DNA of 64,000 bases from positions 868,001-932,000 of the forward strand of contig NZ_CP043178.1 of the NCBI RefSeq assembly GCF_014217545.1. Direction: 5' to 3'. Within the stretch, counting starts at the first letter, position 1. Every line of letters starts with the position of its first letter. Below are positions 1 to 64,000 of this stretch, piece after piece. The DNA comes from Pseudarthrobacter sp. NBSH8. Lineage in GTDB: Bacteria > Actinomycetota > Actinomycetes > Actinomycetales > Micrococcaceae. The notes under the pieces are model-generated. The model searched no databases. It was not told where the DNA came from and saw nothing but the letters and a program-made list of their open reading frames with translations. A program made the position numbers and the translations under genes.

Positions 1-532
1 CCGGGACCAGGGATTCCTCGCTGACGGTGTGCGCCACCCCTAGCCCGTGGCATTCAGGGCAGGCGCCGGCCGCGGTGTTCGGCGAAAACGCGTCGGAGTC
101 CAGTTGCTCGGCACCGGCCGGGTAAGTGCCCGCCCGGGAAAACAGCATGCGGAGCGAATTGGAGAGCGTGGTCACCGTGCCCACGGTGGAGCGGCTGCTG
201 GGGGCGCCGCGGCGCTGTTGAAGTGCGACGGCGGGTGGCAGCCCGGAGATCATCTCCACTTTGGGATTGTGGCCCTGCTGGATAAGGCGGCGTGCGTACG
301 GGGCCACGGATTCGAAGTAGCGGCGCTGGGCTTCGGCGTAGATGGTGCCGAAAGCGAGGGAGGACTTTCCCGAGCCGGAGACCCCGGTAAAAGCCACAAT
401 GGAGTCGCGGGGCACATCCACGTCCACGTTCCGCAGGTTGTTCTCCCGCGCGCCCCGGACCCGGACGAAGCCGTCCGCCAGATGGCCAGAAGTGGGAAGG
501 GAAACATCGTCAGCCGGTTTAAGGTTCCGCAT
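1..532 (-). CDS. UvrA-like excinuclease ATPase paralogue, N-terminal part (runs off the window)
   Basis: Reading the minus strand from an ATG at 532 gives 177 codons open to the window edge. Visible are the Walker A motif [14 protein letters not shown] near residue 40, the UvrA-type insertion start ([14 protein letters not shown]) and the first pair of a zinc finger (CPECHGLG) near residue 160. These are diagnostic of the UvrA family of ABC-type ATPases that scan DNA for damage or protect against intercalating drugs. The short N-terminus and lack of uvrB/uvrC neighbours favour a UvrA paralogue over housekeeping uvrA; this is inference. It is divergent from the adenine deaminase with only 48 bp between the starts, so the two promoters must overlap. 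The ribosome binding site is weak. The C-terminal part lies outside the window. Confidence 0.85.
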
Positions 533-580
533 CGATCCGACTCTAGCCGCGAACCGGCCGGCGGGCGATATCCTGACCCG

Positions 581-1687
581 ATGGACAACAACCGGGACAC
601 CGCCGCCGATACGCTGCCACAGACGGGACCACCAGCCACGGAAGTGCCCGGGACGGAACTTCCAGGGACAGAACCTTCGGAGACGGACCTGCCGGAGACC
701 GAAGCGGCGCAGCTCCTGCCCGTCGCGGAACTGCACCTGCACCTTGAGGGCACTCTGCAGCCGGAGCTGATCCTCGAACTGGCCGGGCGCAACGGCATCA
801 CCCTGCCGTACTCCGGCCTGGAAGAGCTCCGCGGACTGTACGAGTTCACTGACCTGCAGTCCTTCCTGAACCTGTACTACGCCAACATGGCAGTGCTGCA
901 GACCGAACAGGACTTCGCCGACATGACCCGCGCCTACCTGGCCCGCGCCGCCGCTGCAGGGGTCCGGCACGCGGAGATCATGATGGACCCGCAGGCCCAC
1001 CTCTCCCGCGGTGTCAGCCTTGAAACCTGCGTCAACGGCGTGGCGTCGGCCCTGGCCACCTCCCAGGAGGACTTCGGCATATCCACCCTCCTGATCGCCG
1101 CATTCCTGCGGGACCTGTCCGAGGAATCCGCGCTGGAAGTCCTGGACGGCCTGCTTGCCATGAACGCCCCCATCGCGGCCATCGGTCTGGATTCCGCCGA
1201 GGTGGGCAACCCGCCGGCAAAATTCGAGCGGCTGTTCGCCAAAGCCCGCGAAGCGGGCCTGCGGCTGACCGCCCACGCAGGCGAGGAGGGGCCGCCGTCG
1301 TACATCATCGACGCTCTGGACGTCCTCGGAGTGGAACGGATTGACCACGGCATCCGCTGCATGGAGGACCCCGAACTGGTGGAGCGGCTGGTGGCGGACC
1401 GGATTCCGCTGACGGTCTGCCCGCTCTCGAATGTCCGGCTGCGTGCCGTGGACACCCTGGCGGACCATCCGTTGCCGGCCATGCTCGCCGCCGGGCTCAA
1501 CGTCTCCGTGAACTCGGACGATCCGGCGTACTTCGGTGGGTACGTGGACGACAACTTCTCCCAGCTGAAGGCCGTTTTTGACCTTTCAGACTTTGACAGG
1601 GCACGGTTGGCGGCCAATTCCATCCATTCGTCGTTCGCCTCCGAGGAGCGCAAAGCCGAGCTCCTGGACGAGCTGAACGCCGGCTAG
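581..1687 (+). CDS. Adenine deaminase (adenosine deaminase superfamily)
   Basis: A 368-residue zinc amidohydrolase. Motifs of the adenosine/adenine deaminase fold appear in order: HLHLEG (metal ligands), [10 protein letters not shown] (metal and catalytic residues), [14 protein letters not shown] and [10 protein letters not shown]. The [12 protein letters not shown] and HAGEEGPP forms are those of the bacterial adenine deaminase branch (Pseudomonas PA0148 type), so adenine to hypoxanthine plus ammonia is the likelier reaction; adenosine deamination cannot be excluded. The reading frame stays open far upstream, but that part has no family similarity and overlaps the UvrA-like gene on the other strand, so the ATG at 581 is chosen. 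The first 45 or so residues are a T/P/E-rich extension of unknown role before the catalytic domain. It fits the nitrogen-salvage theme of the window. Confidence 0.88.
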
Positions 1688-1927
1688 CTCCGGTCCGCCC
1701 TGCTCGATACACTGGTGCGCGAGCGCGGCCGGAAAGAGTCCGGCGATACCCGGAATTTGTGCTCCAGGGTTGAGTAAACAGCCCCCTAGCCGAGACTCCT
1801 GCCTCACTTCTGCTGTAATCCGCGTCATAGTCGGTCACGACACGCAGAGTTAACCAATTCAAGTCGCGCGATTTAACAGGGTCTTGGCAGGATGCCTAGT
1901 GACAGATCGCATTATGCAAGGGGAAAA

Positions 1928-2851
1928 ATGGCCAAGTCCATCGCAGATAACACCGACCTCCGACTCAAGACCGTGCTGCACGTGCTGACGGAAGGCGTCT
2001 GGTCCGGCGGTTCACTCAACGCTGGCGAGGTTCTGGCGGAAGCCACTGCGCGCGTGCCGTTCAGTGAACACGAGGCCACGCTGCTCAGCGGCGGCATCCC
2101 GCGTGGACACAAGACGCTCACCTCCGCCACGGCCAAGCTGGTCAAGGCCGGCTGGCTGGTCAAGGGCCGTTCCGGCTGGACCATCACCGATGACGGCATG
2201 CGCGCCACGGTGGCCTTCCCCGATGCGGATTCGTTCGCCACGGCGCTCGACGCCGGCACTCCGGTTCCTGCCGACGTCGCCATTCCGCCGGCCCCGGCAC
2301 CTGCGCCGGCAGCGAAGGCGGCTCCCGCCAAAAAGGCCCCGGCGAAGCGGACTCCCGCCAAGAAGGCCCCGGCGAAGCGGACTCCCGCCAAGAAGGCCGC
2401 CGACGCCGTCGGGAAGGCCGCCAAGGCAATCGAAGACGCCATTGAGGACGCCGTGGAGCCTGTGGTCAAGGCCGTCCGCTCACGCAAGGCAGCACCCAAA
2501 ACTGCGGCTAAGGCCGCGCCCAAGGCCGAAGCTCCAGCTGTGGAGACTTTCCCGCAGCCCGAGGCCGTAGCGGTTGCCGGCGACTTCAACACCATCCTGG
2601 GCGCGCCGGAGAACTGGGCCCCGCAGTACGACGAAGCCCAGCTGACGCTCGATGCCCTGGACCAGCTGTGGAAGATCAGCGCCGACCTGCCCGCTGGCTC
2701 TTACACCTTCAAAATCGCGCTGAACCGTTCGTGGGACGAGAACTACGGCGCATTCGGCACGTTCGATGGCCCCAACCACGAACTGCACCACGACGGCGGC
2801 ACGGTCACCATCCGCTACGATCACCGCACTCGGGACATCACCATCAACTGA
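1928..2851 (+). CDS. Winged-helix / Lys-Ala-Pro linker / X25-type carbohydrate-binding fusion protein
   Basis: A 307-residue protein with three parts. Residues 1-98 resemble a small helix-turn-helix/winged-helix domain (ends KLVKAGWLVKGRSGWTIT). Residues about 105-205 are an alanine-lysine-proline linker like the tails of histone H1, containing the decapeptide repeat APAKKAPAKR. Residues about 212-307 resemble the X25/pullulanase-associated beta-sandwich (PAGSYTFKIALN...WDENYG). The X25-like domain normally binds glucans outside the cell, yet no signal peptide is present and the linker is DNA-binding-like, so the function is open. Such proteins tend to be annotated glycosidase, but no catalytic domain is visible. 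The start at 1928 follows AAGGGG; a start at 1892 would add 12 residues without a good ribosome site. A 240-bp untranslated region precedes it. Confidence 0.7.
   Translation: MAKSIADNTDLRLKTVLHVLTEGVWSGGSLNAGEVLAEATARVPFSEHEATLLSGGIPRGHKTLTSATAKLVKAGWLVKGRSGWTITDDGMRATVAFPDADSFATALDAGTPVPADVAIPPAPAPAPAAKAAPAKKAPAKRTPAKKAPAKRTPAKKAADAVGKAAKAIEDAIEDAVEPVVKAVRSRKAAPKTAAKAAPKAEAPAVETFPQPEAVAVAGDFNTILGAPENWAPQYDEAQLTLDALDQLWKISADLPAGSYTFKIALNRSWDENYGAFGTFDGPNHELHHDGGTVTIRYDHRTRDITIN
2321..2398 (+). repeat. In-frame 30-bp tandem repeat (2.6 copies)
   Basis: Units at 2321-2350 and 2351-2380 plus a partial third at 2381-2398 differ at only two positions. Each 30-bp unit encodes a ten-residue Lys/Ala/Pro module of the linker in the fusion protein. 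Copy number is likely to vary between strains by slippage. Confidence 0.85.
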
Positions 2852-2951
2852 CCGGACGCGCCCCTCCTCCCACCGAGTTTTTGGGCATGTAACCGCGTCT
2901 GCGGGCGGATTTTGGGTCAGTATCTGGACAAAAACTCCGGAGTGAAGCAGT

Positions 2952-2982
2952 GTGGAAACCGGCCGTCCTGGCCGGTTTCCAC
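2952..2982. terminator. Perfect 13-bp hairpin between the fusion gene and yceI
   Basis: Arms GTGGAAACCGGCC (2952-2964) and GGCCGGTTTCCAC (2970-2982) are perfectly complementary around a 5-nt loop. It lies 100 bp after the upstream stop and 16 nt before the AAGGAG site of the YceI gene. There is no T-run behind it, so it may be a non-canonical terminator of the upstream gene or a stable structure in the yceI leader. Confidence 0.5.
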
Positions 2983-3012
2983 CCCACTGTTTCCCACCAA
3001 GGAGATGCGAAA

Positions 3013-3558
3013 GTGACCCTACCTTCAGGCCTTACCTCCGGCGTCTGGACCCTGGACATGTCGCACAGCGAGATCGGCTTCACTGTCCGGCACGCGGGCA
3101 TCAGCAAGGTCCGCGGACGTTTCACGGACGCCTCGGCCGAAGCCCGCGTTGGTTCATCATTGGCAGAGGCTTCGCTTCACGCCACGGTCAAAACGGCCAG
3201 CTTCGATTCCGGCGACGCCAACCGCGACGGACACGTGAAGGGGGCGGACTTCTTCGATGTGGAGGAGTACCCCGAGATGACGTTCCGTGCCACCTCGGTA
3301 GAGGGCGACGGCGAGGATTACACGCTCACGGGCGATCTCACCATCCGCGGAATCACCAAGCCGGTGGAGCTGGAGGTTGAGTTCACCGGGGTAGCCGTGG
3401 ACCCGTTTGGTGCCACTCGCGCAGGGTTCTCCGCGGAGTGCGAGATCAGCCGCAAGGAGTTCGGCCTGACCTGGAACGCTGCCCTGGAAGCCGGCGGCCT
3501 GCTGGTCAGCGACAAGGTAAAGATCAACGTCGAAGCGGCGCTGGTCAAGCAGTCCTGA
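3013..3558 (+). CDS. YceI family lipocalin-like protein
   Basis: A 181-residue YceI-domain protein. It opens with the typical TSGVWTLDMSHSEIGFTVRH, followed by KVRGRF, then DANRDGHVKGADFFDVEEYP and DLTIRGITKPV, all family hallmarks. YceI proteins form a beta-barrel that binds polyisoprenoid-like lipids. There is no signal peptide, so this member is probably cytoplasmic, as is common in Actinobacteria. The GTG start at 3013 is chosen because AAGGAG lies 8 nt upstream; the frame extends to an ATG at 2950, but that start lies beside the hairpin and lacks a ribosome site. The acylphosphatase gene follows after 5 nt and is probably co-transcribed. Confidence 0.88.
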   Translation: MTLPSGLTSGVWTLDMSHSEIGFTVRHAGISKVRGRFTDASAEARVGSSLAEASLHATVKTASFDSGDANRDGHVKGADFFDVEEYPEMTFRATSVEGDGEDYTLTGDLTIRGITKPVELEVEFTGVAVDPFGATRAGFSAECEISRKEFGLTWNAALEAGGLLVSDKVKINVEAALVKQS

Positions 3559-3563
3559 CAGCC

Positions 3564-3908
3564 ATGGGCTTTTCCTGGCGCCGCGACGACTCTGGCCGGG
3601 ATAACCCTGGCGGGGATATCCCCGGCCGGGAGTACGGCGACATCCGGCTCTCTGCCCGCGTCTTTGGCGTGGTGCAGGGGGTCGGGTTCCGTTTCTGGAC
3701 GATGGGAAAAGCCGACGAGCTGGGGCTTAAGGGCGTGGTGAGGAACCTCGACGACGGCTCGGTGTCCATCGAGGCCGAAGGGCCGGAGCAGCAGGTCCAC
3801 AAGCTCCTGGACTGGCTGAGATCGGAGAACGCCCCCGGCCGGGTGGAACGGGTGGAGGAGTCCATCTCCGCCGCCGACGGATCGTTCCGGGATTTCACGG
3901 CACGCTGA
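3564..3908 (+). CDS. Acylphosphatase
   Basis: A 114-residue protein whose last 90 residues are an acylphosphatase domain: ARVFGVVQGVGFRFW carries the phosphate-binding loop with the catalytic Arg, and VVRNLDDGSVSIEAEG carries the catalytic Asn. It hydrolyses carboxyl-phosphate bonds such as that of acetyl phosphate. The N-terminal 25 residues (Asp/Gly/Arg-rich) are an extension absent from the usual 90-100-residue enzyme; part may be untranslated if a later start is used. The gene follows yceI by 5 nt, and its 3' end overlaps the convergent MFS gene by 14 bp. Confidence 0.88.
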   Translation: MGFSWRRDDSGRDNPGGDIPGREYGDIRLSARVFGVVQGVGFRFWTMGKADELGLKGVVRNLDDGSVSIEAEGPEQQVHKLLDWLRSENAPGRVERVEESISAADGSFRDFTAR

Positions 3909-5100
3909 CGCGCTCTTTTGGCCCCGGCGGGTAGGAGTGCCGCCGTCCCGTGAGGATCAGCGCAAACGCGACGACGGCGGGAATTGCAGCGGCGATCGGG
4001 ACCAGGAGCGGCCCCGCAATGGTGAGGGCAGCGGCGCCGAACATCGCGCCGATCATGATCCCGATCTGGATGGTCAGTACCGTCAGTCCGTTGGCGGCGT
4101 CCCTGTACTCGCCCCCGGCCCGGAGGATGGCGGACTGGTTGTAAATCCCCATCGCGCCAATGCCTGTGCCCCAGACCAGCATCAGGACCAGCGTGACCGG
4201 CAGCGCCAGGGCCGGCACGACGCTTCCCACCAGCGGGAGCAGGGCCACGGAAATTACAACGCCGGCGACAGTGATCAGGAGCCAGCGCCGGGGCCGGGAG
4301 TCCACGGTGACGCCGGCGATCCAGATGCCCACCAGCCCGGCAACACCGAGGACACTGATGGACAGCGGGATGCTGAAGTCAGGCAGCCGGACCTCGCGCA
4401 GGAACGGCGCAATGTAGGTGAACAAGGCGAAGTGGGCCATAAGCATCAGCGGCCAGGCAACGGCGACAGTCTTCACTCCCGGCTGGCCGATCGCCTTGCG
4501 GATTGATGGGTGCGGAGCATCGGGGATACGCCGCACCGGGGGAAGCAGCCACACGGCAAGGAGCGCCAGCACCACCCCGGAGGCGGCCAGGACCAGGAAC
4601 GCCGCGCGCCAGCCGACGATGTTGCCCAGGGCGGTGCCTACCGGGGCGCCGATGGCCAGTCCCAGGCTGTTGCCGCTGAAGACGATGGCCAGCGCCTTGC
4701 CCACTTTGTGGGCCGGGACGATCCGCGCCACAAACGGGGCCATGGCGGACCACAGCAGGCCGTGGGCAATGCCGCCCACCACCCGTGAACCCATGGCGGC
4801 ACCGAAATCGGAGACGATGGCCACCAGTGCGTTGCTGGCCGCGAAGAACAGGATCAGCGCGATGAGCAGGTAGTGCCGGGGGACCCGCGCCAGCAGCAGA
4901 GACAACGGGATCACGGTGACCACGATGATGGCGGCGTAGCCCGCCGTCAGATACCCGGCAGTGGCCTCGGAGACCCGGAAGTCGCCGCTGATCTGGGGCA
5001 GCAGGCCGGAGGGCAGGAGTTCGGTGGTGATGGCGGTAAAGCCGATGGCGGCAAGGACGATCAGGGCGCCGACTGGCAACCTGTTGCTCTGGGAAGTCAC
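3895..5100 (-). CDS. MFS transporter, DHA1 (AraJ/PbuE-like) exporter
   Basis: A 401-residue membrane protein with about 12 hydrophobic segments and the compact layout of the DHA1 drug:proton antiporter family. The N-terminal stretch TELLPSGLLPQIS followed by SEATAGYLTAGYA is typical of the AraJ/sugar-efflux/purine-efflux branch. The substrate cannot be read from sequence; export of a drug, sugar or nucleoside is the family expectation. The start is only about 20 bp downstream of the 3' end of the large nuclease-helicase gene on the same strand, so read-through from that gene is possible. Confidence 0.82.
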   Translation of the reverse strand: MTSQSNRLPVGALIVLAAIGFTAITTELLPSGLLPQISGDFRVSEATAGYLTAGYAAIIVVTVIPLSLLLARVPRHYLLIALILFFAASNALVAIVSDFGAAMGSRVVGGIAHGLLWSAMAPFVARIVPAHKVGKALAIVFSGNSLGLAIGAPVGTALGNIVGWRAAFLVLAASGVVLALLAVWLLPPVRRIPDAPHPSIRKAIGQPGVKTVAVAWPLMLMAHFALFTYIAPFLREVRLPDFSIPLSISVLGVAGLVGIWIAGVTVDSRPRRWLLITVAGVVISVALLPLVGSVVPALALPVTLVLMLVWGTGIGAMGIYNQSAILRAGGEYRDAANGLTVLTIQIGIMIGAMFGAAALTIAGPLLVPIAAAIPAVVAFALILTGRRHSYPPGPKERVSVP

Positions 5101-5119
5101 TTCATGAACTTACCGTGAT

Positions 5120-8100
5120 TCAGCGGTAAGAACACGGTTTCTCAGGGTGTTGCGCGGGCCGTGAGTACCAAGGGCCATGGACACCCGCGCCGAGGCCGAT
5201 GAAGGCGCCGAGCTCTTCCAGTACCGCCGGTTTGGCCGGCATGTAGTTCGTGAGCTCGGGGGAGCGGATGATCACGGCACGCCACTGGCCCCGCGACACG
5301 GCCACGTTGATCCGGTTCCGGTTCAGCAGGAATTCGACCCCGCGCGGAGCTTCGGCAACGGCGGAGCAGGCCATGGACACCAGGACCACCGGCGCCTCCT
5401 GGCCCTGGAACTTGTCTACCGTGCCCACACGGACACCGGGTAGGCCGGCGTCATGCAGGGCCTGCCGGATCAGCTGGACCTGGGCGTTGTAGGCGGCCAC
5501 CACAAGGATGTCCTCCGGGTTCAGTGGCCTGGCCGGTTTGTCGTCGCCCGGAAGCCATTTCAGCCCAATGTGCCGCTGGGCCTGACGGACCACCTCGGCA
5601 GCTTCTTCTGGGGAGGACTTAGTGTTCCCGCTGTGGTCCACAAAGACTGTTTCCACCCCGGCGGGCAGCTCCGCGAGGCTGCGGAGGGATGCCACCGGCG
5701 CAGCTTCCAGCTTTCCGTCGTAGCTGAGGACGGACACGGCCCGGCACAGGTCCGGGTGCATCCGCCAGCTGTCCGCCAGGAAATAGCCCAGTTCGCCGGG
5801 GAGCGTGGCGTGCCCGGCAGCAAGCCAGCCCAAGGCGGACTCGTCCACGGGCTCCGGGTGCGAGCCCTGCGTGACCTGAGGCAGCTGCTGCGGGTCACCG
5901 AGGAGCAGGAGGCGCTTGGCGGCGCGGGCCACGGCCAGTGTGTTGGCCAGCGAGAACTGGCCGGCCTCGTCGATGACCAACAGGTCCAAGGATCCTGCTG
6001 GCACGGACTTGCCCGTCATGGTCCACGCGGTGCCGCCCACCAGGCAGCCGCCGGGGGAACCCAGCAGCGCCGCGACGTCGTCGTCGGAGGTTCGGTGCCA
6101 CAGCACCGGATGCGGGGCGGCCAGCTTCTTCGCCACCCGTGCCGGATCCACTCCGGCGGTTTCGATCGCTGTGCAGAGCATGTTCTCCACCACCGCGTGG
6201 GACTGCCCCACCACCCCGATCTTCCAGCCCTGTTCCACCAGCCGGGCAATGACGTGGGAGCCGACGTAGGTCTTGCCCGTGCCGGGAGGGCCCTGCACTG
6301 CAAGGTACGAATGATCGAGGTCCAGCAGCGTGGCGGTGATCGCCGTGACGTAGTCCGCTGCACCGGCGGCGTCCGTGCCGACGGCTGCGGGACCTGGCAT
6401 CGAGTGGAAGCGCGGAGGCACCTTGCGCAGGATGTCGACGCCGGGATGTTCCGGAAGCGAGGGCACCGAGGCGCCAACACCCTGGGCCAGTTCGGCCAGG
6501 GCGGCCTCGATGCTGGCGGTGCGGATGGGCTGGTCCTCGGTGAGCGCCACCGGAATGTGCGGGTACGCGGGGACTTTCCCTGTTTCCCGTTCCTCGATGG
6601 TGATCATGGCCTGGCCGGCAACCCGCGGGTGGTCCTCCACCGCGGTCACGAGCGTGCCGAAGGTGAACCCGCGGCCCGTGGCGGTGCCCAGGGGATCCTC
6701 CAGGCCAGCGGGGACCGGCGCATTGTAGAGCCGGCACCAGGTGCTTCCGGGCTTGAACTCCGACCCTTCGCTCATGATCCCGGTCAGCCTCAGCCTGCGG
6801 GTACGCATCCGGGCCGTAGGCTTTGCGAGCTCCCAGTCCGTCAGTATTTCCGCGGTATCCACCACAAACACGTTGCGGTGCTCCGACCAGTGGTCGATCT
6901 CGGACTCGGTGCGGTCGAAGTGTTCCCACCAGAACTGCTTGCGCTCGCGGCGGTGGTAACCGGTGGCTGCGGCCACCATTGCGATGGCCCGTTCGTCGTT
7001 GGTCCAGGGCCGGTTGTCCGGCAGGCCGGCCAGATACTCCTGGAGGCGGCGCTCCTCGGGTGTTGGCTCGGGTTCCGGTAGCGGTGGCGAGGCCGCAACA
7101 GCGGACGATGACGACAACAACGCCGGCTGCCCGCCGTCGTCGGAAGTTCCGGTTGTCGCCGTGCGTGAGGCAGCCGTCCGTCGCAGACCCAGCAGCCAGT
7201 CGCGGAGGCGGAGGGTGGAGAGGCAGTCGTACTCGTTGTAGTCGGAGATGGAGGCCAGGATATGGGCGGCCGTGGCGGCGTCGTCGTCGTCCCGCGCAGC
7301 ACAGTAACCGGCATATGCCACCACGGAGGCTCCGGCGTCCTTCACGTCCCCGGAGCGGAGGTTGTCTCCCATGTACAGGGGTTCAAGCTTCTTGATGGAG
7401 TAGGACGGCTCGGAGATCCGGAGCGAATGCCGGGCGGTGGCGTAGAGGTCCACAAGGAGGCCGTCGCGGAGCCAGTTGTCCACGATGTCCTCGCCTGCGA
7501 GGTGCGTGACGGACAGGTTCCGCAGCGCCGATTTCTCGTAGGCGGCGTAGTGGTAAACGTGCATGTCCGGGTACCTGGCGCGCCGCTCTTCCACATAGGC
7601 GAGGAAGTCCAGGAATGCCTGCCGCTCCTCGTTGCGCGAATGCGCCCAGAAGGGCCGGAAGACGGGTTTGTCATCCACGACAGGCGTGCCCGCTGCGTGG
7701 GCGTCCGCAGCGTCACCGTCAAACACCGGCGCCTCGATCACCCCGAACAGGTACTCCAGCCCCCATTTGCTGGTGGCGGGGTCCTGCCAGAGGGGATCGC
7801 CCTCGAAGTCGAAGAAGATGTCGCCGGGACTGGGCTCCGGAATCGCTGCCAAGGCATTCTCCGGCAGCACCTTGAACGTGACGGTGTGCTCCTCGCCGTC
7901 CTTGAAGTAGGTGCGGGAACCGTCCGGAACGTCCCGGCCCAGCTGCATACGGGCCTGGTCGCGGAGCCGGACCAGCGAGCCCGTGGCCTTGCCCGGCGGG
8001 AGATCGGCCAGCTCGTCGATGGTGGTGATGTGGTCGGTTATGAGTTTCCTCCGCCGGAGGGTGGTCATGCCGCCCACCAGCAGGAGGTCGCGGTGGGACC

Positions 8101-8899
8101 GGACCTGCTCGGCGCAGTAGTTGCACCGCCCGCAGTACGCGACGCCGGGCTGTTGCCACTGCACCGCTGAACCGGCCTCGCGGTGGGCGGCGGTCAGGGC
8201 GCGGAACCGGTCGCGGCGCTCGCGGAACACCGGCAGCAGGTCCGGCAGGGAGTGGTGGCTGCGGAGGTAGTCGCCGTCCACCACGGCGCCCAGCACCAGT
8301 GTGACCCGGGGCGAAGGCTCCAGTCCCATGCCGATGAGCTGGTCGCCGTAGGCGGCAAGCTGCAGGAGCGCGCCCACCTTGGCGTGCCGGGCGAGCTTGG
8401 TGTCCCAGACCTCGTAACGGCCAGGGTTTCCGGTTCCGGCGGCCTCGTTGACGATGAAGTCCGCGTAGCCCAGGAACTCGCCGTCGAAAAAGGTTGCCTG
8501 GAAAACGACGTCGGCCCCGGCACGGAGCGCGAGTTCCGTCTCAGCGTGCCGTGCCAGCAGCTCGCCTCGGATGTTCTCCCCGCGCTCGATCGAGTACACC
8601 CCGGCGCCGCGGCCGGCGTCCCAAGCGCCGTACTGCGCAATCAGGCCGGCCAGGACCTTGGCCTCGTGCTTGTCGCCGAGCGCCCCGGCGCGGCGCTGCA
8701 TTTCGTCGTCGGGAAACTGCGCTTTGGGGGACCGGCCCAGTTTCTCGTCCAGGATGCGGAGTGTGCGGTATTCGCATTCGCTGGCGGCCACCAGGTCGCT
8801 AGCGGAAAACACCAGGTCCTGCGGCGCGCGGGGGCCGGAATCAGCGGAACTGGAATCCGCACTGCGGGGATCAACGCTGGCTGGATCGAGCAGAAACAC
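5120..8899 (-). CDS. TM0106-family RecB-like nuclease fused to SF1 DNA helicase
   Basis: A 1259-residue two-part enzyme. The N-terminal third has a RecB-type PD-(D/E)XK nuclease with a cysteine cluster (YCGRCNYC near residue 255, probably an iron-sulphur or zinc site), followed by an RNase H-like region (FFDFEGDPLWQD, then EYDCLSTLRLRDWLL). The C-terminal half is a superfamily 1 helicase with Walker A (QGPPGTGKTYVGS), Walker B (LLVIDEAGQFS) and motif V/VI (GTVDKFQGQEAPVVLVSM, NRNRINVAVSR). The overall design matches the actinobacterial TM0106 RecB-like family, presumed to act in DNA repair or foreign-DNA processing; no function is established. The GTG start at 8899 has GAGGAG six bases upstream. 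No restriction or other defence genes adjoin it. Confidence 0.85.
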   Translation of the reverse strand: MFLLDPASVDPRSADSSSADSGPRAPQDLVFSASDLVAASECEYRTLRILDEKLGRSPKAQFPDDEMQRRAGALGDKHEAKVLAGLIAQYGAWDAGRGAGVYSIERGENIRGELLARHAETELALRAGADVVFQATFFDGEFLGYADFIVNEAAGTGNPGRYEVWDTKLARHAKVGALLQLAAYGDQLIGMGLEPSPRVTLVLGAVVDGDYLRSHHSLPDLLPVFRERRDRFRALTAAHREAGSAVQWQQPGVAYCGRCNYCAEQVRSHRDLLLVGGMTTLRRRKLITDHITTIDELADLPPGKATGSLVRLRDQARMQLGRDVPDGSRTYFKDGEEHTVTFKVLPENALAAIPEPSPGDIFFDFEGDPLWQDPATSKWGLEYLFGVIEAPVFDGDAADAHAAGTPVVDDKPVFRPFWAHSRNEERQAFLDFLAYVEERRARYPDMHVYHYAAYEKSALRNLSVTHLAGEDIVDNWLRDGLLVDLYATARHSLRISEPSYSIKKLEPLYMGDNLRSGDVKDAGASVVAYAGYCAARDDDDAATAAHILASISDYNEYDCLSTLRLRDWLLGLRRTAASRTATTGTSDDGGQPALLSSSSAVAASPPLPEPEPTPEERRLQEYLAGLPDNRPWTNDERAIAMVAAATGYHRRERKQFWWEHFDRTESEIDHWSEHRNVFVVDTAEILTDWELAKPTARMRTRRLRLTGIMSEGSEFKPGSTWCRLYNAPVPAGLEDPLGTATGRGFTFGTLVTAVEDHPRVAGQAMITIEERETGKVPAYPHIPVALTEDQPIRTASIEAALAELAQGVGASVPSLPEHPGVDILRKVPPRFHSMPGPAAVGTDAAGAADYVTAITATLLDLDHSYLAVQGPPGTGKTYVGSHVIARLVEQGWKIGVVGQSHAVVENMLCTAIETAGVDPARVAKKLAAPHPVLWHRTSDDDVAALLGSPGGCLVGGTAWTMTGKSVPAGSLDLLVIDEAGQFSLANTLAVARAAKRLLLLGDPQQLPQVTQGSHPEPVDESALGWLAAGHATLPGELGYFLADSWRMHPDLCRAVSVLSYDGKLEAAPVASLRSLAELPAGVETVFVDHSGNTKSSPEEAAEVVRQAQRHIGLKWLPGDDKPARPLNPEDILVVAAYNAQVQLIRQALHDAGLPGVRVGTVDKFQGQEAPVVLVSMACSAVAEAPRGVEFLLNRNRINVAVSRGQWRAVIIRSPELTNYMPAKPAVLEELGAFIGLGAGVHGPWYSRPAQHPEKPCSYR

Positions 8900-8986
8900 G
8901 GGGTCTCCTCATTGATGTGCCTGGTGACTTGCCTGGCCGGTGGACGGTTCCCCTGGCGCTGGTTTGAATCTAGCAACAGCCACTGA

Positions 8987-9049
8987 CAACGCGGGGTCAC
9001 TTACGGCCCTTCACGGGCCTCTGGATGGGCGGTAAGTGACCCCGCGTTG
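8987..9049. repeat. Perfect 18-bp inverted repeat, REP-like or terminator element
   Basis: Left arm 8987-9004 (CAACGCGGGGTCACTTAC) and right arm 9032-9049 are exact reverse complements, separated by 27 nt that contain an inner stem (GGCCC/GGGCC, 9005-9019). It sits between terC and the nuclease-helicase gene, both on the minus strand, 2 bp from the terC stop codon. It could terminate terC transcription, but the nested structure and unusually long perfect arms suggest a dispersed palindromic repeat. Confidence 0.7.
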
Positions 9050-9051
9050 CT

Positions 9052-10248
9052 TTAGGGGTTCGCTGCCCTGACCTGGGCCTCATCGTGCTCGGTGTGGGCC
9101 TTACGGAGAAGGTCCATGAATTCGGTTTCGTTGCGGATGAGCCTTCTGTACTTCTCCGGCAGGTTGCGGAGCTGGTCTTCCTCCCGGACCATCCGGGCGA
9201 ACAGCTTGTCCCGCTCCGCCATGTCCGTTTCGAAGTTGAGGTCCAGGTATTCGGTGGCGTGCCGTTTGGCGCCGGACACCGCGTTTTTGGCCTTCCCCTT
9301 GGGGCTGAAGATCGAGGCCAGCACGGTGACAACCAGGACGCCCAGGATCACGGTCAGGGAAATATTGGTGCTGACCTCCACCACATTGACGGGCTCGCCG
9401 TCGTTGATGAACGGCAAGTTGTTCTCGTGCAGGGCATGCAGGATGAGCTTGACGCCGATGAAGCCGAGGATGGCGGCGAGGCCGTAGGCAAGGAAAATCA
9501 GCCGGTCCAGCAGCCCATCGATGAGGAAGAAGAGCTGGCGCAGGCCCATCAGCGAGAACGCCGTGGCCGTGAAGACTATGAAGACGTTCTGGGTGAGGCC
9601 GAAGATGGCGGGGATGGAGTCCAGCGCAAACAGGATGTCGGTGCCGCCGATGGCCACCATCACCAGGAGCATTGGGGTGAGGACGCGCTTGCCGTTCTCC
9701 ATCGTGAACAGTTTGTCGCCGTCGTAATGTTCCGACGCCGGGAGGTACTTTTTGGCGAGCCGTACCACCAAGCCCTCGGAGTCGTCGTCGTGATTGTCCG
9801 GCTTGAGCAGGTTCCCTGCGGTGATCAGCAGGATCAGGCCGAAGATGTAGAACACCCACGCGAAGCTGTTGATCAGGGCGGCACCGAGGAAAATGAACGC
9901 GGTCCGGGCGATCAGCGAGAAGACGATGCCGAATAGCAGAACCTTCTGCTGGTCTGCGCGGGGGACCTTGAAGCTGGCCATGATGATGAGGAACACAAAG
10001 AGGTTGTCGACTGAGAGGGCCTTCTCCGTGACGTACCCGGCGAAGTATTCGGTGCCCATGGTGATGTCGCCGAACAGCAGCACCCCCAGGCCGAAGAGGA
10101 GGGCGATCCCCACATAGATGGAGGACCAGATGGCCGATTCCTTGAGTGTGGGCGTGTGGGCCTTCCGCACATGGAAGAAGAAATCGAAAGCCAGCAGGCC
10201 CACGATTCCCGCGATGGTCAGGGTCCAGACAAGGGGAGGGACGTCCAT
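9052..10248 (-). CDS. TerC family integral membrane protein (Alx/manganese exporter type)
   Basis: A 398-residue protein with 7-9 membrane segments. The TerC signature is clear: LAFDFFFHVRKAHTP, EYFAGYVTEKALSVDNLFVF with the conserved acidic residues in the membrane, and GGTDILFALDSIPAIFG. Members of this family (Alx, YceF/TerC) are tied to manganese export and metal loading of exported enzymes, and to tellurite resistance in the Ter operon; no ter genes are present here, so metal homeostasis is the better guess. The C-terminal 70 residues are charged and cytoplasmic, longer than in short homologues. I looked upstream for a yybP-ykoY manganese riboswitch and saw none in the 137 bp before the divergent gene. 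Confidence 0.88.
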   Translation of the reverse strand: MDVPPLVWTLTIAGIVGLLAFDFFFHVRKAHTPTLKESAIWSSIYVGIALLFGLGVLLFGDITMGTEYFAGYVTEKALSVDNLFVFLIIMASFKVPRADQQKVLLFGIVFSLIARTAFIFLGAALINSFAWVFYIFGLILLITAGNLLKPDNHDDDSEGLVVRLAKKYLPASEHYDGDKLFTMENGKRVLTPMLLVMVAIGGTDILFALDSIPAIFGLTQNVFIVFTATAFSLMGLRQLFFLIDGLLDRLIFLAYGLAAILGFIGVKLILHALHENNLPFINDGEPVNVVEVSTNISLTVILGVLVVTVLASIFSPKGKAKNAVSGAKRHATEYLDLNFETDMAERDKLFARMVREEDQLRNLPEKYRRLIRNETEFMDLLRKAHTEHDEAQVRAANP

Positions 10249-10285
10249 CTGTCCACCCTACCTAGGCGTTTGCCGTTAGTCCTTC

Positions 10286-10313
10286 TTGACTTGGATGAAC
10301 CCCTCGATAGGGT
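10286..10313 (+). promoter_or_regulatory. Sigma-70-type promoter of the YdeP/FdhF gene
   Basis: TTGACT (10286-10291) and TAGGGT (10308-10313) are separated by 16 bp. Transcription would begin near 10320, giving a leader of about 65 nt with AAGGAG at 10372-10377 ahead of the GTG start at 10386. Confidence 0.5.
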
Positions 10314-10385
10314 GGACTGGGACCGTCGCACTGCAGAAAACCGGTGCGTTAACGGCGAGAGAGCTTGAACCAAGGAGAGTGCAAC

Positions 10386-12713
10386 GTGGCACGCAAGAAC
10401 CCGCGCGTGGAAGAGGCCAACGAGGCTGACATCGAGGTCAGCGGCCACCCGAAGACGTGGGCCGCCGGCGTCCCGGGTGTCTATCACTCGTTGGAGCCGG
10501 CCGTACAGCATATGGGGGCGGTCAGGACCGCGAAAACCCTGCTGGCACTGAACCAGAAGGATGGCTTCGACTGCATGAGCTGCGCCTGGCCGGACCCCGG
10601 GCACCGCAAGACATTTGAGTTCTGCGAAAACGGCGCGAAAGCTGTCACCTGGGAGGCCACCCCGGTGGTGATCGGCTCCGAATTCTGGGCCGAGAACTCT
10701 GTGAGTGAGCTGCGGCAGCGGTCCGAGTACTGGCTGGGGATGCAGGGACGCCTCACCGAGCCGGTGCACAAGCCCGCGGGCGAGGACCGCTACCGTCCCG
10801 TCAGCTGGGAGCAGGCCTTCACCATCGTCGCGGACAAGCTCAAGGGACTGCCGAGCCCGGACCAGGCCGCTTTCTACACCAGCGGCCGGACCTCCAACGA
10901 GGCCGCGTTCCTCTACCAGCTGTTTGTCCGCGCCTACGGGACCAACAACCTGCCGGACTGCTCCAACATGTGCCACGAGTCTTCGGGCTGGGCCATGGGC
11001 CAGACCATCGGCATCGGCAAGGCTACCGTCTCCGCCGACGACTACGCCAAAGCGGACCTGATCATCGTCATGGGCCAGAACCCGGGCACCAACCACCCCC
11101 GGATGCTGACCGCTCTGGAGGAGGCCAAGGAGGCCGGTGCCAGCATTGTTGCCGTGAATCCGCTACCGGAAGCGGGCCTGATGCGGTACAAGAACCCGCA
11201 GAAGGTCAAGGGGATCATTGGCCGCGGCACGGAGATCGCCGATCAGTTCCTACAGGTCCGCATCGGTGGAGACATGGCCCTGCTCCAGGCAGTTTCCAAG
11301 CGGGTCCTCGACGCCGAGGCCGCGAATCCGGGGACCGTGCTGGACCACGCATTCCTCGCCGAACACTGCCAAGGTCTGGAGGAGCTCCGCGAGCACCTTT
11401 CCCAGCTGGACGAAGCTGCCGTATTGGAGGCTACCGGGCTGCGGACCGAGGAAATCGACGAACTGGCGGACCGCTATCTGAGGGCGGAGAAGGTGATCAT
11501 CACCTGGGCCATGGGTATCACCCAACAAAAGAAGGGTGTGGCCGCCATCAAGGAGATCATCAACCTCCTGCTGCTCCGTGGCAACATCGGCAAGCCCGGC
11601 GCAGGCGCGTCGCCCATCCGCGGGCACAGTAACGTCCAGGGCGACCGCACCATGGGCATCTGGGAGCAGATGCCGCCGGCCTTTATGGACGCGCTGGGCA
11701 AGGAGTTCAGGTTTGAACCGCCCCGTGAGCACGGTATCGACGCCGTGGAAACCATCAGGCAAATGCGCGACGGCGGCATCAAGGTTTTCGTGGCCATGGG
11801 CGGGAACTTCGTGGGCGCCATTTCGGACACCCACGCCGCTTTCGCGGCGATGGAAAACACCGAACTGTCGGTCCAGATTTCCACCAAACTCAATCGTTCG
11901 CACACCGTCACCGGGGCCGAGGCGCTGATCCTGCCCACGATGGGCCGCACGGAGATTGATATGCAGGAATCCGGTCCGCAGTTTGTGTCCGTGGAGGACA
12001 CCGTCTGCGCGGTCCATGCCTCGCACGGAACAGTTAAACCGGTGGCGCCGGGCCTGCTGTCCGAGGTTGCCATCGTCAGCAGGCTGGCGCAAAAGGTGGT
12101 GGGTGACTCGGTGCAGGCGGACTGGGCCGGGTTCGAGAAGAACTACGACCTCATCCGGGACCACATCTCGCACGTGGTCAGCGGCTGCGAGGACTACAAC
12201 AGGAAGATCCGGCAGGACGGCGGCTTTGTGCTGCCGAACGGGCCACGGGATTCGCGGACGTTCACCACCCCTACCGGCAAGGCCATGCTCACGGTCAACG
12301 ATCTCGAACATGTGGAACGGCCGGCCGGAACGCTGATCCTGCAGAGCATGCGCTCGCACGATCAGTTCAACACCACCATCTACGGCAACAACGACCGCTA
12401 CCGGGGCATCAAGAAGGGCCGTGAAGTGGTGTTTGTCAGCCCCGGGGACCTCGCCGAACTGGGGCTCAGCGACGGGCAGCACGTGGACATCCACGGCGTG
12501 TACCAGGACAACGTGGAGCGCGTGCTGCGCAACTTCCGGGTGGTCTCGTACCCCACGGCGGCCGGCTGCGCGGCGGCCTACTACCCCGAGGCCAACGTGC
12601 TGGTGCCGCTGGAAAGCGTGGCCGAGGGCAGCCAGACGCCGGCGTCCAAGGCCGTGATCGTCAGGCTGGAGCCCGTGGCCGTGCTGGTAGGTGAACCGAC
12701 CGCCGCGGGATAG
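10386..12713 (+). CDS. FdhF/YdeP family molybdopterin oxidoreductase
   Basis: A 775-residue protein of the DMSO-reductase superfamily, YdeP branch. Early cysteines (Cys63 and Cys66 in FDCMSCAWPD, Cys80) are in the position of the iron-sulphur site. Further family blocks are FYTSGRTSNEAAFLYQ, NLPDCSNMCHESSGWAMG, LIIVMGQNPGTNHPRML and GNIGKPGAGASPIRGHSNVQGD, the last in the molybdopterin guanine dinucleotide binding region. Homologues are named formate dehydrogenase-like, and E. coli YdeP is linked to acid resistance; the true substrate is unknown. No NAD-binding or membrane partner subunit adjoins. The GTG at 10386 is chosen on the AAGGAG 8 nt upstream; an ATG 21 nt earlier overlaps that site. 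The convergent DUF6457 gene fits a molybdenum-cofactor context. Confidence 0.88.
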   Translation: MARKNPRVEEANEADIEVSGHPKTWAAGVPGVYHSLEPAVQHMGAVRTAKTLLALNQKDGFDCMSCAWPDPGHRKTFEFCENGAKAVTWEATPVVIGSEFWAENSVSELRQRSEYWLGMQGRLTEPVHKPAGEDRYRPVSWEQAFTIVADKLKGLPSPDQAAFYTSGRTSNEAAFLYQLFVRAYGTNNLPDCSNMCHESSGWAMGQTIGIGKATVSADDYAKADLIIVMGQNPGTNHPRMLTALEEAKEAGASIVAVNPLPEAGLMRYKNPQKVKGIIGRGTEIADQFLQVRIGGDMALLQAVSKRVLDAEAANPGTVLDHAFLAEHCQGLEELREHLSQLDEAAVLEATGLRTEEIDELADRYLRAEKVIITWAMGITQQKKGVAAIKEIINLLLLRGNIGKPGAGASPIRGHSNVQGDRTMGIWEQMPPAFMDALGKEFRFEPPREHGIDAVETIRQMRDGGIKVFVAMGGNFVGAISDTHAAFAAMENTELSVQISTKLNRSHTVTGAEALILPTMGRTEIDMQESGPQFVSVEDTVCAVHASHGTVKPVAPGLLSEVAIVSRLAQKVVGDSVQADWAGFEKNYDLIRDHISHVVSGCEDYNRKIRQDGGFVLPNGPRDSRTFTTPTGKAMLTVNDLEHVERPAGTLILQSMRSHDQFNTTIYGNNDRYRGIKKGREVVFVSPGDLAELGLSDGQHVDIHGVYQDNVERVLRNFRVVSYPTAAGCAAAYYPEANVLVPLESVAEGSQTPASKAVIVRLEPVAVLVGEPTAAG

Positions 12714-12724
12714 CGGCTGTCGGT
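12695..12724. terminator. Hairpin overlapping the YdeP gene stop codon
   Basis: ACCGAC (12695-12700) pairs with GTCGGT (12719-12724) and GCCGC (12702-12706) with GCGGC (12713-12717) around a GGGATA loop; the stop codon lies within it. No T-run follows. It separates two convergent genes, so it may act as a terminator. Confidence 0.4.
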
Positions 12725-12775
12725 GGTTGAGGCGGCAGAATCGAGCCCGAACCGCTGATGGAGATCCGGGACCGG

Positions 12776-13102
12776 CTACTGACCGGTGTCTGCCCAGCCC
12801 CCAGCCGCGGGGCCGCCGTCGTGCCCGTCCTCGCACAGCCGGAAGGCGACGTCGGCCGCTTGGGTGACTGCCGCCGTCGACTCTGCCTTGGACCCGGCGC
12901 CGTTTCCGGCGGCGAGCCCGGCGGCGTAGCCCACCAGGAACGTGGTGACCGGGGCGGCCGCATGGATCACCGAGCCGGCGGACTTTCTGGCCAGGTCAAG
13001 CAGGAGTTCCTGATCCACGGCCAGGTCCAGGATCTGCAGTGCCTGGGCCAGCCGGTGGGTCCATTGCTCCAGGGCCTGGGCTTCGTTCTCGTCAACAGCC
13101 AT
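12776..13102 (-). CDS. DUF6457 domain protein, molybdenum-cofactor associated
   Basis: A 108-residue acidic alpha-helical protein: WTHRLAQALQILDL, then LLDLARKSAGSVIHAAAPVT and FLVGYAAGLAAG, then a polar tail. This pattern matches the small DUF6457 domain found alone or fused to molybdopterin guanylyltransferase (MobA) in Actinobacteria. Its placement next to a molybdopterin enzyme supports a role with that cofactor; biochemistry is unknown. A TAGGAG ribosome site lies just upstream of the ATG at 13102. Between it and the next gene lie about 250 bp with no recognisable feature. Confidence 0.72.
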   Translation of the reverse strand: MAVDENEAQALEQWTHRLAQALQILDLAVDQELLLDLARKSAGSVIHAAAPVTTFLVGYAAGLAAGNGAGSKAESTAAVTQAADVAFRLCEDGHDGGPAAGGWADTGQ

Positions 13103-13356
13103 GTTCGCTCCTACGTTCCCGGTTTGCTGCTATTGGGCGGCAGGGGGAGTCCTGGCCCATAGCCCACGACACTACAAGGCTTGGGCCGCTGAGTCACCGA
13201 CATGCCGCGGCGTCGCGGTTGGTTTCGATGACTGGCGGTCGCTCGAGATGGCCGAAGTATCGGTGGCTGCGCTCGATCTGGCCTTCTGGAGGGCGACGAA
13301 GTAACGGCGGGGGTGCCGGGGTTAAGCTGAAGCGAAAGCCGAACTGAGGAGATCCC

Positions 13357-13704
13357 ATGCAGGATGTCACCATCCGCCACACCCCGGAGCGGCAGCGCTT
13401 CGAAGTGCTGACCGGCGGGAACGTTATTGGTAAAGCCGTGTACAAGGAGTACGACGCCGGCGGCTCACCGCAGCGGATTTTCTACCACACGGTGATCGAC
13501 GAGGAATACGGCGGTCAGGGGCTCGCGGGGAAGCTCGTCAAGGCGGCGCTCGGTGAAACGGTTGGCGAGGGTCGAGCCATCGTCCCGGTCTGCCCGTTCA
13601 TCAAGAAGTACCTCCGCAAGCATCCGGAGTATGCGGATGCCGCGGTGGCTACTACGCCGGCGCACCTGGAATTCTTGGACGCCGCTTCGGCTGCCCGGGC
13701 CTGA
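13357..13704 (+). CDS. Small GNAT-family N-acetyltransferase (YidJ-like)
   Basis: A 115-residue single-domain protein. The acetyl-CoA binding segment is HTVIDEEYGGQGLAGKLVKA (V-x-x-x-GxGxA/G type), followed by PVCPFIKKYLRKHPEY, typical of the short GNAT branch that has only half of the usual fold. The target is unknown; small-molecule or protein amine acetylation is inferred from the family. A GAGGAG site precedes the ATG at 13357. About 260 bp follow before the next gene, with no clear terminator. Confidence 0.83.
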   Translation: MQDVTIRHTPERQRFEVLTGGNVIGKAVYKEYDAGGSPQRIFYHTVIDEEYGGQGLAGKLVKAALGETVGEGRAIVPVCPFIKKYLRKHPEYADAAVATTPAHLEFLDAASAARA

Positions 13705-13964
13705 TCCGGGCGCGGCGGTGGCGTAACCCCGCCCGGCACTGAACCGGCCCTCGCGTGACCCCGGTCTGGCAGGCGCAGAAAACATTAGGGCTCGTGACCC
13801 TAGACCCCGAGGAGCAGCCGTGCCTAGACTGACCGGACCCCCGACGTCAGGAAAACATCCAACTGCTCAAGCAACGGGCAGGCCCTGCACGTGGGGGATC
13901 CATTGCAGCACTTCACAACTCACGGCTGCCTCACGAAGGCGCGCCGTGCCGACGCGAGGAGAGC

Positions 13965-15179
13965 ATGATGACAGGGAACAAAGCCGTTGCCTACAAGGAG
14001 CCCGGCAAGGTCGAGCTGATCGACATCGACTATCCAACCTTCGAACTGAAAGACGGACCGGGCGTGAACCCCGCGAACGTGGGGCGGGCGGTCAACCACG
14101 GGGTAATCCTGAAGACCGTGGCCACCAACATCTGCGGATCGGACCAGCACATGGTCCGTGGGCGTACCACTGCCCCGGCCAACCTGGTGCTCGGGCACGA
14201 GATTACCGGCGAGGTAGTGGAGGTGGGCCGCGACGTCGAGTTCATTAAAGTCGGAGACCTCTGTTCGGTTCCATTTAATATCGCCTGCGGCCGGTGCCGG
14301 AACTGCAAGGAACGCAAGACAGGCATCTGCCTGAACGTGAACCCGGACCGCCCGGGCAGCGCCTACGGGTACGTGGACATGGGTGGCTGGGTGGGTGGCC
14401 AGGCGAATTACGTGCTGGTGCCGTACGCCGACTGGAACCTGCTGAAGTTCCCGGACAAGGACCGGGCCATGGAGAAAATCCTTGACCTGGCCATGCTGTC
14501 GGACATTTTCCCCACCGGCTTCCACGGGGCCGTTTCCGCCGGGGTAGGCGTCGGTTCCACGGTGTATGTGGCCGGCGCGGGTCCTGTTGGCCTCGCAGCG
14601 GCTACCAGCGCGCATCTGCTCGGTGCCGCCGTCGTGATTGTGGGGGACCTGAACGAGGACCGGTTGGCAAGGGCACGCAGCTTTGGCTGTGAAACGGTGG
14701 ATCTGACCAAGGGAGACCCGGCGGAGCAGATCGAACAGATCCTGGGTGTGCCGGAGGTGGACTGTGGCGTGGACGCCGTGGGCTTTGAGGCGCGCGGTCA
14801 CGGCCACGACGCCAAGGAGGCGCCCGCCACGGTGCTGAATTCGCTGATGGACATCACCGCCGCCGGTGGTGCCCTGGGCATCCCGGGCCTGTACGTCACC
14901 GGCGATCCGGGCGGAATTGACGAGGCTGCCAAGACTGGTTCGCTCAGCCTCAGCCTGGGTACCGGATGGGCGAAGTCGCTCAGCTTCACTACCGGCCAGT
15001 GCCCGGTGATGAAGTACAACCGCCAGTTGATGATGGCCATCCTGAACGACAAGGTGAACATCGCCAAGAACGTCAACGCCAAGGCGATCACCCTTGAAGA
15101 GGCGCCCAAGGGCTACGCCGAGTTCGACGCCGGCGCGGCCACGAAGTACGTCCTCAACCCGAACGGATACCTCAGCTGA
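13965..15179 (+). CDS. fdhA: Glutathione-independent, NAD-dependent formaldehyde dehydrogenase
   Basis: A 404-residue zinc alcohol dehydrogenase family enzyme. Catalytic zinc ligands lie in TNICGSDQHMVRG and GHEITGEV; the structural zinc site is CGRCRNCKERKTGIC; the NAD fold is VYVAGAGPVGLAAATSAHLL. The long insertion ahead of the NAD fold (GYVDMGGWVGGQANYVLVPY) and the 400-residue length match Pseudomonas putida formaldehyde dehydrogenase, which holds NAD tightly and dismutates or oxidises formaldehyde to formate without glutathione. GAGGAG precedes tandem ATGs at 13965 and 13968. It is monocistronic and ends at a strong hairpin. Formate produced here could relate to the OFA carrier and YdeP-like enzyme elsewhere in the window; that link is conjecture. 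Confidence 0.9.
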   Translation: MMTGNKAVAYKEPGKVELIDIDYPTFELKDGPGVNPANVGRAVNHGVILKTVATNICGSDQHMVRGRTTAPANLVLGHEITGEVVEVGRDVEFIKVGDLCSVPFNIACGRCRNCKERKTGICLNVNPDRPGSAYGYVDMGGWVGGQANYVLVPYADWNLLKFPDKDRAMEKILDLAMLSDIFPTGFHGAVSAGVGVGSTVYVAGAGPVGLAAATSAHLLGAAVVIVGDLNEDRLARARSFGCETVDLTKGDPAEQIEQILGVPEVDCGVDAVGFEARGHGHDAKEAPATVLNSLMDITAAGGALGIPGLYVTGDPGGIDEAAKTGSLSLSLGTGWAKSLSFTTGQCPVMKYNRQLMMAILNDKVNIAKNVNAKAITLEEAPKGYAEFDAGAATKYVLNPNGYLS

Positions 15180-15248
15180 GCCCCTGCCGGGTTTGACACG
15201 GCGGCGGTGCGGCTGCGCCGGGTGACCGGGCGGCGGGCAATTCACCCC

Positions 15249-15285
15249 AGCGGCGGTGCCTCCTTCAAATGGAGGCACCGCCGCT
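15249..15285. terminator. Bidirectional 15-bp hairpin between convergent genes
   Basis: AGCGGCGGTGCCTCC (15249-15263) and its exact complement at 15271-15285 enclose a 7-nt loop (TTCAAAT). It stands between fdhA (plus) and the phosphoesterase gene (minus), the usual place for a shared terminator. Confidence 0.75.
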
Positions 15286-15303
15286 ATCAGGCGCAGGTCA
15301 GCG

Positions 15304-16488
15304 CTAGAGTTGCCGCGGATCCAACGGCTGCGGAACGATCGGCTGGTCGTTGGCCATCAGATCTATGCCCAGGTCCTTTGCGAAGACCAGCCGGGTCTCC
15401 TTGTAGATTCCTTGGTGGTTCTCATCCAGCTCGAAGACCCGTGCCCCGCGCAAACGGTTCCGTTCGGCGCCGGCGAGCCCGTAGGCGCCGAATCCGGTGC
15501 CGGGCGAGTAACCGAGCTGCACACCGTAGTAGTTGCCCACGTACGTGTTGACGTGGTCGTGGCCCACAAAATAGCCCAGGACGTCCCCCCGCTCCAGGAA
15601 GGCGTTGAACAGGCCGGAGTTGATGGGACCGGGGCACTCGTCCTCGTTCCGTTCACCGATGATGTTGTGCTTCGTGAGGGCCCGGGCGTGATCCGCGTCT
15701 GTCCGCGAGTCGAGGCTGGCGAACCACATGTTGCGGTGCTCGTGGAGCGCAATGTGGCCCCACATCAGGGAGGGGACCTTCTTGCCGTACTTTTGCTCGG
15801 TAGCGATCGACAGATTGCGGTACCAGGTGACCTGGTCCATGCGTACCCAGTCCCAGTCCGGGTAGCCTTCGAAGTCCTGTCCGCTGATGGCGTCCGGGGC
15901 ATACCGGCCGGTGTCCATGAGCCACAGGCCGAAGGCCGGCGCCTTGGACTTGGCGGACTGAACGAGCAGCAGCGAGTTTGATGTCCCGGTCAGGCCCGGC
16001 GTGGAGTCGCCGTTCATATTGAAGTCGTAGGTTTGGAGGAACTGCAGCATCCTGGCCTCGGTCATGCCGGTCCGTGCCACGGAATCCTCGTCGTGGTTGC
16101 CGAACGTGACGGCCCACGGGATCTGCCGTCGCTCCATGGGCTGGACCACGTGGTTGAGTGCCTGCTTGACCTCCAGCTCGGAGTCGCAGCCGCCGTTGAT
16201 CACATCGCCGTTGATCACGACAAAGTCCGGCTTCTCCGCGTCCAGGGTCTTGTCCATGAGCTCGATCGTGCGGCGGTCCGTCTGCTCGTCGTCCTGGGTG
16301 TCGTTGAACTGGACCACCTTGAAACCGCCGTCTGGCCGGAATGCGAGGGCGGGCTTGGGTGCCTTCGCACCCGGCGCTGCGCTGCTTCCGGCCGCTGCCG
16401 CCACTGCGAGTCCCAGTGCGCCAAGAGTCCCGGCGGCCGTCAGCGCGGCCCTCCGGCTGAGGTTGTGCTGGTGGAGTCCGGTGGTCAT
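15304..16488 (-). CDS. Tat-exported calcineurin-like metallophosphoesterase
   Basis: A 394-residue protein. The N-terminus has a twin-arginine signal (LSRRAALTAAG followed by a hydrophobic Ala/Gly run and an Ala-Ala-Pro processing region near residue 35). The calcineurin-like phosphoesterase motifs follow: QFNDTQD, VVINGDVINGG, TFGNHDEDS, GHIALHEH and GHDHVNTY, providing the two-metal site. It resembles Dcr2/purple-acid-phosphatase-like secreted phosphodiesterases. Substrate is unknown; extracellular phosphate scavenging is plausible. The ATG at 16488 is preferred because AAAGAGG precedes it and it starts directly before the Tat motif; the frame is open 43 codons further upstream without similarity. 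Confidence 0.85.
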   Translation of the reverse strand: MTTGLHQHNLSRRAALTAAGTLGALGLAVAAAAGSSAAPGAKAPKPALAFRPDGGFKVVQFNDTQDDEQTDRRTIELMDKTLDAEKPDFVVINGDVINGGCDSELEVKQALNHVVQPMERRQIPWAVTFGNHDEDSVARTGMTEARMLQFLQTYDFNMNGDSTPGLTGTSNSLLLVQSAKSKAPAFGLWLMDTGRYAPDAISGQDFEGYPDWDWVRMDQVTWYRNLSIATEQKYGKKVPSLMWGHIALHEHRNMWFASLDSRTDADHARALTKHNIIGERNEDECPGPINSGLFNAFLERGDVLGYFVGHDHVNTYVGNYYGVQLGYSPGTGFGAYGLAGAERNRLRGARVFELDENHQGIYKETRLVFAKDLGIDLMANDQPIVPQPLDPRQL

Positions 16489-16642
16489 AGTTGCCTCTTT
16501 CACTGGTGCGGCCGCACTTCCGGCCGTGGATCCTGCGACTGTAGGCCGGCCGGGTAGCGGGCTCCGGAACGGGTGGTGAACACAAGAACTGTTGCCCCTC
16601 CGGGCTGGCGGATTCACCGGCCCTTCCGCCTATGATTGCGGC

Positions 16643-17110
16643 ATGTCAACTTACGAAGTCACTCGCAGTGCCCTTATTCCTGCGCCTGCGGAAGACGTGT
16701 TTCCGCTGGTCAACAGCTTTCTCGAGTGGACCAAATGGTCGCCGTGGGAGAACGTGGATCCGGAATTGAACCGTTCGTATTCGGGCAGTGACGCCGGTGT
16801 GGGGGCCAAGTATGCCTGGAGCGGCAACCGCAAAGCAGGCAGCGGCAACATGGAGATTGTCGAGTCCGAGTTCCCCCGGAGTATCAAGGTCCGCCTTGAG
16901 TTCACAAAGCCGTTCAAGGCTGTGAATCCCACTACGTTGACGTTCACACCGGCCGACGGCGGTACCCAGGTCACGTGGCGGATGACCGGCGAGAACAAGG
17001 GACTCGCGAAGGTTTTTGCCCTGTTCATGAACATGGACAAGATGGTCGGCGGCGATTTCGAGCGTGGGCTGGCTGCACTCTCGGCCGCCGCGACGGCCAA
17101 CAAGGCCTGA
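16643..17110 (+). CDS. SRPBCC family protein (polyketide cyclase/START-like)
   Basis: A 155-residue single START-like domain: residues 1-30 hold the typical ALIPAPAEDVFPLVNSFLEW opening, followed by WSPWENVDP, GAKYAWSGN and ending with the long C-terminal helix. These helix-grip proteins bind hydrophobic ligands; this member resembles the common actinobacterial polyketide-cyclase/dehydrase-like group of unknown ligand. ATG at 16643 fits the family start. No operon partner: the next gene is 254 bp away, across a G/C-rich stretch with a 14-bp direct repeat (17141-17168). Confidence 0.8.
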   Translation: MSTYEVTRSALIPAPAEDVFPLVNSFLEWTKWSPWENVDPELNRSYSGSDAGVGAKYAWSGNRKAGSGNMEIVESEFPRSIKVRLEFTKPFKAVNPTTLTFTPADGGTQVTWRMTGENKGLAKVFALFMNMDKMVGGDFERGLAALSAAATANKA

Positions 17111-17364
17111 CCCGAGCTCGACCTGGCGGGGCTGGCGCCGGTGCCCTGCAGCCCGTGCCCTGCAGCCGGTGCGCTGGCGCCGGCGGTGCCCGCGGAGCGG
17201 CGACGGTGTCCCGGTCCGTGAGGATGAACGACTCGTCCGGTGTGGCCGGGGCACCCCGACGTATTGCAAGGGCACGGCCCCGCGGCAATGCGGCTCCCGG
17301 AGGAGGGCCCGACGTCGGCCGCTCACCCATGGTGATCGCCCCGGCGCACGCCTATGGTGAGGGT

Positions 17365-17688
17365 ATGTCTGACTCCTTTTCGTCCTTTGTGGACACCTTC
17401 AAAAACATCGGCGTCACCAAGGCGTATGGCCCAGCCGTCCAGGTGGGCGGGGAGGAAATCGTCCCGGTTGCCCTGGTGTCGTTCGGGTTCGGGGGAGGCG
17501 GCGAAGCTGGCGACGGTGCCTCCGGCGGGGGTGGCGGCGGGATGGTGCTGCCGTTGGGGGCGTACCGGAGCGTGGGCGGCCGGGCGTCGTTCCGTCCCAA
17601 CACCGTGGTCACCCTGCTGTGCCTGGTTCCGGTGATCCTGGCGGCCGGCGCAGCCGCGGGCCGGGCCATCCGCGCCGCGCGGTCATAG
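17365..17688 (+). CDS. GerW/YtfJ-like family protein
   Basis: A 107-residue protein: residues 1-30 read like the GerW (YtfJ) N-terminus with KNIGVTKAYGPAVQVGGEEIVPVA, then a glycine-rich segment, a conserved LPLGAYRS strand, and a C-terminal hydrophobic helix (VVTLLCLVPVILAAGAAAG) that probably anchors it in the membrane. GerW was named in Bacillus spore germination, but homologues are widespread in non-sporulating Actinobacteria, where the role is unknown. Start at 17365 follows GGTGAGGG. Confidence 0.75.
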   Translation: MSDSFSSFVDTFKNIGVTKAYGPAVQVGGEEIVPVALVSFGFGGGGEAGDGASGGGGGGMVLPLGAYRSVGGRASFRPNTVVTLLCLVPVILAAGAAAGRAIRAARS

Positions 17689-17708
17689 CGGCACCCGCCG
17701 CTAAGTCA

Positions 17709-18026
17709 CTAGCCGGACGCGCGCCGGTTGCGAGCCTGGCGCGCCAGCCGGATGAACCCGTACACAAAGACGGCCTCGATCAGCGCCATCAGCCCGAGCA
17801 GCAGCCACTGGCCCTGGGCGATGAAGACCACGGCGCCGGTGAGGACCAGAGTTGTGCCGAGCGCCAGCGCGTACACGGCGAAGCCGAGGGCCACTTTGGC
17901 GCTGCGCACACCCGTCCGAAAGCCAAAACCCACGGGTTCGCCGCCGGGATGACCGGCCACGCGGTCCGGGACTGCGGGCTTGAGCCGGTCGAATTCCGCC
18001 CAGGGGTCCGGGTCCTGATTGCTCAT
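17709..18026 (-). CDS. Small two-span membrane protein, unknown function
   Basis: A 105-residue protein: a polar N-terminal half (DPDPWAEFDRLKPAVPDRVAG) and two hydrophobic segments (ALGFAVYALALGTTLVLTGAVVF and WLLLGLMALIEAVFVYGFI), ending in an Arg-rich tail. It converges with the GerW-like gene, 20 bp apart. The ATG at 18026 with GGAAG is preferred over one 51 nt upstream. I do not recognise a named family. Confidence 0.6.
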   Translation of the reverse strand: MSNQDPDPWAEFDRLKPAVPDRVAGHPGGEPVGFGFRTGVRSAKVALGFAVYALALGTTLVLTGAVVFIAQGQWLLLGLMALIEAVFVYGFIRLARQARNRRASG

Positions 18027-18065
18027 GCTTCCATTATCCCGCGGTTCCCGAACCACCACCCCCTG

Positions 18066-18124
18066 TTGCTCTATCACGTACGGCTGCTAAACCATGGTTT
18101 TGGGGACCACAAGTGGCAGAGCAA
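18066..18124. repeat. Dispersed imperfect palindrome, copy A
   Basis: Ends TTGCTCT (18066-18072) and AGAGCAA (18118-18124) are exact complements and the interior (GCTAAACCA...TTGGGGACCA.AAGTG) is an imperfect palindrome. A second copy with the same core lies at 19617-19670. The element occupies the space between the two divergent genes upstream of arsR. Confidence 0.65.
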
Positions 18125-18154
18125 ACCAGGGGAGACTCGTCGGTGCCTTGCTTA

Positions 18155-18178
18155 ATACGTTAGTCTCCACTAACGTAT
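18155..18178. promoter_or_regulatory. Perfect operator palindrome of the ArsR regulator
   Basis: ATACGTTAG-N6-CTAACGTAT is a perfect 9-bp inverted repeat lying 5 bp before the GTG start of the ArsR gene. It overlaps a possible -10 (TAATAC, 18153-18158), so the regulator probably represses its own operon and the transcript is leaderless or nearly so. Confidence 0.75.
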
Positions 18179-18183
18179 CCAGA

Positions 18184-18513
18184 GTGCCCGACCTTCTCGA
18201 AACTGCCGCGGAACCGAACAGGCGCCGCCTGCTCCAACTGCTGGCCCGGGGCGAGCAGTCCGTCACGGAACTGGCGTCCAACTTTCCCGTCAGCCGGTCT
18301 GCGATCTCCCAGCACCTGCTGCTGCTGGCCGGCGTCGGTCTGGTACGTGCCAGGAAGGACGGCCGCAACCGGTACTACAGTCTCGACTCCGGGGGAATGC
18401 GGCGTCTAAGGGAATCCCTGGACATTTTCTGGACCGACGAACTGGATTCACTGGTGGCCGAGGCCACCGCCCTGCAGCATCCAAACCTGAAGGAGAACCC
18501 TGATGACCATTGA
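18184..18513 (+). CDS. ArsR-family transcriptional repressor
   Basis: A 109-residue winged-helix repressor: PNRRRLLQLLARGEQSVTEL, then the recognition helix SRSAISQHLLLLAGVGLV and the wing RKDGRNRYYSLD. No cysteine metal site is visible, and the partner gene is an AHSA1/SRPBCC protein, so it belongs to the common non-metal ArsR group paired with SRPBCC proteins. GTG at 18184 is chosen: it abuts the operator and removes 30 codons of unrelated sequence that come from the upstream repeat. Its 3' end overlaps the next gene by 11 bp, showing co-translation. Confidence 0.83.
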   Translation: MPDLLETAAEPNRRRLLQLLARGEQSVTELASNFPVSRSAISQHLLLLAGVGLVRARKDGRNRYYSLDSGGMRRLRESLDIFWTDELDSLVAEATALQHPNLKENPDDH

Positions 18514-19479
18514 CAAATCCGTCTTCATTCCGGTCGACCCGGACACTGCTTTGCCCTGATCACCCGGCCGGAGCGGTTGCGGCGCTGGCTGGCCGTCGCG
18601 GCGCGCGTGGACCTGCGCGTTGGTGGAGAGTACCGCTGGACCACCACACCGGGGCACTCCGTCGCGGGCACGTTCACGGAGATCGAACCCGGCAAGCGCG
18701 TCGTCTCCACCTGGGACTGGGTGGGGTCCACGGCCCCCGCCGGCGATGCGTCCACGGTCACCATCACACTGGACAGTGTCGACGGCGGGACCAACGTCCG
18801 CCTCGTCCACGAGGGCCTCAGCCCCGAAGCCGCAGCCGGCCTCACCGAGGGGTGGAACCATTACTTCGAACGCCTGGCCACGCTGGCCACTACGGACGAC
18901 GCCGGCGCGGACGATTGGGCGGCGGCTCCGGATCCGATCAATGAACTCATCAGCGCCGAGGCAAAACTCGCCATCGTCCAGCGCGTCCTGCGGACCCTGA
19001 CACCTGCCGGTGCGGACAAGCCGACGCCCTGCGGGGACTTCACCGTTGCCGGGCTCGTGGAACACCTGGTGGGCTCCATTACGGGAATCGGCAAGGCCCT
19101 GGGCGTCGCCATCGTCGATCAGCCGGATGCTGCGCCGGAGGTCCGCGTCGCGGACGCCGCCCAGCCCACGCTCGAAGCGTTCCAGGTCCGCGGCCTGGAG
19201 GGAACCATCGACATGGGCTTCGCGGAAGTGCCGGCCTCCGTGGTGGCCAACATCCTTAACCTGGAATTCCTGGTCCACGCCTGGGACTTCGCAACGGCCA
19301 CCGGCCAGGAACTGGAAGTTTCGCCGGTGCTGTCCGGCTACGTCCTGGGCTTGGCGCGAAATACCATCAGCCCGCAGATGCGCGGCAGGAGCTTCGCCGA
19401 TGAAACCCTGGTGGAAGAATCGGCGGCGAGCATGGACCGGCTGGTGGCGTTCACCGGCCGGCAGGTCATGGCCAACTGA
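18503..19479 (+). pseudogene. SRPBCC (AHSA1) – TIGR03086 fusion gene with a 1-nt frameshift
   Basis: The gene starts at ATG 18503 behind AAGGAGA and reads MTIDKSVFIPVDPDTA, then hits TGA at 18557. Adding one base after 18552 restores the family sequence (FALITRPERLRRWL) and continues to 19479, for an intended length of 325 residues. The N-terminal 125 residues are an AHSA1/SRPBCC domain; the rest is a TIGR03086 domain of the mycothiol-dependent maleylpyruvate isomerase/DinB type (PCGDFTVAGLVEHLVGSI, then EFLVHAWDFATATG). Downstream codon usage is intact, so the lesion is recent or a sequencing error in the TTT run. A restart at ATG 18577 could still make the second domain. Confidence 0.8.
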
Positions 19480-19616
19480 TCGCCGAGGGAAAGCCACGGC
19501 GCACGCAGAAAACGCAACGACCATCAGCCGGGCACCGGAAGACGTCTACGCGTTCCTGGCGGTCGTCTCATCGCTGGCGACTATGAGGTCACCGTCGCGA
19601 GGCCAGGGGCTCCCGA

Positions 19617-19670
19617 TTGCTCTATCGGTTTTGGTCGCTAAACCACGCGGTTGGGGACCAGAAGTGATAG
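19617..19670. repeat. Dispersed imperfect palindrome, copy B, overlapping a gene end
   Basis: CTATC (19622-19626) and GATAG (19666-19670) bound an imperfect palindrome sharing TTGCTCTATC, CGCTAAACCA and TTGGGGACCA.AAGTG with the copy at 18066. On the minus strand it supplies the last ten codons (LSLLVPNRVV) and the stop of the carboxylate-amine ligase gene. Confidence 0.65.
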
Positions 19671-20795
19671 GTCATCCGGGGTGCTCGGTTCGTAGAAGGC
19701 CGGCTCCTGGTGCGTAATGACGACGGCGTCGCTCACCACGTCAGCCAGCCTGCCGTGGCGGGCGTAGGCCTGCCGCTGCAGTTTGGCGCCGGTTCCGTTG
19801 CTGAAGATCCGGTGCAGGGATGCCTCGACGTAGGCTTCGTCGCCCGCCTCCACCAGGGCGTCGCGGACATGGTTATGGAGCGCGGCGATGACCTTGCGTG
19901 CGGACTCCGGCTTGTGGGTCAGCGGGTTCAGCAGGTCTCCCTGGATTCCCCACCGGCTGGCCAGCCAGGAACCTTGGCGCAGGATGATGGCCGAAACCAT
20001 GTCCGGCCCCTGACCGGATTGCCATTCCCGGGCCGCGGTCTCCACCAGACCCCGGACCAGGGCGGCGATCAGGACGGTGTCGCGGGGGTCGAGGCAGACA
20101 TCGGATACCCGGATCTCTACGGTGGGGTGGCGGGCGGAGAGGCGGGCGTCAAAATCAGGGTTGTTGATTACTCCCGTGCCGGCCAGGTCCGCCACGCGCT
20201 GGTGGTAGGCCTGGGCCGAGCCGAAGATTTCAGTCGGGCCGGCTGAGGACCACCGGTTCCAGGCCTGGGTGCGGTAGCTGGCATAGCCGCTGTCAGCGCC
20301 GTCCCAGAACGGCGAGTTGGAGGTCAACGCCATCAGTGGCGGCAGCCAGGACCTGATGCGGTCCAGGATGGCGACGCCTTCCTCGTCAGAGTCAACGGAG
20401 ACATGGACGTGGCAGCCGCAGGTCAGCTGCTCACGGGCCGTAACAGCAAACTTTTCCAGCAGCGCATCATAGCGGGCGTTGCTGGTGGAATGGGGTGTCA
20501 CCGCCAGCGGGGACGTGGCGAGGGCGGCGATCCTGGCGCCCGCTTTCCGGGCAAGCGAGTCCGCGAGAGCGCGGCCGGACAGTATCTCGGCGGAGAGCCC
20601 GCTCAGGGTGCTGTGCGGGTGGGTGATCACCTCGATCTGTTCCTGGTGAAGCTCGACGGCGAGCATCGGGTGCGTGAAAAGGTCCGCCGGTTCGCCCGGG
20701 TCCTGGAGACGCAGCAGGTCTGCGGCCAGGGGCAGGGGACTGCCGTTGGAGGGATCAACGATCAAAAATTCTTCTTCTACACCAAAAGTACGCAC
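19638..20795 (-). CDS. YbdK-type carboxylate-amine ligase (glutamate-cysteine ligase GCS2 family)
   Basis: A 385-residue enzyme of the GCS2 family. It opens with the hallmark TFGVEEEFLIVD, then GCHVHVSVDSDEEGVAILDRI, SNSPFWDGADSGYASYR and HPTVEIRVSDVCLDPRD. These enzymes join glutamate to an amine in an ATP-dependent way; in Actinobacteria that use mycothiol the physiological product is uncertain. The GTG at 20795 puts the conserved GVEEEF at residue 5, as usual, but no ribosome binding site is visible, so a leaderless transcript is possible. The last ten residues come from the palindromic repeat, replacing whatever the original C-terminus was. Confidence 0.85.
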   Translation of the reverse strand: MRTFGVEEEFLIVDPSNGSPLPLAADLLRLQDPGEPADLFTHPMLAVELHQEQIEVITHPHSTLSGLSAEILSGRALADSLARKAGARIAALATSPLAVTPHSTSNARYDALLEKFAVTAREQLTCGCHVHVSVDSDEEGVAILDRIRSWLPPLMALTSNSPFWDGADSGYASYRTQAWNRWSSAGPTEIFGSAQAYHQRVADLAGTGVINNPDFDARLSARHPTVEIRVSDVCLDPRDTVLIAALVRGLVETAAREWQSGQGPDMVSAIILRQGSWLASRWGIQGDLLNPLTHKPESARKVIAALHNHVRDALVEAGDEAYVEASLHRIFSNGTGAKLQRQAYARHGRLADVVSDAVVITHQEPAFYEPSTPDDLSLLVPNRVV

Positions 20796-21145
20796 TAGCT
20801 AAGTGTGCGGCACCAAAAGCAGCCCCAGATCCACACTTGTTCCAGGCCTCCGTGGGGACATCCGTGAAGGAACGGCGAAGGCACCGTGGCGGCATCCGGG
20901 AGGGCCGCCTGAAGCAGTTGAAATCCCCTATATCCGCGGGTGCCCTTTCAGTTCCATAATGGCCACATAAGCTTCGGGGACCCTCGTGCCGATGATGGCT
21001 GGCGCGGCTCAGGAGAGTCCCAGGTGGCCGCTCCGGCACTTGGCGCAACGGGCGGCCACGCGGCACCGGACAACGATGTTCCGGAGCCGCCCCCGGGGGG
21101 AGAGCATCGCCACCAACGCGAAAGCAAGGCACAAAGGAAATCATC
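20796..21145. other. Intergenic region, 350 bp
   Basis: A divergent region between the ligase and the VOC gene. Only the AAGGAAATC ribosome site (about 21136) of the VOC gene is recognisable. Short open frames here have no plausible start or codon bias. No hairpin of note was seen. Confidence 0.5.
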
Positions 21146-21541
21146 ATGCTCAAGGATTCAACCATCATGGCTGTCCTCGCTGCCAAGGACATCAACAGGG
21201 CGAAGGGTTTCTATCGGGACAAGCTGGGCCTGGAACCGTCCGATTCCATGGAGGACGGCAGCGTGTATTACAGCGCCGGCAACGGAACCGGTTTCCTGAT
21301 CTACCAGACAGAGAATGCCGGGACGGCCAAGAACACCCAGATGGGCTGGGAAACGGACAACCTCGAAGGCGAGATGGAGGAGCTGCGGGGCCGCGGCGTC
21401 GTCTTTGAAGACTACGATTTCCCCGGCCTGAAGACGGAGAACGGCGTTGCCGACAATGACTGGGGGAAGTCCGCCTGGTTCCTCGACAGCGAAGGGAACA
21501 TTCTCAACATTTCCCAGCGCACGTCGCCAGCGGCAGGCTGA
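21146..21541 (+). CDS. VOC-fold (glyoxalase/bleomycin resistance-like) protein
   Basis: A 131-residue single VOC module pair: AVLAAKDINRAKGFYRDKLG is the typical first beta-alpha unit, and WFLDSEGNILNISQR the typical last strand with its metal-ligand acidic position. Function is unknown; the family includes glyoxalases, dioxygenases and antibiotic-binding proteins. ATG at 21146 with AAGGAA upstream. It is followed by a hairpin, so probably monocistronic. Confidence 0.8.
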   Translation: MLKDSTIMAVLAAKDINRAKGFYRDKLGLEPSDSMEDGSVYYSAGNGTGFLIYQTENAGTAKNTQMGWETDNLEGEMEELRGRGVVFEDYDFPGLKTENGVADNDWGKSAWFLDSEGNILNISQRTSPAAG

Positions 21542-21566
21542 TTGGCGCAGGGCTGATTGGCGCGCG

Positions 21567-21603
21567 AGGGGCCGCACCTGCCGCGAAGGTACGTGCGGCC
21601 CCT
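21567..21603. terminator. 11-bp hairpin after the VOC gene
   Basis: AGGGGCCGCAC (21567-21577) pairs with GTGCGGCCCCT (21593-21603). It is flanked by short direct repeats (GATTGGCGC twice before it, CGCCACGCTAAGGA-like units after it at about 21608-21636). It probably ends transcription from the VOC gene. Confidence 0.55.
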
Positions 21604-21758
21604 GGCACGCCACGCTAAGGACGCGCCACGCTAAGGAATCGACGCGGTTCGCCGCCCCAGCGCGGATGGTTAAGGGTTCTATTATCCCGTCCTATCCGGC
21701 GATGGGGCGATCGTGTAAGCATGGGGCTCAGTGAAAATGGCACGTCGAGGAGGACCTG

Positions 21759-22262
21759 ATGAAATCCAACGAACTGCTGCTGGACACCTTCGGCCGGATC
21801 AGGGAGACGGTGGAGGCCACTCTTGAAGGGCTCGACGACGGGTCGCTGGCTAAGCGGCCGGCGGGCACAGGAAACTCTATTGCATGGCTGATCTGGCATC
21901 TCGCCCGCGTGGAGGACGCGCAGGTGGGCTCCGCCGCTGGCCTGGACCAGGTTTGGACGGCACAGGACTTTGCCAGCCGTTTTGGCCTGCCGCTGACAGA
22001 CCGGGACACTGGCTACGGTCACTCGACCCACCAGGTCGACGCGGTGCGGGCCCGGCCGGAACTTCTCCTTGAGTACTACGACGCCGTCCACCGGCAGACC
22101 AGGGGTTTCCTGGAGACACTTACCGATGAGGACTTGGACCGCATCGTTGACAAACGTTGGGATCCGCCCGTTACCCTCGGCGTGCGGCTGGTCAGCACCA
22201 TTGCCGATTGCCTCCAGCACGTGGGGCAGGCCGCGTACGCCAAAGGGTTGAACGCCGAGTAG
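21759..22262 (+). CDS. DinB/DUF664 family protein (mycothiol-dependent transferase-like)
   Basis: A 167-residue four-helix-bundle protein. The metal-binding histidines lie in IAWLIWHLARVED (about residue 46), in the middle helix and in IADCLQHVGQAAYAKG near the C-terminus. This is the DinB/DUF664 pattern shared with bacillithiol and mycothiol S-transferases; in a mycothiol-producing actinobacterium such proteins conjugate or isomerise small electrophiles. GAGGAGG precedes ATG 21759. Exact substrate is unknown. Confidence 0.82.
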   Translation: MKSNELLLDTFGRIRETVEATLEGLDDGSLAKRPAGTGNSIAWLIWHLARVEDAQVGSAAGLDQVWTAQDFASRFGLPLTDRDTGYGHSTHQVDAVRARPELLLEYYDAVHRQTRGFLETLTDEDLDRIVDKRWDPPVTLGVRLVSTIADCLQHVGQAAYAKGLNAE

Positions 22263-22358
22263 GGAGAGGGCGGCTTCCCAGCATCAGGCCACCCTGACCA
22301 AGGCCGGCTGGCTGCAGAAAACGGGCTGGGTCAAGTAGCAGGTGGCTACGCTGGGGCC

Positions 22359-22865
22359 ATGGACTTTCTCATCAGGCAGGCCACCCCCGAGGATGCTGAA
22401 GCCTTGGTGCACATGCACACCCTGGCCCACGAGGAGACCTATGGGGACCGGCTGTCAGCGGAATTCTTCCGCACGCGGAGGGCCAGCATTCCCGAACGGG
22501 TGGAACGTCGTCGGCCATATCTGGCCGGCAGCGACCCGCGGATCATCGCCGTGGACGTCAACAATGGGGTAGTGGGTCTCGCCGACTCGGGTCCTGGACG
22601 GGATGAGGACGGCCCGGAGGCGCTGGAGCTGTATTCGCTGTACACGCTCCGGCGGACGCACGGCAGCGGGCTGGGGGCCGCGTTGCTGTGTGCGGCGATC
22701 GGTGAGAGTCCGGCATATCTTTGGGTGCTGGAGAACAATCCCCGGGCACAGGCCTTCTACGTCAAACACGGCTTTCGGTTTGACGGCGGGCGCGGGCAGC
22801 TGCCACCCAAGTGGGAGGAGCTGCCCGAGATCCGCATGGTCCGTCCGGCGAGGGGCGAGCAGTGA
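22359..22865 (+). CDS. GNAT-family N-acetyltransferase
   Basis: A 168-residue acetyltransferase: LIRQATPEDAEALVHMH opening, ELYSLYTLRRTHGSGLGAAL with the acetyl-CoA binding loop, and WVLENNPRAQAFYVKHGFRF, the standard last part of the fold. Target unknown. The next gene (membrane protein) begins at or across its stop codon, so the two are translationally coupled. Confidence 0.85.
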   Translation: MDFLIRQATPEDAEALVHMHTLAHEETYGDRLSAEFFRTRRASIPERVERRRPYLAGSDPRIIAVDVNNGVVGLADSGPGRDEDGPEALELYSLYTLRRTHGSGLGAALLCAAIGESPAYLWVLENNPRAQAFYVKHGFRFDGGRGQLPPKWEELPEIRMVRPARGEQ

Positions 22866-22867
22866 TC

Positions 22868-23599
22868 ATGCGGACGGGGTCACTGCCGGATAAGGGGTTA
22901 CTACCGCGCTGGGCCAGGATCGCCGTCGTCGTTTATCTGTCCGCGACGGTTGCCATAGTTGGTGTTGCCCTTGTCGCCGGCTCCTTCGACCTGGATCTGG
23001 ATGAGACGGTCCGGGAGTGGCTGATGCGGTTCTTGGTGATCCTGACGCTGCCCGTTTCGGCTGCGTATTTCGCCGTGGGCTTCCTCTTTGATTCCTCGGG
23101 TCCGCCGGCGTCGGGCGGGTTGCGGCCGACGGCGGTTTTTTACTATCTGGGGCACCTCGCCCTTGCGGTGGTCAACGCAGCGATCTTCCGGTGGATGGTC
23201 CTGAGCATCCGGAGGCCCGTTCCGGCCGCCGCAACAGCAGTTGCGCCTTCCGCTGTGCCAGTTGCTGTGCCTCAGGCTCCGGTGGTGACATTTCACGGGG
23301 TCACCCGGAACGTCCGGAACCTTTGGTGGACGGTGCCCCTCGCTGTTCTGCTGAGCCTTCCGCAGTGGTTCGTGGCGGGATTTGCCTGGTGCGGGATCAG
23401 CGGCTGCAGCGGCGGAGGTTTCGGGGTGTATACCGGGGCCGAATGGTTGGCGGTCACGATGACCGTTGTGAACGGGTTCGTTTTCGCGGTGGCCGTGTTC
23501 GCAGTCCGCTGGCTGTATCCCACAGGGAGGCGCGCCCTCATTGCCTTGGCGACCGGAGCGCTGTTCGGGCTTTTGGGTGCTGCGGTGACGCACGGCTAG
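22868..23599 (+). CDS. Integral membrane protein of unknown function
   Basis: A 243-residue protein with about six hydrophobic segments (for example IAVVVYLSATVAIVGVALVA, LVILTLPVSAAYFAVGFLF, and AVTMTVVNGFVFAVAVFAV near the end) and an Ala/Pro/Val-rich loop around residues 115-135. No family motif recognised. ATG 22868 follows AGGGGCG; a GTG at 22862 overlapping the upstream stop is an equal alternative. Probably forms a pair with the preceding GNAT gene. Confidence 0.65.
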   Translation: MRTGSLPDKGLLPRWARIAVVVYLSATVAIVGVALVAGSFDLDLDETVREWLMRFLVILTLPVSAAYFAVGFLFDSSGPPASGGLRPTAVFYYLGHLALAVVNAAIFRWMVLSIRRPVPAAATAVAPSAVPVAVPQAPVVTFHGVTRNVRNLWWTVPLAVLLSLPQWFVAGFAWCGISGCSGGGFGVYTGAEWLAVTMTVVNGFVFAVAVFAVRWLYPTGRRALIALATGALFGLLGAAVTHG

Positions 23600-23662
23600 C
23601 GCCGCCGAAACGAAGGATGAACGGCACTCGGCAAGGCCGGGAATCGTAGGTACGGTTGCGTC

Positions 23663-23998
23663 ATGCAAAAGATATCGATTGAGGCTCTGGCCCGCCAGCA
23701 GATCGCTGCCGCCGTTGCGGCTCCCAGCGGACGGGCAGCCGACACAGCGTTCGGCGGGCATGAGAAAAGTCTGCGCCAGACTGTCATGGCCTTCCGTGCC
23801 GGCACGCAGCTCAGCGAGCACCAGAACCCCGGCGAGGCCACGGTCTACGTGCTGAAGGGGTCGGTCTGGCTGAGGGCGGGCGGGGAGTCCTGGCAGGGCA
23901 AAGCGGGGGATCTCCTGATCGTGCCGGACGGGCTGCACAGCCTGGAAGCGGAAGAAGACTCGGCGGTGCTGTTCACAGTGGTCAAGACGGACCGCTAG
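23663..23998 (+). CDS. Small cupin-domain protein
   Basis: A 111-residue single cupin barrel: EHQNPGEATVYVLKGSVWLR is a near-standard first cupin motif, and AGDLLIVPDGLHSLEAEEDS the second, with His replaced in part, so metal binding is uncertain. Such proteins are often regulators of sugar or antibiotic metabolism or simple binding proteins. No operon partner. Confidence 0.8.
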   Translation: MQKISIEALARQQIAAAVAAPSGRAADTAFGGHEKSLRQTVMAFRAGTQLSEHQNPGEATVYVLKGSVWLRAGGESWQGKAGDLLIVPDGLHSLEAEEDSAVLFTVVKTDR

Positions 23999-24549
23999 AG
24001 AACTCTCGCGGGAGGCTGGAGCTGGCCTGCGAGGGAGCGGCCCACCGTGGGGCCGGTGGAGTGCAGGCGCGGAGCAGTCGCGGGGGTCGTCAAGAGGTAG
24101 GTGACGCCGGGGCATTCCGTGGGGCCTGCCGTGTCATTGGCAGCCTTGGCCTGTTTGCGCGGGTTGGAGCTCGCGGTAGACAGTGGCGCGTGAGACGTCG
24201 CAGCGTCCTGTCGCTTAGGTCCGGGCAAATCTCCGCACCGCAGCAATCAGACGGCGTTGGACGAACCGACGGCCGGAGACTGAATCACTCCACCCTCTAA
24301 TTGGGCATTTTCCGGCATCGCGTACGCGGCGTCACCGGGGAGCAGCCACCAATATTGGCGCTCCGCATCGCCTGCCGCGTTCGTTGGACCAGTCACCGGA
24401 CGACTAAGGCAAGACCTGAAACAAATTTTTCGCCACCAGCTGGTTATCTTCTTCTGATCGTTCATTCCACTCCTGTCAGAGCCGGGGAATCTGAATATGG
24501 GTTTGTGATCTGTGGGCCAGCCTGGAGGGTTCCTGTAATCCGAGCATTG
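23999..24549. other. 551-bp region holding a recombinase remnant
   Basis: No intact gene. A serine recombinase tail lies on the minus strand at 24134-24214. The AT-richer stretch 24410-24470 follows; nothing else recognisable, and no attachment-site-like repeat was found by eye. Confidence 0.5.
24134..24214 (-). pseudogene. Remnant of serine recombinase (resolvase/invertase) C-terminal HTH
   Basis: On the minus strand, between an upstream TAA (24215-24217) and a TGA at 24134-24136, 26 codons read ATGRCDVSRATVYRELQPAQ and on to the stop. CDVSRATVYREL is the C-terminal helix-turn-helix of Hin/Tn3-type serine recombinases. Catalytic domain and start are gone, so this is a fossil of a mobile or invertible element. 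Confidence 0.7.
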
Positions 24550-26415
24550 CTACCCGCGTATGGTCTTTGACTGGCGACCACGGGTGAACCCGGTCAGGAG
24601 CGAGTCCCGGAGGCTTTCGCGGGCGTCTTGCCCAGGGACCTCCAATCCGGTCGCATCGGCCGCCATTGCAGCGATCCAGTCGCCGTGGCTTGTGATGTCC
24701 CGGCCAGTGGCGGCAGCCACAGCGTCGCAGGCGAAGCCGACAGCGCGAGTACCGTCTGCCAGACGAACGGAACCCAGGAGCATTGGCTCGGGCAGCGCGG
24801 CCAGGAACCGTCCCAGCGCCGCTTCCGGCAGCAGCCAGCGCTCTGCCACGAGCTCCGCCCCGTCCTCTGACCGGTACACCCCGGGTTTCGGTGGCTGGGT
24901 GTCGAGGGCAACCATGCGGTAGACGGCGGCCGTGCGCACATCCCCGTCCCAGGCGGCACCTAAGGATTCGAGTTCGTGGGCCAGGGGCTGCCCCCGTCGA
25001 TGTGCCCCAACCACGACGAGCGGCTCAGCGGAGGCGCCCGCCCGCACCGGCCATGGTTTCAAGGGGCCGGCCAGGGGCGCCTGGACGGCTCCGGCCGCGA
25101 ACAGGGCCGGTGGGGCAGGCGTTGTTTCGATTCTGCGGGCGATGTCAGCGGCAACCGCATCCTCGAACGTTCGCCCCACAACGGTGAGTCCGAACTGGAA
25201 GCCGTCCAATTCCCCGGCCGGTATGGCGACAGCGCACAGGTCGAAGAGATTGCAGAAGTTGGTGTAGGTCCCCATCTTCGAGTTCACTCCGACAGGGTCG
25301 CGGGCGACGTCCGAGAGGCTCGGGTGGAAAGGTGCTGTGGGGACGATCAGTGCATCGAAGCCCCGCAAGTGCGCCATTGCCTGGTTCTTGAGGTCGTTGA
25401 GCCTGCCGGTATCCGAAACGTACCGGTGGGCAGGGACCTCGCCAGCCCGGAGGACAATTCCGGCCACGGTGGGATCCAACCCGTCAGAATTGCCGGAGTC
25501 CGCGGTAGCCGAGGCAACAAATGCTCCGATTGCGGCATAGCGCTCAGCCACCAGACCGCCGTCATACAGCAGGCGCGCGGCCTCAAGGAAGTCGTTGAAC
25601 TCGATCGGCTCCGCATCCACTCCCGAAGCCTGAATCCTGGCAATCTGGCGGCCGAATTCATCAGCCCAATCTTGCGGAAGTTCCGGCAATGCCGATGGAT
25701 AGGCAACTCGTGGCCGGGCCGGTGCGGCAAGCTTGGCGTCCGACGGCCAGGTTCGTGCGTTCCCCGCCATGGTTCCCATGGCCAGTTCGGCTGTCGCCAG
25801 GTCCCGGGCGAACACGGTGACGGCGTCCCACGAGCGGCACGCCGGAACTACTCCGGCGGTGGAAACCACGTTGAGTGTGGCCTTGATGCCCACAATCCCC
25901 TGAAGTCCGGCGGGTACCCGTCCCGAGCCTGCGGTGTCCGTGCCGATCGCAACATCGGCGAGCCCCAGGGCCACTGCGACGGCGGAGCCTGAACTGGAAC
26001 CGCCGGAAATATGGTCGGGCCGGCGGGAATCGCGGACGGCTCCGTGTGGGCTTCGCGTCCCTACCAGCCCGGTGGCGAACTGGTCCAGGTTGGTGGCGCC
26101 GAGAACCACGGCCCCGGCCGCCCGCAGCCGGGCTACGGCCTCGGCGTCCTGCTCCGGCATGTAGGCGAACCCGGGACATGCCGCCGTGGTGCTGATCCCC
26201 GCCACGTCAACGTTGTTCTTCACGGCAAGGAGCATTCCGGCCAGGGGGAGGTCCGCGCCGGCGGCCACTGCAGTGTCGATACGGCCGGCCTCCGCCAGGA
26301 GCTGATCCGCCGGGCGCAGGGCAATCCAAATTTCCGGCCGGTCGACGGCGTCAATGGCGGCCAGTGCTGCTCTCACACGCTCGGTGGCGCATCGGCTTGC
26401 GGGTACGGTGCTCAT
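24550..26415 (-). CDS. atzF: Allophanate hydrolase
   Basis: A 621-residue amidase-signature enzyme. The Ser-cisSer-Lys triad is visible: Lys66 in LLAVKNNVDVAG, SGGSSSGSAVAVA (Ser140-142) and DTAGSGRVPAG (Ser164). After about residue 465 comes the C-terminal domain peculiar to allophanate hydrolases (LVVVGAHRRGQPLAHELESLG; later RAVGFACD). It converts allophanate to ammonia and CO2, the last step of urea or guanidine carboxylation pathways. The start at 26415 overlaps the carboxylase stop (ATGA), removing a 49-codon unrelated upstream extension. It is the last gene of the operon 33290-24550. Confidence 0.92.
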   Translation of the reverse strand: MSTVPASRCATERVRAALAAIDAVDRPEIWIALRPADQLLAEAGRIDTAVAAGADLPLAGMLLAVKNNVDVAGISTTAACPGFAYMPEQDAEAVARLRAAGAVVLGATNLDQFATGLVGTRSPHGAVRDSRRPDHISGGSSSGSAVAVALGLADVAIGTDTAGSGRVPAGLQGIVGIKATLNVVSTAGVVPACRSWDAVTVFARDLATAELAMGTMAGNARTWPSDAKLAAPARPRVAYPSALPELPQDWADEFGRQIARIQASGVDAEPIEFNDFLEAARLLYDGGLVAERYAAIGAFVASATADSGNSDGLDPTVAGIVLRAGEVPAHRYVSDTGRLNDLKNQAMAHLRGFDALIVPTAPFHPSLSDVARDPVGVNSKMGTYTNFCNLFDLCAVAIPAGELDGFQFGLTVVGRTFEDAVAADIARRIETTPAPPALFAAGAVQAPLAGPLKPWPVRAGASAEPLVVVGAHRRGQPLAHELESLGAAWDGDVRTAAVYRMVALDTQPPKPGVYRSEDGAELVAERWLLPEAALGRFLAALPEPMLLGSVRLADGTRAVGFACDAVAAATGRDITSHGDWIAAMAADATGLEVPGQDARESLRDSLLTGFTRGRQSKTIRG

Positions 26416-29400
26416 GCTGCAGCCTCTTCCAGTTCGTCGCTGTCCACATCGGAGTGCCCGGTTGCGTTCTGGTCCACCGGTGGAGCAATGACCACGAGAG
26501 CCTCGCCTTGCACTACCTGGGAACCTGCCACAGGCAGTACCTGCTGGACCACGCCGTCGCACGGGGCAACCAGCACCGTTTCCATTTTCATGGCCTCCAG
26601 CGAAACCAGCGGCTGGTCTTTGGAGACCCGGTCACCGGGGGCCACGTCCACCTTCCACACGCTCGCGGCGAAAGGCGAGGCAACCAGCGTTCCTCCCTCG
26701 GGAACCACCAGCTCTTCAGCGACCGGAACTATGGCGGCTGCTGCGTCGGCGCGGTCAAACTCACCGGCGTCGGCCCACGCTTGGCGTTCGACGGCGAACG
26801 CTGCCGCCTGCTTCGCGCGGAACGCGTCGATCGAGTCGCTGTTCCGGGCAAGGAAGTCCTCATGGTCCGCCAAGGAGAAGGTGCCCTCTTCGATCTCCAC
26901 TCCGCGGCCCCGGCCCGCGGCCATGTCGGCCCGCAGGTCCAACAGTTCTTCGGGGCTGACCGGGTACCAGGAGATGCGGTCAAAGAACCGCAGCAGCCAG
27001 GGCGAACCGGCCTCGAACGGCGCGGAATCGGCGTAACGGGACCAGACCTGGGTGGTCCGGCCGACGAATTGGTAGCCCCCGGGTCCTTCCATGCCGTAGA
27101 TGCACATGTAGGCTCCACCAATTCCCACGGCGTTTTCCGGTGTCCAGGTCCGGGCGGGGTTGTATTTGGTGGTCACCAGACGGTGGCGGGGGTCCAGCGG
27201 TGTAGCTACCGGGGCGCCAAGATAGACATCGCCAAGGCCGAGGACCAGGTATTCGGCGTTGAAGACCGTGTCAAAGACCTCGTTCACAGAGTCCAGGCCG
27301 TTGATGCGCCTGATGAATTCGATATTCCACGGGCACCAGGGGGCGTCGTCCCGGACACCGGCCATGTAGCGCTGGATGGCTTCGCGCGTGGCCGGGTCAT
27401 CCCAGGACAGCGGAAGACGGACGGTGCGGCTGGGCACCACCAGCTCTGAACTTGCCGGCAGGGCAGCCTCGACTTCCTGCATCAGGCCCAACAGCTTCGG
27501 GGTCGGAAGCACCGAAGGGTCGGCCTTGATCTGCAGGGAACGGATGCCGGGGGTGAGGTCAACGATCCCAGGCAAGCGGAGCCCTGCAATGTGCTGGTGC
27601 AGGGCGTGCACACGGGCCCTCAGGCTGAGATCAAGGACCATGTCGCCATATTCGACCAGCAGGTTGTCGTCCCCCGAGCGGCGATACGTGACAGCAGGCC
27701 GGCCAGGGGCCTGGGGCACCCGTCCCAGCACGCCGTCGTCGCCATCTCCTCGACGGAGACCGGGGGCTGACACCGCCCCGGATGCCCAGCCGTGATCGCC
27801 GGGCAGCACCAACTGCCGGGCGGGACCCAGATCCTTGGCCGACGGCGCCCGGTTGGCTTCTACCGGCACGAAGCGGACGGAGTCGCCGGGGCGGAGCTGG
27901 CCCAGCTTCCAGCGGTCGGCCGTCACCACGGTCACAGGGCAGACGAAGCCGCCCAGGCTGGGACCGTCCGGTCCCAGCAGGATCGGAGTGTCACCGGTGA
28001 AGTCCAGGGCACCTACCGAATAGGCAGTGTCGTGAATATTTGACGGGTGCAGTCCCGCCTCGCCGCCGTCAGTGCGGGCCCACCGCGGTTTGGGGCCGAT
28101 GAGGCGGACCCCCGTGCGGGCTGAGTTGAAGTGCACTTCGTAACTGGCGGCGTAAAGATCCTCGATGTCCTCGCGCTGGAAGAACTCGGGTGCGCCGTGC
28201 GGGCCTTCCACCACAGTCAACTCCCACTCGGACGTCAATACCGGCCTGCTGTCCAGGGGAACCGGGCCGGCCGGGGCCTCTACCGGCCGGCCAGCCGGCA
28301 ACGAACCTTCAACGGTCCCGGGTGTCCCGGCCCGCAGCACGTCGCCGGACCTGAGTACGCGCCCGCCGTGTCCGCCGAACTGGCCCAGGGTGAAGGTGGA
28401 CGCGCTGCCCAGGTATTGCGGAACGTCGAGTCCGCCCTGGAACAGGATGTAGCCGCGGAGGCCGGACCCGTCAGCGGTGCCGACGTCGAGGGTGCCACCC
28501 GCGGGCACTGTCACCGGTTCCCAGGCGGGAACTTTTGCTCCGTCCACGGTGAGCATGGTGGGGGCGCCTGCGACGCACACCGTTGTGGCATGCGTGAACG
28601 TCAGGGTGGGCCCCGTCATGGTGAACTCGAGCCCGGGTGCGCCTTCGGCGTTGCCGAGTGCCCGGTTGCCGAGCCGGAAGGACAGATCATCCATCGGGCC
28701 GCTGGGCGGAACGCCTACCTGCCACAACCCTGCACGGCCCGGCCAGTCCTGCACCGAGGTCTGCAGCCCGGGCCGTCCCACGGTGATCCGCGGTTCCGGA
28801 TCGCCCAGGTCATTCAGGGTGCCGGTGGAGTGGGCCGCGTCGCGGACCACGTCCAGGGCCGTGACGGCCCTGAGCATCCCGAGGTTCGTCTCGATGCCGT
28901 CGATCCGGGTGGCCTTCAGTGCTGCGCCGAGCCGGTCGAAGGCCTGGTTCCGGTCCGTGCCGGTGGTGATGATTTTGGCCAGGAGCGGATCGTAGTTGGT
29001 GGACACCTCGCTGCCGGTTTCCACCCAGGCGTCCACCCGCACCCCATCTGTGACGGGGTAGACGGCGTTGGTCACCGTTCCGGAACTCGGCTGGAAGTTG
29101 CGCGCCGGGTCCTCGGCATAAAGGCGGGCTTCGACGGCGTACCCGGATACCGGGATGCTGTCCGGACGCCCGGCCAGCAGACCGGCTGCCTCCTCGCCGC
29201 CCTGGGCCAGCCGAAGCATCCATGCCACCAGGTCCACGCCCGTGACAGCCTCTGTCACGGGGTGTTCAACCTGGAGCCGGGCGTTGACCTCAAGGAATGA
29301 GGCCTCCTTCCGGACGGGGTCGTAGACGAACTCCACGGTCCCGGCCGAGCGGTAGTCCAGCGACCCGCAGAGTGCCCGCGAACTGCGGTGCAGTTCATCC

Positions 29401-30158
29401 CGGAGGGCCTCGGGCAGATCGGGTGCGGGCGCTTCCTCCAGCACCTTTTGGTGGCGGCGCTGAAGTGAGCAGTCCCGGTCACCCAGGCTCACCACCCGGC
29501 CATCGCCGTCACCGAAGATCTGGACTTCCACATGCCGGGCATGTTCAACGTATCGTTCGGCGAAAACGCCGGCGGTGCTGAAGCTCGCGCCGGCCAGGCG
29601 GGCCACGCGTGGGAAGCTTTCGGCGAGCTCGTCCTCGGTGCGGCATACCGTCATCCCGATGCCGCCGCCACCGCCTGTGGCTTTGAGCATAAGCGGGAAT
29701 CCGATCTCCCGTGCGGCCAGCACGGCAGCGTCCACGTCCGGAAGCAGGCCGGATCCGGCGATCATCGGCACGCCGGCGGCCCTGGCGGCGTCGCGCGCGG
29801 TGTGCTTGGTGCCGAAGATCCGGAGCTGGTCCGGTGTGGGCCCCACGAAAACCAGCCCGGCGGCCTCCACAGCTTCGGCGAAGCCGGCGTCCTCCGAGAG
29901 GAATCCGTAGCCGGGGTGGATGGCCCCGGCCCCTGTTGCCGCGGCCGCATCCAGCAGGGCCTCGACTTTAAGGTAGGAATCCTTGGCCGGCGCCGGGCCC
30001 AGAAGCACGGCCTCATCCGCCAGCCTGACGTGGCGGGCGCCCCGGTCCGCCTCGGAGAACACGGCCACGGTGCGCAAGCCGATCTTCCGGGCGGATTCGA
30101 TGATGCGGCAGGCGATTTCGCCGCGGTTGGCGATCAGCAGGGTGTCGAAGCGGTTCAC
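26412..30158 (-). CDS. uca: Urea/guanidine carboxylase (biotin-dependent)
   Basis: A 1248-residue biotin enzyme. Order: biotin carboxylase (residues 1-450; ATP-grasp GGGGGIGMTV, EVNARLQVEHPVTE), carboxyltransferase part AHS2 (about 465-790; GLQTSVQDWPGRAGLWQVGV, GPSLGGF), part AHS1 (about 830-1060; GIRSLQIKADPS, CPWNIEFIRRINGL) and a C-terminal biotinyl domain with Lys1191 in EAMKMET. It carboxylates urea or guanidine at ATP cost. Because UAAP1 and UAAP2 genes precede it, guanidine is the likelier natural substrate (established: UAAP proteins form carboxyguanidine deiminase in several bacteria). GTG 30158 overlaps the UAAP2 stop (GTGA). Confidence 0.92.
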   Translation of the reverse strand: MNRFDTLLIANRGEIACRIIESARKIGLRTVAVFSEADRGARHVRLADEAVLLGPAPAKDSYLKVEALLDAAAATGAGAIHPGYGFLSEDAGFAEAVEAAGLVFVGPTPDQLRIFGTKHTARDAARAAGVPMIAGSGLLPDVDAAVLAAREIGFPLMLKATGGGGGIGMTVCRTEDELAESFPRVARLAGASFSTAGVFAERYVEHARHVEVQIFGDGDGRVVSLGDRDCSLQRRHQKVLEEAPAPDLPEALRDELHRSSRALCGSLDYRSAGTVEFVYDPVRKEASFLEVNARLQVEHPVTEAVTGVDLVAWMLRLAQGGEEAAGLLAGRPDSIPVSGYAVEARLYAEDPARNFQPSSGTVTNAVYPVTDGVRVDAWVETGSEVSTNYDPLLAKIITTGTDRNQAFDRLGAALKATRIDGIETNLGMLRAVTALDVVRDAAHSTGTLNDLGDPEPRITVGRPGLQTSVQDWPGRAGLWQVGVPPSGPMDDLSFRLGNRALGNAEGAPGLEFTMTGPTLTFTHATTVCVAGAPTMLTVDGAKVPAWEPVTVPAGGTLDVGTADGSGLRGYILFQGGLDVPQYLGSASTFTLGQFGGHGGRVLRSGDVLRAGTPGTVEGSLPAGRPVEAPAGPVPLDSRPVLTSEWELTVVEGPHGAPEFFQREDIEDLYAASYEVHFNSARTGVRLIGPKPRWARTDGGEAGLHPSNIHDTAYSVGALDFTGDTPILLGPDGPSLGGFVCPVTVVTADRWKLGQLRPGDSVRFVPVEANRAPSAKDLGPARQLVLPGDHGWASGAVSAPGLRRGDGDDGVLGRVPQAPGRPAVTYRRSGDDNLLVEYGDMVLDLSLRARVHALHQHIAGLRLPGIVDLTPGIRSLQIKADPSVLPTPKLLGLMQEVEAALPASSELVVPSRTVRLPLSWDDPATREAIQRYMAGVRDDAPWCPWNIEFIRRINGLDSVNEVFDTVFNAEYLVLGLGDVYLGAPVATPLDPRHRLVTTKYNPARTWTPENAVGIGGAYMCIYGMEGPGGYQFVGRTTQVWSRYADSAPFEAGSPWLLRFFDRISWYPVSPEELLDLRADMAAGRGRGVEIEEGTFSLADHEDFLARNSDSIDAFRAKQAAAFAVERQAWADAGEFDRADAAAAIVPVAEELVVPEGGTLVASPFAASVWKVDVAPGDRVSKDQPLVSLEAMKMETVLVAPCDGVVQQVLPVAGSQVVQGEALVVIAPPVDQNATGHSDVDSDELEEAAA

Positions 30159-30844
30159 AGGGCAGCGTCCGGGCGGGTGACGATCATGCGGACCGGCGTG
30201 GGATTGAACCCGTTGCACGGATTGTTGATCTGAGGGCAGTTGGAAACCAGCACCAGGGTGTCCACTTCAGCCCGGAGGGCCACCCGTTTCCCCGGGGCGG
30301 AGAGACCGTCCACGATCCCGAGGGCTCCGTCCGGATCAACGGGAACGTTCATGAACCAGTTGATGTTGGAGACCAGGTCACGCTTACCGAGTCCCCAGCG
30401 CGAACCTTCGATCAGGAAGTTCTCCACGCAGGCATGCTGTTCACGGGTGTGCTGCCCGTAGCGCAGCGTGTTGGATTCCTGCGAGCAGGCCCCGCCGATG
30501 GTGTCGTGCACGCCAACTTCATCCGCCACCACCGTCATCATCGGCAGGCCGGCGTCGGACCGGAGCACCGAGCCGGTGGTCAGCACGATGGAGCGCTGTG
30601 CGGCGAGGGTGACAGACGCGGAGTAGCGCACCTCCGTGTCGTCTGCCGCGTAGAGCAGGCAGTCCACCGCCTGGTTGCCTTCCAGGTCCACGATGGTCAG
30701 GACGTCCCCGGCGGCCACGACGGCGGACCAGGGTCCGCGTGCTTCGACGTATTCATCCAGGATGACTGCGCCGTCCGCGAGCGCCGCGTCCCTGGCAGTC
30801 GCGGCGGCGGTCGGGGGTGTCAGGGTTTCAGTGGCGGTGTTCAT
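30155..30844 (-). CDS. Urea amidolyase-associated protein 2 / carboxyguanidine deiminase subunit
   Basis: A 229-residue DUF1989-family protein. Family signs are AGDVLTIVDLEGNQAVDCLLY, GACSQESNTLRYG and, near the C-terminus, SNCPQINNPCNGFNPTP, whose cysteines fit a metal site. UAAP1 and UAAP2 together have been shown to deiminate N-carboxyguanidine to allophanate, placing this protein between the carboxylase and the allophanate hydrolase. It overlaps UAAP1 by ATGA at 30841-30844 and the carboxylase by four bases, so the subunits are made from one tightly coupled message. Confidence 0.88.
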   Translation of the reverse strand: MNTATETLTPPTAAATARDAALADGAVILDEYVEARGPWSAVVAAGDVLTIVDLEGNQAVDCLLYAADDTEVRYSASVTLAAQRSIVLTTGSVLRSDAGLPMMTVVADEVGVHDTIGGACSQESNTLRYGQHTREQHACVENFLIEGSRWGLGKRDLVSNINWFMNVPVDPDGALGIVDGLSAPGKRVALRAEVDTLVLVSNCPQINNPCNGFNPTPVRMIVTRPDAAL

Positions 30845-31716
30845 CGGGCGTTCCTTGCAGTGAGGTCATGTTCGGTGTTATTCAGGGCCTGACGGTGTTC
30901 GGGGGTCAGCGGCCCGGTCAGGAGCCCTTCCGCAAGCAGCCTGAGGTCTTCCGGGGCGTGCCAGGCGAGGACGTCCACGGCGGTTCCGGTGAAGGCCGGC
31001 CGCGGATCCAGCGGGTGGGAGGTATTGGCCAGGAGCACCACGGCGTCCATGTGCAGCAGGATTTCGACGGCGGCACCGGAGCCGGCGGCCCCCGTGAACT
31101 GGATGCTGCCGTCCGGGTCAACCCGGATGCCCTTGAACAGCGAGAGCGACGGCGCCACGTCCCGTGCGCCCAGCCCCTGCTTCAGCGCGGCCAGGGTCAG
31201 CAGTTCCCGCCCGGCAGGCGAGCTGCTGTGCACCGTCCCGGCGCCGTAGCGGGAAGTGTTCCCCGCCAGCGTGGTGGTACCGGTCAGGGCGTCGTGGCGA
31301 GCGGAGGTGTCGGCCACGATCGTGCCCATCAGCCGGCCGGAGTCGGACAGCAGCGGGTGTCCCGCGGTGGGGTAGGCCTGCCACGGAACCTTGACGGTGT
31401 CCGCCACATTAAGCCGTTCATGCAGTGCCCCGCTCCGGTAGAGCAGGACGTGGACGCAGGCATCGCCGCCGGTGTCGGTAAGCCGTAGGCGGGTGCCGCG
31501 GGCCAGCGGCAGCGCCGTGTAGCGTCCGAAGGCCACGGACTCGGCCCAGCTCAGGCCTTCCTTGGCGGTCCCGGACAGGTTTGCTGTCAGCGATGCCGGG
31601 GCGGAGACGGCTGGGACGTGCCGCATGGTGTGGGCCGTGCGGCCGTGCTGCTCCCGGGCGTGCGCGCGGGCTCCAGCGGTGGTGGCCGTGGCTGGTGTTT
31701 CGGTGGTCTGCGTCAT
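30841..31716 (-). CDS. Urea amidolyase-associated protein 1 / carboxyguanidine deiminase subunit
   Basis: A 291-residue DUF1989-family protein. After a 50-residue Thr/Ala-rich N-terminus come LARGTRLRLTDTGGDACVHV, a HERLNVADTVKVPWQAYPTAG block and HPLLSDSGRLMGTIVADTSA, typical of UAAP1. It pairs with UAAP2 as carboxyguanidine deiminase (established for homologues). The reading frame is open far upstream, through the permease gene in another frame; the ATG at 31716, 56 bp after the permease stop, gives the family start. Confidence 0.87.
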   Translation of the reverse strand: MTQTTETPATATTAGARAHAREQHGRTAHTMRHVPAVSAPASLTANLSGTAKEGLSWAESVAFGRYTALPLARGTRLRLTDTGGDACVHVLLYRSGALHERLNVADTVKVPWQAYPTAGHPLLSDSGRLMGTIVADTSARHDALTGTTTLAGNTSRYGAGTVHSSSPAGRELLTLAALKQGLGARDVAPSLSLFKGIRVDPDGSIQFTGAAGSGAAVEILLHMDAVVLLANTSHPLDPRPAFTGTAVDVLAWHAPEDLRLLAEGLLTGPLTPEHRQALNNTEHDLTARNAR

Positions 31717-31772
31717 GTCAATCCTAGAGTGGGGCGTGGGCCTGCACGGGAGTGTGGTCAAGCGGCGGAGGG

Positions 31773-33290
31773 TCAGGCTTCGGTGCGGCTGGCCGGGCGG
31801 GCGGCTGAGCGCCGGATCCAGAGTCCGAGGACGAGCACGATGCCAACCATCAACGGCGCGGAGTAGAGGAGGATGCCGTTTTCGCCGGTGGGGTCGTAGA
31901 CCTCGGGCCGCGGCCAGGCGAGATTGACCACCATTACGGCGCCGTAGATCACAGCGAGGATGTTGATGGGCAGGCCCCAGCGTCCCAGTGAGAACAGCCC
32001 GGCCGGCATGGTCTGGCCCACCTGATCCCAGTCGCCGCGGAGCCGGTTGAGGAGCTGCGGCACGGTGACCAGGAGGTAGGCGACGTACACCATGACGATG
32101 CAGACACTGGTGAGGGTGGTGAAGAGGGCGGCGTTGCCGACGTTGATGGCGAGCACACCAACGGCCAGGGCTCCGATGGCGATGGAGGGCCACATCGGAG
32201 TGCCGCGGGTGGGGTGGACGGAGGAGAGCAGGGCGGAGGCGGGGAGTTTGCCGTCCCGCGCCATGGAGAACACCAGGCGCGATCCGGCCGTCTGGATGGC
32301 GAGGGTGCAGACGAAGATGGCCACGGCCACGTCCACCAGGAGCACTTTGCCCCAGAAGGTGCCGAGGACGGCGGTCAGCACGTAGGGCAGGCCCTCGGTG
32401 GCGAGCCGGCCGTCGTCGAGGCTGGGGGCGGCCATCAGCGCAGTCACGATCATCAGCGCCCCGCCGATGCCGGAGATGATGAGGGCCGAGAGGATGGTGC
32501 GGGGTGCTGTGCGCCGGGGGGACTTTGTCTCCTCGGAGAGCTCGCCCGCGGAGTTGAAGCCCACCATGACGTAGGCGGCCATCAGGCCCGAGACCATAAA
32601 CGCGCCCACAGCGCCGAGGTCGGATCCCGCCATGACGGTGGTGTCCATCACGACGTCGGGTCCGCGCTGGGCGGCGGTGATAAGCGCCAGGATCACGGCG
32701 ACGACGCCGACGATTTCGCAGGTCACGCCCACCGAGTTCACGTGGGCCATCAGCTTGACGCCCAGGGAGTTGATCACGGTGGTGACCACCAGCAGTACGG
32801 CTCCGAGGACGACGGCGTTCGCCGCGCCGGTGGTGGTGTTCAGTGCGGGGTCGCCGCCCACCAGTTGGAATCCGTCCCAGAGCTGGGGCAGTACCACCTG
32901 CATGGCGATGGCCGCTGCGGCGGCGGTGACCACCTGCGCCAGGGCCATGAACCAGCCGGCGAACCAGCCCACCGTCTCGCCGCCCACCCGCCGGGCCCAC
33001 TGGTAGACCGCCCCGGAGAGCGGGTAGCGTGCGGCGAGCTCCGCGAAGTTCAGGGCCACCAGCAGCTGGCCGAGCAGCACCACCGGCCAGGTCCAGAAGA
33101 ACGCCGGACCGGCAAAGGAGTACCCGAACGCGAAGAGTTGGAAGATGGTGGTCAAGATGGAAACGAAGGAGAAGCCTGCCGCGAAGGAGGCATACCGGCC
33201 CAGCTTGCGGTGCAGGGACGGCTCGTAGCCAAGCGACGTGAGATCGGCATCATCGGTCTGGGCGGATGAGGGAAGAACAGTAGATGTCAT
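31773..33290 (-). CDS. APC-superfamily permease of the guanidine/urea operon
   Basis: A 505-residue amino acid/polyamine/organocation permease with 12 hydrophobic segments. The conserved early parts are ELAARYPLSGAVYQWARRVGG (first-loop signature) and NSAGELSEETKSPRRTAPR in the middle, as in GABA/choline-type APC carriers. Being the first gene of the UAAP1-UAAP2-carboxylase-hydrolase operon, it most likely imports guanidine or a guanidino/ureido compound; this is inferred from context. Its start faces a TetR regulator across 227 bp. Confidence 0.85.
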   Translation of the reverse strand: MTSTVLPSSAQTDDADLTSLGYEPSLHRKLGRYASFAAGFSFVSILTTIFQLFAFGYSFAGPAFFWTWPVVLLGQLLVALNFAELAARYPLSGAVYQWARRVGGETVGWFAGWFMALAQVVTAAAAAIAMQVVLPQLWDGFQLVGGDPALNTTTGAANAVVLGAVLLVVTTVINSLGVKLMAHVNSVGVTCEIVGVVAVILALITAAQRGPDVVMDTTVMAGSDLGAVGAFMVSGLMAAYVMVGFNSAGELSEETKSPRRTAPRTILSALIISGIGGALMIVTALMAAPSLDDGRLATEGLPYVLTAVLGTFWGKVLLVDVAVAIFVCTLAIQTAGSRLVFSMARDGKLPASALLSSVHPTRGTPMWPSIAIGALAVGVLAINVGNAALFTTLTSVCIVMVYVAYLLVTVPQLLNRLRGDWDQVGQTMPAGLFSLGRWGLPINILAVIYGAVMVVNLAWPRPEVYDPTGENGILLYSAPLMVGIVLVLGLWIRRSAARPASRTEA

Positions 33291-33355
33291 CGGAATCTCC
33301 GGGGCTGGGACGGCGTTTGGGGGTTGATCCGTTCCGGCACATGCAGCGCTGGGAC

Positions 33356-33450
33356 CAACACTGCGGAATACCGGTCACTTGATAGTTTTCCAGCCGCAGA
33401 TCCCGATTTCGTGTCGCCCGTGTAAAAGGTGGATTACGGACTATTTCCGT
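33356..33450. promoter_or_regulatory. Divergent control region with candidate operators
   Basis: Two symmetric sites lie between the permease and tetR: CAA-N5-CGG-N4-CCG-N5-TTG at 33356-33381 and ACGGA-CTATT-TCCGT at 33436-33450. On the permease side the leader can also fold a stem (CTGCGG/CCGCAG around 33361-33399). A guanidine-I riboswitch would be expected for such an operon, but its ACUGGUCCGAGAG-like core is not seen; control by the TetR protein seems likelier. Confidence 0.4.
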
Positions 33451-33517
33451 TGCGTTTCGCCGATCTCACCGCGCCGCGGCGGCGCGCCGGGTCCCGCCGG
33501 GGTGCAAGAATGATGCC

Positions 33518-34189
33518 GTGACAACCACCGGCCCGGGGCGCCCCCGCAAGCAGCAGCCGTCCCGTCCGGGGGCCAATGCCCGAGAGGAAATCCTCGACGC
33601 CGCCGCCGAGCTCTTCACCACGCAGGGTTATGCCAACACCTCAACACGCGCCATCGCAGAGGCCGTGGGGATCCGCCAGTCATCGCTCTACCACCACTTC
33701 GGCACCAAGGACGACATTCTTGAGGTGCTGCTGGCGGCCACGGTGGCCAGCGGCCTCGATTTTGCCCGTATCGTCTGTGCGGCGAATGATGGCGAGCCCA
33801 TATCTGCTGGGGCCCGGCTGCACGCCGTCGCACTGTTCGACGGCACCCAGCTGTGTAACGCCCGGTGGAACCTCGGCGTGCTCTATAACTTGCCGGAGGC
33901 GCGCAGCGAAAGATTCAGCAGCTTCATTCGGGACAGAACGGAGCTCCGGGCACTGTATCAACGCCTCGGCGCGGCGCTCCCCGAGAACGGCTGGACCGCC
34001 ACCGGCCAGAACGGAGATCTGGCCTTTCGACTTGTGGAGACCCTCGTCAACCTCCGCGCAGACGGACTATCCACACCGGAATCCCCCCTCCAGGCCGCCG
34101 ACGCCGGCATTGTCCTCAGCGGCCTGGGCACCCACTTAGCCGCAATCCGGGCACGGAGCGCGGCGCTCATCGCGGATTTCAAAGCCTAG
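33518..34189 (+). CDS. TetR/AcrR-family regulator divergent from the guanidine/urea operon
   Basis: A 223-residue regulator. The N-terminal DNA-binding domain is textbook TetR: REEILDAAAELFTTQGYANT, then TRAIAEAVGIRQSSLYHHFGTKDDIL with the recognition helix. The ligand-binding part is not similar to a characterised protein I recall. Divergent position suggests it controls the permease-uca-atzF operon, with guanidine, urea or an intermediate as effector. GTG at 33518 is the annotated start; the ribosome site is weak. Confidence 0.85.
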   Translation: MTTTGPGRPRKQQPSRPGANAREEILDAAAELFTTQGYANTSTRAIAEAVGIRQSSLYHHFGTKDDILEVLLAATVASGLDFARIVCAANDGEPISAGARLHAVALFDGTQLCNARWNLGVLYNLPEARSERFSSFIRDRTELRALYQRLGAALPENGWTATGQNGDLAFRLVETLVNLRADGLSTPESPLQAADAGIVLSGLGTHLAAIRARSAALIADFKA

Positions 34190-34202
34190 AAAAAGGCCGC
34201 AC

Positions 34203-34412
34203 TCACCTGAGCGAGGCGAGGAACGCCGTCGTATCTTCTGCCACCTGCTCCGGACACTCCCACAGCACCAGGTGCGCCACCTCGGGGTAGACCTTCAGAA
34301 TGGAACCGGGGATCCGGGCGGCCAGGGTTTCCTGATCGGCGCGTGGCAGCATGCCGTCCCCGGCGCCCCACAGGATCAGGGAGATGAACTCGGCTTCCCG
34401 CTGCAACATCAT
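34203..34412 (-). pseudogene. 3' remnant of an alpha/beta hydrolase gene
   Basis: Seventy codons read like the last quarter of an alpha/beta hydrolase: ILWGAGDGMLPRADQETLAA (the acid-residue strand), then YPEVAHLVLWECPEQVAED with the catalytic His (PEVAH, usually GxGH). The nucleophile elbow and lid are missing, and the sequence upstream is unrelated. It is therefore a truncated gene end, 17 bp beyond the TetR stop and convergent with it. Confidence 0.72.
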
Positions 34413-34507
34413 CCCGCTGCCCTCGCTCGTTTGCCCCGTTTCCCCATACCCTTCATGTTTCCGCGGTGTTCTACCGCACGCAAGGAACCGTGACGGACGG
34501 CAAATAC

Positions 34508-35029
34508 TCAGCCGTTCTTATTTTTGCCTTTGCCCTCGCCTTTTGCCGGTGCGGGTGCAGGGGCTGGTACAGGTGCCGGCACGACGGGCGCTGTGTATTC
34601 CTGGGCGGCCTGCGCGGCGGCTTCCGCGTCGGCCTTGGTCTTCGCCGCTTCTGCCGCGGCAGCCGCTGCTTCGTCAGCTGCTTTCGCTGCCGCTGCGGCG
34701 GCTTCTGCGGCGGCTTGGAGGTCGGCCCTGACAGCGCTGATGCTGGTCACGATGCTCCGGCGCCGTTCCTCGGAAACCTGACCGCTGCCGGCTGCGGACG
34801 CCACGTCCGTTTCCAGGCTGTCCAGCGATTTGAGCGCGGCCGTGTAATCGGTTGCAGCCGCTGCCTGGCTCACGCCGAGCACGAGTTCCTGGAGCTTTTG
34901 GGCGGTATCGCGCTGCAGGCCTGTACCGGCCGGGCCGCAGCCAGCGAGCGACGCCGCCAGCATCACGGTGGCGGCAAGGCCGGCTCCCCGGGCTCCCGCG
35001 CGCCTGCCCCTGGAATGGAGGCGGGTCAT
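34508..35029 (-). CDS. Ala-rich lipoprotein linked to the Ser/Thr kinase
   Basis: A 173-residue protein with a lipoprotein signal (Arg-rich start, hydrophobic AATVMLAASLAGC lipobox ending near residue 32). The mature part has a helical domain (residues 40-110) followed by a long Ala/Glu/Lys segment likely to be coiled coil and a Pro-Ala-Val tail ending in KGEGKGKNKNG. No enzyme motif. It overlaps the kinase gene by ATGA (35026-35029), so both are made together; it may be the kinase's extracellular partner or substrate. A similar kinase-lipoprotein pair is common in Actinobacteria, but the function is unknown. Confidence 0.72.
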   Translation of the reverse strand: MTRLHSRGRRAGARGAGLAATVMLAASLAGCGPAGTGLQRDTAQKLQELVLGVSQAAAATDYTAALKSLDSLETDVASAAGSGQVSEERRRSIVTSISAVRADLQAAAEAAAAAAKAADEAAAAAAEAAKTKADAEAAAQAAQEYTAPVVPAPVPAPAPAPAKGEGKGKNKNG

Positions 35030-36210
35030 GGTTCCACACTCTTCTGCAGTTCCAGGAGGTGGTCGCCCAGCGGGCCACTCACGGCAGGGTAAGTCACGAC
35101 GCCGGATGTGGTCTCTGGCGCCTGGCCCGCTGTCAGTGCCGCGGCCCCGCCCGCCAGCGCGAGAACAACCGGGATGGCCACTACCCAGAGCCGCGCCTTC
35201 TGTCCGGAACGGAACGACTTCCGCCGTCGCGTTCCCCGAGGGTCGCCGCGCTGATCGGCACCCGGCGCGGGCCTTGTCTGGGCTGTGACGGACGGCGTCC
35301 TGAACGGCATGGCCGGCAGCACACGCGTGGTTTCCGGTGCTAGTTCACCGGGAGTGGACGTCGGCGAGACAAGGGCCTGCCGCAGCACCGTCTCGACGTC
35401 CGCTGCTGCAGGGCGTTCCAACGGCTCGATTGCCGTCATGGCGCGGATCAGGTCGGCCCACTCGGCGGGGAGATCCGTGGGGATGCTGGGCGCGCGGTGC
35501 AGCCTGGCCACGGCGGACTCCACAGCGCTGCCGGGGAATTCCATCGTCTGTTTGATGCATTCGAGCAGGACCAGCCCCAGGGAATAGATGTCTGTGGCAG
35601 GGGTGAGGGGGGAGCCCACGGCCTGTTCGGGGCTGAGGTACGCCGCGGTGCCTACCATTGCTCCAGTTGCGGTCAGGCGGGTTGCGTCGGCGATTCGTGC
35701 TATGCCGAAGTCGGCCACCTTGGCCCGCAGTGGCTCCCCGGGCCGGGTCTGCACCAAGAGGATGTTTCCCGGCTTGATATCGCGGTGGAGGACGCCAAGG
35801 CCGTGGACATAGGCGAGTGCGTCAGCGATGCCGGCGCCTATGACGGCGAGCTCGTCCAGTGGGATCCCGCTGTGCCTGATCCGGCTGCGCAGATCCTGTC
35901 CCTCCACCAGTTCCATCGTCAGGAAGGGGCGGGGCTCATCCGGGATGCGTGCGTCAACGCCGACATCGAACAATGTCACGAGGCTGGGATGGTTCAGCGT
36001 TGCCAGCAGCGTGATCTCAGCTTGCTGGCGTTTCAACTCGTCTGCGTCCGGGGCCTGGGGTGCGAATAGCTTCAACGCCACGTCCCGGCCCAGATTCTCG
36101 TCCCGCGCGCAGTAGACGGACGACATGCCGCCGCGGCCGATCACCTCGCCCAGCCGATAACGTCCGCCCAGCACTTCAGTCCTGCTGGAGCGGCGCAATT
36201 CCGCCACCAT
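35026..36210 (-). CDS. Membrane-anchored serine/threonine protein kinase (PknB-like)
   Basis: A 394-residue Hanks-type kinase. Gly loop GRGGMSSVY (residues 25-33), Lys47 in VALKLF, catalytic HRDIKPGN (Asp144), DFG (Asp167) and the GTAAYLSPEQ activation segment end are all present, so it should be active. A transmembrane helix spans about 341-361 and leaves only some 30 residues outside, without PASTA repeats. The juxtamembrane part is rich in Thr/Pro/Arg. Its stop overlaps the lipoprotein start. Target unknown; possible substrates include the lipoprotein and nearby membrane protease. Confidence 0.9.
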   Translation of the reverse strand: MVAELRRSSRTEVLGGRYRLGEVIGRGGMSSVYCARDENLGRDVALKLFAPQAPDADELKRQQAEITLLATLNHPSLVTLFDVGVDARIPDEPRPFLTMELVEGQDLRSRIRHSGIPLDELAVIGAGIADALAYVHGLGVLHRDIKPGNILLVQTRPGEPLRAKVADFGIARIADATRLTATGAMVGTAAYLSPEQAVGSPLTPATDIYSLGLVLLECIKQTMEFPGSAVESAVARLHRAPSIPTDLPAEWADLIRAMTAIEPLERPAAADVETVLRQALVSPTSTPGELAPETTRVLPAMPFRTPSVTAQTRPAPGADQRGDPRGTRRRKSFRSGQKARLWVVAIPVVLALAGGAAALTAGQAPETTSGVVTYPAVSGPLGDHLLELQKSVEP

Positions 36211-36409
36211 ATCCGTTCCTCCCGGTGCGCTGCGGCACTGTTACCTTAAATCATAAGGCAACTTACTATGTTCGGGCGCTTCTTCGAATCACGGCAGCTC
36301 GAAGGACGACCAATCCTTTACGAACGTGGCTACGAATAGCGTCCGAAGCGATGTATCCCGCCCGGGTGAGGCGCTGTCAAGAACGATTCCGGTAGGCGAA
36401 AGGTTCCCG

Positions 36410-36691
36410 ATGACCGACTTGAAGTACACCCGCTTCCTTGCCGAATGCATCACCGTCGAGGCGGACGATGCTTCCGGGCTGACCGAAGACAAAATGTACG
36501 GTGTCTACGTCAGCTGGTGCTTCCTGAACGGGCTCAATCCCGGTGCGCAGCGTGTGTTCTGGGCCGCGATGGCGCAGAGCGGGCACCATCAGCGCCGGCT
36601 CCGCGCAGGCCGCTACTTCAGGCCGGGGCTGGGCATGACCGGCCCGGCGGCCGTGGATTACATCCTGTCGAGCCAGCCGAGCCTGGTCTGA
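36410..36691 (+). CDS. Small protein resembling the C-terminal domain of phage/plasmid primases
   Basis: A 93-residue protein: RFLAECITVEADDASGLTED, then LYxxYxxWC-like MYGVYVSWCFLNGL and AQRVFWAAMAQSG. This pattern resembles the winged-helix domain at the C-terminus of D5/P4-type phage primase-helicases (FLxECC...YxxYxxWCxxNGxxPxSxRxFxxxL). Here it stands alone without helicase or primase parts. Either a domesticated DNA-binding piece or a remnant; the undamaged frame favours a working small gene. It is the only plus-strand gene between the kinase and protease units. Confidence 0.55.
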   Translation: MTDLKYTRFLAECITVEADDASGLTEDKMYGVYVSWCFLNGLNPGAQRVFWAAMAQSGHHQRRLRAGRYFRPGLGMTGPAAVDYILSSQPSLV

Positions 36692-36759
36692 CCGTCCTGT
36701 CGAAGAGCCGCGTTGTGTCCGCGGAGTGACGTGCGCCTGAACTTCCGATCCAGCCTGTA

Positions 36760-39195
36760 TCACCCCGCGGTTGTGGTCGGAACTGGCGTGGGGGCGACCG
36801 GTGCTGGTTGGGTCGGCTCCGTGGTGGGAGCTACTTGCGCTGGGCTGCTTTCCGGTGCCGCCCCGCCGGTGGCAGGCGCCGGGGGAGGGGACGCCGGCGT
36901 CGTCGTTCCGGACGGCAAGGATGCCGGGGCGGTGGTGCCCGACGTGGGCGCGGCGCTTGATCCGGCCGTTGGGCCAGGTGACGGGGTGGTTGTGGGCGGC
37001 GTCGTGGAGGTGCCGGTTCCCTTTGCGGCGCTGGGATCGCTTTGGATGATCTCCTTGATCTGTTCCTTGAACGCGGTAAGGCGCCCCTGGATTTCGGACA
37101 GGGGGACGTTCTGGAGGTTCCGCCCGAACTCGGCAATGTCGGCCCATAGAGCGTTGAGCCTGGCCGTTCCGCCGTCGCTCAGCGGCCCGTCGAGCGTGAG
37201 AACGAGTTGACTGGCCAGTGCGTATGTCAGGCAGCGGAGGCAGTTGTAGTTAGCGGCTGCGGACAGATTCTCCGGCACGATCACATTGGCCTGACCCACG
37301 ATGAGCACCACCTGGAAGCCCACGGCCACGGCGGCGCAGTCGGCGCAGCTGGCGAACGCGTAGGCCTCGTTGGTGGTGTCCACGGGTTCGCCGTCTACGG
37401 CCCACACCAGCGCGAAGGCGACGTCGTAGACCACGGAGCCGTCCGTGGTGTTCACCGCCAGAGCCTGGTTCCCGTCCTGCTCCGGGGCGGCGGGCTGGTT
37501 GAACGGGAATACCCACGACGGCGCCGCGGCGGAACCGGCCGTCGTGCCGGGCGCTGTCCCGGCCCCCGCAGGAGCGCTGCGGGGCACCAGGACCGTGCTG
37601 AGCTGCGGGTTTTCCCGCGTCGGCTTCGCTGCTCCTGCGGGCAACAGGGCCACCGTCTTCCCGGTCCCGCCTTCCCGCAGGGCGGAGTACGCCGCCGTCG
37701 GAAATACGGCTGTGGTGACGTCGGCCAAAGTGCCGCGTTCGTACGGCTGCACCGGCCGGTAGGTGTCTGCTCCGGGCCACCAGGCCCAGGCCAGCCCGGC
37801 GGTCACCGCTGCGATGGCGGCCATCGCTACGGCCCGCTGCAGCGTCTTGCCGCGGGTCCGCTGCCAAAGTCCGGTGGTCAGCTGCCGGACCAACCGGAGC
37901 AGGATGTAGCCAACGCCCAGGATAGGAAGTACGACGGCGGCGATCGCCAGGGTGCGCACCGCGGCTCCGGCGATGTCCCCGGCCGCCAGGCTTTCGGACA
38001 ATTCCGACTGCTGTTTCAGGACGCTGGCCCATGCCGTGCCCAGGAGCCGCGGCAGCGAGAGGACCATCATGACCAGGCTAAGTACCAGCAGTGGCACCGT
38101 GACCAGCACCCAGACCGTGACCACTGCCCGTGCCCATGGCTTGAGCGCCTGGGCTGCGGGGTCCGTCCGGCGCCACGGCAGCAGCCCCAGCAGGGTCGGT
38201 TTGATGCGCTGGAAGAGGTCCGGAACACCGGTGGCGTCGGCCAGGATGTGGTAACCGTCAAACCGCACCAACGGAAGCAGCTGCCGGATCATCTGGAGAA
38301 TTTGGGTGACCACCACCAGCAACAGGGCGTCAAAGCCGGTGGCCCACCAGACACCCATGATGGCCACGGCCACCATCGCGTTGAAGTACAGCCCGCCCAG
38401 GTCGGTGCGGAGCCTGCCGCCCCGGCCCAAGCGGTAGGAGTCGGTGACATCGGTGAAAAACGCGGGCCAGATCAGGTAGAGGCCGGCGCCCATGGCTCCC
38501 GGTGTTGCGCCGCCACGGCGTGCGGCGGCAGCGTGGCCGAACTCGTGGAAACCCGCGGACAGGACAGTCACGGCCAGGACCAGCAGCACAAGGGCCGGGT
38601 TGGCGAACGCGTCGTGGGTTGCGGAGGCGAGGCCCTTGACCATGAGCACCCACCAGCACGCGGCGATGAAGGCTACGCACACAGCCGCCACGATGAGCGG
38701 GTTGAAGAGCACCGCGAACGGAGCCGTGAGCTTGCGGGTACGCTCCGGATCCGTCACGGTGTAGCGGAAGCGCATGCCCAGCAAGGGGTCGGCTTTCTTC
38801 ACCTCTGGCTGTGAACCGTCGGCCAGCCGGAGCAGCCCCAGCGGCAGGAGCTGGGATGTGATCAGTGTGCGGACGTTGTCCGCGCTGACCAACTTTCCGA
38901 AGCGGGCGCTGGCGTGGGCGGCGATCTGCTCTGTGGTCCGCTGGCCGTCTGTTGCCTCCAGCACCAGGTACAGCAGGCGTGTCAGCTGGATGGCCTGGCC
39001 ATCTGCCCTGCGGACCAGCGAGGGCGGCTCACGATATCCCGAACCCTTCGGTTCACCGAGCAGTTCAACGCCATGGGCCCGCGCGGGAACGTCGGGCAGG
39101 CGGGAGGCCGGCGGGCCGACGCCTATAGCCGTAGCGGGGGCAGGAGAAGCCGGCGGGCCGTCCATCCTGGGCGGCCCGCCGTGCACTGTACTCAT
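36760..39195 (-). CDS. RRE-like (PqqD-type) domain fused to M50/YydH-type membrane zinc metalloprotease
   Basis: An 811-residue protein. Residues about 45-125 resemble a PqqD-like RiPP recognition element (SLVRRADGQAIQLTRLLYLV ... ISSQLLPLGLL type). Then comes a multi-span peptidase of the M50 peptide zinc metalloprotease (YydH-like) kind: HEFGH at residues 217-221 and the third ligand in VRFDGYHILAD (Asp313). Further membrane spans run to about residue 490; beyond this lies an outside domain with paired cysteines (CADC, CLRC) and a Pro/Thr/Ser-rich tail of about 90 residues, likely wall-spanning. It follows the repeat-protein gene by 33 bp on the same strand. Role suggested: recognise and process the partner peptide during export. 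Confidence 0.75.
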   Translation of the reverse strand: MSTVHGGPPRMDGPPASPAPATAIGVGPPASRLPDVPARAHGVELLGEPKGSGYREPPSLVRRADGQAIQLTRLLYLVLEATDGQRTTEQIAAHASARFGKLVSADNVRTLITSQLLPLGLLRLADGSQPEVKKADPLLGMRFRYTVTDPERTRKLTAPFAVLFNPLIVAAVCVAFIAACWWVLMVKGLASATHDAFANPALVLLVLAVTVLSAGFHEFGHAAAARRGGATPGAMGAGLYLIWPAFFTDVTDSYRLGRGGRLRTDLGGLYFNAMVAVAIMGVWWATGFDALLLVVVTQILQMIRQLLPLVRFDGYHILADATGVPDLFQRIKPTLLGLLPWRRTDPAAQALKPWARAVVTVWVLVTVPLLVLSLVMMVLSLPRLLGTAWASVLKQQSELSESLAAGDIAGAAVRTLAIAAVVLPILGVGYILLRLVRQLTTGLWQRTRGKTLQRAVAMAAIAAVTAGLAWAWWPGADTYRPVQPYERGTLADVTTAVFPTAAYSALREGGTGKTVALLPAGAAKPTRENPQLSTVLVPRSAPAGAGTAPGTTAGSAAAPSWVFPFNQPAAPEQDGNQALAVNTTDGSVVYDVAFALVWAVDGEPVDTTNEAYAFASCADCAAVAVGFQVVLIVGQANVIVPENLSAAANYNCLRCLTYALASQLVLTLDGPLSDGGTARLNALWADIAEFGRNLQNVPLSEIQGRLTAFKEQIKEIIQSDPSAAKGTGTSTTPPTTTPSPGPTAGSSAAPTSGTTAPASLPSGTTTPASPPPAPATGGAAPESSPAQVAPTTEPTQPAPVAPTPVPTTTAG

Positions 39196-39228
39196 CTAGG
39201 TGTGCTCACGTGGGAGGTGGCGTCCGGA

Positions 39229-39930
39229 CTACTGCCGGAGATCGGACTGCTGGTCGGCGGAGGCGGTGGCTTCGCCGTCGATGTGCTGGCTGATGATGGC
39301 GTCCTGCTGGGCCACGGCGAAAGCGTTGCTGTCGATGGAGCCGATGTTCGCCGCAACGGCCGCGTCGATCGGTGCGGCAACGTTGGCGTTGGCAGCAACG
39401 GCGCCGTTGATCGGGGCCGCGATGTCCGCCTGGGCGGCAAGGTCCACATTGACGTTCAGGAGGTTTCCGTCCAGGGCCGCGGAAGGATCCACCGGCAGGG
39501 CGCCGACATCTGAAGCGGGATCTCCGGGCAGGAGGCCGCCGTCGGCGGTGCCGCCTGCGGGGGTGCTGCTGTCCGCGGTTCCGTCCCCATCGGCGGCCGG
39601 GTCGGCGCCCTGGTCAATGGTGCTGTCCTGGGTGGAGTCGGCTGTGGCATCCGCGGTGATGCCCTGGTCGATGATGACTCCCTGGTCAGCAAGGGCCTGG
39701 GCCTGGGATCCGAAGGAGAGGATGTTGGCGGAGGCAGCCGCGTCGATCGGGGCTGCGACGTTGGCATTGGCCGCGACTGCGAGATCGATGGGTGCCGCGG
39801 CGTTGATGCCCAGGTCCAAATCAGCATTCAGGTCCAGGACGGAGGCCACTTCCTTGTCGGGGAGCGCCGTGCCGCCTTGTGCCATCAGTTCTTCGTCGCT
39901 CAGCGGGTTTAGTCCCTGTTCAGTGCTCAT
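39229..39930 (-). CDS. Cysteine-free internally repeated protein, possible substrate of the M50 protease
   Basis: A 233-residue acidic, Ala/Asp-rich protein without signal peptide or cysteine. A leader-like N-terminus (MSTEQGLNPLSDEELMAQGG, then LPDKEVASVLDLNADLDL) precedes a 25-residue repeat found twice, at residues 46-70 and 172-196 (core AVAANANVAAPIDAA); each copy is followed by a Gln/Asp-rich segment (ADQGVIIDQGITADATADS and AQQDAIISQHIDGEATASAD). The leader followed by low-complexity modules recalls a precursor peptide, but it is much larger than normal RiPP precursors. GGAG lies 7 nt upstream of ATG 39930. It is the first gene of the two-gene unit. Confidence 0.75.
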   Translation of the reverse strand: MSTEQGLNPLSDEELMAQGGTALPDKEVASVLDLNADLDLGINAAAPIDLAVAANANVAAPIDAAASANILSFGSQAQALADQGVIIDQGITADATADSTQDSTIDQGADPAADGDGTADSSTPAGGTADGGLLPGDPASDVGALPVDPSAALDGNLLNVNVDLAAQADIAAPINGAVAANANVAAPIDAAVAANIGSIDSNAFAVAQQDAIISQHIDGEATASADQQSDLRQ

Positions 39931-39978
39931 GCGAAACTCCATCTCCGGCACGGTCGTCGCTGCCCCCAGTGAGCAGTT

Positions 39979-40007
39979 ACTACACCGATGTGCCTAATGC
40001 CCGTCAA
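39979..40007 (-). promoter_or_regulatory. Promoter of the repeat-protein/M50 protease operon
   Basis: On the minus strand TTGACG (40007-40002) and TGTAGT (39984-39979) are 17 bp apart, 49 bp before the ATG at 39930. This gives a leader of about 40 nt containing the GGAG ribosome site. Confidence 0.5.
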
Positions 40008-40106
40008 TAGTAAGCATGGTGATCATATTTCGGCATCCCTGGGCGAAGCAAAAACTATTGAGTTTTCGTTGCGCACAGTACATCCGGCGGCGGTACTGTG
40101 AGGCGC

Positions 40107-40496
40107 ATGGAGATGCGCCTTGAAGTTGTCCAGGTACCTGTGACCGATGTTGACAGGTCGAAGTCGTTCTATACGGAGAAGCTGGGCTTTGTCCTGGACC
40201 ACGATGTGGAGCACATCCCGGGAATGCGAGTGGTGCAGCTGACGCCACCGGGTTCGGCCGCCTCGATAGTCATTGGTACTGGAATGACGAGCATGACGCC
40301 GGGCAGCCTCGAGGGCCTGCAGCTTGTGGTGTCCGACATTGGCGGGGTCCGGGCCGAGCTCGTCCGCCTGGGCGCCGAGGTCAGCGAAATACAGGACATG
40401 GGCGGAGTGCAGTTTGCGTACTTTGCTGACCCAGATGGCAACCGCTGGGTCATCCAGGGCGCAACACCATCGGCCGTCAGGGACGCACACCTCTGA
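40107..40496 (+). CDS. VOC-fold (glyoxalase-like) protein
   Basis: A 129-residue VOC-fold protein: VVQVPVTDVDRSKSFYTEKL opening, central SLEGLQLVVSDI and the final FAYFADPDGNRWVIQG, which is the most typical glyoxalase/dioxygenase ending. Substrate unknown. The frame allows a start 9 nt earlier, but the ATG at 40107 is nearer to the family start. Confidence 0.82.
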   Translation: MEMRLEVVQVPVTDVDRSKSFYTEKLGFVLDHDVEHIPGMRVVQLTPPGSAASIVIGTGMTSMTPGSLEGLQLVVSDIGGVRAELVRLGAEVSEIQDMGGVQFAYFADPDGNRWVIQGATPSAVRDAHL

Positions 40497-40547
40497 TCGG
40501 GGCCGTGTCGCAGACGGCCGGTACCGGCGGGGGCGTAGGATGCCGCT

Positions 40548-40700
40548 ATGGGACTAATAATTGGGCTTCTGGTCATCTGGCTTGTTCTGTCGATCGTGGG
40601 CTTTGCCGTGAAGGGCCTCATTTGGCTGGCAATCATCGGCCTCATCCTGTTCGTCGCGACGGGCGTGTGGGGCTGGGTCAAGCGGAAGGCCAACGCCTGA
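40548..40700 (+). CDS. 50-residue hydrophobic membrane protein
   Basis: Below the usual length cut-off. ATG 40548 to TGA 40698-40700 encodes 50 residues with two hydrophobic helices (GLIIGLLVIWLVLSIVGFAV and GLIWLAIIGLILFVATGVW) and a basic end (WVKRKANA). GTAGGA lies 8-13 nt upstream. This is a common actinobacterial small membrane protein of unknown role. It stands between VOC and the GH13 gene, all in one direction. Confidence 0.7.
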   Translation: MGLIIGLLVIWLVLSIVGFAVKGLIWLAIIGLILFVATGVWGWVKRKANA

Positions 40701-40762
40701 CGAAGGGGATTACGCGGACCTACCTCGAAAGGGGTGGGTCATCCGTGAAGGGCATCAGCGCC

Positions 40763-42085
40763 ATGAACGAACCTCACTGGGTCCAGCACGCCATCTGGTG
40801 GCAGGTCTATCCCCTCGGCTTCGTGGGCGCGGAGAAGACCGCGACGCCGGAACCCGCCGCTGACCACCGGTTGCTGGACCTTGTCCCGTGGCTGGACTAC
40901 GCGGTGGAACTCGGGGCGTCGGGGCTGGCCCTCGGCCCCATCTTCGCGTCGGAGACGCACGGGTACGACACCACGGATTACTTCCGGATCGATCCCCGGC
41001 TCGGATCCGAGCAGGACTTCGACACCCTGGTGGCAGAGGCACACCGCCGCGGACTGCGCATACTGCTCGACGGCGTCTTCAACCACACCGGGCGCTCCTT
41101 TGCGCCGTTCCAAAATGTCCTCGTACGCGGGCCGGAGGCGGACACCGCCTCGTGGTTCTCGCTGGAGTGGCCCGAGGGTGCTGCTCCCGGCGTCGAACCC
41201 GCTTACCGCGACTTCGAAGGCCACCATCACCTCGTGGCGCTCAACCATGACGAGCCAGCTGTCGCCGATTTCGTTGTAGAGGTCATGGAGCACTGGCTGC
41301 GCCGGGGTGCGGACGGCTGGCGACTCGACGCCGCCTATGCTGTCCCGTCGTCGTTCTGGGCCCCGGTCACCGAGCGCGTCCGGTCATCCCATCCTGACGC
41401 GTACTTCGTGGGCGAGTACATCCACGGCGACTATGCAGCGGAGGTCCGGTCCGGCGGACTCGATTCCGCCACGCAATACGAGCTCTGGAAGGCTGTCTGG
41501 AGTTCGCTCAACGACGCGAACTTCTTCGAACTCGCAGCCGCGTTCGAACGACACAACGCACTCCTGGGCTCCTACGCACCGCTCACCTTCATCGGCAACC
41601 ACGACGTCACCCGGATCGCGAGCAAGCTCACCGACGCAGCACTGGTGCCGCACGCCGTCGTCGTCCTGCTCACGGTTGGCGGAACGCCGTCCATCTACTA
41701 CGGCGACGAGCAAGGCTACCGGGGCGTCAAGGAGGACAGGGCAGGGGGCGACGACGACGTGAGGCCGCTCTTCCCGTCCTCCCCCGACCAGCTCTCAGCC
41801 CTGGGAGGACCCATCTTCGCAGTGCACCAGGAGCTCATCGGGGTGCGGAGACGGAACCCATGGCTGCACCGTGCCACCACGGACGTCCTCCAGCTCTCCA
41901 ACGAGGTGCTTGCATACCGCATCGCCGTTGACGCAGATGCGCTTGTGGTCGCACTGAACCTCTCGCACGACACCCAGCGGATCAGCGCCGCAGGAGCCAC
42001 CGCCGTCGTCGCCGGACAGGCGACCGTCGATGTCGGTGCGGACGCCGTCCTCGTGCCGCCGCGGGGATGGGCCGTCCTGGGCTAA
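40763..42085 (+). CDS. Alpha-amylase family (GH13) glycosidase
   Basis: A 440-residue GH13 enzyme. The four conserved regions are readable: DGVFNHTG (region I), GWRLDAAYAV with the nucleophile Asp (II), YFVGEYIHGDY with the acid Glu (III) and FIGNHDVTRIAS (IV). There is no signal peptide, so it acts in the cytoplasm, on maltodextrin-like or trehalose-like substrates by family analogy. The N-terminus WWQVYPLGFVGAE is the usual start of a TIM barrel. ATG 40763 is used; GTG at 40745 is an alternative with a better-placed GGGG. Confidence 0.88.
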   Translation: MNEPHWVQHAIWWQVYPLGFVGAEKTATPEPAADHRLLDLVPWLDYAVELGASGLALGPIFASETHGYDTTDYFRIDPRLGSEQDFDTLVAEAHRRGLRILLDGVFNHTGRSFAPFQNVLVRGPEADTASWFSLEWPEGAAPGVEPAYRDFEGHHHLVALNHDEPAVADFVVEVMEHWLRRGADGWRLDAAYAVPSSFWAPVTERVRSSHPDAYFVGEYIHGDYAAEVRSGGLDSATQYELWKAVWSSLNDANFFELAAAFERHNALLGSYAPLTFIGNHDVTRIASKLTDAALVPHAVVVLLTVGGTPSIYYGDEQGYRGVKEDRAGGDDDVRPLFPSSPDQLSALGGPIFAVHQELIGVRRRNPWLHRATTDVLQLSNEVLAYRIAVDADALVVALNLSHDTQRISAAGATAVVAGQATVDVGADAVLVPPRGWAVLG

Positions 42086-42128
42086 GACGGTTGCGAGAGG
42101 CCGCTCAATCTAAGGTTGCGGCCGCCTT

Positions 42129-42430
42129 TCAGCGGACCACTCGATACCGCACGTGCGTCACGAGGCCGGTGCCGCTCACTTCCGTCGGCTCAAGCGTGAC
42201 GTTCCCGACGCCGTCGAGCAGCCGTTCGCCCGCTCCCAGGATCATGGGCGAGATGTGGAGCCGCAGTTCGTCCATCAGCCCGATTCGATCCCGTCGGTCA
42301 CGAAGTTGAACGTGGTGCCGCCCTGCATCTCCAGGGGCTCGCGTGGGTGATGAGTGAGGACGAAAACGTGTGCGTGATACGGCGGCTCCTCGCCCAAGGG
42401 CTCCGCAGTGCTTTGGTTCGGCCATAGCTC
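42129..42430 (-). pseudogene. Decayed RibD-C/dihydrofolate reductase-family gene
   Basis: Two pieces on the minus strand belong together. Upstream piece (about 42430-42292): GEEPPYHAHVFVLTHHPREP, then GGTTFNFVTDGIESG before a stop. Downstream piece: LMDELRLHISPMILGAGERL and a proper C-terminus (VTHVRYRVVR) ending at 42129. In intact relatives about 25-30 residues lie between them; here they are missing and the frame shifts. The N-terminal third is absent too. A dead dihydrofolate reductase-like gene. Confidence 0.75.
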
Positions 42431-42479
42431 CGCCGTGTCCTAGGATCAACTCCCGCCGCGGCGCACATATGCTCGATAT

Positions 42480-42623
42480 ATGGGCAAAAACCAGCACAGC
42501 GAGTTGGAAGGGCAGACCTCCATCAACGAGCTGCTCGACAAGCCCATCGGCGACACCCACATCCAGCTGGTGCTGCCCATCCATGTCCAACTCCGGCCAG
42601 GGGAATTCCGCCGCGTGTCCTGA
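42480..42623 (+). CDS. Possible 47-residue small protein
   Basis: ATG 42480 to TGA 42621-42623 encodes a polar peptide (GKNQHSELEGQTSINELLDK, then IQLVLPIHVQLRPGEF). Codon usage fits a coding frame, but there is no ribosome site and no family is recognised. It may be another fragment within this scrap-rich region. Confidence 0.35.
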   Translation: MGKNQHSELEGQTSINELLDKPIGDTHIQLVLPIHVQLRPGEFRRVS

Positions 42624-42737
42624 AGCGGCGGAGAACTGCCGTAGAACGACGACGGCGGCGCTTGGGCGGGAGCCGACGGTCGCCACGAGGGCGGAGCGGA
42701 CACGGCCAGTGCCAGTGGCGGTTATCGGGGGAAGCCT

Positions 42738-42986
42738 TTAGTGGCGGACCTTCCTGACTCTCAGGCCGCGTCGTGTCGCCGGAGTTCCAGTGTTCTGGTC
42801 CGCGATCCGGCGGAGACGGCGCGTGCGAATGCCGGTCCGGGCGTGGGCCTGGTCCATCGGTTGCGTTGGATGTATCGGCCTCGATGCGTTCCGCCGGTGC
42901 CGAGAGCGGAGAATGACAACTAGCGTCACGCCCAGCCAGGCGAACGCTGCCCCAATGACGAGAAAAACCGCCGGGATAGTGTCCAT
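42738..42986 (-). CDS. Possible small single-span membrane protein
   Basis: An 82-residue frame: a clear N-terminal membrane helix (IPAVFLVIGAAFAWLGVTLV) followed by an Arg/His-rich cytoplasmic tail. The first 35 residues look real; the tail is compositionally biased and may be frameshifted. No clear ribosome site. No family recognised. Confidence 0.4.
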   Translation of the reverse strand: MDTIPAVFLVIGAAFAWLGVTLVVILRSRHRRNASRPIHPTQPMDQAHARTGIRTRRLRRIADQNTGTPATRRGLRVRKVRH

Positions 42987-43091
42987 AATTAAGTCTAGAT
43001 CCCAATCCGTAAGCGCACTTATTATTTTCGCCGCCTGAGGATTGCCCGCTCCCGGCAGGCCCTAAGTCAGCCGGACGGAGGGGCGGGTGTT

Positions 43092-43285
43092 TCATATCGA
43101 AGCCGCAAACGGCGGGCAATCAATGAATCCGTTGCGGACATAGAGGCGCCGTGCCGGAGCGAAATACTCATCGGTTCCCGTCTCAAGGCAGATGGGCTCG
43201 TAGTCTCGGCGTCGGGCTTCGTCCACGATGTGCATGAGCATGAGAGTGGCCATGCCCCGGCCGCGCGCACTGGTTGCTGTAACGG
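43092..43285 (-). pseudogene. Fragment of a GNAT acetyltransferase gene
   Basis: On the minus strand, TSARGRGMATLMLMHIVDEA and then LETGTDEYFAPARRLYVRNG are the acetyl-CoA loop and last helix region of a GNAT enzyme. Both ends are missing: the upstream part is cut off next to the SRPBCC gene stop, and the frame stops in CPPFAASI where relatives have another 15-20 residues. A non-functional remnant. Confidence 0.72.
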
Positions 43286-43312
43286 GACCAGGTGGCGCTG
43301 GCCGGAGCCGCC

Positions 43313-44065
43313 TCAGGTGTACATGAGGGAGCCCGGGGTGGTGAGCTTTTCGCCGGTTTCGAGCCAGGTTTTGAGGCCGGAAAGGATCATGGGCCAGCCG
43401 CCGTAGAGCTGGTCGTTGGCGCCTTCGCGGAGTTGGTCGTGGGTCACGGTGAGGTGGCAGGAGTCGCCTACGGGTTCGATCTCCCAGGTGATGCGGGAGG
43501 TGCCCTCGGCCTTGACGTCCTCGCCCCAGAGTGCGGTCATGGTTTGGACGAGCTTGCGCGGCGGGTCGACTTCGATGTTTTCGCCTTCGCCCAGGAGGCC
43601 GCCGGCCTTCGGGTTTCCCATCTCGAAGCGCCCCCCGGGAGTCCAGTCGGACGTGACGGTGTTCCCGAACTGGTACTTGCCGCGGATCTCGCTGTCCGTG
43701 ATGGCTTCCCAAAGCCGTTCCGGGGTGGTCTTGATGTAGATTTCGAAGATCTTTTCCATGGGATTTTCCAATCTGGTTTTGAGGTCGCTGAGGGCAGCGG
43801 CCCATGGTTGTGCATATTTGCTGACCCAGCGGTCGTGGACCAGGCGAATGGGCACCGGATTGAGGAAATGGAGTTTCTCCCGGCCCCGACGGCGGGTGAC
43901 CACCAGGCCTGCTTCCTCCAGCAGTTTGAGGTGCTTCATGACCCCGTAGCGGGTCATCTCGAAACGGGCCTCGAGTGCGTGCAGGGTCTGCCCGTCATCC
44001 CGGAAGAGCTCATCGAGCAGGTCCCGGCGGGTGGGGTCAGCGAGGGCTTTGAATACGGCGTCCAC
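43313..44065 (-). CDS. ArsR-type regulator fused to an SRPBCC (AHSA1) domain
   Basis: A 250-residue fusion. Residues 1-95 are a winged-helix ArsR domain (FKALADPTRRDLLDELFRDD, then TRYGVMKHLKLLEEAGLVV and RRRGREKLHFLN). Residues 103-250 are an AHSA1/SRPBCC domain (KIFEIYIKTTPERLWEAITD, then GGWPMILSGLKTWLETG). In most genomes these are two adjacent genes; here they are one polypeptide, which couples ligand sensing to DNA binding. GTG 44065. A short palindrome lies 14 bp upstream. Compare the separate ArsR/AHSA1 pair at 18.2-19.5 kb. Confidence 0.87.
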   Translation of the reverse strand: MDAVFKALADPTRRDLLDELFRDDGQTLHALEARFEMTRYGVMKHLKLLEEAGLVVTRRRGREKLHFLNPVPIRLVHDRWVSKYAQPWAAALSDLKTRLENPMEKIFEIYIKTTPERLWEAITDSEIRGKYQFGNTVTSDWTPGGRFEMGNPKAGGLLGEGENIEVDPPRKLVQTMTALWGEDVKAEGTSRITWEIEPVGDSCHLTVTHDQLREGANDQLYGGWPMILSGLKTWLETGEKLTTPGSLMYT

Positions 44066-44078
44066 TGTTCAAGAATAG

Positions 44079-44094
44079 GTGACTGAATGGTCAC
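44079..44094. promoter_or_regulatory. Candidate operator of the ArsR-SRPBCC fusion
   Basis: GTGAC-TGAATG-GTCAC is a perfect 5-bp inverted repeat 14 bp upstream of the GTG start, where an ArsR autoregulatory site is expected. Confidence 0.45.
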
Positions 44095-44454
44095 ATGTCT
44101 AGGGTTGCGTCAGCGCATCCGGATATTTGCAGGAGCTGTTGTCACATTGCCTGTAAGTGGTCCGACGTGCGGCCTTCTCCGGAAGGCAAATTCCAGAACT
44201 CTATATCGGTTTCTCCCAAGAAGGCTGCGGCAGATCAGGCAGCCGCGCAGGCAGCGAAGCCAGCTCCAGTAGCCCCTGCACCGGCTCCTGCTCCGGCGCC
44301 CGCACCAGCGCCCGCAGTCAAGGCGCCGGCTGCCGTCTCTTACGCGAACTGCGCAGCTGTGCGAGCAGCAGGTGCGGCGCCAATCTATGCCGGTACACCG
44401 GGATATGGGAAGCATCTTGACCGGGACGGCGACGGCATCGGCTGCGAAAAGTAG
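44095..44454 (+). pseudogene. Excalibur-domain protein lacking its signal/N-terminal part
   Basis: The last 37 residues are a complete excalibur calcium-binding domain (YANCAAVRAAGAAPIYAG, ending DRDGDGIGCEK), preceded by an Ala-Pro repeat linker. Such proteins are normally exported and carry a signal peptide; here the frame instead begins with an unrelated, Cys-containing stretch (about residues 1-45) overlapping the operator of the neighbouring gene. The likely reading is a 5'-truncated gene; if expressed, the product would stay inside the cell. Confidence 0.55.
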
Positions 44455-44474
44455 GCGGATCGGAAGCTTGTGCC

Positions 44475-44800
44475 GTGGATACCTTCACTTTTAGGAGGGT
44501 TATCCGCGGCACCTCCTTTTCGCGGTTCCCCGGCCTCTTCTCCCTCATGGCGGCGATCGCGGCCGTCCATGACGAGAGCGAGACGTGGTCCCACACTGAC
44601 TGGCAGGAGATCCTGGGGCTGTACGACCTGCTGATCGACACGTGGCCCTCGCCTGTTATCCAGCTCAACCGGGCCATAGCCCTTGGCTTCGCGGTGGGAT
44701 CCACGGAGGGACTGGCGGAGCTGGATGCGCTCGGAGCCGAGCCCCAGCTGGCCCGTAGCTGGGCAATCGAGTGCCGCGGGAGAGTACGACGGCGGCACGC
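44475..44800 (+). pseudogene. Internal fragment of an ECF sigma factor (DUF6596 type)
   Basis: Residues read FSLMAAIAAVHDESETWSHT, then DWQEILGLYDLL and SPVIQLNRAIALGFAVG, the C-terminal helical domain of ECF sigma factors with DUF6596. The sigma-2 and sigma-4 regions are absent, and the frame runs on into unrelated sequence of the next gene. A remnant. Confidence 0.7.
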
Positions 44801-44842
44801 CTTTTCGGTACGGCGGAGCGGGGGCAATGGGAGGATGAGTCC

Positions 44843-45508
44843 GTGGACCAATTCTTTGACTTCCTTCGCCACTACTGGTGGCTCGTCTTCCCTCTCAGCG
44901 GAGTGGCCGGAGGGTGGGCAAGGCAGTGGTCCAAGGCCAGCGAACGCCGGCACCGTCGCCGTCTGGAGCTGTACAAGCTCAAGAACCAGGCGGTGCAGGC
45001 CGAACAAGCCAGCCAGGCCCAGGTCGCCGCCCTGATGGCAGCGCACGACGCCGTGAACCGGCGGTGGCTGGACTATGAGCTTGACGTGGGGAAACTTATC
45101 GACTTCCCGGTCATGACGGATGTACGGGAACCTCTTACTGTCGCATTCCTCCGGGCGAAGAAAGCAGCGGACGGTTTGCGGCCGGCCAAGCCGGAGGAGA
45201 TTACGACGGCGGCCCGGCTGGCTGAGTACCGGACGGCCGTCCACGGCTTCGAGCTGGCCTTCGACGTCGCAGAGCGCGAAGCCAAGCGGATCAAGGACAA
45301 CAATTTCACAGGTCCCGAACGTCAGCGGCTGGCAACGGCCAGGAAGCTGCTCAACCTCGCCCTGGACAATGCCGCCACACCGGCGGAACGGCAAACCGCG
45401 TACAAGCGCGCCCGTCGGGAGCTGGATGGACTGATCGTCCTCCCCGAGGCCACGGTGGCGGCACTGGAAGAGAAGATTGCCAGGCAACTGGGTGGGCGGG
45501 CGGAGTAA
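44843..45508 (+). CDS. Hypothetical membrane-associated helical protein
   Basis: A 221-residue protein with one N-terminal hydrophobic segment (YWWLVFPLSGVAGGWA, residues 10-25) followed by about 190 residues of charged, Ala/Arg/Lys/Glu-rich helices with coiled-coil character (SERRHRRRLELYKLKNQAVQ). GTG at 44843 behind GGGAGGA is selected; an upstream ATG would include sigma-factor debris. Family not recognised; it appears to be a conserved Micrococcaceae type, but I cannot name it. Confidence 0.6.
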   Translation: MDQFFDFLRHYWWLVFPLSGVAGGWARQWSKASERRHRRRLELYKLKNQAVQAEQASQAQVAALMAAHDAVNRRWLDYELDVGKLIDFPVMTDVREPLTVAFLRAKKAADGLRPAKPEEITTAARLAEYRTAVHGFELAFDVAEREAKRIKDNNFTGPERQRLATARKLLNLALDNAATPAERQTAYKRARRELDGLIVLPEATVAALEEKIARQLGGRAE

Positions 45509-45531
45509 CGTGCAATATTCACCGTGCCACC

Positions 45532-45545
45532 CGGCTCCTGAGCCG
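45532..45545. terminator. Small hairpin between convergent genes
   Basis: CGGCT-CCTG-AGCCG is a short stem-loop midway between a plus and a minus gene end. It is weak, without a T-run. Confidence 0.25.
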
Positions 45546-45590
45546 CCATCAGGCCGGCACCACTACCACTTCCGGCCAGATCCCCTTTGT

Positions 45591-46574
45591 TCAGCAGTTT
45601 CCTAGGGATGCCCGTGCGTTCCTCTTGCGTTCGGCAAGTTCCGTGCGCGCCCCGAGTGCTTCGTCCTGGCTGACGGCGATGAACCTGGTGGACGTGCCGG
45701 GGGCGGCACGGGCCACCAGGTCCATGTCGGCACTGATGACCGTGCCCACCATGGCGTACCCGCCGCCGGAGACTGCATCGCGGTGCAGGATGATGGGTTG
45801 CGTACCGCCGGGAATCTGGATGGACCCGACGGCGTAGCCGGCATCCACAATGTTGGACGGATCGGAACCTGCCCCGAAAGGTTGGTCGCGTTCTTTCCAC
45901 TTCACGCCGGGGCCGGAGTACCTCAGCCCCATCCGGTCAGCCACTGGGGTCACCTTCCACTCGCCGTTCAGAAGGTTGCCCAGTCCTTCGTCGGTGAGGC
46001 GGTGGTCGTATAGGCCGAGGACAATCCTGACAGCTTGTTCCTTCTCGAACACGGGACGGAATTCTTCCGGCACCTTGTCGGCATCAGGCAGGGCTCCGCC
46101 TTTCAGCGGCCTTCCTACGGGAATTCGGTCGCCTGCTTCCAGCTTGCGGCCGTGGAAGCCGCCGATTGCGCCCAGGCTGTAGGTGGACCTGCTGCCGAGG
46201 ACCTCGGGAACATCGATGCCGCCCTGCACCGCGATGTAGTAGCGCGTGCCGCCCCGGATGACACCGAAGCTCAGTTCATCGCCGGCGTTCAGCTGCAGCC
46301 GGGACCATTGGGCCCGCGGTTCGCCGTTGATCTTGACCTCCACCGGGGCGCCGGTCACGGCGATGACGGCATCCTGGCTGGTGGTCAGGACCGGGCCCAT
46401 GTAAGTGCATTCGAGGACGGCTTCCTTGGCGGTGTTTCCCACGAGCGCATTGCCGAGTTCGGCAGAGTACTGGTCCATGGACCCGCTCTGCGGGATGCCC
46501 ACGTTGTAGTGGCCGGTGCGTCCCTGGTCCTGGACCGTGGTGGCGAGGCCGGGGGTCTTGATATCAAACGCCAT
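45591..46574 (-). CDS. pxpC: 5-oxoprolinase subunit C-type (biotin-dependent carboxyltransferase AHS2/KipA)
   Basis: A 327-residue protein of the AHS2/KipA family: KTPGLATTVQDQGRTGHYNV, then GGTRYYIAVQGGIDVPEVLG and GGTQPIILHRDAVSGGGYAM. It is homologous to the second carboxyltransferase part of urea carboxylase. With PxpA and PxpB it forms ATP-dependent 5-oxoprolinase (established for PxpABC). ATG 46574 overlaps the pxpB end by 11 bp. Last gene of the five-gene set. Confidence 0.9.
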   Translation of the reverse strand: MAFDIKTPGLATTVQDQGRTGHYNVGIPQSGSMDQYSAELGNALVGNTAKEAVLECTYMGPVLTTSQDAVIAVTGAPVEVKINGEPRAQWSRLQLNAGDELSFGVIRGGTRYYIAVQGGIDVPEVLGSRSTYSLGAIGGFHGRKLEAGDRIPVGRPLKGGALPDADKVPEEFRPVFEKEQAVRIVLGLYDHRLTDEGLGNLLNGEWKVTPVADRMGLRYSGPGVKWKERDQPFGAGSDPSNIVDAGYAVGSIQIPGGTQPIILHRDAVSGGGYAMVGTVISADMDLVARAAPGTSTRFIAVSQDEALGARTELAERKRNARASLGNC

Positions 46575-47469
46575 TGAGGGCCTCCATGAGTTCCTGGTTG
46601 TAGGCTTCCGGATCCGCGAGTGCCTTGGACACGTCAAATGTCACGGGCGCTTGCCGGTAGCGGAACGTTCCCGCGGAGATCTCGGCCTGGATACTGTTGT
46701 ATTCGTCCTCGGTGACGGGCTTGAACTTGACGATGTCGCCCGGCTTGAAGAACACCATGAAGTCCTTAAAGTCAGCCAAGGCCTGGGCCGGATCGAAGAT
46801 CGGCGCGGCAGCGACTCCGAACATCTGGTAGCCGCCGGCTCCCCGCACGGAGTAGATGCACCCGAAGCAGCCGCCATGGCCCACTGTCAGCTTGGGGGTA
46901 TCGGTGCGTGGACTCAAATACTTGGGTACTTCCAGTTGTTTCTCTCGTTCCACCAATTGGAAGAGGAACGGCAGGCCGGCGACGAACCCCACCATGGAAA
47001 CAATCCATGGCTGCTCATGGTGGCGCTGGATGAATTCGGCGGCATCCTTGAGGTTGTTGACCCTGGCTGCGTAGTCAATGTCGGTGCCGTCGGGCTCCTG
47101 ATGGAACCCTTCGCGGAAACGCTCTGCTACTTCGGCAGTGAACGGATCGTCATACCAGACCGGAACTTCGATGATCCGTGTGGCCAGGGCCTGATCCTGG
47201 TGGTGGGCCAGGTTTCCTTCAATCGTCCGGACGGTCTCCTCGAGGGCCGACGGCGGCAGTACGTCGGGATCGAACCTCACCAGCAGTGAAGCGTTGGCGG
47301 GACAGACATCGACGATACCGGGAAGGTTCATGCCTGAAAGCTTCGTGGCGATGGACATGACCCTGAAGTTCGCGGCAAGGCTCATGGACTCCGAGACCTC
47401 CACGAACAGGAATTCGTCGGCTCCCCAGGTGTAACGGGCCTCCAAAACAGCGGGTTCGGGGCTGCTCAT
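46564..47469 (-). CDS. pxpB: 5-oxoprolinase subunit B-type (AHS1/KipI)
   Basis: A 301-residue AHS1/KipI protein: EVPVWYDDPFTAEVAERF, then GFVAGLPFLFQLVEREKQLE, LSPRTDTPKLTVGHGGCFG and IYSVRGAGGYQMFG. About 80 residues longer than B. subtilis KipI because of an N-terminal extension common in the accBC-linked form. It overlaps accC by ATGA (47466-47469). Confidence 0.9.
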   Translation of the reverse strand: MSSPEPAVLEARYTWGADEFLFVEVSESMSLAANFRVMSIATKLSGMNLPGIVDVCPANASLLVRFDPDVLPPSALEETVRTIEGNLAHHQDQALATRIIEVPVWYDDPFTAEVAERFREGFHQEPDGTDIDYAARVNNLKDAAEFIQRHHEQPWIVSMVGFVAGLPFLFQLVEREKQLEVPKYLSPRTDTPKLTVGHGGCFGCIYSVRGAGGYQMFGVAAAPIFDPAQALADFKDFMVFFKPGDIVKFKPVTEDEYNSIQAEISAGTFRYRQAPVTFDVSKALADPEAYNQELMEALNGV

Positions 47470-48818
47470 TTTGCCTCCATCAGATCGTCGACGGTTTCAA
47501 TGAATTTCGAGTGGTGCGTGACGGCCGCGAATTCGGGCCGGCCCAGCAGCTTCTTGTGCACGGGGATGGTGGTCTTGACCCCTTCGATGACCGTCCCGTC
47601 CAGGGCAACCAGCATGGCCTCAATGGCGGATTCGCGGGTGTCAGCATGGACAATCAGTTTGGCCAGCATGGAATCGTAGTACGGACTGACCGTGGAGCCG
47701 GCCTCCACGCCTGTGTCCACCCTGATGCCGCTGCCAGCGGGCCATTGCATGGCCTTGATGAGGCCAGGACTCGGGAAGAAGTTGTTGTCCGGGTCCTCGG
47801 CATTGATGCGGCACTCGATGGCATGGCCGCTGAACCGGATGTCATCCTGCCGGAGGGACATCGCTCCGGTGAACGCGATCAGCAGTTGTTCGCGGATCAG
47901 ATCGACGCCGGTGATTTGCTCGGTGATCGGGTGCTCAACCTGAATTCGTGTGTTCATTTCAATGAAGGCGGCTTCATGGTTGACCGGGTCATAGAGGAAT
48001 TCGACCGTTCCGGCGCCGCTGTAGCCGCATTCCCGGGCCAGTTCAACGGAGGATTCCCGGATGGTCCGTCGGATGCTGTCCGGGAGGTCCGGCGCCGGGG
48101 CTTCCTCAATGACTTTCTGTGAGCGACGTTGCATGGAGCAGTCGCGGTCACCGAGATGGATGAAGTTTTTCCCGTCCCCTAGCACCTGGACCTCGACATG
48201 CCGGGCATGCTGCACAAAGCGTTCCAGGTAAACCGTGGGATCGCCGAAGACGGATGCCGCCTCGCCTCGCGCCATCTCGATTGTCTCCAGCAACCCGCCT
48301 TCGCTGTGCACAAAGCGGATGCCCCGGCCGCCGCCGCCGGCGGAGGCCTTGACGACCAGCGGATAGCCGACGCCGCGAGCCACGTCAACGGCATCGGCTG
48401 CGGGATCGAGGGGGCCGTCCGAGCCGCGGAGTACGGGTACGCCCGCCTTCCGGGCGGATTCCCTTGCCATGGATTTGTTGCCCATCATCTCTATGGCGTC
48501 GGCGTCCGGCCCTACCCAGATCAGGCCAGCATCTGCGATCTTCCGGGCGAATACGGCATTCTCGGAAAGGAACCCGTAGCCCGGGTGGACGGCATCGCAG
48601 CTGTTGTCCAAAGCCGCTGCGAGGATGGCGTCCTGGTTCAAGTAGCTGGCGGTGGCAGGAGCCGGTCCCACCACGATGACCTTGTCAGCGGAACGGGCGG
48701 CCAAGGAATCAGCATCGGGTTCGCTGGCCACCAGGAGCGTCTCGATACCCATGTGCCGGGCGGTCCGCGCAATTCGCACGGCGATCTCGCCGCGGTTGGC
48801 GATCAGTAGTTTCTTCAT
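47466..48818 (-). CDS. accC: Biotin carboxylase subunit (AccC-like)
   Basis: A 450-residue biotin carboxylase: LLIANRGEIAVRIARTARHM, ATP-grasp loop SAGGGGRGIRFV, FIEMNTRIQVEHPITEQITG with the catalytic Glu/Arg. It should charge the biotin carrier next to it. No acetyl-CoA carboxyltransferase genes (accA/accD) adjoin; instead pxpA/B/C do, so it probably serves a carboxylation coupled to the oxoprolinase-type proteins rather than fatty acid synthesis. Confidence 0.9.
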   Translation of the reverse strand: MKKLLIANRGEIAVRIARTARHMGIETLLVASEPDADSLAARSADKVIVVGPAPATASYLNQDAILAAALDNSCDAVHPGYGFLSENAVFARKIADAGLIWVGPDADAIEMMGNKSMARESARKAGVPVLRGSDGPLDPAADAVDVARGVGYPLVVKASAGGGGRGIRFVHSEGGLLETIEMARGEAASVFGDPTVYLERFVQHARHVEVQVLGDGKNFIHLGDRDCSMQRRSQKVIEEAPAPDLPDSIRRTIRESSVELARECGYSGAGTVEFLYDPVNHEAAFIEMNTRIQVEHPITEQITGVDLIREQLLIAFTGAMSLRQDDIRFSGHAIECRINAEDPDNNFFPSPGLIKAMQWPAGSGIRVDTGVEAGSTVSPYYDSMLAKLIVHADTRESAIEAMLVALDGTVIEGVKTTIPVHKKLLGRPEFAAVTHHSKFIETVDDLMEAK

Positions 48819-48820
48819 GG

Positions 48821-49060
48821 CTATCCCTCCCGGACGACGACGATTGCATCGCCCGGGTTAACCATGTCGCCCTCGTTAACTTCGAACGACTCCAGGGTCC
48901 CGGCCACATCAGACTGGATTTCGGTGAACTGTTTCATGATTTCGATGATGCCCAGGGTCTGTCCGACCTCGATGGTGTCGCCTTCATTGGCGAAGGGCGG
49001 CTTGCCCGGGCCGGGCTTGCGGTAGAAGATGCCGGGGAGCGGGGAAACGATGGTTGCCAC
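48821..49060 (-). CDS. accB: Biotin carboxyl carrier protein, short form
   Basis: A 79-residue biotinyl domain; Lys43 in IIEIMKQFTEI is the biotin site. It lacks the Ala/Pro-rich N-terminus of fatty-acid AccB. Unusual motif: the biotin lysine is flanked MKQ rather than MKM, as in the carrier found with LamB/YcsF operons. The accC gene starts 3 bp after its stop. Confidence 0.87.
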   Translation of the reverse strand: MATIVSPLPGIFYRKPGPGKPPFANEGDTIEVGQTLGIIEIMKQFTEIQSDVAGTLESFEVNEGDMVNPGDAIVVVREG

Positions 49061-49095
49061 GGGTTGCTCTCTTTCAGAAGGTTGGATAGCTCGGT

Positions 49096-49851
49096 TCAGC
49101 CCAGTGCGGCGCGCACGGCCGTGGCCACTGCAACAGAGTTGGGTGCGTCGGAGTGGACGCAGATGCTTCGGAACGGGATGTCCAGTTCGGTGCCGTCAAC
49201 AGCAAGGACTGGCTTGCCGGCCAAAGCCCGGCCGACGCGCTCGGCCGCGGCGTCGGGGTCAGTGGGAGCCGGCCGGCGCTGGATCAGCAGTTCACCGCCC
49301 GAACCGTAATTGAGGTCGACATAGAGTTCCGGCACGAATTCCACCCCCATGGCCCGGCACACGGTTTCGTGGATGGTTCCCGCCAGCCCGAAAAAGGGAA
49401 CGCCGAACTGCGCGGCGGTTCCAGCGGCGGCCTGCATCAGTTCCTCATCTCCGGCCAGCATGCCGTAGAGGGCGCCGTGGGGTTTGATGTGGTTCAGTTC
49501 AAGCCCGTGCTTGCCGAGAAAAGCCGTCAGGGCTCCGGTCTGGTAGAGGATGATCGATTCGACCTCAGCCGGGGTCAGGACCATCCGACGGCGCCCGAAT
49601 CCCACGACGTCGGGGAGGCCGGGGTGCGCCCCGACTGCCACCCCATGCTCGGCGGCCAGCGCCACGGTCCGGTTCATAACGTCCGGATCGCCGGCGTGGT
49701 AGCCGCAGGCCACGTTGGCGACGTCGATGATGCGCATGAGTTCTGCGTCGTGGCCGAACTCGTGGAGGCCAAGGCCTTCACCCATATCGGAGTTCAAGAG
49801 CACTCGCCCTTGAGCGTGCGTAAGAGTGTCGGGAGTCACGGTGGTTTGCAT
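49096..49851 (-). CDS. pxpA: 5-oxoprolinase subunit A-type (LamB/YcsF)
   Basis: A 251-residue LamB/YcsF protein: LLNSDMGEGLGLHEFGHDAE, then ANVACGYHAGDP, GAHPGLPDVVGFGRR and HIKPHGALYGML. With PxpB and PxpC it hydrolyses 5-oxoproline to glutamate (established). First gene of the set; PucR-type regulator gene is divergent with about 120 bp between. Confidence 0.9.
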   Translation of the reverse strand: MQTTVTPDTLTHAQGRVLLNSDMGEGLGLHEFGHDAELMRIIDVANVACGYHAGDPDVMNRTVALAAEHGVAVGAHPGLPDVVGFGRRRMVLTPAEVESIILYQTGALTAFLGKHGLELNHIKPHGALYGMLAGDEELMQAAAGTAAQFGVPFFGLAGTIHETVCRAMGVEFVPELYVDLNYGSGGELLIQRRPAPTDPDAAAERVGRALAGKPVLAVDGTELDIPFRSICVHSDAPNSVAVATAVRAALG

Positions 49852-49971
49852 GGGTGCTACGCTACCGAGCCTTTTGAACTCCGGATATTGTGCAGCTCGC
49901 TGAATTTCAAGGCATGAATTATGGTTATTGCACTGTCCAGCTGGCGACGCCCGCCGTACTTGGAGGCTACC

Positions 49972-51417
49972 TTGCGTATCTCAGACTTAGTTGATGACGC
50001 CGACCTCAGTATCCGCCTCCGCGTTACGGGTGGTGAAGGTCGTCTGGTTCGACCTATCACCTGGTGCGCCCCGACCGAGCATATGGACCCCACGCCCTTC
50101 CTCAGCGTGAATGCCCTTGTATTGACCAACGGAATGGGCCTGAACGTCAAGGACTTCAGGATCTGGGACGCTTATGTGGAACGGCTGATGTCCGTGCCAG
50201 TTTCCGGACTGGCCTTCGGGCTGGGTGCCGCGCACCGCGAACTGCCGCCCGGGCTGATCCAGGCATGCGAGGCGCACGGCCTGCCACTGCTGGAGCTCCC
50301 GCCGGAAGTGCCCTTCGTGCTGATCATGCGGCACGTGGAGCAAGCCATCGCCGCCGAGCGCTATGAGGAACTCCGGAAGGGTTGGGCGCTGGCAGATGAG
50401 TGCACCCGGTTGGCCGCTGACGGGCATTCCCTGGCCGAAGTTCTGGGGCGGGTGGCTGACGCCGTCGGAGCGAGGGTGGCCGTGGTGGATCACAATGAGT
50501 TCGAGCTCGTCTCCGCGGGCGCGGCTCACGGCGGGACGGCGCGGACGGTCTTGCGACTGCCCAGCGGTGCATCCGAGCAGTTCCGGCTTGCCATCCAAGG
50601 CATTAAGAGCGACATCGTGCTGCAGCCCATTCTTGGGCCTGTTGCTGCTGTCATCGCTATGCAGCTGAGCTACACCCTTGGTTCGCATTCACCCCTGCAT
50701 TCGCGCGAAGCTGCCCGCTTTATGGAGGCGCTCTACGAGGACCGCGGCGAGCCGTCCGTACCCCTGCGCCGCTATGCCCTTGAGTCCGGTTTTGATCCTG
50801 ACGGTGACTGGGAAGCGGTGCTCATCGGCAGTTCAAGCGAGGTGGCTCCCGCCAAACTGCGCGCCGTCGCGTGGCGCGCACGGGTGGGGCTGCAGGACGC
50901 TTTCAGCACGGTGCGCTTCATGGAAGAAGCCGGGCTCACCACCCTGCTGCTGCAGCACGGGCAGGAAACGGCTGAGCTGATCGATGCTACGCGGGGTTTT
51001 TTTACGGACGCACCCGAGCTGTCCGTCATCGTCTCGGAACCTCTGAGCCTCAGTGAACTGCCGCTGGCTCTGCAGCTTGCCCGCCGCAACGTGGGACGGC
51101 CCGGCGTGCGGCAGGCGCCAGTGGCCGACCTCACCGGCATTGTGCAAGGGCTGCCCGGCCCGGGCCTGCTGGCAATGTGCCAGCGGCTGCTAGCCCCGTT
51201 GGCCTCCGAAGGCGGCAGTGCTCTACGGGAGACGTTCGACGCTTACCTGCGCCACAGCGGGAATTCGGCGAAGATCTGTGACGAGCTCTTCATCCACAGA
51301 AATACGCTCAGCTACAGGCTGCGGAAAGTCGAGGAGCTTCTCAAACTGGACTTGTCCGACGGCGAAGTCCGCGCCACATGCTTGCTCGCCTTAGGGATCG
51401 TCGCGGCTTCGCGTTGA
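49972..51417 (+). CDS. PucR-family transcriptional regulator
   Basis: A 481-residue regulator. N-terminal PucR sensory domain (RISDLVDDADLSIRLRVTGG, then FLSVNALVLTNGMGLN), a variable middle and the C-terminal PucR-type helix-turn-helix (HSGNSAKICDELFIHRNTLS, YRLRKVEELL). TTG 49972 is chosen because TTGGAGG lies 6-12 nt upstream and the domain begins at once; the earlier ATG at 49921 lacks such a site. Divergent from pxpA, so likely the regulator of the pxp-acc operon; PucR homologues elsewhere respond to purine breakdown products. Confidence 0.87.
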   Translation: MRISDLVDDADLSIRLRVTGGEGRLVRPITWCAPTEHMDPTPFLSVNALVLTNGMGLNVKDFRIWDAYVERLMSVPVSGLAFGLGAAHRELPPGLIQACEAHGLPLLELPPEVPFVLIMRHVEQAIAAERYEELRKGWALADECTRLAADGHSLAEVLGRVADAVGARVAVVDHNEFELVSAGAAHGGTARTVLRLPSGASEQFRLAIQGIKSDIVLQPILGPVAAVIAMQLSYTLGSHSPLHSREAARFMEALYEDRGEPSVPLRRYALESGFDPDGDWEAVLIGSSSEVAPAKLRAVAWRARVGLQDAFSTVRFMEEAGLTTLLLQHGQETAELIDATRGFFTDAPELSVIVSEPLSLSELPLALQLARRNVGRPGVRQAPVADLTGIVQGLPGPGLLAMCQRLLAPLASEGGSALRETFDAYLRHSGNSAKICDELFIHRNTLSYRLRKVEELLKLDLSDGEVRATCLLALGIVAASR

Positions 51418-51478
51418 GGAAAAGCAGCGGGGGAGTCGCGCTCGGGAACTCGTGCTGAGGAAATCTCCACGGCGAATA

Positions 51479-52519
51479 TCATCTCTTGTTCTCTTGGGCG
51501 CTGCTCTCCCGCACGCGGAGGGTCGGTTCCAGTCTGACCGGCTCGACGATTTCGCCATCCAGCACGCGTTTCAGGAGTTGCACCGCCGTCCGCCCGATAT
51601 CCAGCATGGGCGAGACGACCGAGGACAGGGGGATGGGAAGCTCCGCGGCCAGGGAGGTGTCATTAAAACCAACCACTGCCACGTCGTCGCCGACTGTGAG
51701 GCCATGGGAGCGCAGTGCCCCCATCGCACCGATCGCCGCAAAGTCGTTGACGGCGAACAGCGCGGTCGGATGGGGTTTGCATTGAGTCAGGATATCCTCG
51801 GCCGCTTGCCGTCCTCCGGCGGTATCGAACCGGGACCAGACCACAGCGTTCCGGGGAATTTTTCCCCCCAGGGAACGCCAGCGGTTCACGAAGCCGGCCG
51901 TCCGGTCAACGGCGGTGCTTGCGTAGGGCTCGCCGGCGATCACAGCGACTTTCCGGTGTCCCTTGCTCCACAGGTGGTCAGCGACAAGCTCGCCGCCAAG
52001 GACGTCGTCGCAGGTGGCGGACGGGTAGCCCGGAACGTGGCGGTTCATGAGTACGAATGGCACCGTCCGAAGCGTCAACTCCCGCAACAGGCCAGTGTCC
52101 AGATGTGCATCACCGATGATCAGCCCGTCCACGCGCCGGGCGAGCATGGTATCCGCCTTCCGCCGTTGCTCCTCCGGGTCGTCGCGGGAGTTCATGACAA
52201 ACGTCGAATAGCCCAGCTCCGCCGCCGCCTCGTCTATGCCCTCATACATGATTGCCAGGACGAGGTCCGAAAGCCGGGGCACGATGACGCCCATGAGGCG
52301 AGTGCGCCGCGTCCGCAGACCGGCGGCTTGGGGGTCCGGGGAATATCCCCGTTTCCTTGCCAGCTCCCGGACGCGTTCTGCCGTGGCAACGGAGGCTGCC
52401 CCCCGCGCCACTTCGGAGCCAGAGTGAAGAATCCTGGACACGGTCGAGGGGTGGATGCCAAGCTCGATCGCGAGATCCTTCAAGGTGACTGTGCGGCCAC
52501 CGGCCGTGGTCTCATTCAT
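51479..52519 (-). CDS. LacI-family transcriptional repressor
   Basis: A 346-residue repressor. HTH: VTLKDLAIELGIHPSTVSRI followed by the LacI hinge region (here RERVRELARKRGYSPDPQAAGL type). The ligand domain reads GVIVPRLSDLVLAIMYEGID and ends with VGFNDTSLAAELPIPLSSV. ATG 52519 follows AGGGGAACC and removes a 32-codon upstream extension. It faces the asparaginase cluster, and two perfect LacI-type operators lie between them. Confidence 0.9.
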   Translation of the reverse strand: MNETTAGGRTVTLKDLAIELGIHPSTVSRILHSGSEVARGAASVATAERVRELARKRGYSPDPQAAGLRTRRTRLMGVIVPRLSDLVLAIMYEGIDEAAAELGYSTFVMNSRDDPEEQRRKADTMLARRVDGLIIGDAHLDTGLLRELTLRTVPFVLMNRHVPGYPSATCDDVLGGELVADHLWSKGHRKVAVIAGEPYASTAVDRTAGFVNRWRSLGGKIPRNAVVWSRFDTAGGRQAAEDILTQCKPHPTALFAVNDFAAIGAMGALRSHGLTVGDDVAVVGFNDTSLAAELPIPLSSVVSPMLDIGRTAVQLLKRVLDGEIVEPVRLEPTLRVRESSAQENKR

Positions 52520-52617
52520 TGGTTCCCCTGCCTCACCCAAAAAGTCGTCACCACCAAGACTGCCCGATAACCTACAGATCTTTGATTTGGGCCCCCTTGA
52601 CGTGCCGCACCTCACAT

Positions 52618-52623
52618 TCTATA
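52618..52623 (-). promoter_or_regulatory. Probable -10 of the lacI gene
   Basis: TATAGA on the minus strand (52623-52618). Its -35 region, about 16 bp away, falls inside the first operator, so the repressor probably limits its own synthesis. Confidence 0.4.
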
Positions 52624-52638
52624 GTAATTTCACCGCCT

Positions 52639-52654
52639 ACCCAATCGATTGGGT
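52639..52654. promoter_or_regulatory. LacI operator O1
   Basis: ACCCAATCGATTGGGT, a perfect 16-bp palindrome with the central CG of LacI/GalR sites. It overlaps the presumed lacI promoter. Confidence 0.85.
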
Positions 52655-52711
52655 TGCTGGGGTTCTGTGCAGAAGCGGCGAGTGTTCACAGCTTCGAAAC
52701 ACCCGGGAGTA

Positions 52712-52739
52712 TTTGCAGGAAACATCGTCAAGATAAATC
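52712..52739 (+). promoter_or_regulatory. Possible promoter of the asparaginase cluster
   Basis: TTTGCA (52712-52717) and TAAATC (52734-52739) with a 16-bp spacer. Transcription would start near 52746, directly before operator O2. Confidence 0.35.
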
Positions 52740-52750
52740 TTTATCCCATA

Positions 52751-52766
52751 ACCCAATCGATTGGGT
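52751..52766. promoter_or_regulatory. LacI operator O2
   Basis: A second, identical ACCCAATCGATTGGGT. Its centre is 112 bp from that of O1, which would permit looping between two repressor dimers. Position just after the presumed transcription start fits repression. Confidence 0.85.
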
Positions 52767-52804
52767 ATGCATCTGGCAACAGATGCAGGACAAACGGAGT
52801 GGAA

Positions 52805-53824
52805 ATGACTGTCATAGATTCGGTTGGCCCCCATGTGGTGCTGTTGGCCACGGGAGGAACAATATCCTCCCGTGCGTCAAAGGCCGGGGGAGCCGCCGTG
52901 GCGTCGGACAGCGGGGAGCAGGTGTTCGCCAGCATGGGGGTACCGGCCTCGCATCCGGTCCGGGTGGTCGATGTTTTCCGGAAGGGTTCATATCTGCTGA
53001 CTCTCGACGACATGATCGCCATTTGCGCCAGCATCAGGCAGGCTCTGGCCGACCCGCAGGTGCTGGGGGTCGTGGTCACCCACGGAACCGACACGATGGA
53101 GGAAACCGCCTATCTGGTTGACCTCACCCACGATGATCACCGCCCCGTGGTGTTCACCGGGGCGCAGGAGGCGGCAGACTCACCGAAACCGGACGGTCCG
53201 GCCAATCTGTCCCACGCGATCGCCGTCGCCGGTTCCCCGCAGTCCCGGGGGAAGGGCGTGCTGCTGGCATTCGCCGGAACCATCTTCCCGGCAGCCGGAG
53301 TCCGGAAGAGCCACACAACGAGGCTCGATGCTTTCGACAATCCGGATTTTGGAATCGCGGGATCGGTCTCCGACGCCGGGGATGTCAGGCTGCGGGCCGC
53401 GCGGGCAGGCCTTGCCCCGCTGCCATTGCCCGGCCCCGGGACCGGTTCCCCGCGCGTGGACCTCGTTGCTGCCTACCCCGGCGCGGATTCCACCCTCCTG
53501 CTGGCTTCCCTGCAGGCCGGGGCGGCAGGGGTTGTGCTCCAGGGGACGGGAACGGGCAACGCCAACCGCGCGCTGTGCCGGGACGTCGCTGACGCCACCG
53601 CGGCCGGCGTCGTGGTGGTGACGAGCACGCGGGTGGAGGCCGGCGCCGTCGTTCCCCGATACGGCGACGGCGGCGGTGCCGACCTGCGCGCTGCCGGTGC
53701 CATAGCGTCCGGGTTGCTAAGGCCATCCCAGTCGCTGGTCCTTCTCAGTCTCTTGCTCAGACTGGATACCCCCACCTCCCGCATTGCGGAAACCTTCGCC
53801 CGCCGGGGCGCGCGGCCTGACTAG
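52805..53824 (+). CDS. ansA: Asparaginase-family amidohydrolase
   Basis: A 339-residue type I/II asparaginase fold: LLATGGTISS with nucleophile Thr19 and GVVVTHGTDTMEETAYLVDL with the second Thr-Asp pair. No signal peptide, so cytoplasmic. Given its place before a possible imidase, half-amides such as succinamate or maleamate are conceivable substrates besides asparagine; this is inference. ATG 52805 follows GGAGTGGA. A 14-bp palindrome overlaps its stop codon. Confidence 0.87.
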   Translation: MTVIDSVGPHVVLLATGGTISSRASKAGGAAVASDSGEQVFASMGVPASHPVRVVDVFRKGSYLLTLDDMIAICASIRQALADPQVLGVVVTHGTDTMEETAYLVDLTHDDHRPVVFTGAQEAADSPKPDGPANLSHAIAVAGSPQSRGKGVLLAFAGTIFPAAGVRKSHTTRLDAFDNPDFGIAGSVSDAGDVRLRAARAGLAPLPLPGPGTGSPRVDLVAAYPGADSTLLLASLQAGAAGVVLQGTGTGNANRALCRDVADATAAGVVVVTSTRVEAGAVVPRYGDGGGADLRAAGAIASGLLRPSQSLVLLSLLLRLDTPTSRIAETFARRGARPD

Positions 53825-53837
53825 TTTCAGCTGAAAC
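53824..53837. promoter_or_regulatory. Perfect 14-bp palindrome and C/A-rich leader
   Basis: GTTTCAGCTGAAAC (53824-53837) overlaps the asparaginase stop and differs from the LacI sites. It is followed to about 53900 by a C/A-rich, G- and T-poor stretch, probably an unstructured leader for the deacetylase gene. A binding site for another regulator is possible. Confidence 0.45.
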
Positions 53838-53913
53838 CACACCCGCTCCACCAGAACCAACAACAAAACACCAACATCAAAACCTCATCAAAACGCAGTG
53901 AAAGGTTGATCCG

Positions 53914-54801
53914 ATGACCAAGGATATCCAGGTAGCTTTCGGAGTAGACGTCGACGCCGTAGCCGGCATGCTCGGCTCCTACGGCGGCGAGGACTCCCCG
54001 TGCGATATCTCCCGCGGGCTCTTCAGCGGCGAGGTCGGCGGCCCCCGGCTGCTGAAGCTCTTCAAAAAGTACGGGCTGACCACCACATGGTTCGTCCCCG
54101 GCCACTCCATCGAAACCTTCCCGGACCTGACCCGGATGATTGTGGAGGACGGCCATGAAATCGGCGTCCACGGCTATTCCCACGAGAACCCGATCGCCAT
54201 GACCCGGGAACAGGAAACGGCCATCCTCGACAAATCCATCGAGCTCATCGAGAAGGTATCCGGCCGGCGCCCCACCGGCTACGTCGCACCCTGGTGGGAG
54301 TTCTCCCCGGTCACGAACGAGATCCTGCTGGAACGCGGCATCAAGTATGACCACTCCCTCATGCACAACGATTTCGAGCCGTACTACGTGCGCGTCGGCG
54401 ACACGTGGAAGAAGATCGACTACACCAAGGATGCCGAGACCTGGATGGAGCCGCTGGTGCGCGGGCAGGAAACAGACCTCGTTGAAATCCCGGCGAACTG
54501 GTACCTCGATGACCTGCCGCCCATGATGTTCATCAAGGCGGCCCCGAACTCGCACGGCTTCGTCAACCCGCGCGACATCGAGCAGATGTGGAAAGACCAA
54601 TTCGACTGGGTCTACCGCGAAATGGACCAGGCCGTCTTCACCATGACCATCCACCCCGATGTCTCCGGCCGGCCGCAGGTGTTGCTCATGCTTGAACGCC
54701 TGATCGAGCACATCAACGGCCACGACGGCGTCAGCTGGAAGACCTTCGACCAGATCGCCGACTCCTTCCTGTCCCGCACCCCCCGAAAGGCGAGCAACTA
54801 A
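53914..54801 (+). CDS. Polysaccharide deacetylase-fold hydrolase (PgdA/cyclic imide hydrolase type)
   Basis: A 295-residue NodB-like TIM-barrel enzyme: [20 protein letters not shown] (metal-binding Asp), [33 protein letters not shown] (His ligands), [10 protein letters not shown] and [15 protein letters not shown]. No signal peptide. It closely resembles the branch containing Helicobacter pylori PgdA and cyclic imide hydrolase of Pseudomonas, in which imide ring opening or deacetylation has been reported; allantoinase PuuE is related too. In this operon ring hydrolysis of an imide is the more attractive role. Overlaps the MFS gene by 1 bp. Confidence 0.82.
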
Positions 54802-56195
54802 TGTCCACTCAACAGAGCAGCGTCGACCTATCGACGCCGGCCCCCGACGAGAAACGCCGCTTTCCGGTCTTCTCCAAGCGCCACACCACCACCGCCACCG
54901 TGCTCGCACTGTTTGCCTGGACCATCGCGGTCTTCGACTACGGACTCTTCGGCACCCTGCTGCCGGCCATGCAGGAGGAATTCGGCTGGACCGCCCCTGA
55001 GGCCTACGCGATCAACACCTGGATCGCCGTCGGCACCGCCATCGTCTGTTTCGGCATCGGCCCGATCATCGACCGGCTGGGCCGCCGCAAGGGCATGATG
55101 GTCACCGTCGGCGGCACCGCCATCGTCTCCGGCCTGACCGCCCTGATTCCCACCGGCATCCCGTTCCTGAGCAACGGCCTCCTGGTCCTGATCCGGTCCT
55201 TTGGCGGACTCGGATTCTCCGAACAGGCCGTAAACGCCACCTACATGAACGAGGTGTACCAGGTCACCGAAGTGGCGGACAAGCGCAAACGCCCCGGCTT
55301 TCACTATTCCTTCATCCAGGGAGGCTGGCCGCTGGGCTTCCTGCTCGCCAGCGCCCTCGCCCTGGCCTTCCTGCCCTCACTGGGCTGGCGGGCGCTGTAC
55401 CTGATGGCCACGGTCCCGGCCGTCGTCATCGTCTGGGTCATCGCGAAGAAACTCAAGGAAACCCCGCAGTTTGAGCTGCACCACAAGCTGACGGAACTTG
55501 AGAAGGGCGGAAAGTCCGAGGAAGCGCACTCCCTCGCCCGCTCGTTCGGCGTCGAGCACTCCTCTGCTGCCCCGCTCAAGCGCATTTGGGAACCGCACCT
55601 GCGCCGGAACACGATCGTGTTCTCCCTGGCCTGGATCTTCAACTTCTTCGGCATCATGATCTTCAGCATCCTGGGCAGTTCCGTGCTGAAGAACGCCAAG
55701 GGCGTCGAACTCTCCGATGCCTTCTGGATGCTGATCGTAATCAACCTGCTCGCCTACTTCGGCTACGTTTTCCACGGCTGGCTCGGTGACAAGATCGGGC
55801 GCAAGCGCACCATCATCGGCGGCTGGATCCTCTCCGGGATCTCCTTCGCGATTATGCTCAGCCCCTTCGCCACGAGCCCGTTCCTGATCATCGTGACCTA
55901 CGGTGCCGGCCTGTTCTTCCTCGTCGGCCCCTACGCCGCAATCCAGTACTTCATGGCAGAGTGCTACCCGGTCAGCTGCCGCGCCACCGGCACCGCCTTC
56001 ATCGGCGCCATGAGCCAGCCCGGCATCATCCTCGGCGGAGCGCTGTTCACCGCGGTCGCCGCAGGATCCGGCACGGGCCCGGCCGCCCTCTGGGTAGGCG
56101 CCGTGGGCACTTTGTTCTCGGGGCTGCTGATGATTGCCGCCAAGCCTCCGGTTGAAGCCTTGCTGGAAGACCATCCGCATGAGGTCGAAGCATGA
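54801..56195 (+). CDS. MFS metabolite:proton symporter
   Basis: A 464-residue MFS carrier with 12 spans and a cytoplasmic start of 35 residues. FGIGPIIDRLGRRKG is the loop 2-3 signature; HGWLGDKIGRKRTIIGG the loop 8-9 one. It resembles the metabolite/aromatic acid:H+ symporter group. Probably imports the substrate used by the deacetylase/asparaginase pair. Start overlaps the upstream stop; its own stop overlaps the SDR start (ATGA). Confidence 0.85.
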   Translation: MSTQQSSVDLSTPAPDEKRRFPVFSKRHTTTATVLALFAWTIAVFDYGLFGTLLPAMQEEFGWTAPEAYAINTWIAVGTAIVCFGIGPIIDRLGRRKGMMVTVGGTAIVSGLTALIPTGIPFLSNGLLVLIRSFGGLGFSEQAVNATYMNEVYQVTEVADKRKRPGFHYSFIQGGWPLGFLLASALALAFLPSLGWRALYLMATVPAVVIVWVIAKKLKETPQFELHHKLTELEKGGKSEEAHSLARSFGVEHSSAAPLKRIWEPHLRRNTIVFSLAWIFNFFGIMIFSILGSSVLKNAKGVELSDAFWMLIVINLLAYFGYVFHGWLGDKIGRKRTIIGGWILSGISFAIMLSPFATSPFLIIVTYGAGLFFLVGPYAAIQYFMAECYPVSCRATGTAFIGAMSQPGIILGGALFTAVAAGSGTGPAALWVGAVGTLFSGLLMIAAKPPVEALLEDHPHEVEA

Positions 56196-56959
56196 CGCCT
56201 GATGTAAAGGTGGCCGTGATCACAGGCGCGGCCAGTGGCATCGGACGGGCCCTCGCGGTCCACTACGCCCACCGCGGCGTGCATTCGGTGATCGGCACCT
56301 TTCCTGGTGACCCGCACGACCCGGAAGAAACCCTGCGACTGGTGATGGACGCAGGCGGCCACGGTGTCATCCATGACGTGGACGTCCGCAGCACCCCGTC
56401 CGTCGATGCGTTCACCGAACGCGCCATCGACGAGTATGGCCGCCTGGACTACGCGGTTGCCAACGCGGGGGTCCTCCGCAACTCGCCTCTGGGCGAGATG
56501 ACCGATCAGCGCTGGGATGACATGCTCGACGTCGACCTTACCGGCGTGCTGCGAACCCTGCGCGCCGGCTCCACCAGAATGACCGACGGCGGAGCGATGG
56601 TCGCGGTGTCCTCGATCGCCGGCGGGGTGTACGGGTGGGAGGAGCATGCCCACTACGCCGCCGCCAAGGCCGGCGTCCTCGGGTTGATCCGCAGCGTGGC
56701 CGCCGAGCTGGGACCGCGCGGCATCCGTGCCAACGCCGTCATCCCCGGACTCATCGAGACACCGCAGTCCCTGGACCCGGTCAATTCACTTGGCCCGGAA
56801 GGGCTCCTGCGGGCCGGCAAGGACATTCCGTGGGGCCGGGTAGGGAAGCCGCAGGAGGTTGCCAGCGTGATCGGCTTCCTGACCTCCGACGACGCCGTCT
56901 ATGTCACGGGCCAATCCCTGATAGTCGACGGCGGGCTCACCATCAAGATGCGCGCCTGA
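56192..56959 (+). CDS. SDR-family NAD(P)-dependent oxidoreductase (first)
   Basis: A 255-residue classical short-chain dehydrogenase: VAVITGAASGIGRALAVHYA (cofactor loop, residues 7-26), NAGVLRNS, SSIAGGV with the catalytic Ser and HYAAAKAG with the Tyr-Lys pair; ends with the usual GQSLIVDGG. Substrate unknown. Overlaps the MFS stop by four bases, so the same message. Confidence 0.87.
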   Translation: MTPDVKVAVITGAASGIGRALAVHYAHRGVHSVIGTFPGDPHDPEETLRLVMDAGGHGVIHDVDVRSTPSVDAFTERAIDEYGRLDYAVANAGVLRNSPLGEMTDQRWDDMLDVDLTGVLRTLRAGSTRMTDGGAMVAVSSIAGGVYGWEEHAHYAAAKAGVLGLIRSVAAELGPRGIRANAVIPGLIETPQSLDPVNSLGPEGLLRAGKDIPWGRVGKPQEVASVIGFLTSDDAVYVTGQSLIVDGGLTIKMRA

Positions 56960-56980
56960 AGGAATCCCGGAAGGATACGA

Positions 56981-57703
56981 ATGAACAACCCTGAAGCCTC
57001 CCGTCATACAGCGGGCCGCGCGGTAGTGGTCACGGGCGGAGCCAGCGGCATCGGCAAGGCCATTGCCGAAGCCTTCACCGCCAATGGCGACAGAGTGGCT
57101 GTCCTCGACCGGTCCGGTGGGCCGGGAACCATCGCCGTGGACGTCTCAAACGAAGCGAGTGTGCGCGCGGCCTTCGACGCCGCCCGCGCCCAGCTCGGCA
57201 GCATCGATATTCTCGTGAACAGCGCGGGACTGCTGACGGAATCACCGTTGGAGGATATGACCCTGGCAATGTGGAACGAGACGATTGCCGTTGACCTGAC
57301 GGGGGTCTTCCTGTGCTGCCGGGAGGTGGTGGGGGAGATGCGGCAACAGAAGTGGGGCCGCATCATCAACATCGCCTCCCAGCTGGCCATCAAGGGAGGC
57401 ACCGGGCTGAGCCACTACAGCGCAGCCAAAGCCGGGGTTGTGGGACTGACCAAGGCTCTGGCCCTGGAAGCCGCGGGCGACAACGTACTGGTCAACAGCA
57501 TCGCCCCTGGCCCCATCGAGACGCCCCTGGTTGACGGTATCTCCGAAGACTGGAAAGCGGCGAAGCGTGCCGGACTCCCGCTGCTGCGCTTCGGTCGTCC
57601 GGCGGAGGTAGCCCCGACCGCGTTGCTTCTCGCCAGCGATCCTGGCGGCAACCTGTATGTCGGCCAGACGCTGGGACCAAATTCCGGCGACGTCATGCCG
57701 TAG
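56981..57703 (+). CDS. SDR-family NAD(P)-dependent oxidoreductase (second)
   Basis: A 240-residue classical SDR: VVVTGGASGIGKAIAEAFTA, NSAGLLTES, IASQLAIKGG and HYSAAKAG (catalytic Tyr-Lys). The usual ending VDGG is replaced by GPNSGDV, typical of the FabG-like catabolic group. AAGGA lies upstream of ATG 56981. Two SDRs in a row suggest successive oxidations of a hydroxy intermediate or two stereoisomers. Confidence 0.86.
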   Translation: MNNPEASRHTAGRAVVVTGGASGIGKAIAEAFTANGDRVAVLDRSGGPGTIAVDVSNEASVRAAFDAARAQLGSIDILVNSAGLLTESPLEDMTLAMWNETIAVDLTGVFLCCREVVGEMRQQKWGRIINIASQLAIKGGTGLSHYSAAKAGVVGLTKALALEAAGDNVLVNSIAPGPIETPLVDGISEDWKAAKRAGLPLLRFGRPAEVAPTALLLASDPGGNLYVGQTLGPNSGDVMP

Positions 57704-57716
57704 GAAGGAAAGCCAC

Positions 57717-58079
57717 ATGTGCGGTGCCTGCGGACGAAGCGTCGTGAGCGACCCCGTGCTGGGGTCGGTTCGAACAATACGGCAGCACCTGATCGTCGCC
57801 CAAACGATCAACAGTGCCTGCCGATCGTGGCCCGGGGTCCCGAAAGTGGCTGCCACCAGCGATGGCTGGCTGGTTTCGGGACCGACGGGGGCCACCACAG
57901 CCGTTGTGACGGTGGAAGCGCTGTGGTCCGCTGTTTTCCGCAGCAGCCCGGGAGCACGGTCTTTCCTTTCGGCCGGGGACTCACCGGCAGCAGACGTGCA
58001 GCCAGAGGATCTGTCGCGCCGGGTTTTGAATCTCGGCCACCGCATGGCGCACAACGCGGTTACGGCTCTGGGATCGTAA
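57717..58079 (+). CDS. Small CxxC protein, unknown function
   Basis: A 120-residue protein beginning MCGACGRSVVSDPVLGSV, i.e. a CxxC right at the start, then RTIRQHLIVAQTINSACRSW and DGWLVSGPTGATT. AGGAAGGAAAG is placed before ATG 57717. It appears conserved in Arthrobacter-like bacteria, but I cannot name the family; a zinc or redox site at the N-terminus would need a second cysteine pair in a partner molecule. Last gene of the LacI-associated cluster. Confidence 0.6.
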   Translation: MCGACGRSVVSDPVLGSVRTIRQHLIVAQTINSACRSWPGVPKVAATSDGWLVSGPTGATTAVVTVEALWSAVFRSSPGARSFLSAGDSPAADVQPEDLSRRVLNLGHRMAHNAVTALGS

Positions 58080-58310
58080 GAGTTGTTCAAGCCGTTCAGG
58101 ACTCGCCGCCCTGGAACGCCGGGCGCCTAACGCCAGTACGCGGACGGAAAATCGTACCGTTCGTCGCGGATACCTCGCCGCTCGGCGCATTGATAGTACG
58201 TTTGCTTATGATTTGCACCATGATTACCCAAGGTAAAGGCCCCTCTTGAGGGTCCTGCGCCACCAGATCGCTGGACACCGACGTCTTCGACAAGCAACGG
58301 GAGCAGAAAT

Positions 58311-59705
58311 ATGAGCTGGCTGGACCGTGAACGAACTATTGCCCCGCCGGGATTCAACCGCTGGCTGGTACCGCCCGCGGCGCTGGCGGTTCACCTCTGC
58401 ATCGGCCAGGCCTACGCGACCAGCGTGTATAAGACGGCACTGGTCAAGCACTTCGATGCCAGCCTGACCGAAATCGGCGTGATCTTCTCCATCGCCATCG
58501 TGATGCTGGGCCTCTCGGCCGCGATCATGGGCACCTGGGTGGACACGAACGGCCCGCGCAAGGCTATGTTCACCTCGGCCGTGTTCTGGGCCAGCGGCTT
58601 CCTGATCGGTTCGCTCGGCATCTTCAGCGGCCAGTTGTGGCTGGTCTACCTCGGCTACGGCTTCATCGGCGGCATCGGCCTGGGCATCGGCTACATCTCG
58701 CCGGTGTCCACGCTGATCAAGTGGTTCCCGGACCGACCGGGCCTGGCCACCGGCATGGCCATCATGGGCTTCGGCGGCGGCGCGCTGATCGCCAGCCCGG
58801 TGTCCACGGCGCTGTTGAAGATGTACGACCCGAACTCCGATGCCAAGGGCTGGGTGGCCAGCGGCGACTCCGTCGGCAAGCTCTTCCTGACCCTCGCGGT
58901 CATCTACCTGGCCTACATGATGTTCGGCGCCTTCACCATCAAGGTGCCCGCAGACGGCTGGAAGCCGGCCGGCTTCGACGCCTCGAAGGTCAGGAAATCC
59001 GTGCTCGTCACCACGGACAACGTCTCCGCCAAGAACGCCATCAAGACCAAGCAGTTCTGGCTGGTCTGGATCGTGCTGTTCTGCAACGTCACCGCCGGGA
59101 TCGGCATCCTGGAACAGGCCGCCCCGATGATCCAGGACTTCTTCCGCCAGTCCGACGGCGTCTCCCTGGTCAGTGCCGCCGTCGCCGCCGGCTTCGTAGG
59201 ACTGCTGTCGATCGGCAACATGGCCGGTCGTTTCGCCTGGTCCTCCACCTCGGACATCACCGGACGCAAGCGGATCTACATGGTCTACCTGGGCGTCGGC
59301 GCGGTGCTGTACACCGTCCTGGCCCTCGCCGGATCCACCACCACGGCGCTGTACGTGCTGCTGGCCTTCGTGATCATCTCCTTCTACGGCGGCGGCTTCG
59401 CCACCGTCCCCGCCTACCTGCGTGACCTCTTCGGGACCTTCCAGGTGGGTGCCATCCATGGCCGGCTCCTGACCGCCTGGTCCGCTGCCGGCATTGCCGG
59501 GCCGTTGATCGTCAACGCTTTCCTGGATGCCCAGGGCAAGCCCGGCCAGCTCACGGCAGTGTCCTATCAGCCCGCGCTGCTGACTATGGTGGCGCTGCTG
59601 GTGATTGGCTTCGTCGCGAACCTGCTGGTGAAGCCGGTGGACGCGAAGTTCCACGAACCCCGCCCCGACCGCGGGCGGTCCCAAGAACCTGCCATGGAGG
59701 CCTGA
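58311..59705 (+). CDS. OFA-family MFS transporter (oxalate/formate antiporter type)
   Basis: A 464-residue 12-span protein of the oxalate/formate antiporter family: PPAALAVHLCIGQAYATSVY, GYISPVSTLIKWFPDRPGLATGMAI in two conserved blocks and KTKQFWLVWIVLFCNV opening the second half. The extra loop around residues 175-200 is typical. Substrate may be formate, oxalate or another monocarboxylate. AT-richer sequence 58190-58240 ahead of it probably holds its promoter (TTGATA at 58190). It is followed after 1 bp by its small subunit. Confidence 0.87.
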   Translation: MSWLDRERTIAPPGFNRWLVPPAALAVHLCIGQAYATSVYKTALVKHFDASLTEIGVIFSIAIVMLGLSAAIMGTWVDTNGPRKAMFTSAVFWASGFLIGSLGIFSGQLWLVYLGYGFIGGIGLGIGYISPVSTLIKWFPDRPGLATGMAIMGFGGGALIASPVSTALLKMYDPNSDAKGWVASGDSVGKLFLTLAVIYLAYMMFGAFTIKVPADGWKPAGFDASKVRKSVLVTTDNVSAKNAIKTKQFWLVWIVLFCNVTAGIGILEQAAPMIQDFFRQSDGVSLVSAAVAAGFVGLLSIGNMAGRFAWSSTSDITGRKRIYMVYLGVGAVLYTVLALAGSTTTALYVLLAFVIISFYGGGFATVPAYLRDLFGTFQVGAIHGRLLTAWSAAGIAGPLIVNAFLDAQGKPGQLTAVSYQPALLTMVALLVIGFVANLLVKPVDAKFHEPRPDRGRSQEPAMEA

Positions 59706-59706
59706 A

Positions 59707-59850
59707 GTGAGCACTGCACACACCCCCGGCGCGAAGGCGCCTGTGAAAGCGTCCACCGGAATGTTAGCCCTGGCCTGGGCGCTGGTGGGAGTCCCGCTGG
59801 CCTACGGGATCTATCAGACCCTGACCCGCGTGGCGGCGCTGTTCGGCTAG
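59707..59850 (+). CDS. MFS transporter small subunit, 47 residues
   Basis: GTG 59707 to TAG 59848-59850. A polar N-terminus (STAHTPGAKAPVKASTG) precedes one hydrophobic helix (MLALAWALVGVPLAYGIYQT) and a short tail. This is the one-helix partner protein regularly found behind OFA transporter genes in Actinobacteria and Proteobacteria. Its single-base spacing shows translational coupling. Confidence 0.8.
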   Translation: MSTAHTPGAKAPVKASTGMLALAWALVGVPLAYGIYQTLTRVAALFG

Positions 59851-59859
59851 CCACCTGGT

Positions 59860-59879
59860 AGATGGCCGACCAGCCATCT
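59860..59879 (+). terminator. Hairpin after the OFA transporter unit
   Basis: AGATGGC (59860-59866) and GCCATCT (59873-59879) with a 6-nt loop followed by TTTGA, 10 bp after the small-subunit stop. Confidence 0.5.
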
Positions 59880-60010
59880 TTGACGGGTCAGTGTGATCCC
59901 TTGTGAACTCCCGTTCCCTGGGCCACTCTGTAGTTGTGGGCCCCGTTCCTTTTAGAGCGCGGCGGCGGACGCCTTCTGGGGACGCCCTCCGGGTCGCTGG
60001 AGAGGTAGCC

Positions 60011-62353
60011 ATGGACGGTGACATCGAGCTGGAACTCGCAGCCGCTTCGGAGCGGGGTGAGTACTCCGTACGCGTAGTGCAGGCCCCGGCGGGAGGCAAC
60101 GCCTCCGGTGTCTTCCGGCTGGATGTGGAGAAGATCCTCGAGCGCCGGACCGAACTGGAATCCACCGTCCTGGCCTCGGCGGTGGCGGCACGCCGGACCA
60201 CCCCGGTGGCAGAGCTTCCGGTCCGCGGCGTGGGCCAGCAGCTGTTCCAGGCGTTGTTCACACGGGAGGTCTACGGCACCTACCGTGCCAGCCTGGGCGC
60301 GGCGCAGCACAGTGGCCAGCCGCTGCGGGTGGTGCTGCGGCTTGCCGCGCCGGAACTCGCGGCGCTGCCGTGGGAGATGCTTTTTGACCCGGAGACGGAA
60401 ACCTACCTGTGCCAGACCGAACCGCTCCTGCGGCACATCCCGGCACCGGACTACCACCTGAAACCCCTGGACATCGTGCCACCGCTGCGCATCCTTGGCC
60501 TGGTGGCGTCTCCGCGGGACCTGCCATCGCTGGATGGGGAGGCCGAAAAGCGGCACCTCGCCGACGCCCTGTCCGGTCCGATCTCCGAGGGCCGGATCGA
60601 ACTGGTCTGGGCGCCGGGCGGGACGTGGGAGGACATCCAGTCCAGCCTGCTGGCGGGGCCGTGGCATGTTGTCCACTTCATCGGCCACGGGGACTACGAT
60701 TCCCGCAGCGACGAGGGACGGATCGCCCTCGTGGGGGCGGACGGCCGGGCCGCCATGGTGCGGGCCATCCGCTTTATGGCCCTCCTCAGTGTTGCCGCAC
60801 CCCGCCCCCGGCTGGTGGTCCTGAACTCGTGCTCCTCCGGTGAGTCAGGTCAGGAGGACCTCTTCTCCGGCACGGCATCCACGCTGGTCCGCAGCGGCGT
60901 CAGTGCGGTGGCCGCCATGCAGTTCGCCATCAGCGACGGCGCCGCCATCGCCTTCGCGCAGGGCTTTTACGCGGCCATCGCCAGCGGCCGGGGCGTTGAC
61001 GAAGCAGCCCGGATCGGCCGCATTTCCGTGATGGCCAGCCCGGACGGCACCCTGGAATGGGTCACGCCGGCACTGTACGTCAGGGGAGGGTCCACCCAGC
61101 TCTTCACCCTGTCGGTCCCGCCCACGCCGCCTGTCCGCCAGCAGGCCGGCCAGGAGCAGACAGCAGGCCAGCAACAGAAGCTTGACGCGCTTCCTGACCG
61201 GCTGCAGGAGGAGGCCCGTGAGCGTGCCCGGCTCCGGTCGCAGCAGGCACAGCTGCGCGCCCTCTACGTGCAGGGCTCGGCAGAGCTGCGGGCAAAGCAC
61301 TACGGCATGGCGATTGAGCTTTTTGACGACCTGCTCACACTCGATCCTGATTACCGCGATGCCGCGGCACTCCGGCTCTCGGCCGTGGAACGCCGGGAGC
61401 GTGCCCAAGCCTACGGGCGTGCCGGTGAAGCCGAAGACGCCCAGGACTGGTCCACGGCCATCCGCGAACTTGCAAAGCTCCAAGGCGATCCCGCGTTCCC
61501 CGACGCAGCAGCCCGCAAAGCACAGTCGGAGCGGCGCCAACGGACCGCCGACCTGCAGGGCGAACTCGACTACCATGCCGAGAGCGGCAACTGGCAGGCA
61601 GTCCTGGATGTCGCGGCGGAGCTGGAGGCTTTGGATCCGGCCGCAGCGGCCCCGGAAGAACTGACGACGACGGCGCGCGGCCACCTTGCCGCCGCGGCGG
61701 ACCCGGCCCCGCCGCCCGTTAGCCGTGCGGACCGCCCGGCTCCTGTCCCGCCGTCGGAACGTCCCTCAGTTCCGGATGCGCAACCGCCCACGGAACCGCG
61801 GGGCCTGGACCCCCGGTTCCTCGGAAGCGGGGGATCCCTCCTGGCGGTCACCGGTGGGCTGCTCGCGTATTTGTTCAGTTACCTGCTTTGGTATGACGAA
61901 AACGGCTGGTGGTATTCGGGCGGATCGGGGACTCTCCAGTTCGTCTACGCGGTGCTGGTGCCGGCGGGCTATGTGCTGCTCCTGTTGTCCGGGCTTCCGG
62001 TCCGAACGGAGGCAGGCCGGGTGGCGCTGGCTGTGGCCATCGGAGCAGTGGCGCTGATAGGGATTCTGGGTTTCGGGCCCGAGATCCAGTGGGCGGCTAT
62101 AGCCTGCGGCTTTGTCCACGCGACTTTTGGAATCTGGGCGGGTGTTTTGGCCATCCGCGGCGGTGAAGGACGCAGGGTGCCGGGGTGGGTGCTGGTGGTC
62201 TCTGCCGGGTCCCTGCCGCTGGCGTGGATCGGATTGGAGGAGTCGGCCGTGATTGGCCTCGGGTTCATGCTGCAGAGCCTGGTGCTCGCGGCATGCGGCG
62301 GTGTCCTCCTGGTGGTGGCCCTGCAGATGAGGAAAGGTTCGGTCCGGGCATGA
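60011..62353 (+). CDS. CHAT-domain protease with TPR-like middle and membrane-spanning C-terminus
   Basis: A 780-residue protein. Residues about 30-370 form a CHAT (caspase-like) domain: catalytic His226 in VVHFIGHGDYD and Cys274 in LVVLNSCSSGES. A Gln/Arg-rich coiled-coil follows (390-420), then TPR-like helices (LRAKHYGMAIELFDDLLTLD), a Pro-rich linker (about 560-600) and at least four membrane spans (612-775). The design suggests a membrane-held caspase-like protease with a protein-binding sensor region. ATG 60011 follows GGAGAGG; 36 upstream codons are excluded. Stop overlaps the next gene (ATGA). Such CHAT proteins occur in bacterial conflict and cell-death systems. Confidence 0.85.
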   Translation: MDGDIELELAAASERGEYSVRVVQAPAGGNASGVFRLDVEKILERRTELESTVLASAVAARRTTPVAELPVRGVGQQLFQALFTREVYGTYRASLGAAQHSGQPLRVVLRLAAPELAALPWEMLFDPETETYLCQTEPLLRHIPAPDYHLKPLDIVPPLRILGLVASPRDLPSLDGEAEKRHLADALSGPISEGRIELVWAPGGTWEDIQSSLLAGPWHVVHFIGHGDYDSRSDEGRIALVGADGRAAMVRAIRFMALLSVAAPRPRLVVLNSCSSGESGQEDLFSGTASTLVRSGVSAVAAMQFAISDGAAIAFAQGFYAAIASGRGVDEAARIGRISVMASPDGTLEWVTPALYVRGGSTQLFTLSVPPTPPVRQQAGQEQTAGQQQKLDALPDRLQEEARERARLRSQQAQLRALYVQGSAELRAKHYGMAIELFDDLLTLDPDYRDAAALRLSAVERRERAQAYGRAGEAEDAQDWSTAIRELAKLQGDPAFPDAAARKAQSERRQRTADLQGELDYHAESGNWQAVLDVAAELEALDPAAAAPEELTTTARGHLAAAADPAPPPVSRADRPAPVPPSERPSVPDAQPPTEPRGLDPRFLGSGGSLLAVTGGLLAYLFSYLLWYDENGWWYSGGSGTLQFVYAVLVPAGYVLLLLSGLPVRTEAGRVALAVAIGAVALIGILGFGPEIQWAAIACGFVHATFGIWAGVLAIRGGEGRRVPGWVLVVSAGSLPLAWIGLEESAVIGLGFMLQSLVLAACGGVLLVVALQMRKGSVRA

Positions 62354-62751
62354 CACGGCTGGTTGAATTCCCCACCGAGGACGGCGGCAGCGTTCTCCTG
62401 GAAGTTGCTGACGCAACGGGCAAGCTGGTGACCCGGGGCGGGGACGGCCATTCGGGTGTTTTTGCGCGGGCCCAGCAAACGTTCGAACGGGCCCTGAGCA
62501 ACATCCGGCCTGCCGTCCAGGGGGTCATCGAAGAGCTCATCAACCTGCCGAACAAACCTGATGAGGTGAGCCTTCAGTTCGGCGTGGACCTGCATGCCGA
62601 AGCCGGAGCGTTCATCGCGGCCGCCAGCACCACCTCGAATTTCACTGTCACCCTCAGGTGGACCCGCAACGATGGAGCACGTGCCGGTACTGCCGCGGCC
62701 GATTCCACAGGCCAGGGGGCGGTAGGAAACTTGTCACACGCCGCGGAGTAG
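62350..62751 (+). CDS. Trypsin-co-occurring domain 1 protein (CU044_2847 family)
   Basis: A 133-residue protein: LVEFPTEDGGSVLLEVADAT, then IRPAVQGVIEELINLPNKPD, EVSLQFGVDLHAEAGAFIAA and FTVTLRWTRN. This matches the CU044_2847/Tcd1 family, small beta-rich adaptor domains that accompany trypsin-like or CHAT proteases in predicted conflict systems (comparative genomics, not biochemistry). Start overlaps the CHAT gene stop, giving a two-gene module. Confidence 0.8.
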   Translation: MTRLVEFPTEDGGSVLLEVADATGKLVTRGGDGHSGVFARAQQTFERALSNIRPAVQGVIEELINLPNKPDEVSLQFGVDLHAEAGAFIAAASTTSNFTVTLRWTRNDGARAGTAAADSTGQGAVGNLSHAAE

Positions 62752-62790
62752 GTCCGTGACCCAAGGCAACCATGCGCCAGACTTAGGGGC

Positions 62791-64000
62791 GTGACGAACA
62801 AACCCCGTCCTGGCCTTGCGATCGCTGCGCTCAGCCTAGGCACCGCCCTGAACCCGCTGAACTCCTCCATGATCGCCGTCGCGCTGGTGGTCCTGCGGGA
62901 GGATTTCGCGCTCGACGTCGCCACCGTCACCTGGGTGATCACCTCCTTCTACCTCGCATCCGCGGCCGGTCAGCCGCTGATGGGCCGGCTCGCGGACCGC
63001 TTCGGGCCGCGCCGCCTGTTTACGTTCGGGATGGCCCTGGTGGCCGTGACGTGCGCACTGGCTCCGTTCGCGCCCAACTTCGCGCTGGTCTGCGTGGCGC
63101 GGGCGCTCATGGCGGTGGGGACGGCGACGGCGTACCCGTCCGCCGTCGTGATGGTCACCGAACTGAGCCGGCTGGCGAAGCTGCCGTCCACCCGCCCGCT
63201 GGGCCGGATCCAGATGGCGAACACGTCCGCGGCCGCGGTGGGGCCCGTCGTCGGCGGTTTGTTGGTGAGCCTGCTGGGCTGGCAGGCGCTGTTTGCCGTC
63301 AACGTGCCGCTCGCGCTGCTGGCGCTGGTTGTGGTGCACCGGGTGGCGCCGGCCGATTCCGGACGCGAGACCGGGAAGCTCGCAACCCTGATCCGGGACT
63401 CCGATATCCCCGGCATCCTGGCCTTCGTGGCGTCGCTGATGCTCGCGATGATGGCGTTGCTGAACGTGATGCCGGGATACCGCTGGTGGCTCCTGGGCGC
63501 CGCGACGGTCATTGCCGCTCTGTTCGCGTGGCGGGAGCTGCGCTTCCGCCCGCCGTTCCTGGACTTGCGGCTGCTGGGCCGGAACCGGCCGCTGCTGCTG
63601 GTGTATCTGGTGTTCGTCGTCTTCAGCGGCGTCTACTACTTTGCGTTCTTCGGCCTGCCGCAGCTGCTGCAGGAGGCGGGACATTACGACGCCGGGCTGG
63701 TGGGCCTGCTGATGTTTCCTCTGGCGGCGATGTCCGTGCTGGTCACCCCGGTGACGGTCCGGCTGATCGAGCGGTTCGGTGTGCGTGCGGTGCTGATCGG
63801 CGGTGTGCTGATCCTGCTGGTTGCCTCCGGCGGGCTGGGGGCGTTGACGTTGTCCCTGTGGCCGCCCTTGGTGTTTGGGCTGACCGCGTTGATGGGTGTG
63901 CCGTACGGGGTGGTGAGCACGGCGTCGAACCAGGGCCTGTACGTGTCCGCCCGGCCGGAGGAGAGGGGAGTGGCAGCAGGTATTTTCCAGACCTGCCGCT
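62791..64000 (+). CDS. MFS drug-exporter-like protein, DHA2/EmrB type (C-terminus outside the window)
   Basis: GTG 62791 starts a 403-codon open frame to the window edge. SLGTALNPLNSSMIAVALVV and PLMGRLADRFGPRRLFTFGM (loop 2-3 signature), then VGPVVGGLLVSLLGWQALFAVNVPL (motif C) are typical of DHA2 14-span multidrug exporters. No ribosome site is clear; perhaps leaderless. Regulator not seen within the window. Confidence 0.85.
   Translation, partial: MTNKPRPGLAIAALSLGTALNPLNSSMIAVALVVLREDFALDVATVTWVITSFYLASAAGQPLMGRLADRFGPRRLFTFGMALVAVTCALAPFAPNFALVCVARALMAVGTATAYPSAVVMVTELSRLAKLPSTRPLGRIQMANTSAAAVGPVVGGLLVSLLGWQALFAVNVPLALLALVVVHRVAPADSGRETGKLATLIRDSDIPGILAFVASLMLAMMALLNVMPGYRWWLLGAATVIAALFAWRELRFRPPFLDLRLLGRNRPLLLVYLVFVVFSGVYYFAFFGLPQLLQEAGHYDAGLVGLLMFPLAAMSVLVTPVTVRLIERFGVRAVLIGGVLILLVASGGLGALTLSLWPPLVFGLTALMGVPYGVVSTASNQGLYVSARPEERGVAAGIFQTCR

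Follow-up and report, generated by a model that had tools for sequence, protein, structure and literature searches.

In daptide biosynthesis, MpaP has been described as an RRE-dependent intramembrane peptidase that removes the leader, and the daptides are haemolytic (PMC10036551). The M50 protease YydH/EpeP of the epipeptide system is thought to cleave and export its peptide (PMC10885120, PMC7026026). Here we analyse a gene pair of the soil bacterium Pseudarthrobacter sp. NBSH8 whose nearest kin are these two systems, and which, judged by sequence, appears to do without the enzymes for chemical modification normally found with proteases of this type. The pair lies in a 64,000-nucleotide stretch of contig NZ_CP043178.1 (hereafter the window), where the gene for an 811-aa RRE-like/M50 protease with an ectodomain (36760..39195, minus strand) stands 33 bp downstream of a gene on the same strand for a 233-aa precursor, the repeat protein (39229..39930, minus strand, with the in-frame GTG at 39951 as alternative start). 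Rechecking the coordinates and the protein sequence upheld the positions and gap given for the pair, and the absence of cysteine given for the repeat protein, in an earlier note on this DNA. In open-licence PMC literature, the pair and its leader strings were found nowhere described.

The pair resembles the daptide system in joining an RRE to an intramembrane M50 protease. The protease domain of MpaP (family NF041824) is homologous to that of the window protease (hhalign probability 99), and in the daptide loci L028 and L029, too, as many as four small precursors sit immediately upstream. However, the window protease reaches only 102.8 bits against NCBIfam NF041824, which has a cutoff of 300 (77 and 83.8 bits for Streptomyces relatives), and MpaP lies far from it on a protease tree. 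The pair has no mpaB/C/D/M, its leader and core are unlike those of daptide precursors, and the window precursor ends in SDLRQ, without the modified C-terminal Thr of the daptide type. Daptide decarboxylase, aminotransferase, methyltransferase and MpaB genes were absent from the 10 window neighbours scanned and from the neighbours shared among 20 related loci. On protease score and neighbours we reject membership of the daptide family. The same two grounds reject epipeptide membership: the window protease scores 32.6 bits against the LiaK family NF058609 (cutoff 225), and no radical SAM epimerase gene occurs among the 10 window neighbours or is shared by the 20 loci. The epipeptide precursor is also a different one.

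Leader-bearing precursors beside the protease

Relatives were collected through the protease alone and the genes upstream were then inspected; 18 of the loci came from a genome scan that is a sample, so that at least this many exist. The earlier note had treated the two genes as a pair, and this pairing holds from both sides. All 20 protease-anchored actinobacterial loci encode 1–4 leader-bearing precursors directly upstream (2–4 in seven of them), and each of eight same-genus genomes with the repeat protein has the protease beside it. Non-actinobacterial loci (L022–L027, 23–30% protein identity) gave profile matches only at E 0.38 or worse. The protease tree was built without L021, in which the protease reads in two frames, and without L004 and L018, which were missed by a too-narrow HExxH pattern and both carry the motif.

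The leader-like N-terminus suspected earlier proved to be a leader common to 31 precursors of the 20 loci. In the window it spans residues 1–30 (LSDEELMAQGGTALPDKEVAS; 39841..39930, minus strand), and its pattern, E-L ... [GA]-[ET]-x-L-P-x-[RK]-[EA], stays constant while the cores differ. When 32 leaders were superposed ungapped on L-P, R/K at +3 and S/G/A at +7 were present in all 32, L/I at −8 in 31, G/A at −3 in 29 and E at −9 in 26. Leader profiles trained with one group left out ranked the precursors at the top in 11 of 11 short-precursor loci and gave no significant match for the large-protein group (0/10), which connects instead through the L005 and L007 profiles and the core; a profile trained on Streptomyces leaders ranked a non-precursor (L024, E 0.38) above some true precursors. 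A conserved leader before variable cores, by which RiPP pathways are recognized, is thus present, and its occurrence on such unlike cores supports recognition of the precursor leader by the protease. We take the string L-[ST]-x-x-E-L-x-x-x-x-G-x to resemble a double-glycine leader of the ComC type; GG occurs in two L007 precursors, and ComC weakly matches one precursor (E 0.12). In contrast to ComC-type GG, the pair's leaders mostly have GE, GT or AE and carry an added LPxRE block, and no C39 exporter is shared among the 20 loci.

Core units of the precursor

Behind the leader, the window precursor contains two copies of a unit that profiles place at 77 residues. Core unit 1 (residues 31–107; 39610..39840) and core unit 2 (residues 157–233; 39232..39462), each matched by a core HMM and a unit HMM, flank a variable Gly/Thr/Asp linker (residues 108–156; 39463..39609) that falls in gapped, variable alignment columns, all on the minus strand. 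The two-copy repeat of the earlier note is real, but its unit is about 75 residues long by self-alignment and profile, and not 25: residues 45–97 align with residues 171–223 (offset 126) ungapped over 53 residues with a score of 52, whereas none of 200 shuffles scored above 15. A profile built on eight short cores matches 10 of 10 large proteins with two copies each, and by this sequence comparison the units of short and large precursors are homologous. Cores are rich in Ala, Asn and Gln and lack Cys in 24 of 31 cases; large cores of 200–460 aa are fused from units, and the core of the window precursor has an acidic pI of 4.05. At least 3,690 of 8,000 scored proteins are relatives of the repeat protein at E ≤ 1e-3, and 7,051 of 8,000 scored candidates resemble short precursors at E ≤ 0.01 by profile scores alone, with the best 120 listed.

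Among these 120 short precursors, an entropy table covered the 111 of fitting length with LPGRE, and an alternation test on 105 Streptomyces precursors of equal length, with strand windows picked after the entropies were known, found every-other-residue conservation in the cores and no alternation in the AAPID part of the unit. Because of this alternation the unit reads as β-strands. A low-confidence model of the repeat protein (pLDDT 53, pTM 0.26) places strand pairs at the alternating segments, so that sequence and model together make the unit look like a β-arch, and the sequences suggest that the cores probably self-assemble. We presume a likeness to curli and other functional amyloids, in strand-turn-strand form with alternating conserved Ala, Asn, Ser, Gln and Ile positions. 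Curlin membership is rejected: no curlin repeat matched the window precursor and 10 relatives up to E 10, and neither Pfam nor PDB profile searches matched the precursor to curlin or other amyloid families. Curli also follow another export logic, with Csg-type export genes, none of which was seen at the loci of the pair.

Protease, ectodomain and neighbouring genes

At the N-terminus of the protease, residues 44–120 (38836..39066, minus strand) form a domain that profile searches and an AlphaFold2 model identify as PqqD/RRE-like. When 18 N-terminal segments were scanned alone, Pfam PqqD matched six (best E 7e-5) and the winged-helix family PKMT_2nd six (best E 7e-4), while the window segment fell short of E 1 for PqqD; the PqqD structure 3g2b matched weakly (E 0.22), ranked under five TAB1-type chains, none of which passes on any single stretch. 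In the model, residues 44–116 show three strands followed by three helices (block pLDDT 75–94), the order of the PqqD fold in an RRE. The PqqD/RRE match proposed in the earlier note was thus found, weak by sequence and with a clear strand–helix order in the model. The RRE segment alone did not match MpaP significantly (hhalign probability 7.7%).

Hydropathy and model helices place the membrane spans in residues 150–470 (37786..38748), where the HEFGH zinc site (residues 217–221; 38533..38547) and the DGY third metal ligand site (residues 313–315; 38251..38259; RFDGY at D313) lie, all on the minus strand. Sequence and alignment bear out both motifs as noted earlier, and HExxH with [ND]-G in membrane helices, as in M50/site-2-type proteases, is present in all 20 loci and the window; the Pfam M50 score is 11.3 bits, under the cutoff of 27.2. 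The family of membrane proteases to which the window protease belongs has at least 4,454 members. An ectodomain follows (residues 480–720; 37036..37758, minus strand), homologous to the separate gene P0244 and present in other loci. Its two CxxC pairs, already recognized in the note, are nearly invariant in the alignment (C617/C620, 37336..37347; C652/C655, 37231..37242; both minus strand), and the Thr/Pro/Ala-rich tail that closes the protein (residues 721–811; 36763..37035, minus strand) has low pLDDT. The ectodomain is fused to the protease in eight loci and the window, is a separate gene after the protease in eight, and was undetected in 3 of 19 assessable loci (the L015 contig ends within the protease). 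Its separate gene in eight loci makes the CxxC domain a component in its own right; in L002 that gene starts with a signal-peptide-like stretch.

The absence of RiPP enzymes and exporters, also claimed earlier, extends to the relatives. All-against-all comparison revealed no RiPP modification enzyme or exporter common to the 20 loci, and none of the 10 window neighbours scanned is a RiPP enzyme, radical SAM protein or exporter. Pfam scans of flanks covered 9 + 10 genes of 154 listed ORFs, several being parts of the system. Beyond precursor, protease and ectodomain, neighbours recur in sets of few loci only: an unannotated 80-aa protein without Pfam match in five Streptomycetaceae loci (L002, L006, L009, L010, L021), a helix-turn-helix protein near L006, L009 and L010, a sigma-70-type gene flanking L002, L004 and L010 (by Pfam for L002), a sensor kinase near L011, L017 and L019, an ABC-transporter ATPase (Pfam) near L005 and L009 at more than 3 kb from the precursors, and a lipoprotein-like gene without Pfam match common to L005 and L007. 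IMG/VR gave no confirmed relative of the repeat protein or the protease, on which a viral origin was dropped, and the repeat protein had no match in PLSDB plasmids.

A proposed surface-peptide route and its alternatives

We consider it somewhat better than even, at a probability of about 0.55, that in this pair a leader guides the maturation and release of unmodified surface peptides that form β-arches, a reading drawn from sequence, models and analogy. The precursor leader would dock on the cytosolic RRE-like domain, and the zinc intramembrane protease would cut behind it; our guess for the site is the degenerate [GA][ET] step or the vicinity of the small residue that follows LPxRE. Such cutting and release would match the kin proteases, leader removal being described for MpaP and cleavage with export proposed for EpeP. 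Once freed of its leader, the core would pass outward, where the CxxC ectodomain, fused or separate, may receive it or help to assemble it. Cores, which comprise a single unit in small precursors and two units in the window precursor, would then stack as β-arches into a surface layer or fibre.

The protease might instead free unmodified antimicrobial or signalling peptides in a minimal bacteriocin- or pheromone-like system. The conserved leader, the several different precursors in 7 of 20 loci and kinship to the proteases of haemolytic daptides (PMC10036551) and antimicrobial epipeptides fit that picture, but the loci have neither an immunity gene nor an ABC exporter as a common neighbour, the core in the window has a low pI, and both the alternating conservation and the 200–460-aa cores built from units better suit a structural polymer; we hold it to be unlikely, while giving it some weight. 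Alternatively, the product could be a genuine RiPP, modified by enzymes from another part of the genome; a leader, an RRE-like domain and an M50 protease all count as hallmarks of RiPPs. Many RiPP pathways have split genes. Against this, no such enzyme is common to the 20 loci or present among the 10 scanned window neighbours, and the Ala/Asn/Gln-rich cores mostly lack Cys, which leaves a modified product improbable. M50 proteases are often regulatory, and the upstream protein could be an adaptor, inhibitor or regulatory substrate of a site-2-type enzyme, with precursor cleavage itself an inference and a sigma-70-type gene flanking three loci. We judge this very improbable: sigma/anti-sigma genes are no general neighbour, one to four variable ORFs with one leader and repeat expansion are unlike an adaptor, and the kin proteases act on precursor peptides.

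More tentatively, and at less than even odds, the surface-peptide route could represent a dedicated pathway by which Actinomycetota secrete and assemble extracellular amyloid-like β-arch polymers. An intramembrane protease guided by its RRE would then stand in for signal peptide and exporter, with the CxxC ectodomain as assembly factor on the outside, and RiPP parts would together yield a curli-like function, with thousands of unrecognized precursors in Streptomyces and Arthrobacter relatives. The pair links numerous small proteins that lack annotation and a membrane protease family into one testable system, and cautions genome mining that an RRE–M50 gene beside leader peptides need not imply a modified product. 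If the proposed route is true, RRE-guided intramembrane proteolysis would yield surface material as well as small peptides, and export by M50 proteases could be studied in a unit of two or three genes.

Anatomy and neighbourhood of the gene pair

In the window, the gene for the 233-aa repeat protein (39229–39930, minus strand) is followed after 33 bp by that for the 811-aa membrane protease (36760–39195, minus strand). Each has a single match in the 4.06-Mb genome, and Pseudarthrobacter supplies the closest named relatives of the protease (97% and 96% identity). Eight of ten ORFs scanned near the pair have Pfam matches (E 0.01), namely an amino-acid permease, TetR regulator, Ser/Thr kinase, glyoxalase-like protein, alpha-amylase and HTH/AHSA1 protein, with weak matches to DUF6689 and RibD_C, and two have none; no RiPP enzyme or exporter was found among the ten. 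The regions 26412–30844 and 31773–33290 hold a 1268-aa carboxylase-like ORF (putatively urea-carboxylase-like, by eye), its neighbours and an amino-acid permease identified by Pfam.

Protease residues 44–120 form a PqqD/RRE-like domain, which AlphaFold2 models as three strands plus three helices (block pLDDT 75–94). N-terminal segments scanned alone matched Pfam PqqD in 6 of 18 cases (best E 7e-5) and the winged-helix family PKMT_2nd in 6 of 18 (best E 7e-4); the window protease's own segment, scanned in this way, reached neither. In a profile search, 3g2b, a PqqD whose structure is known, matches weakly (E 0.22) and ranks under five TAB1-type chains. The long helices that follow the domain bear HEFGH (217–221) and RFDGY (D313), and motifs of both types are conserved in 20/20 loci of relatives.

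Relatives were fetched by the protease alone, with precursors playing no part in the choice: a search with its sequence yielded two Streptomyces plasmids, and a genome scan at least 18 further actinobacterial loci. These span Streptomyces, Actinacidiphila, Streptacidiphilus, Micrococcaceae, Nocardioidaceae, Saccharothrix, Phycicoccus, Mycobacterium and Frankia, together with metagenome-derived Frankiales, Streptosporangiaceae, Acidimicrobiaceae, Thermoleophilia and one unplaced actinobacterium. One to four upstream ORFs with the same leader occur in all 20 protease-anchored loci listed (31 precursors in total), and the last precursor ends between 4 bp inside and 370 bp before the called protease start in 18 of 19 loci measured, the exception being L016, where the start call is unreliable. 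The repeat protein adjoins the protease in 8/8 same-genus genomes that have it and is absent from 5 of 13 (G004, G005, G008, G009 and G012), and the system is therefore patchy inside the genus; the six genomes sampled in other genera within the order all lack the repeat protein. A small unannotated protein without a Pfam match (L002:4380–4619) is common to the flanks of five Streptomycetaceae loci (L002, L006, L009, L010 and L021).

A shared leader and a doubled core

Thirty-two leaders, the window's included, were set ungapped on L-P-x-[RK]. Conserved positions include −13 (Leu, Met, Ile or Val in 31/32), −9 (E in 26/32), −8 (L or I in 31/32), −3 (G or A in 29/32), +3 (R or K in 32/32) and +7 (S, G or A in 32/32). 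A leader profile from L005 and L007, two loci with short precursors, gave 16 non-training matches (E ≤ 2) in a set of 4748 six-frame ORFs, and every match is a precursor (best E 1e-4; window E 0.017). A profile of 18 Micrococcaceae leaders recovered the remaining large, two-unit proteins and all four precursors of L005 (E 2.6e-6 to 0.019), and a weaker Streptomyces profile reached L005 at E 0.008, with its first non-precursor at E 0.38; training stretches for these profiles reach into the first residues past the leader. When whole groups were left out, precursors outranked all other ORFs in 11/11 short-precursor loci, and the large-protein group was not recovered (0/10 significant). The large proteins are tied to the rest by way of the L005/L007 group and by their cores.

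A profile of eight short cores from L005 and L007 matches 10/10 large proteins at E values from 3e-12 to 1e-18 (window 5e-13), with two near-full copies in each; the window protein is therefore a leader plus two fused, lengthened units, doubling a core that is single in short precursors. The profile also matches two Streptomycetaceae loci weakly, and no further ORF under a domain E of 1. Seven database proteins of 139–145 aa (P0247–P0253) each carry two leader-plus-core precursors per chain, and in some the junction looks like two genes run together. In L012 (4589–5983), the linker between core units of a 464-aa precursor is enlarged by beta-flower-type (PF21785) and DUF3659 repeats.

Conserved (A, N, S, Q, I) and free core positions alternate in 105 Streptomyces-type precursors (second strand: entropy lag-1 autocorrelation −0.86, parity contrast 2.1 bits, p 2e-4; first strand: p 5e-4 to 4e-3), with p values from column shuffling inside windows picked once the entropy table had been seen. 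Across 18 large units from nine proteins, the 34 columns past L-S alternate too (0/20000 shuffles equally extreme), and the AAPID part of these units shows no alternation (p about 0.3). A low-confidence AlphaFold2 model of the repeat protein (pLDDT 53, pTM 0.26) places strand pairs at 76–92/95–106 and 202–218/221–232, coinciding with the alternating segments. Alternation and modelled strand pairs together form the pattern that stacked beta-arches would show. The core resembles curli in pattern alone, since the precursors scanned gave no curli profile match.

The ectodomain, fused or separate

Protease residues 480–720, which precede a Thr/Pro tail, form a predicted ectodomain whose two CxxC pairs are spaced by 35 residues. 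It is present in 16 of 19 assessable loci, L015 being unassessable and left out: fused to the protease in L011–L014, L016, L017, L019 and L020, as in the window, encoded separately in L002, L005–L010 and L021, and not detected in L003, L004 or L018. In L002 (Streptomyces), the stand-alone gene 3′ of the protease encodes a homologue of the window ectodomain (30% over 143 aa, E 8e-10) whose N-terminus is signal-peptide-like by eye, which supports a probable outside location. Fused ectodomains accompany large two-unit precursors, and the fused/separate divide is one branch of a protease tree (support 89/93, under the strict mark) in which 9 of 17 inner branches are unresolved and daptide MpaP sits at a distant position. 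Pseudarthrobacter sulfonivorans (L011:4221–5054) has an extra stand-alone ectodomain 5′ of the precursor besides its fused copy, and in L021 (5041–8468) protease and ectodomain spread over more than one frame, as if broken or containing sequencing errors.

Known kin and a proposed pathway

Among curated families, the window protease comes closest to daptide MpaP (102.8 bits against a cutoff of 300) and to the epipeptide protease YydH/LiaK (32.6 bits against 225); by these scores it is related to both and lies outside both. MpaP is described as taking off the leader by RRE-dependent intramembrane proteolysis (PMC10036551), and peptide is thought to exit through or with EpeP (PMC10885120) and YydH (PMC7026026). 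Two Streptomyces plasmids (L028 and L029) carry complete daptide clusters (mpaB, M, D, C, four precursors and mpaP) adjoining annotated lanKC, YcaO-like genes and an ABC transporter. Plasmids of Escherichia, Citrobacter and Hafnia (L030 and similar) hold genes annotated as HlyD-family adaptors that match the M50 domain of protein P0246 (32%), in L030 adjoining TolC and adaptor genes.

None of the 11 precursors scanned against Pfam, nor of the 11 scanned against NCBIfam, has a family match above noise, the L012 linker repeats excepted. Named entries among the 120 short precursors listed are labelled hypothetical or uncharacterized protein, apart from those with the UniRef names FXSXX-COOH protein (four) and predicted peroxiredoxin (two). 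NCBI labels the Micrococcaceae relatives peptidoglycan-binding protein, for which we found no basis in Pfam. The available portion of a 2025 RRE survey (PMC12710340) makes no mention of the system, and we found no description in open-licence literature. RRE-guided M50 maturation is an already known kind of process, and we rate the system as a new variant of it.

Beyond the observed sequence facts, anatomy and kin suggest every step of a mechanism in which the RRE would dock the leader, the intramembrane protease would cut, the core would exit through or with the protease, as thought for EpeP and YydH, the ectodomain would receive it, and cores would assemble. On a bolder reading, which we hold tentatively at roughly one chance in three, the pathway may assemble surface polymers.
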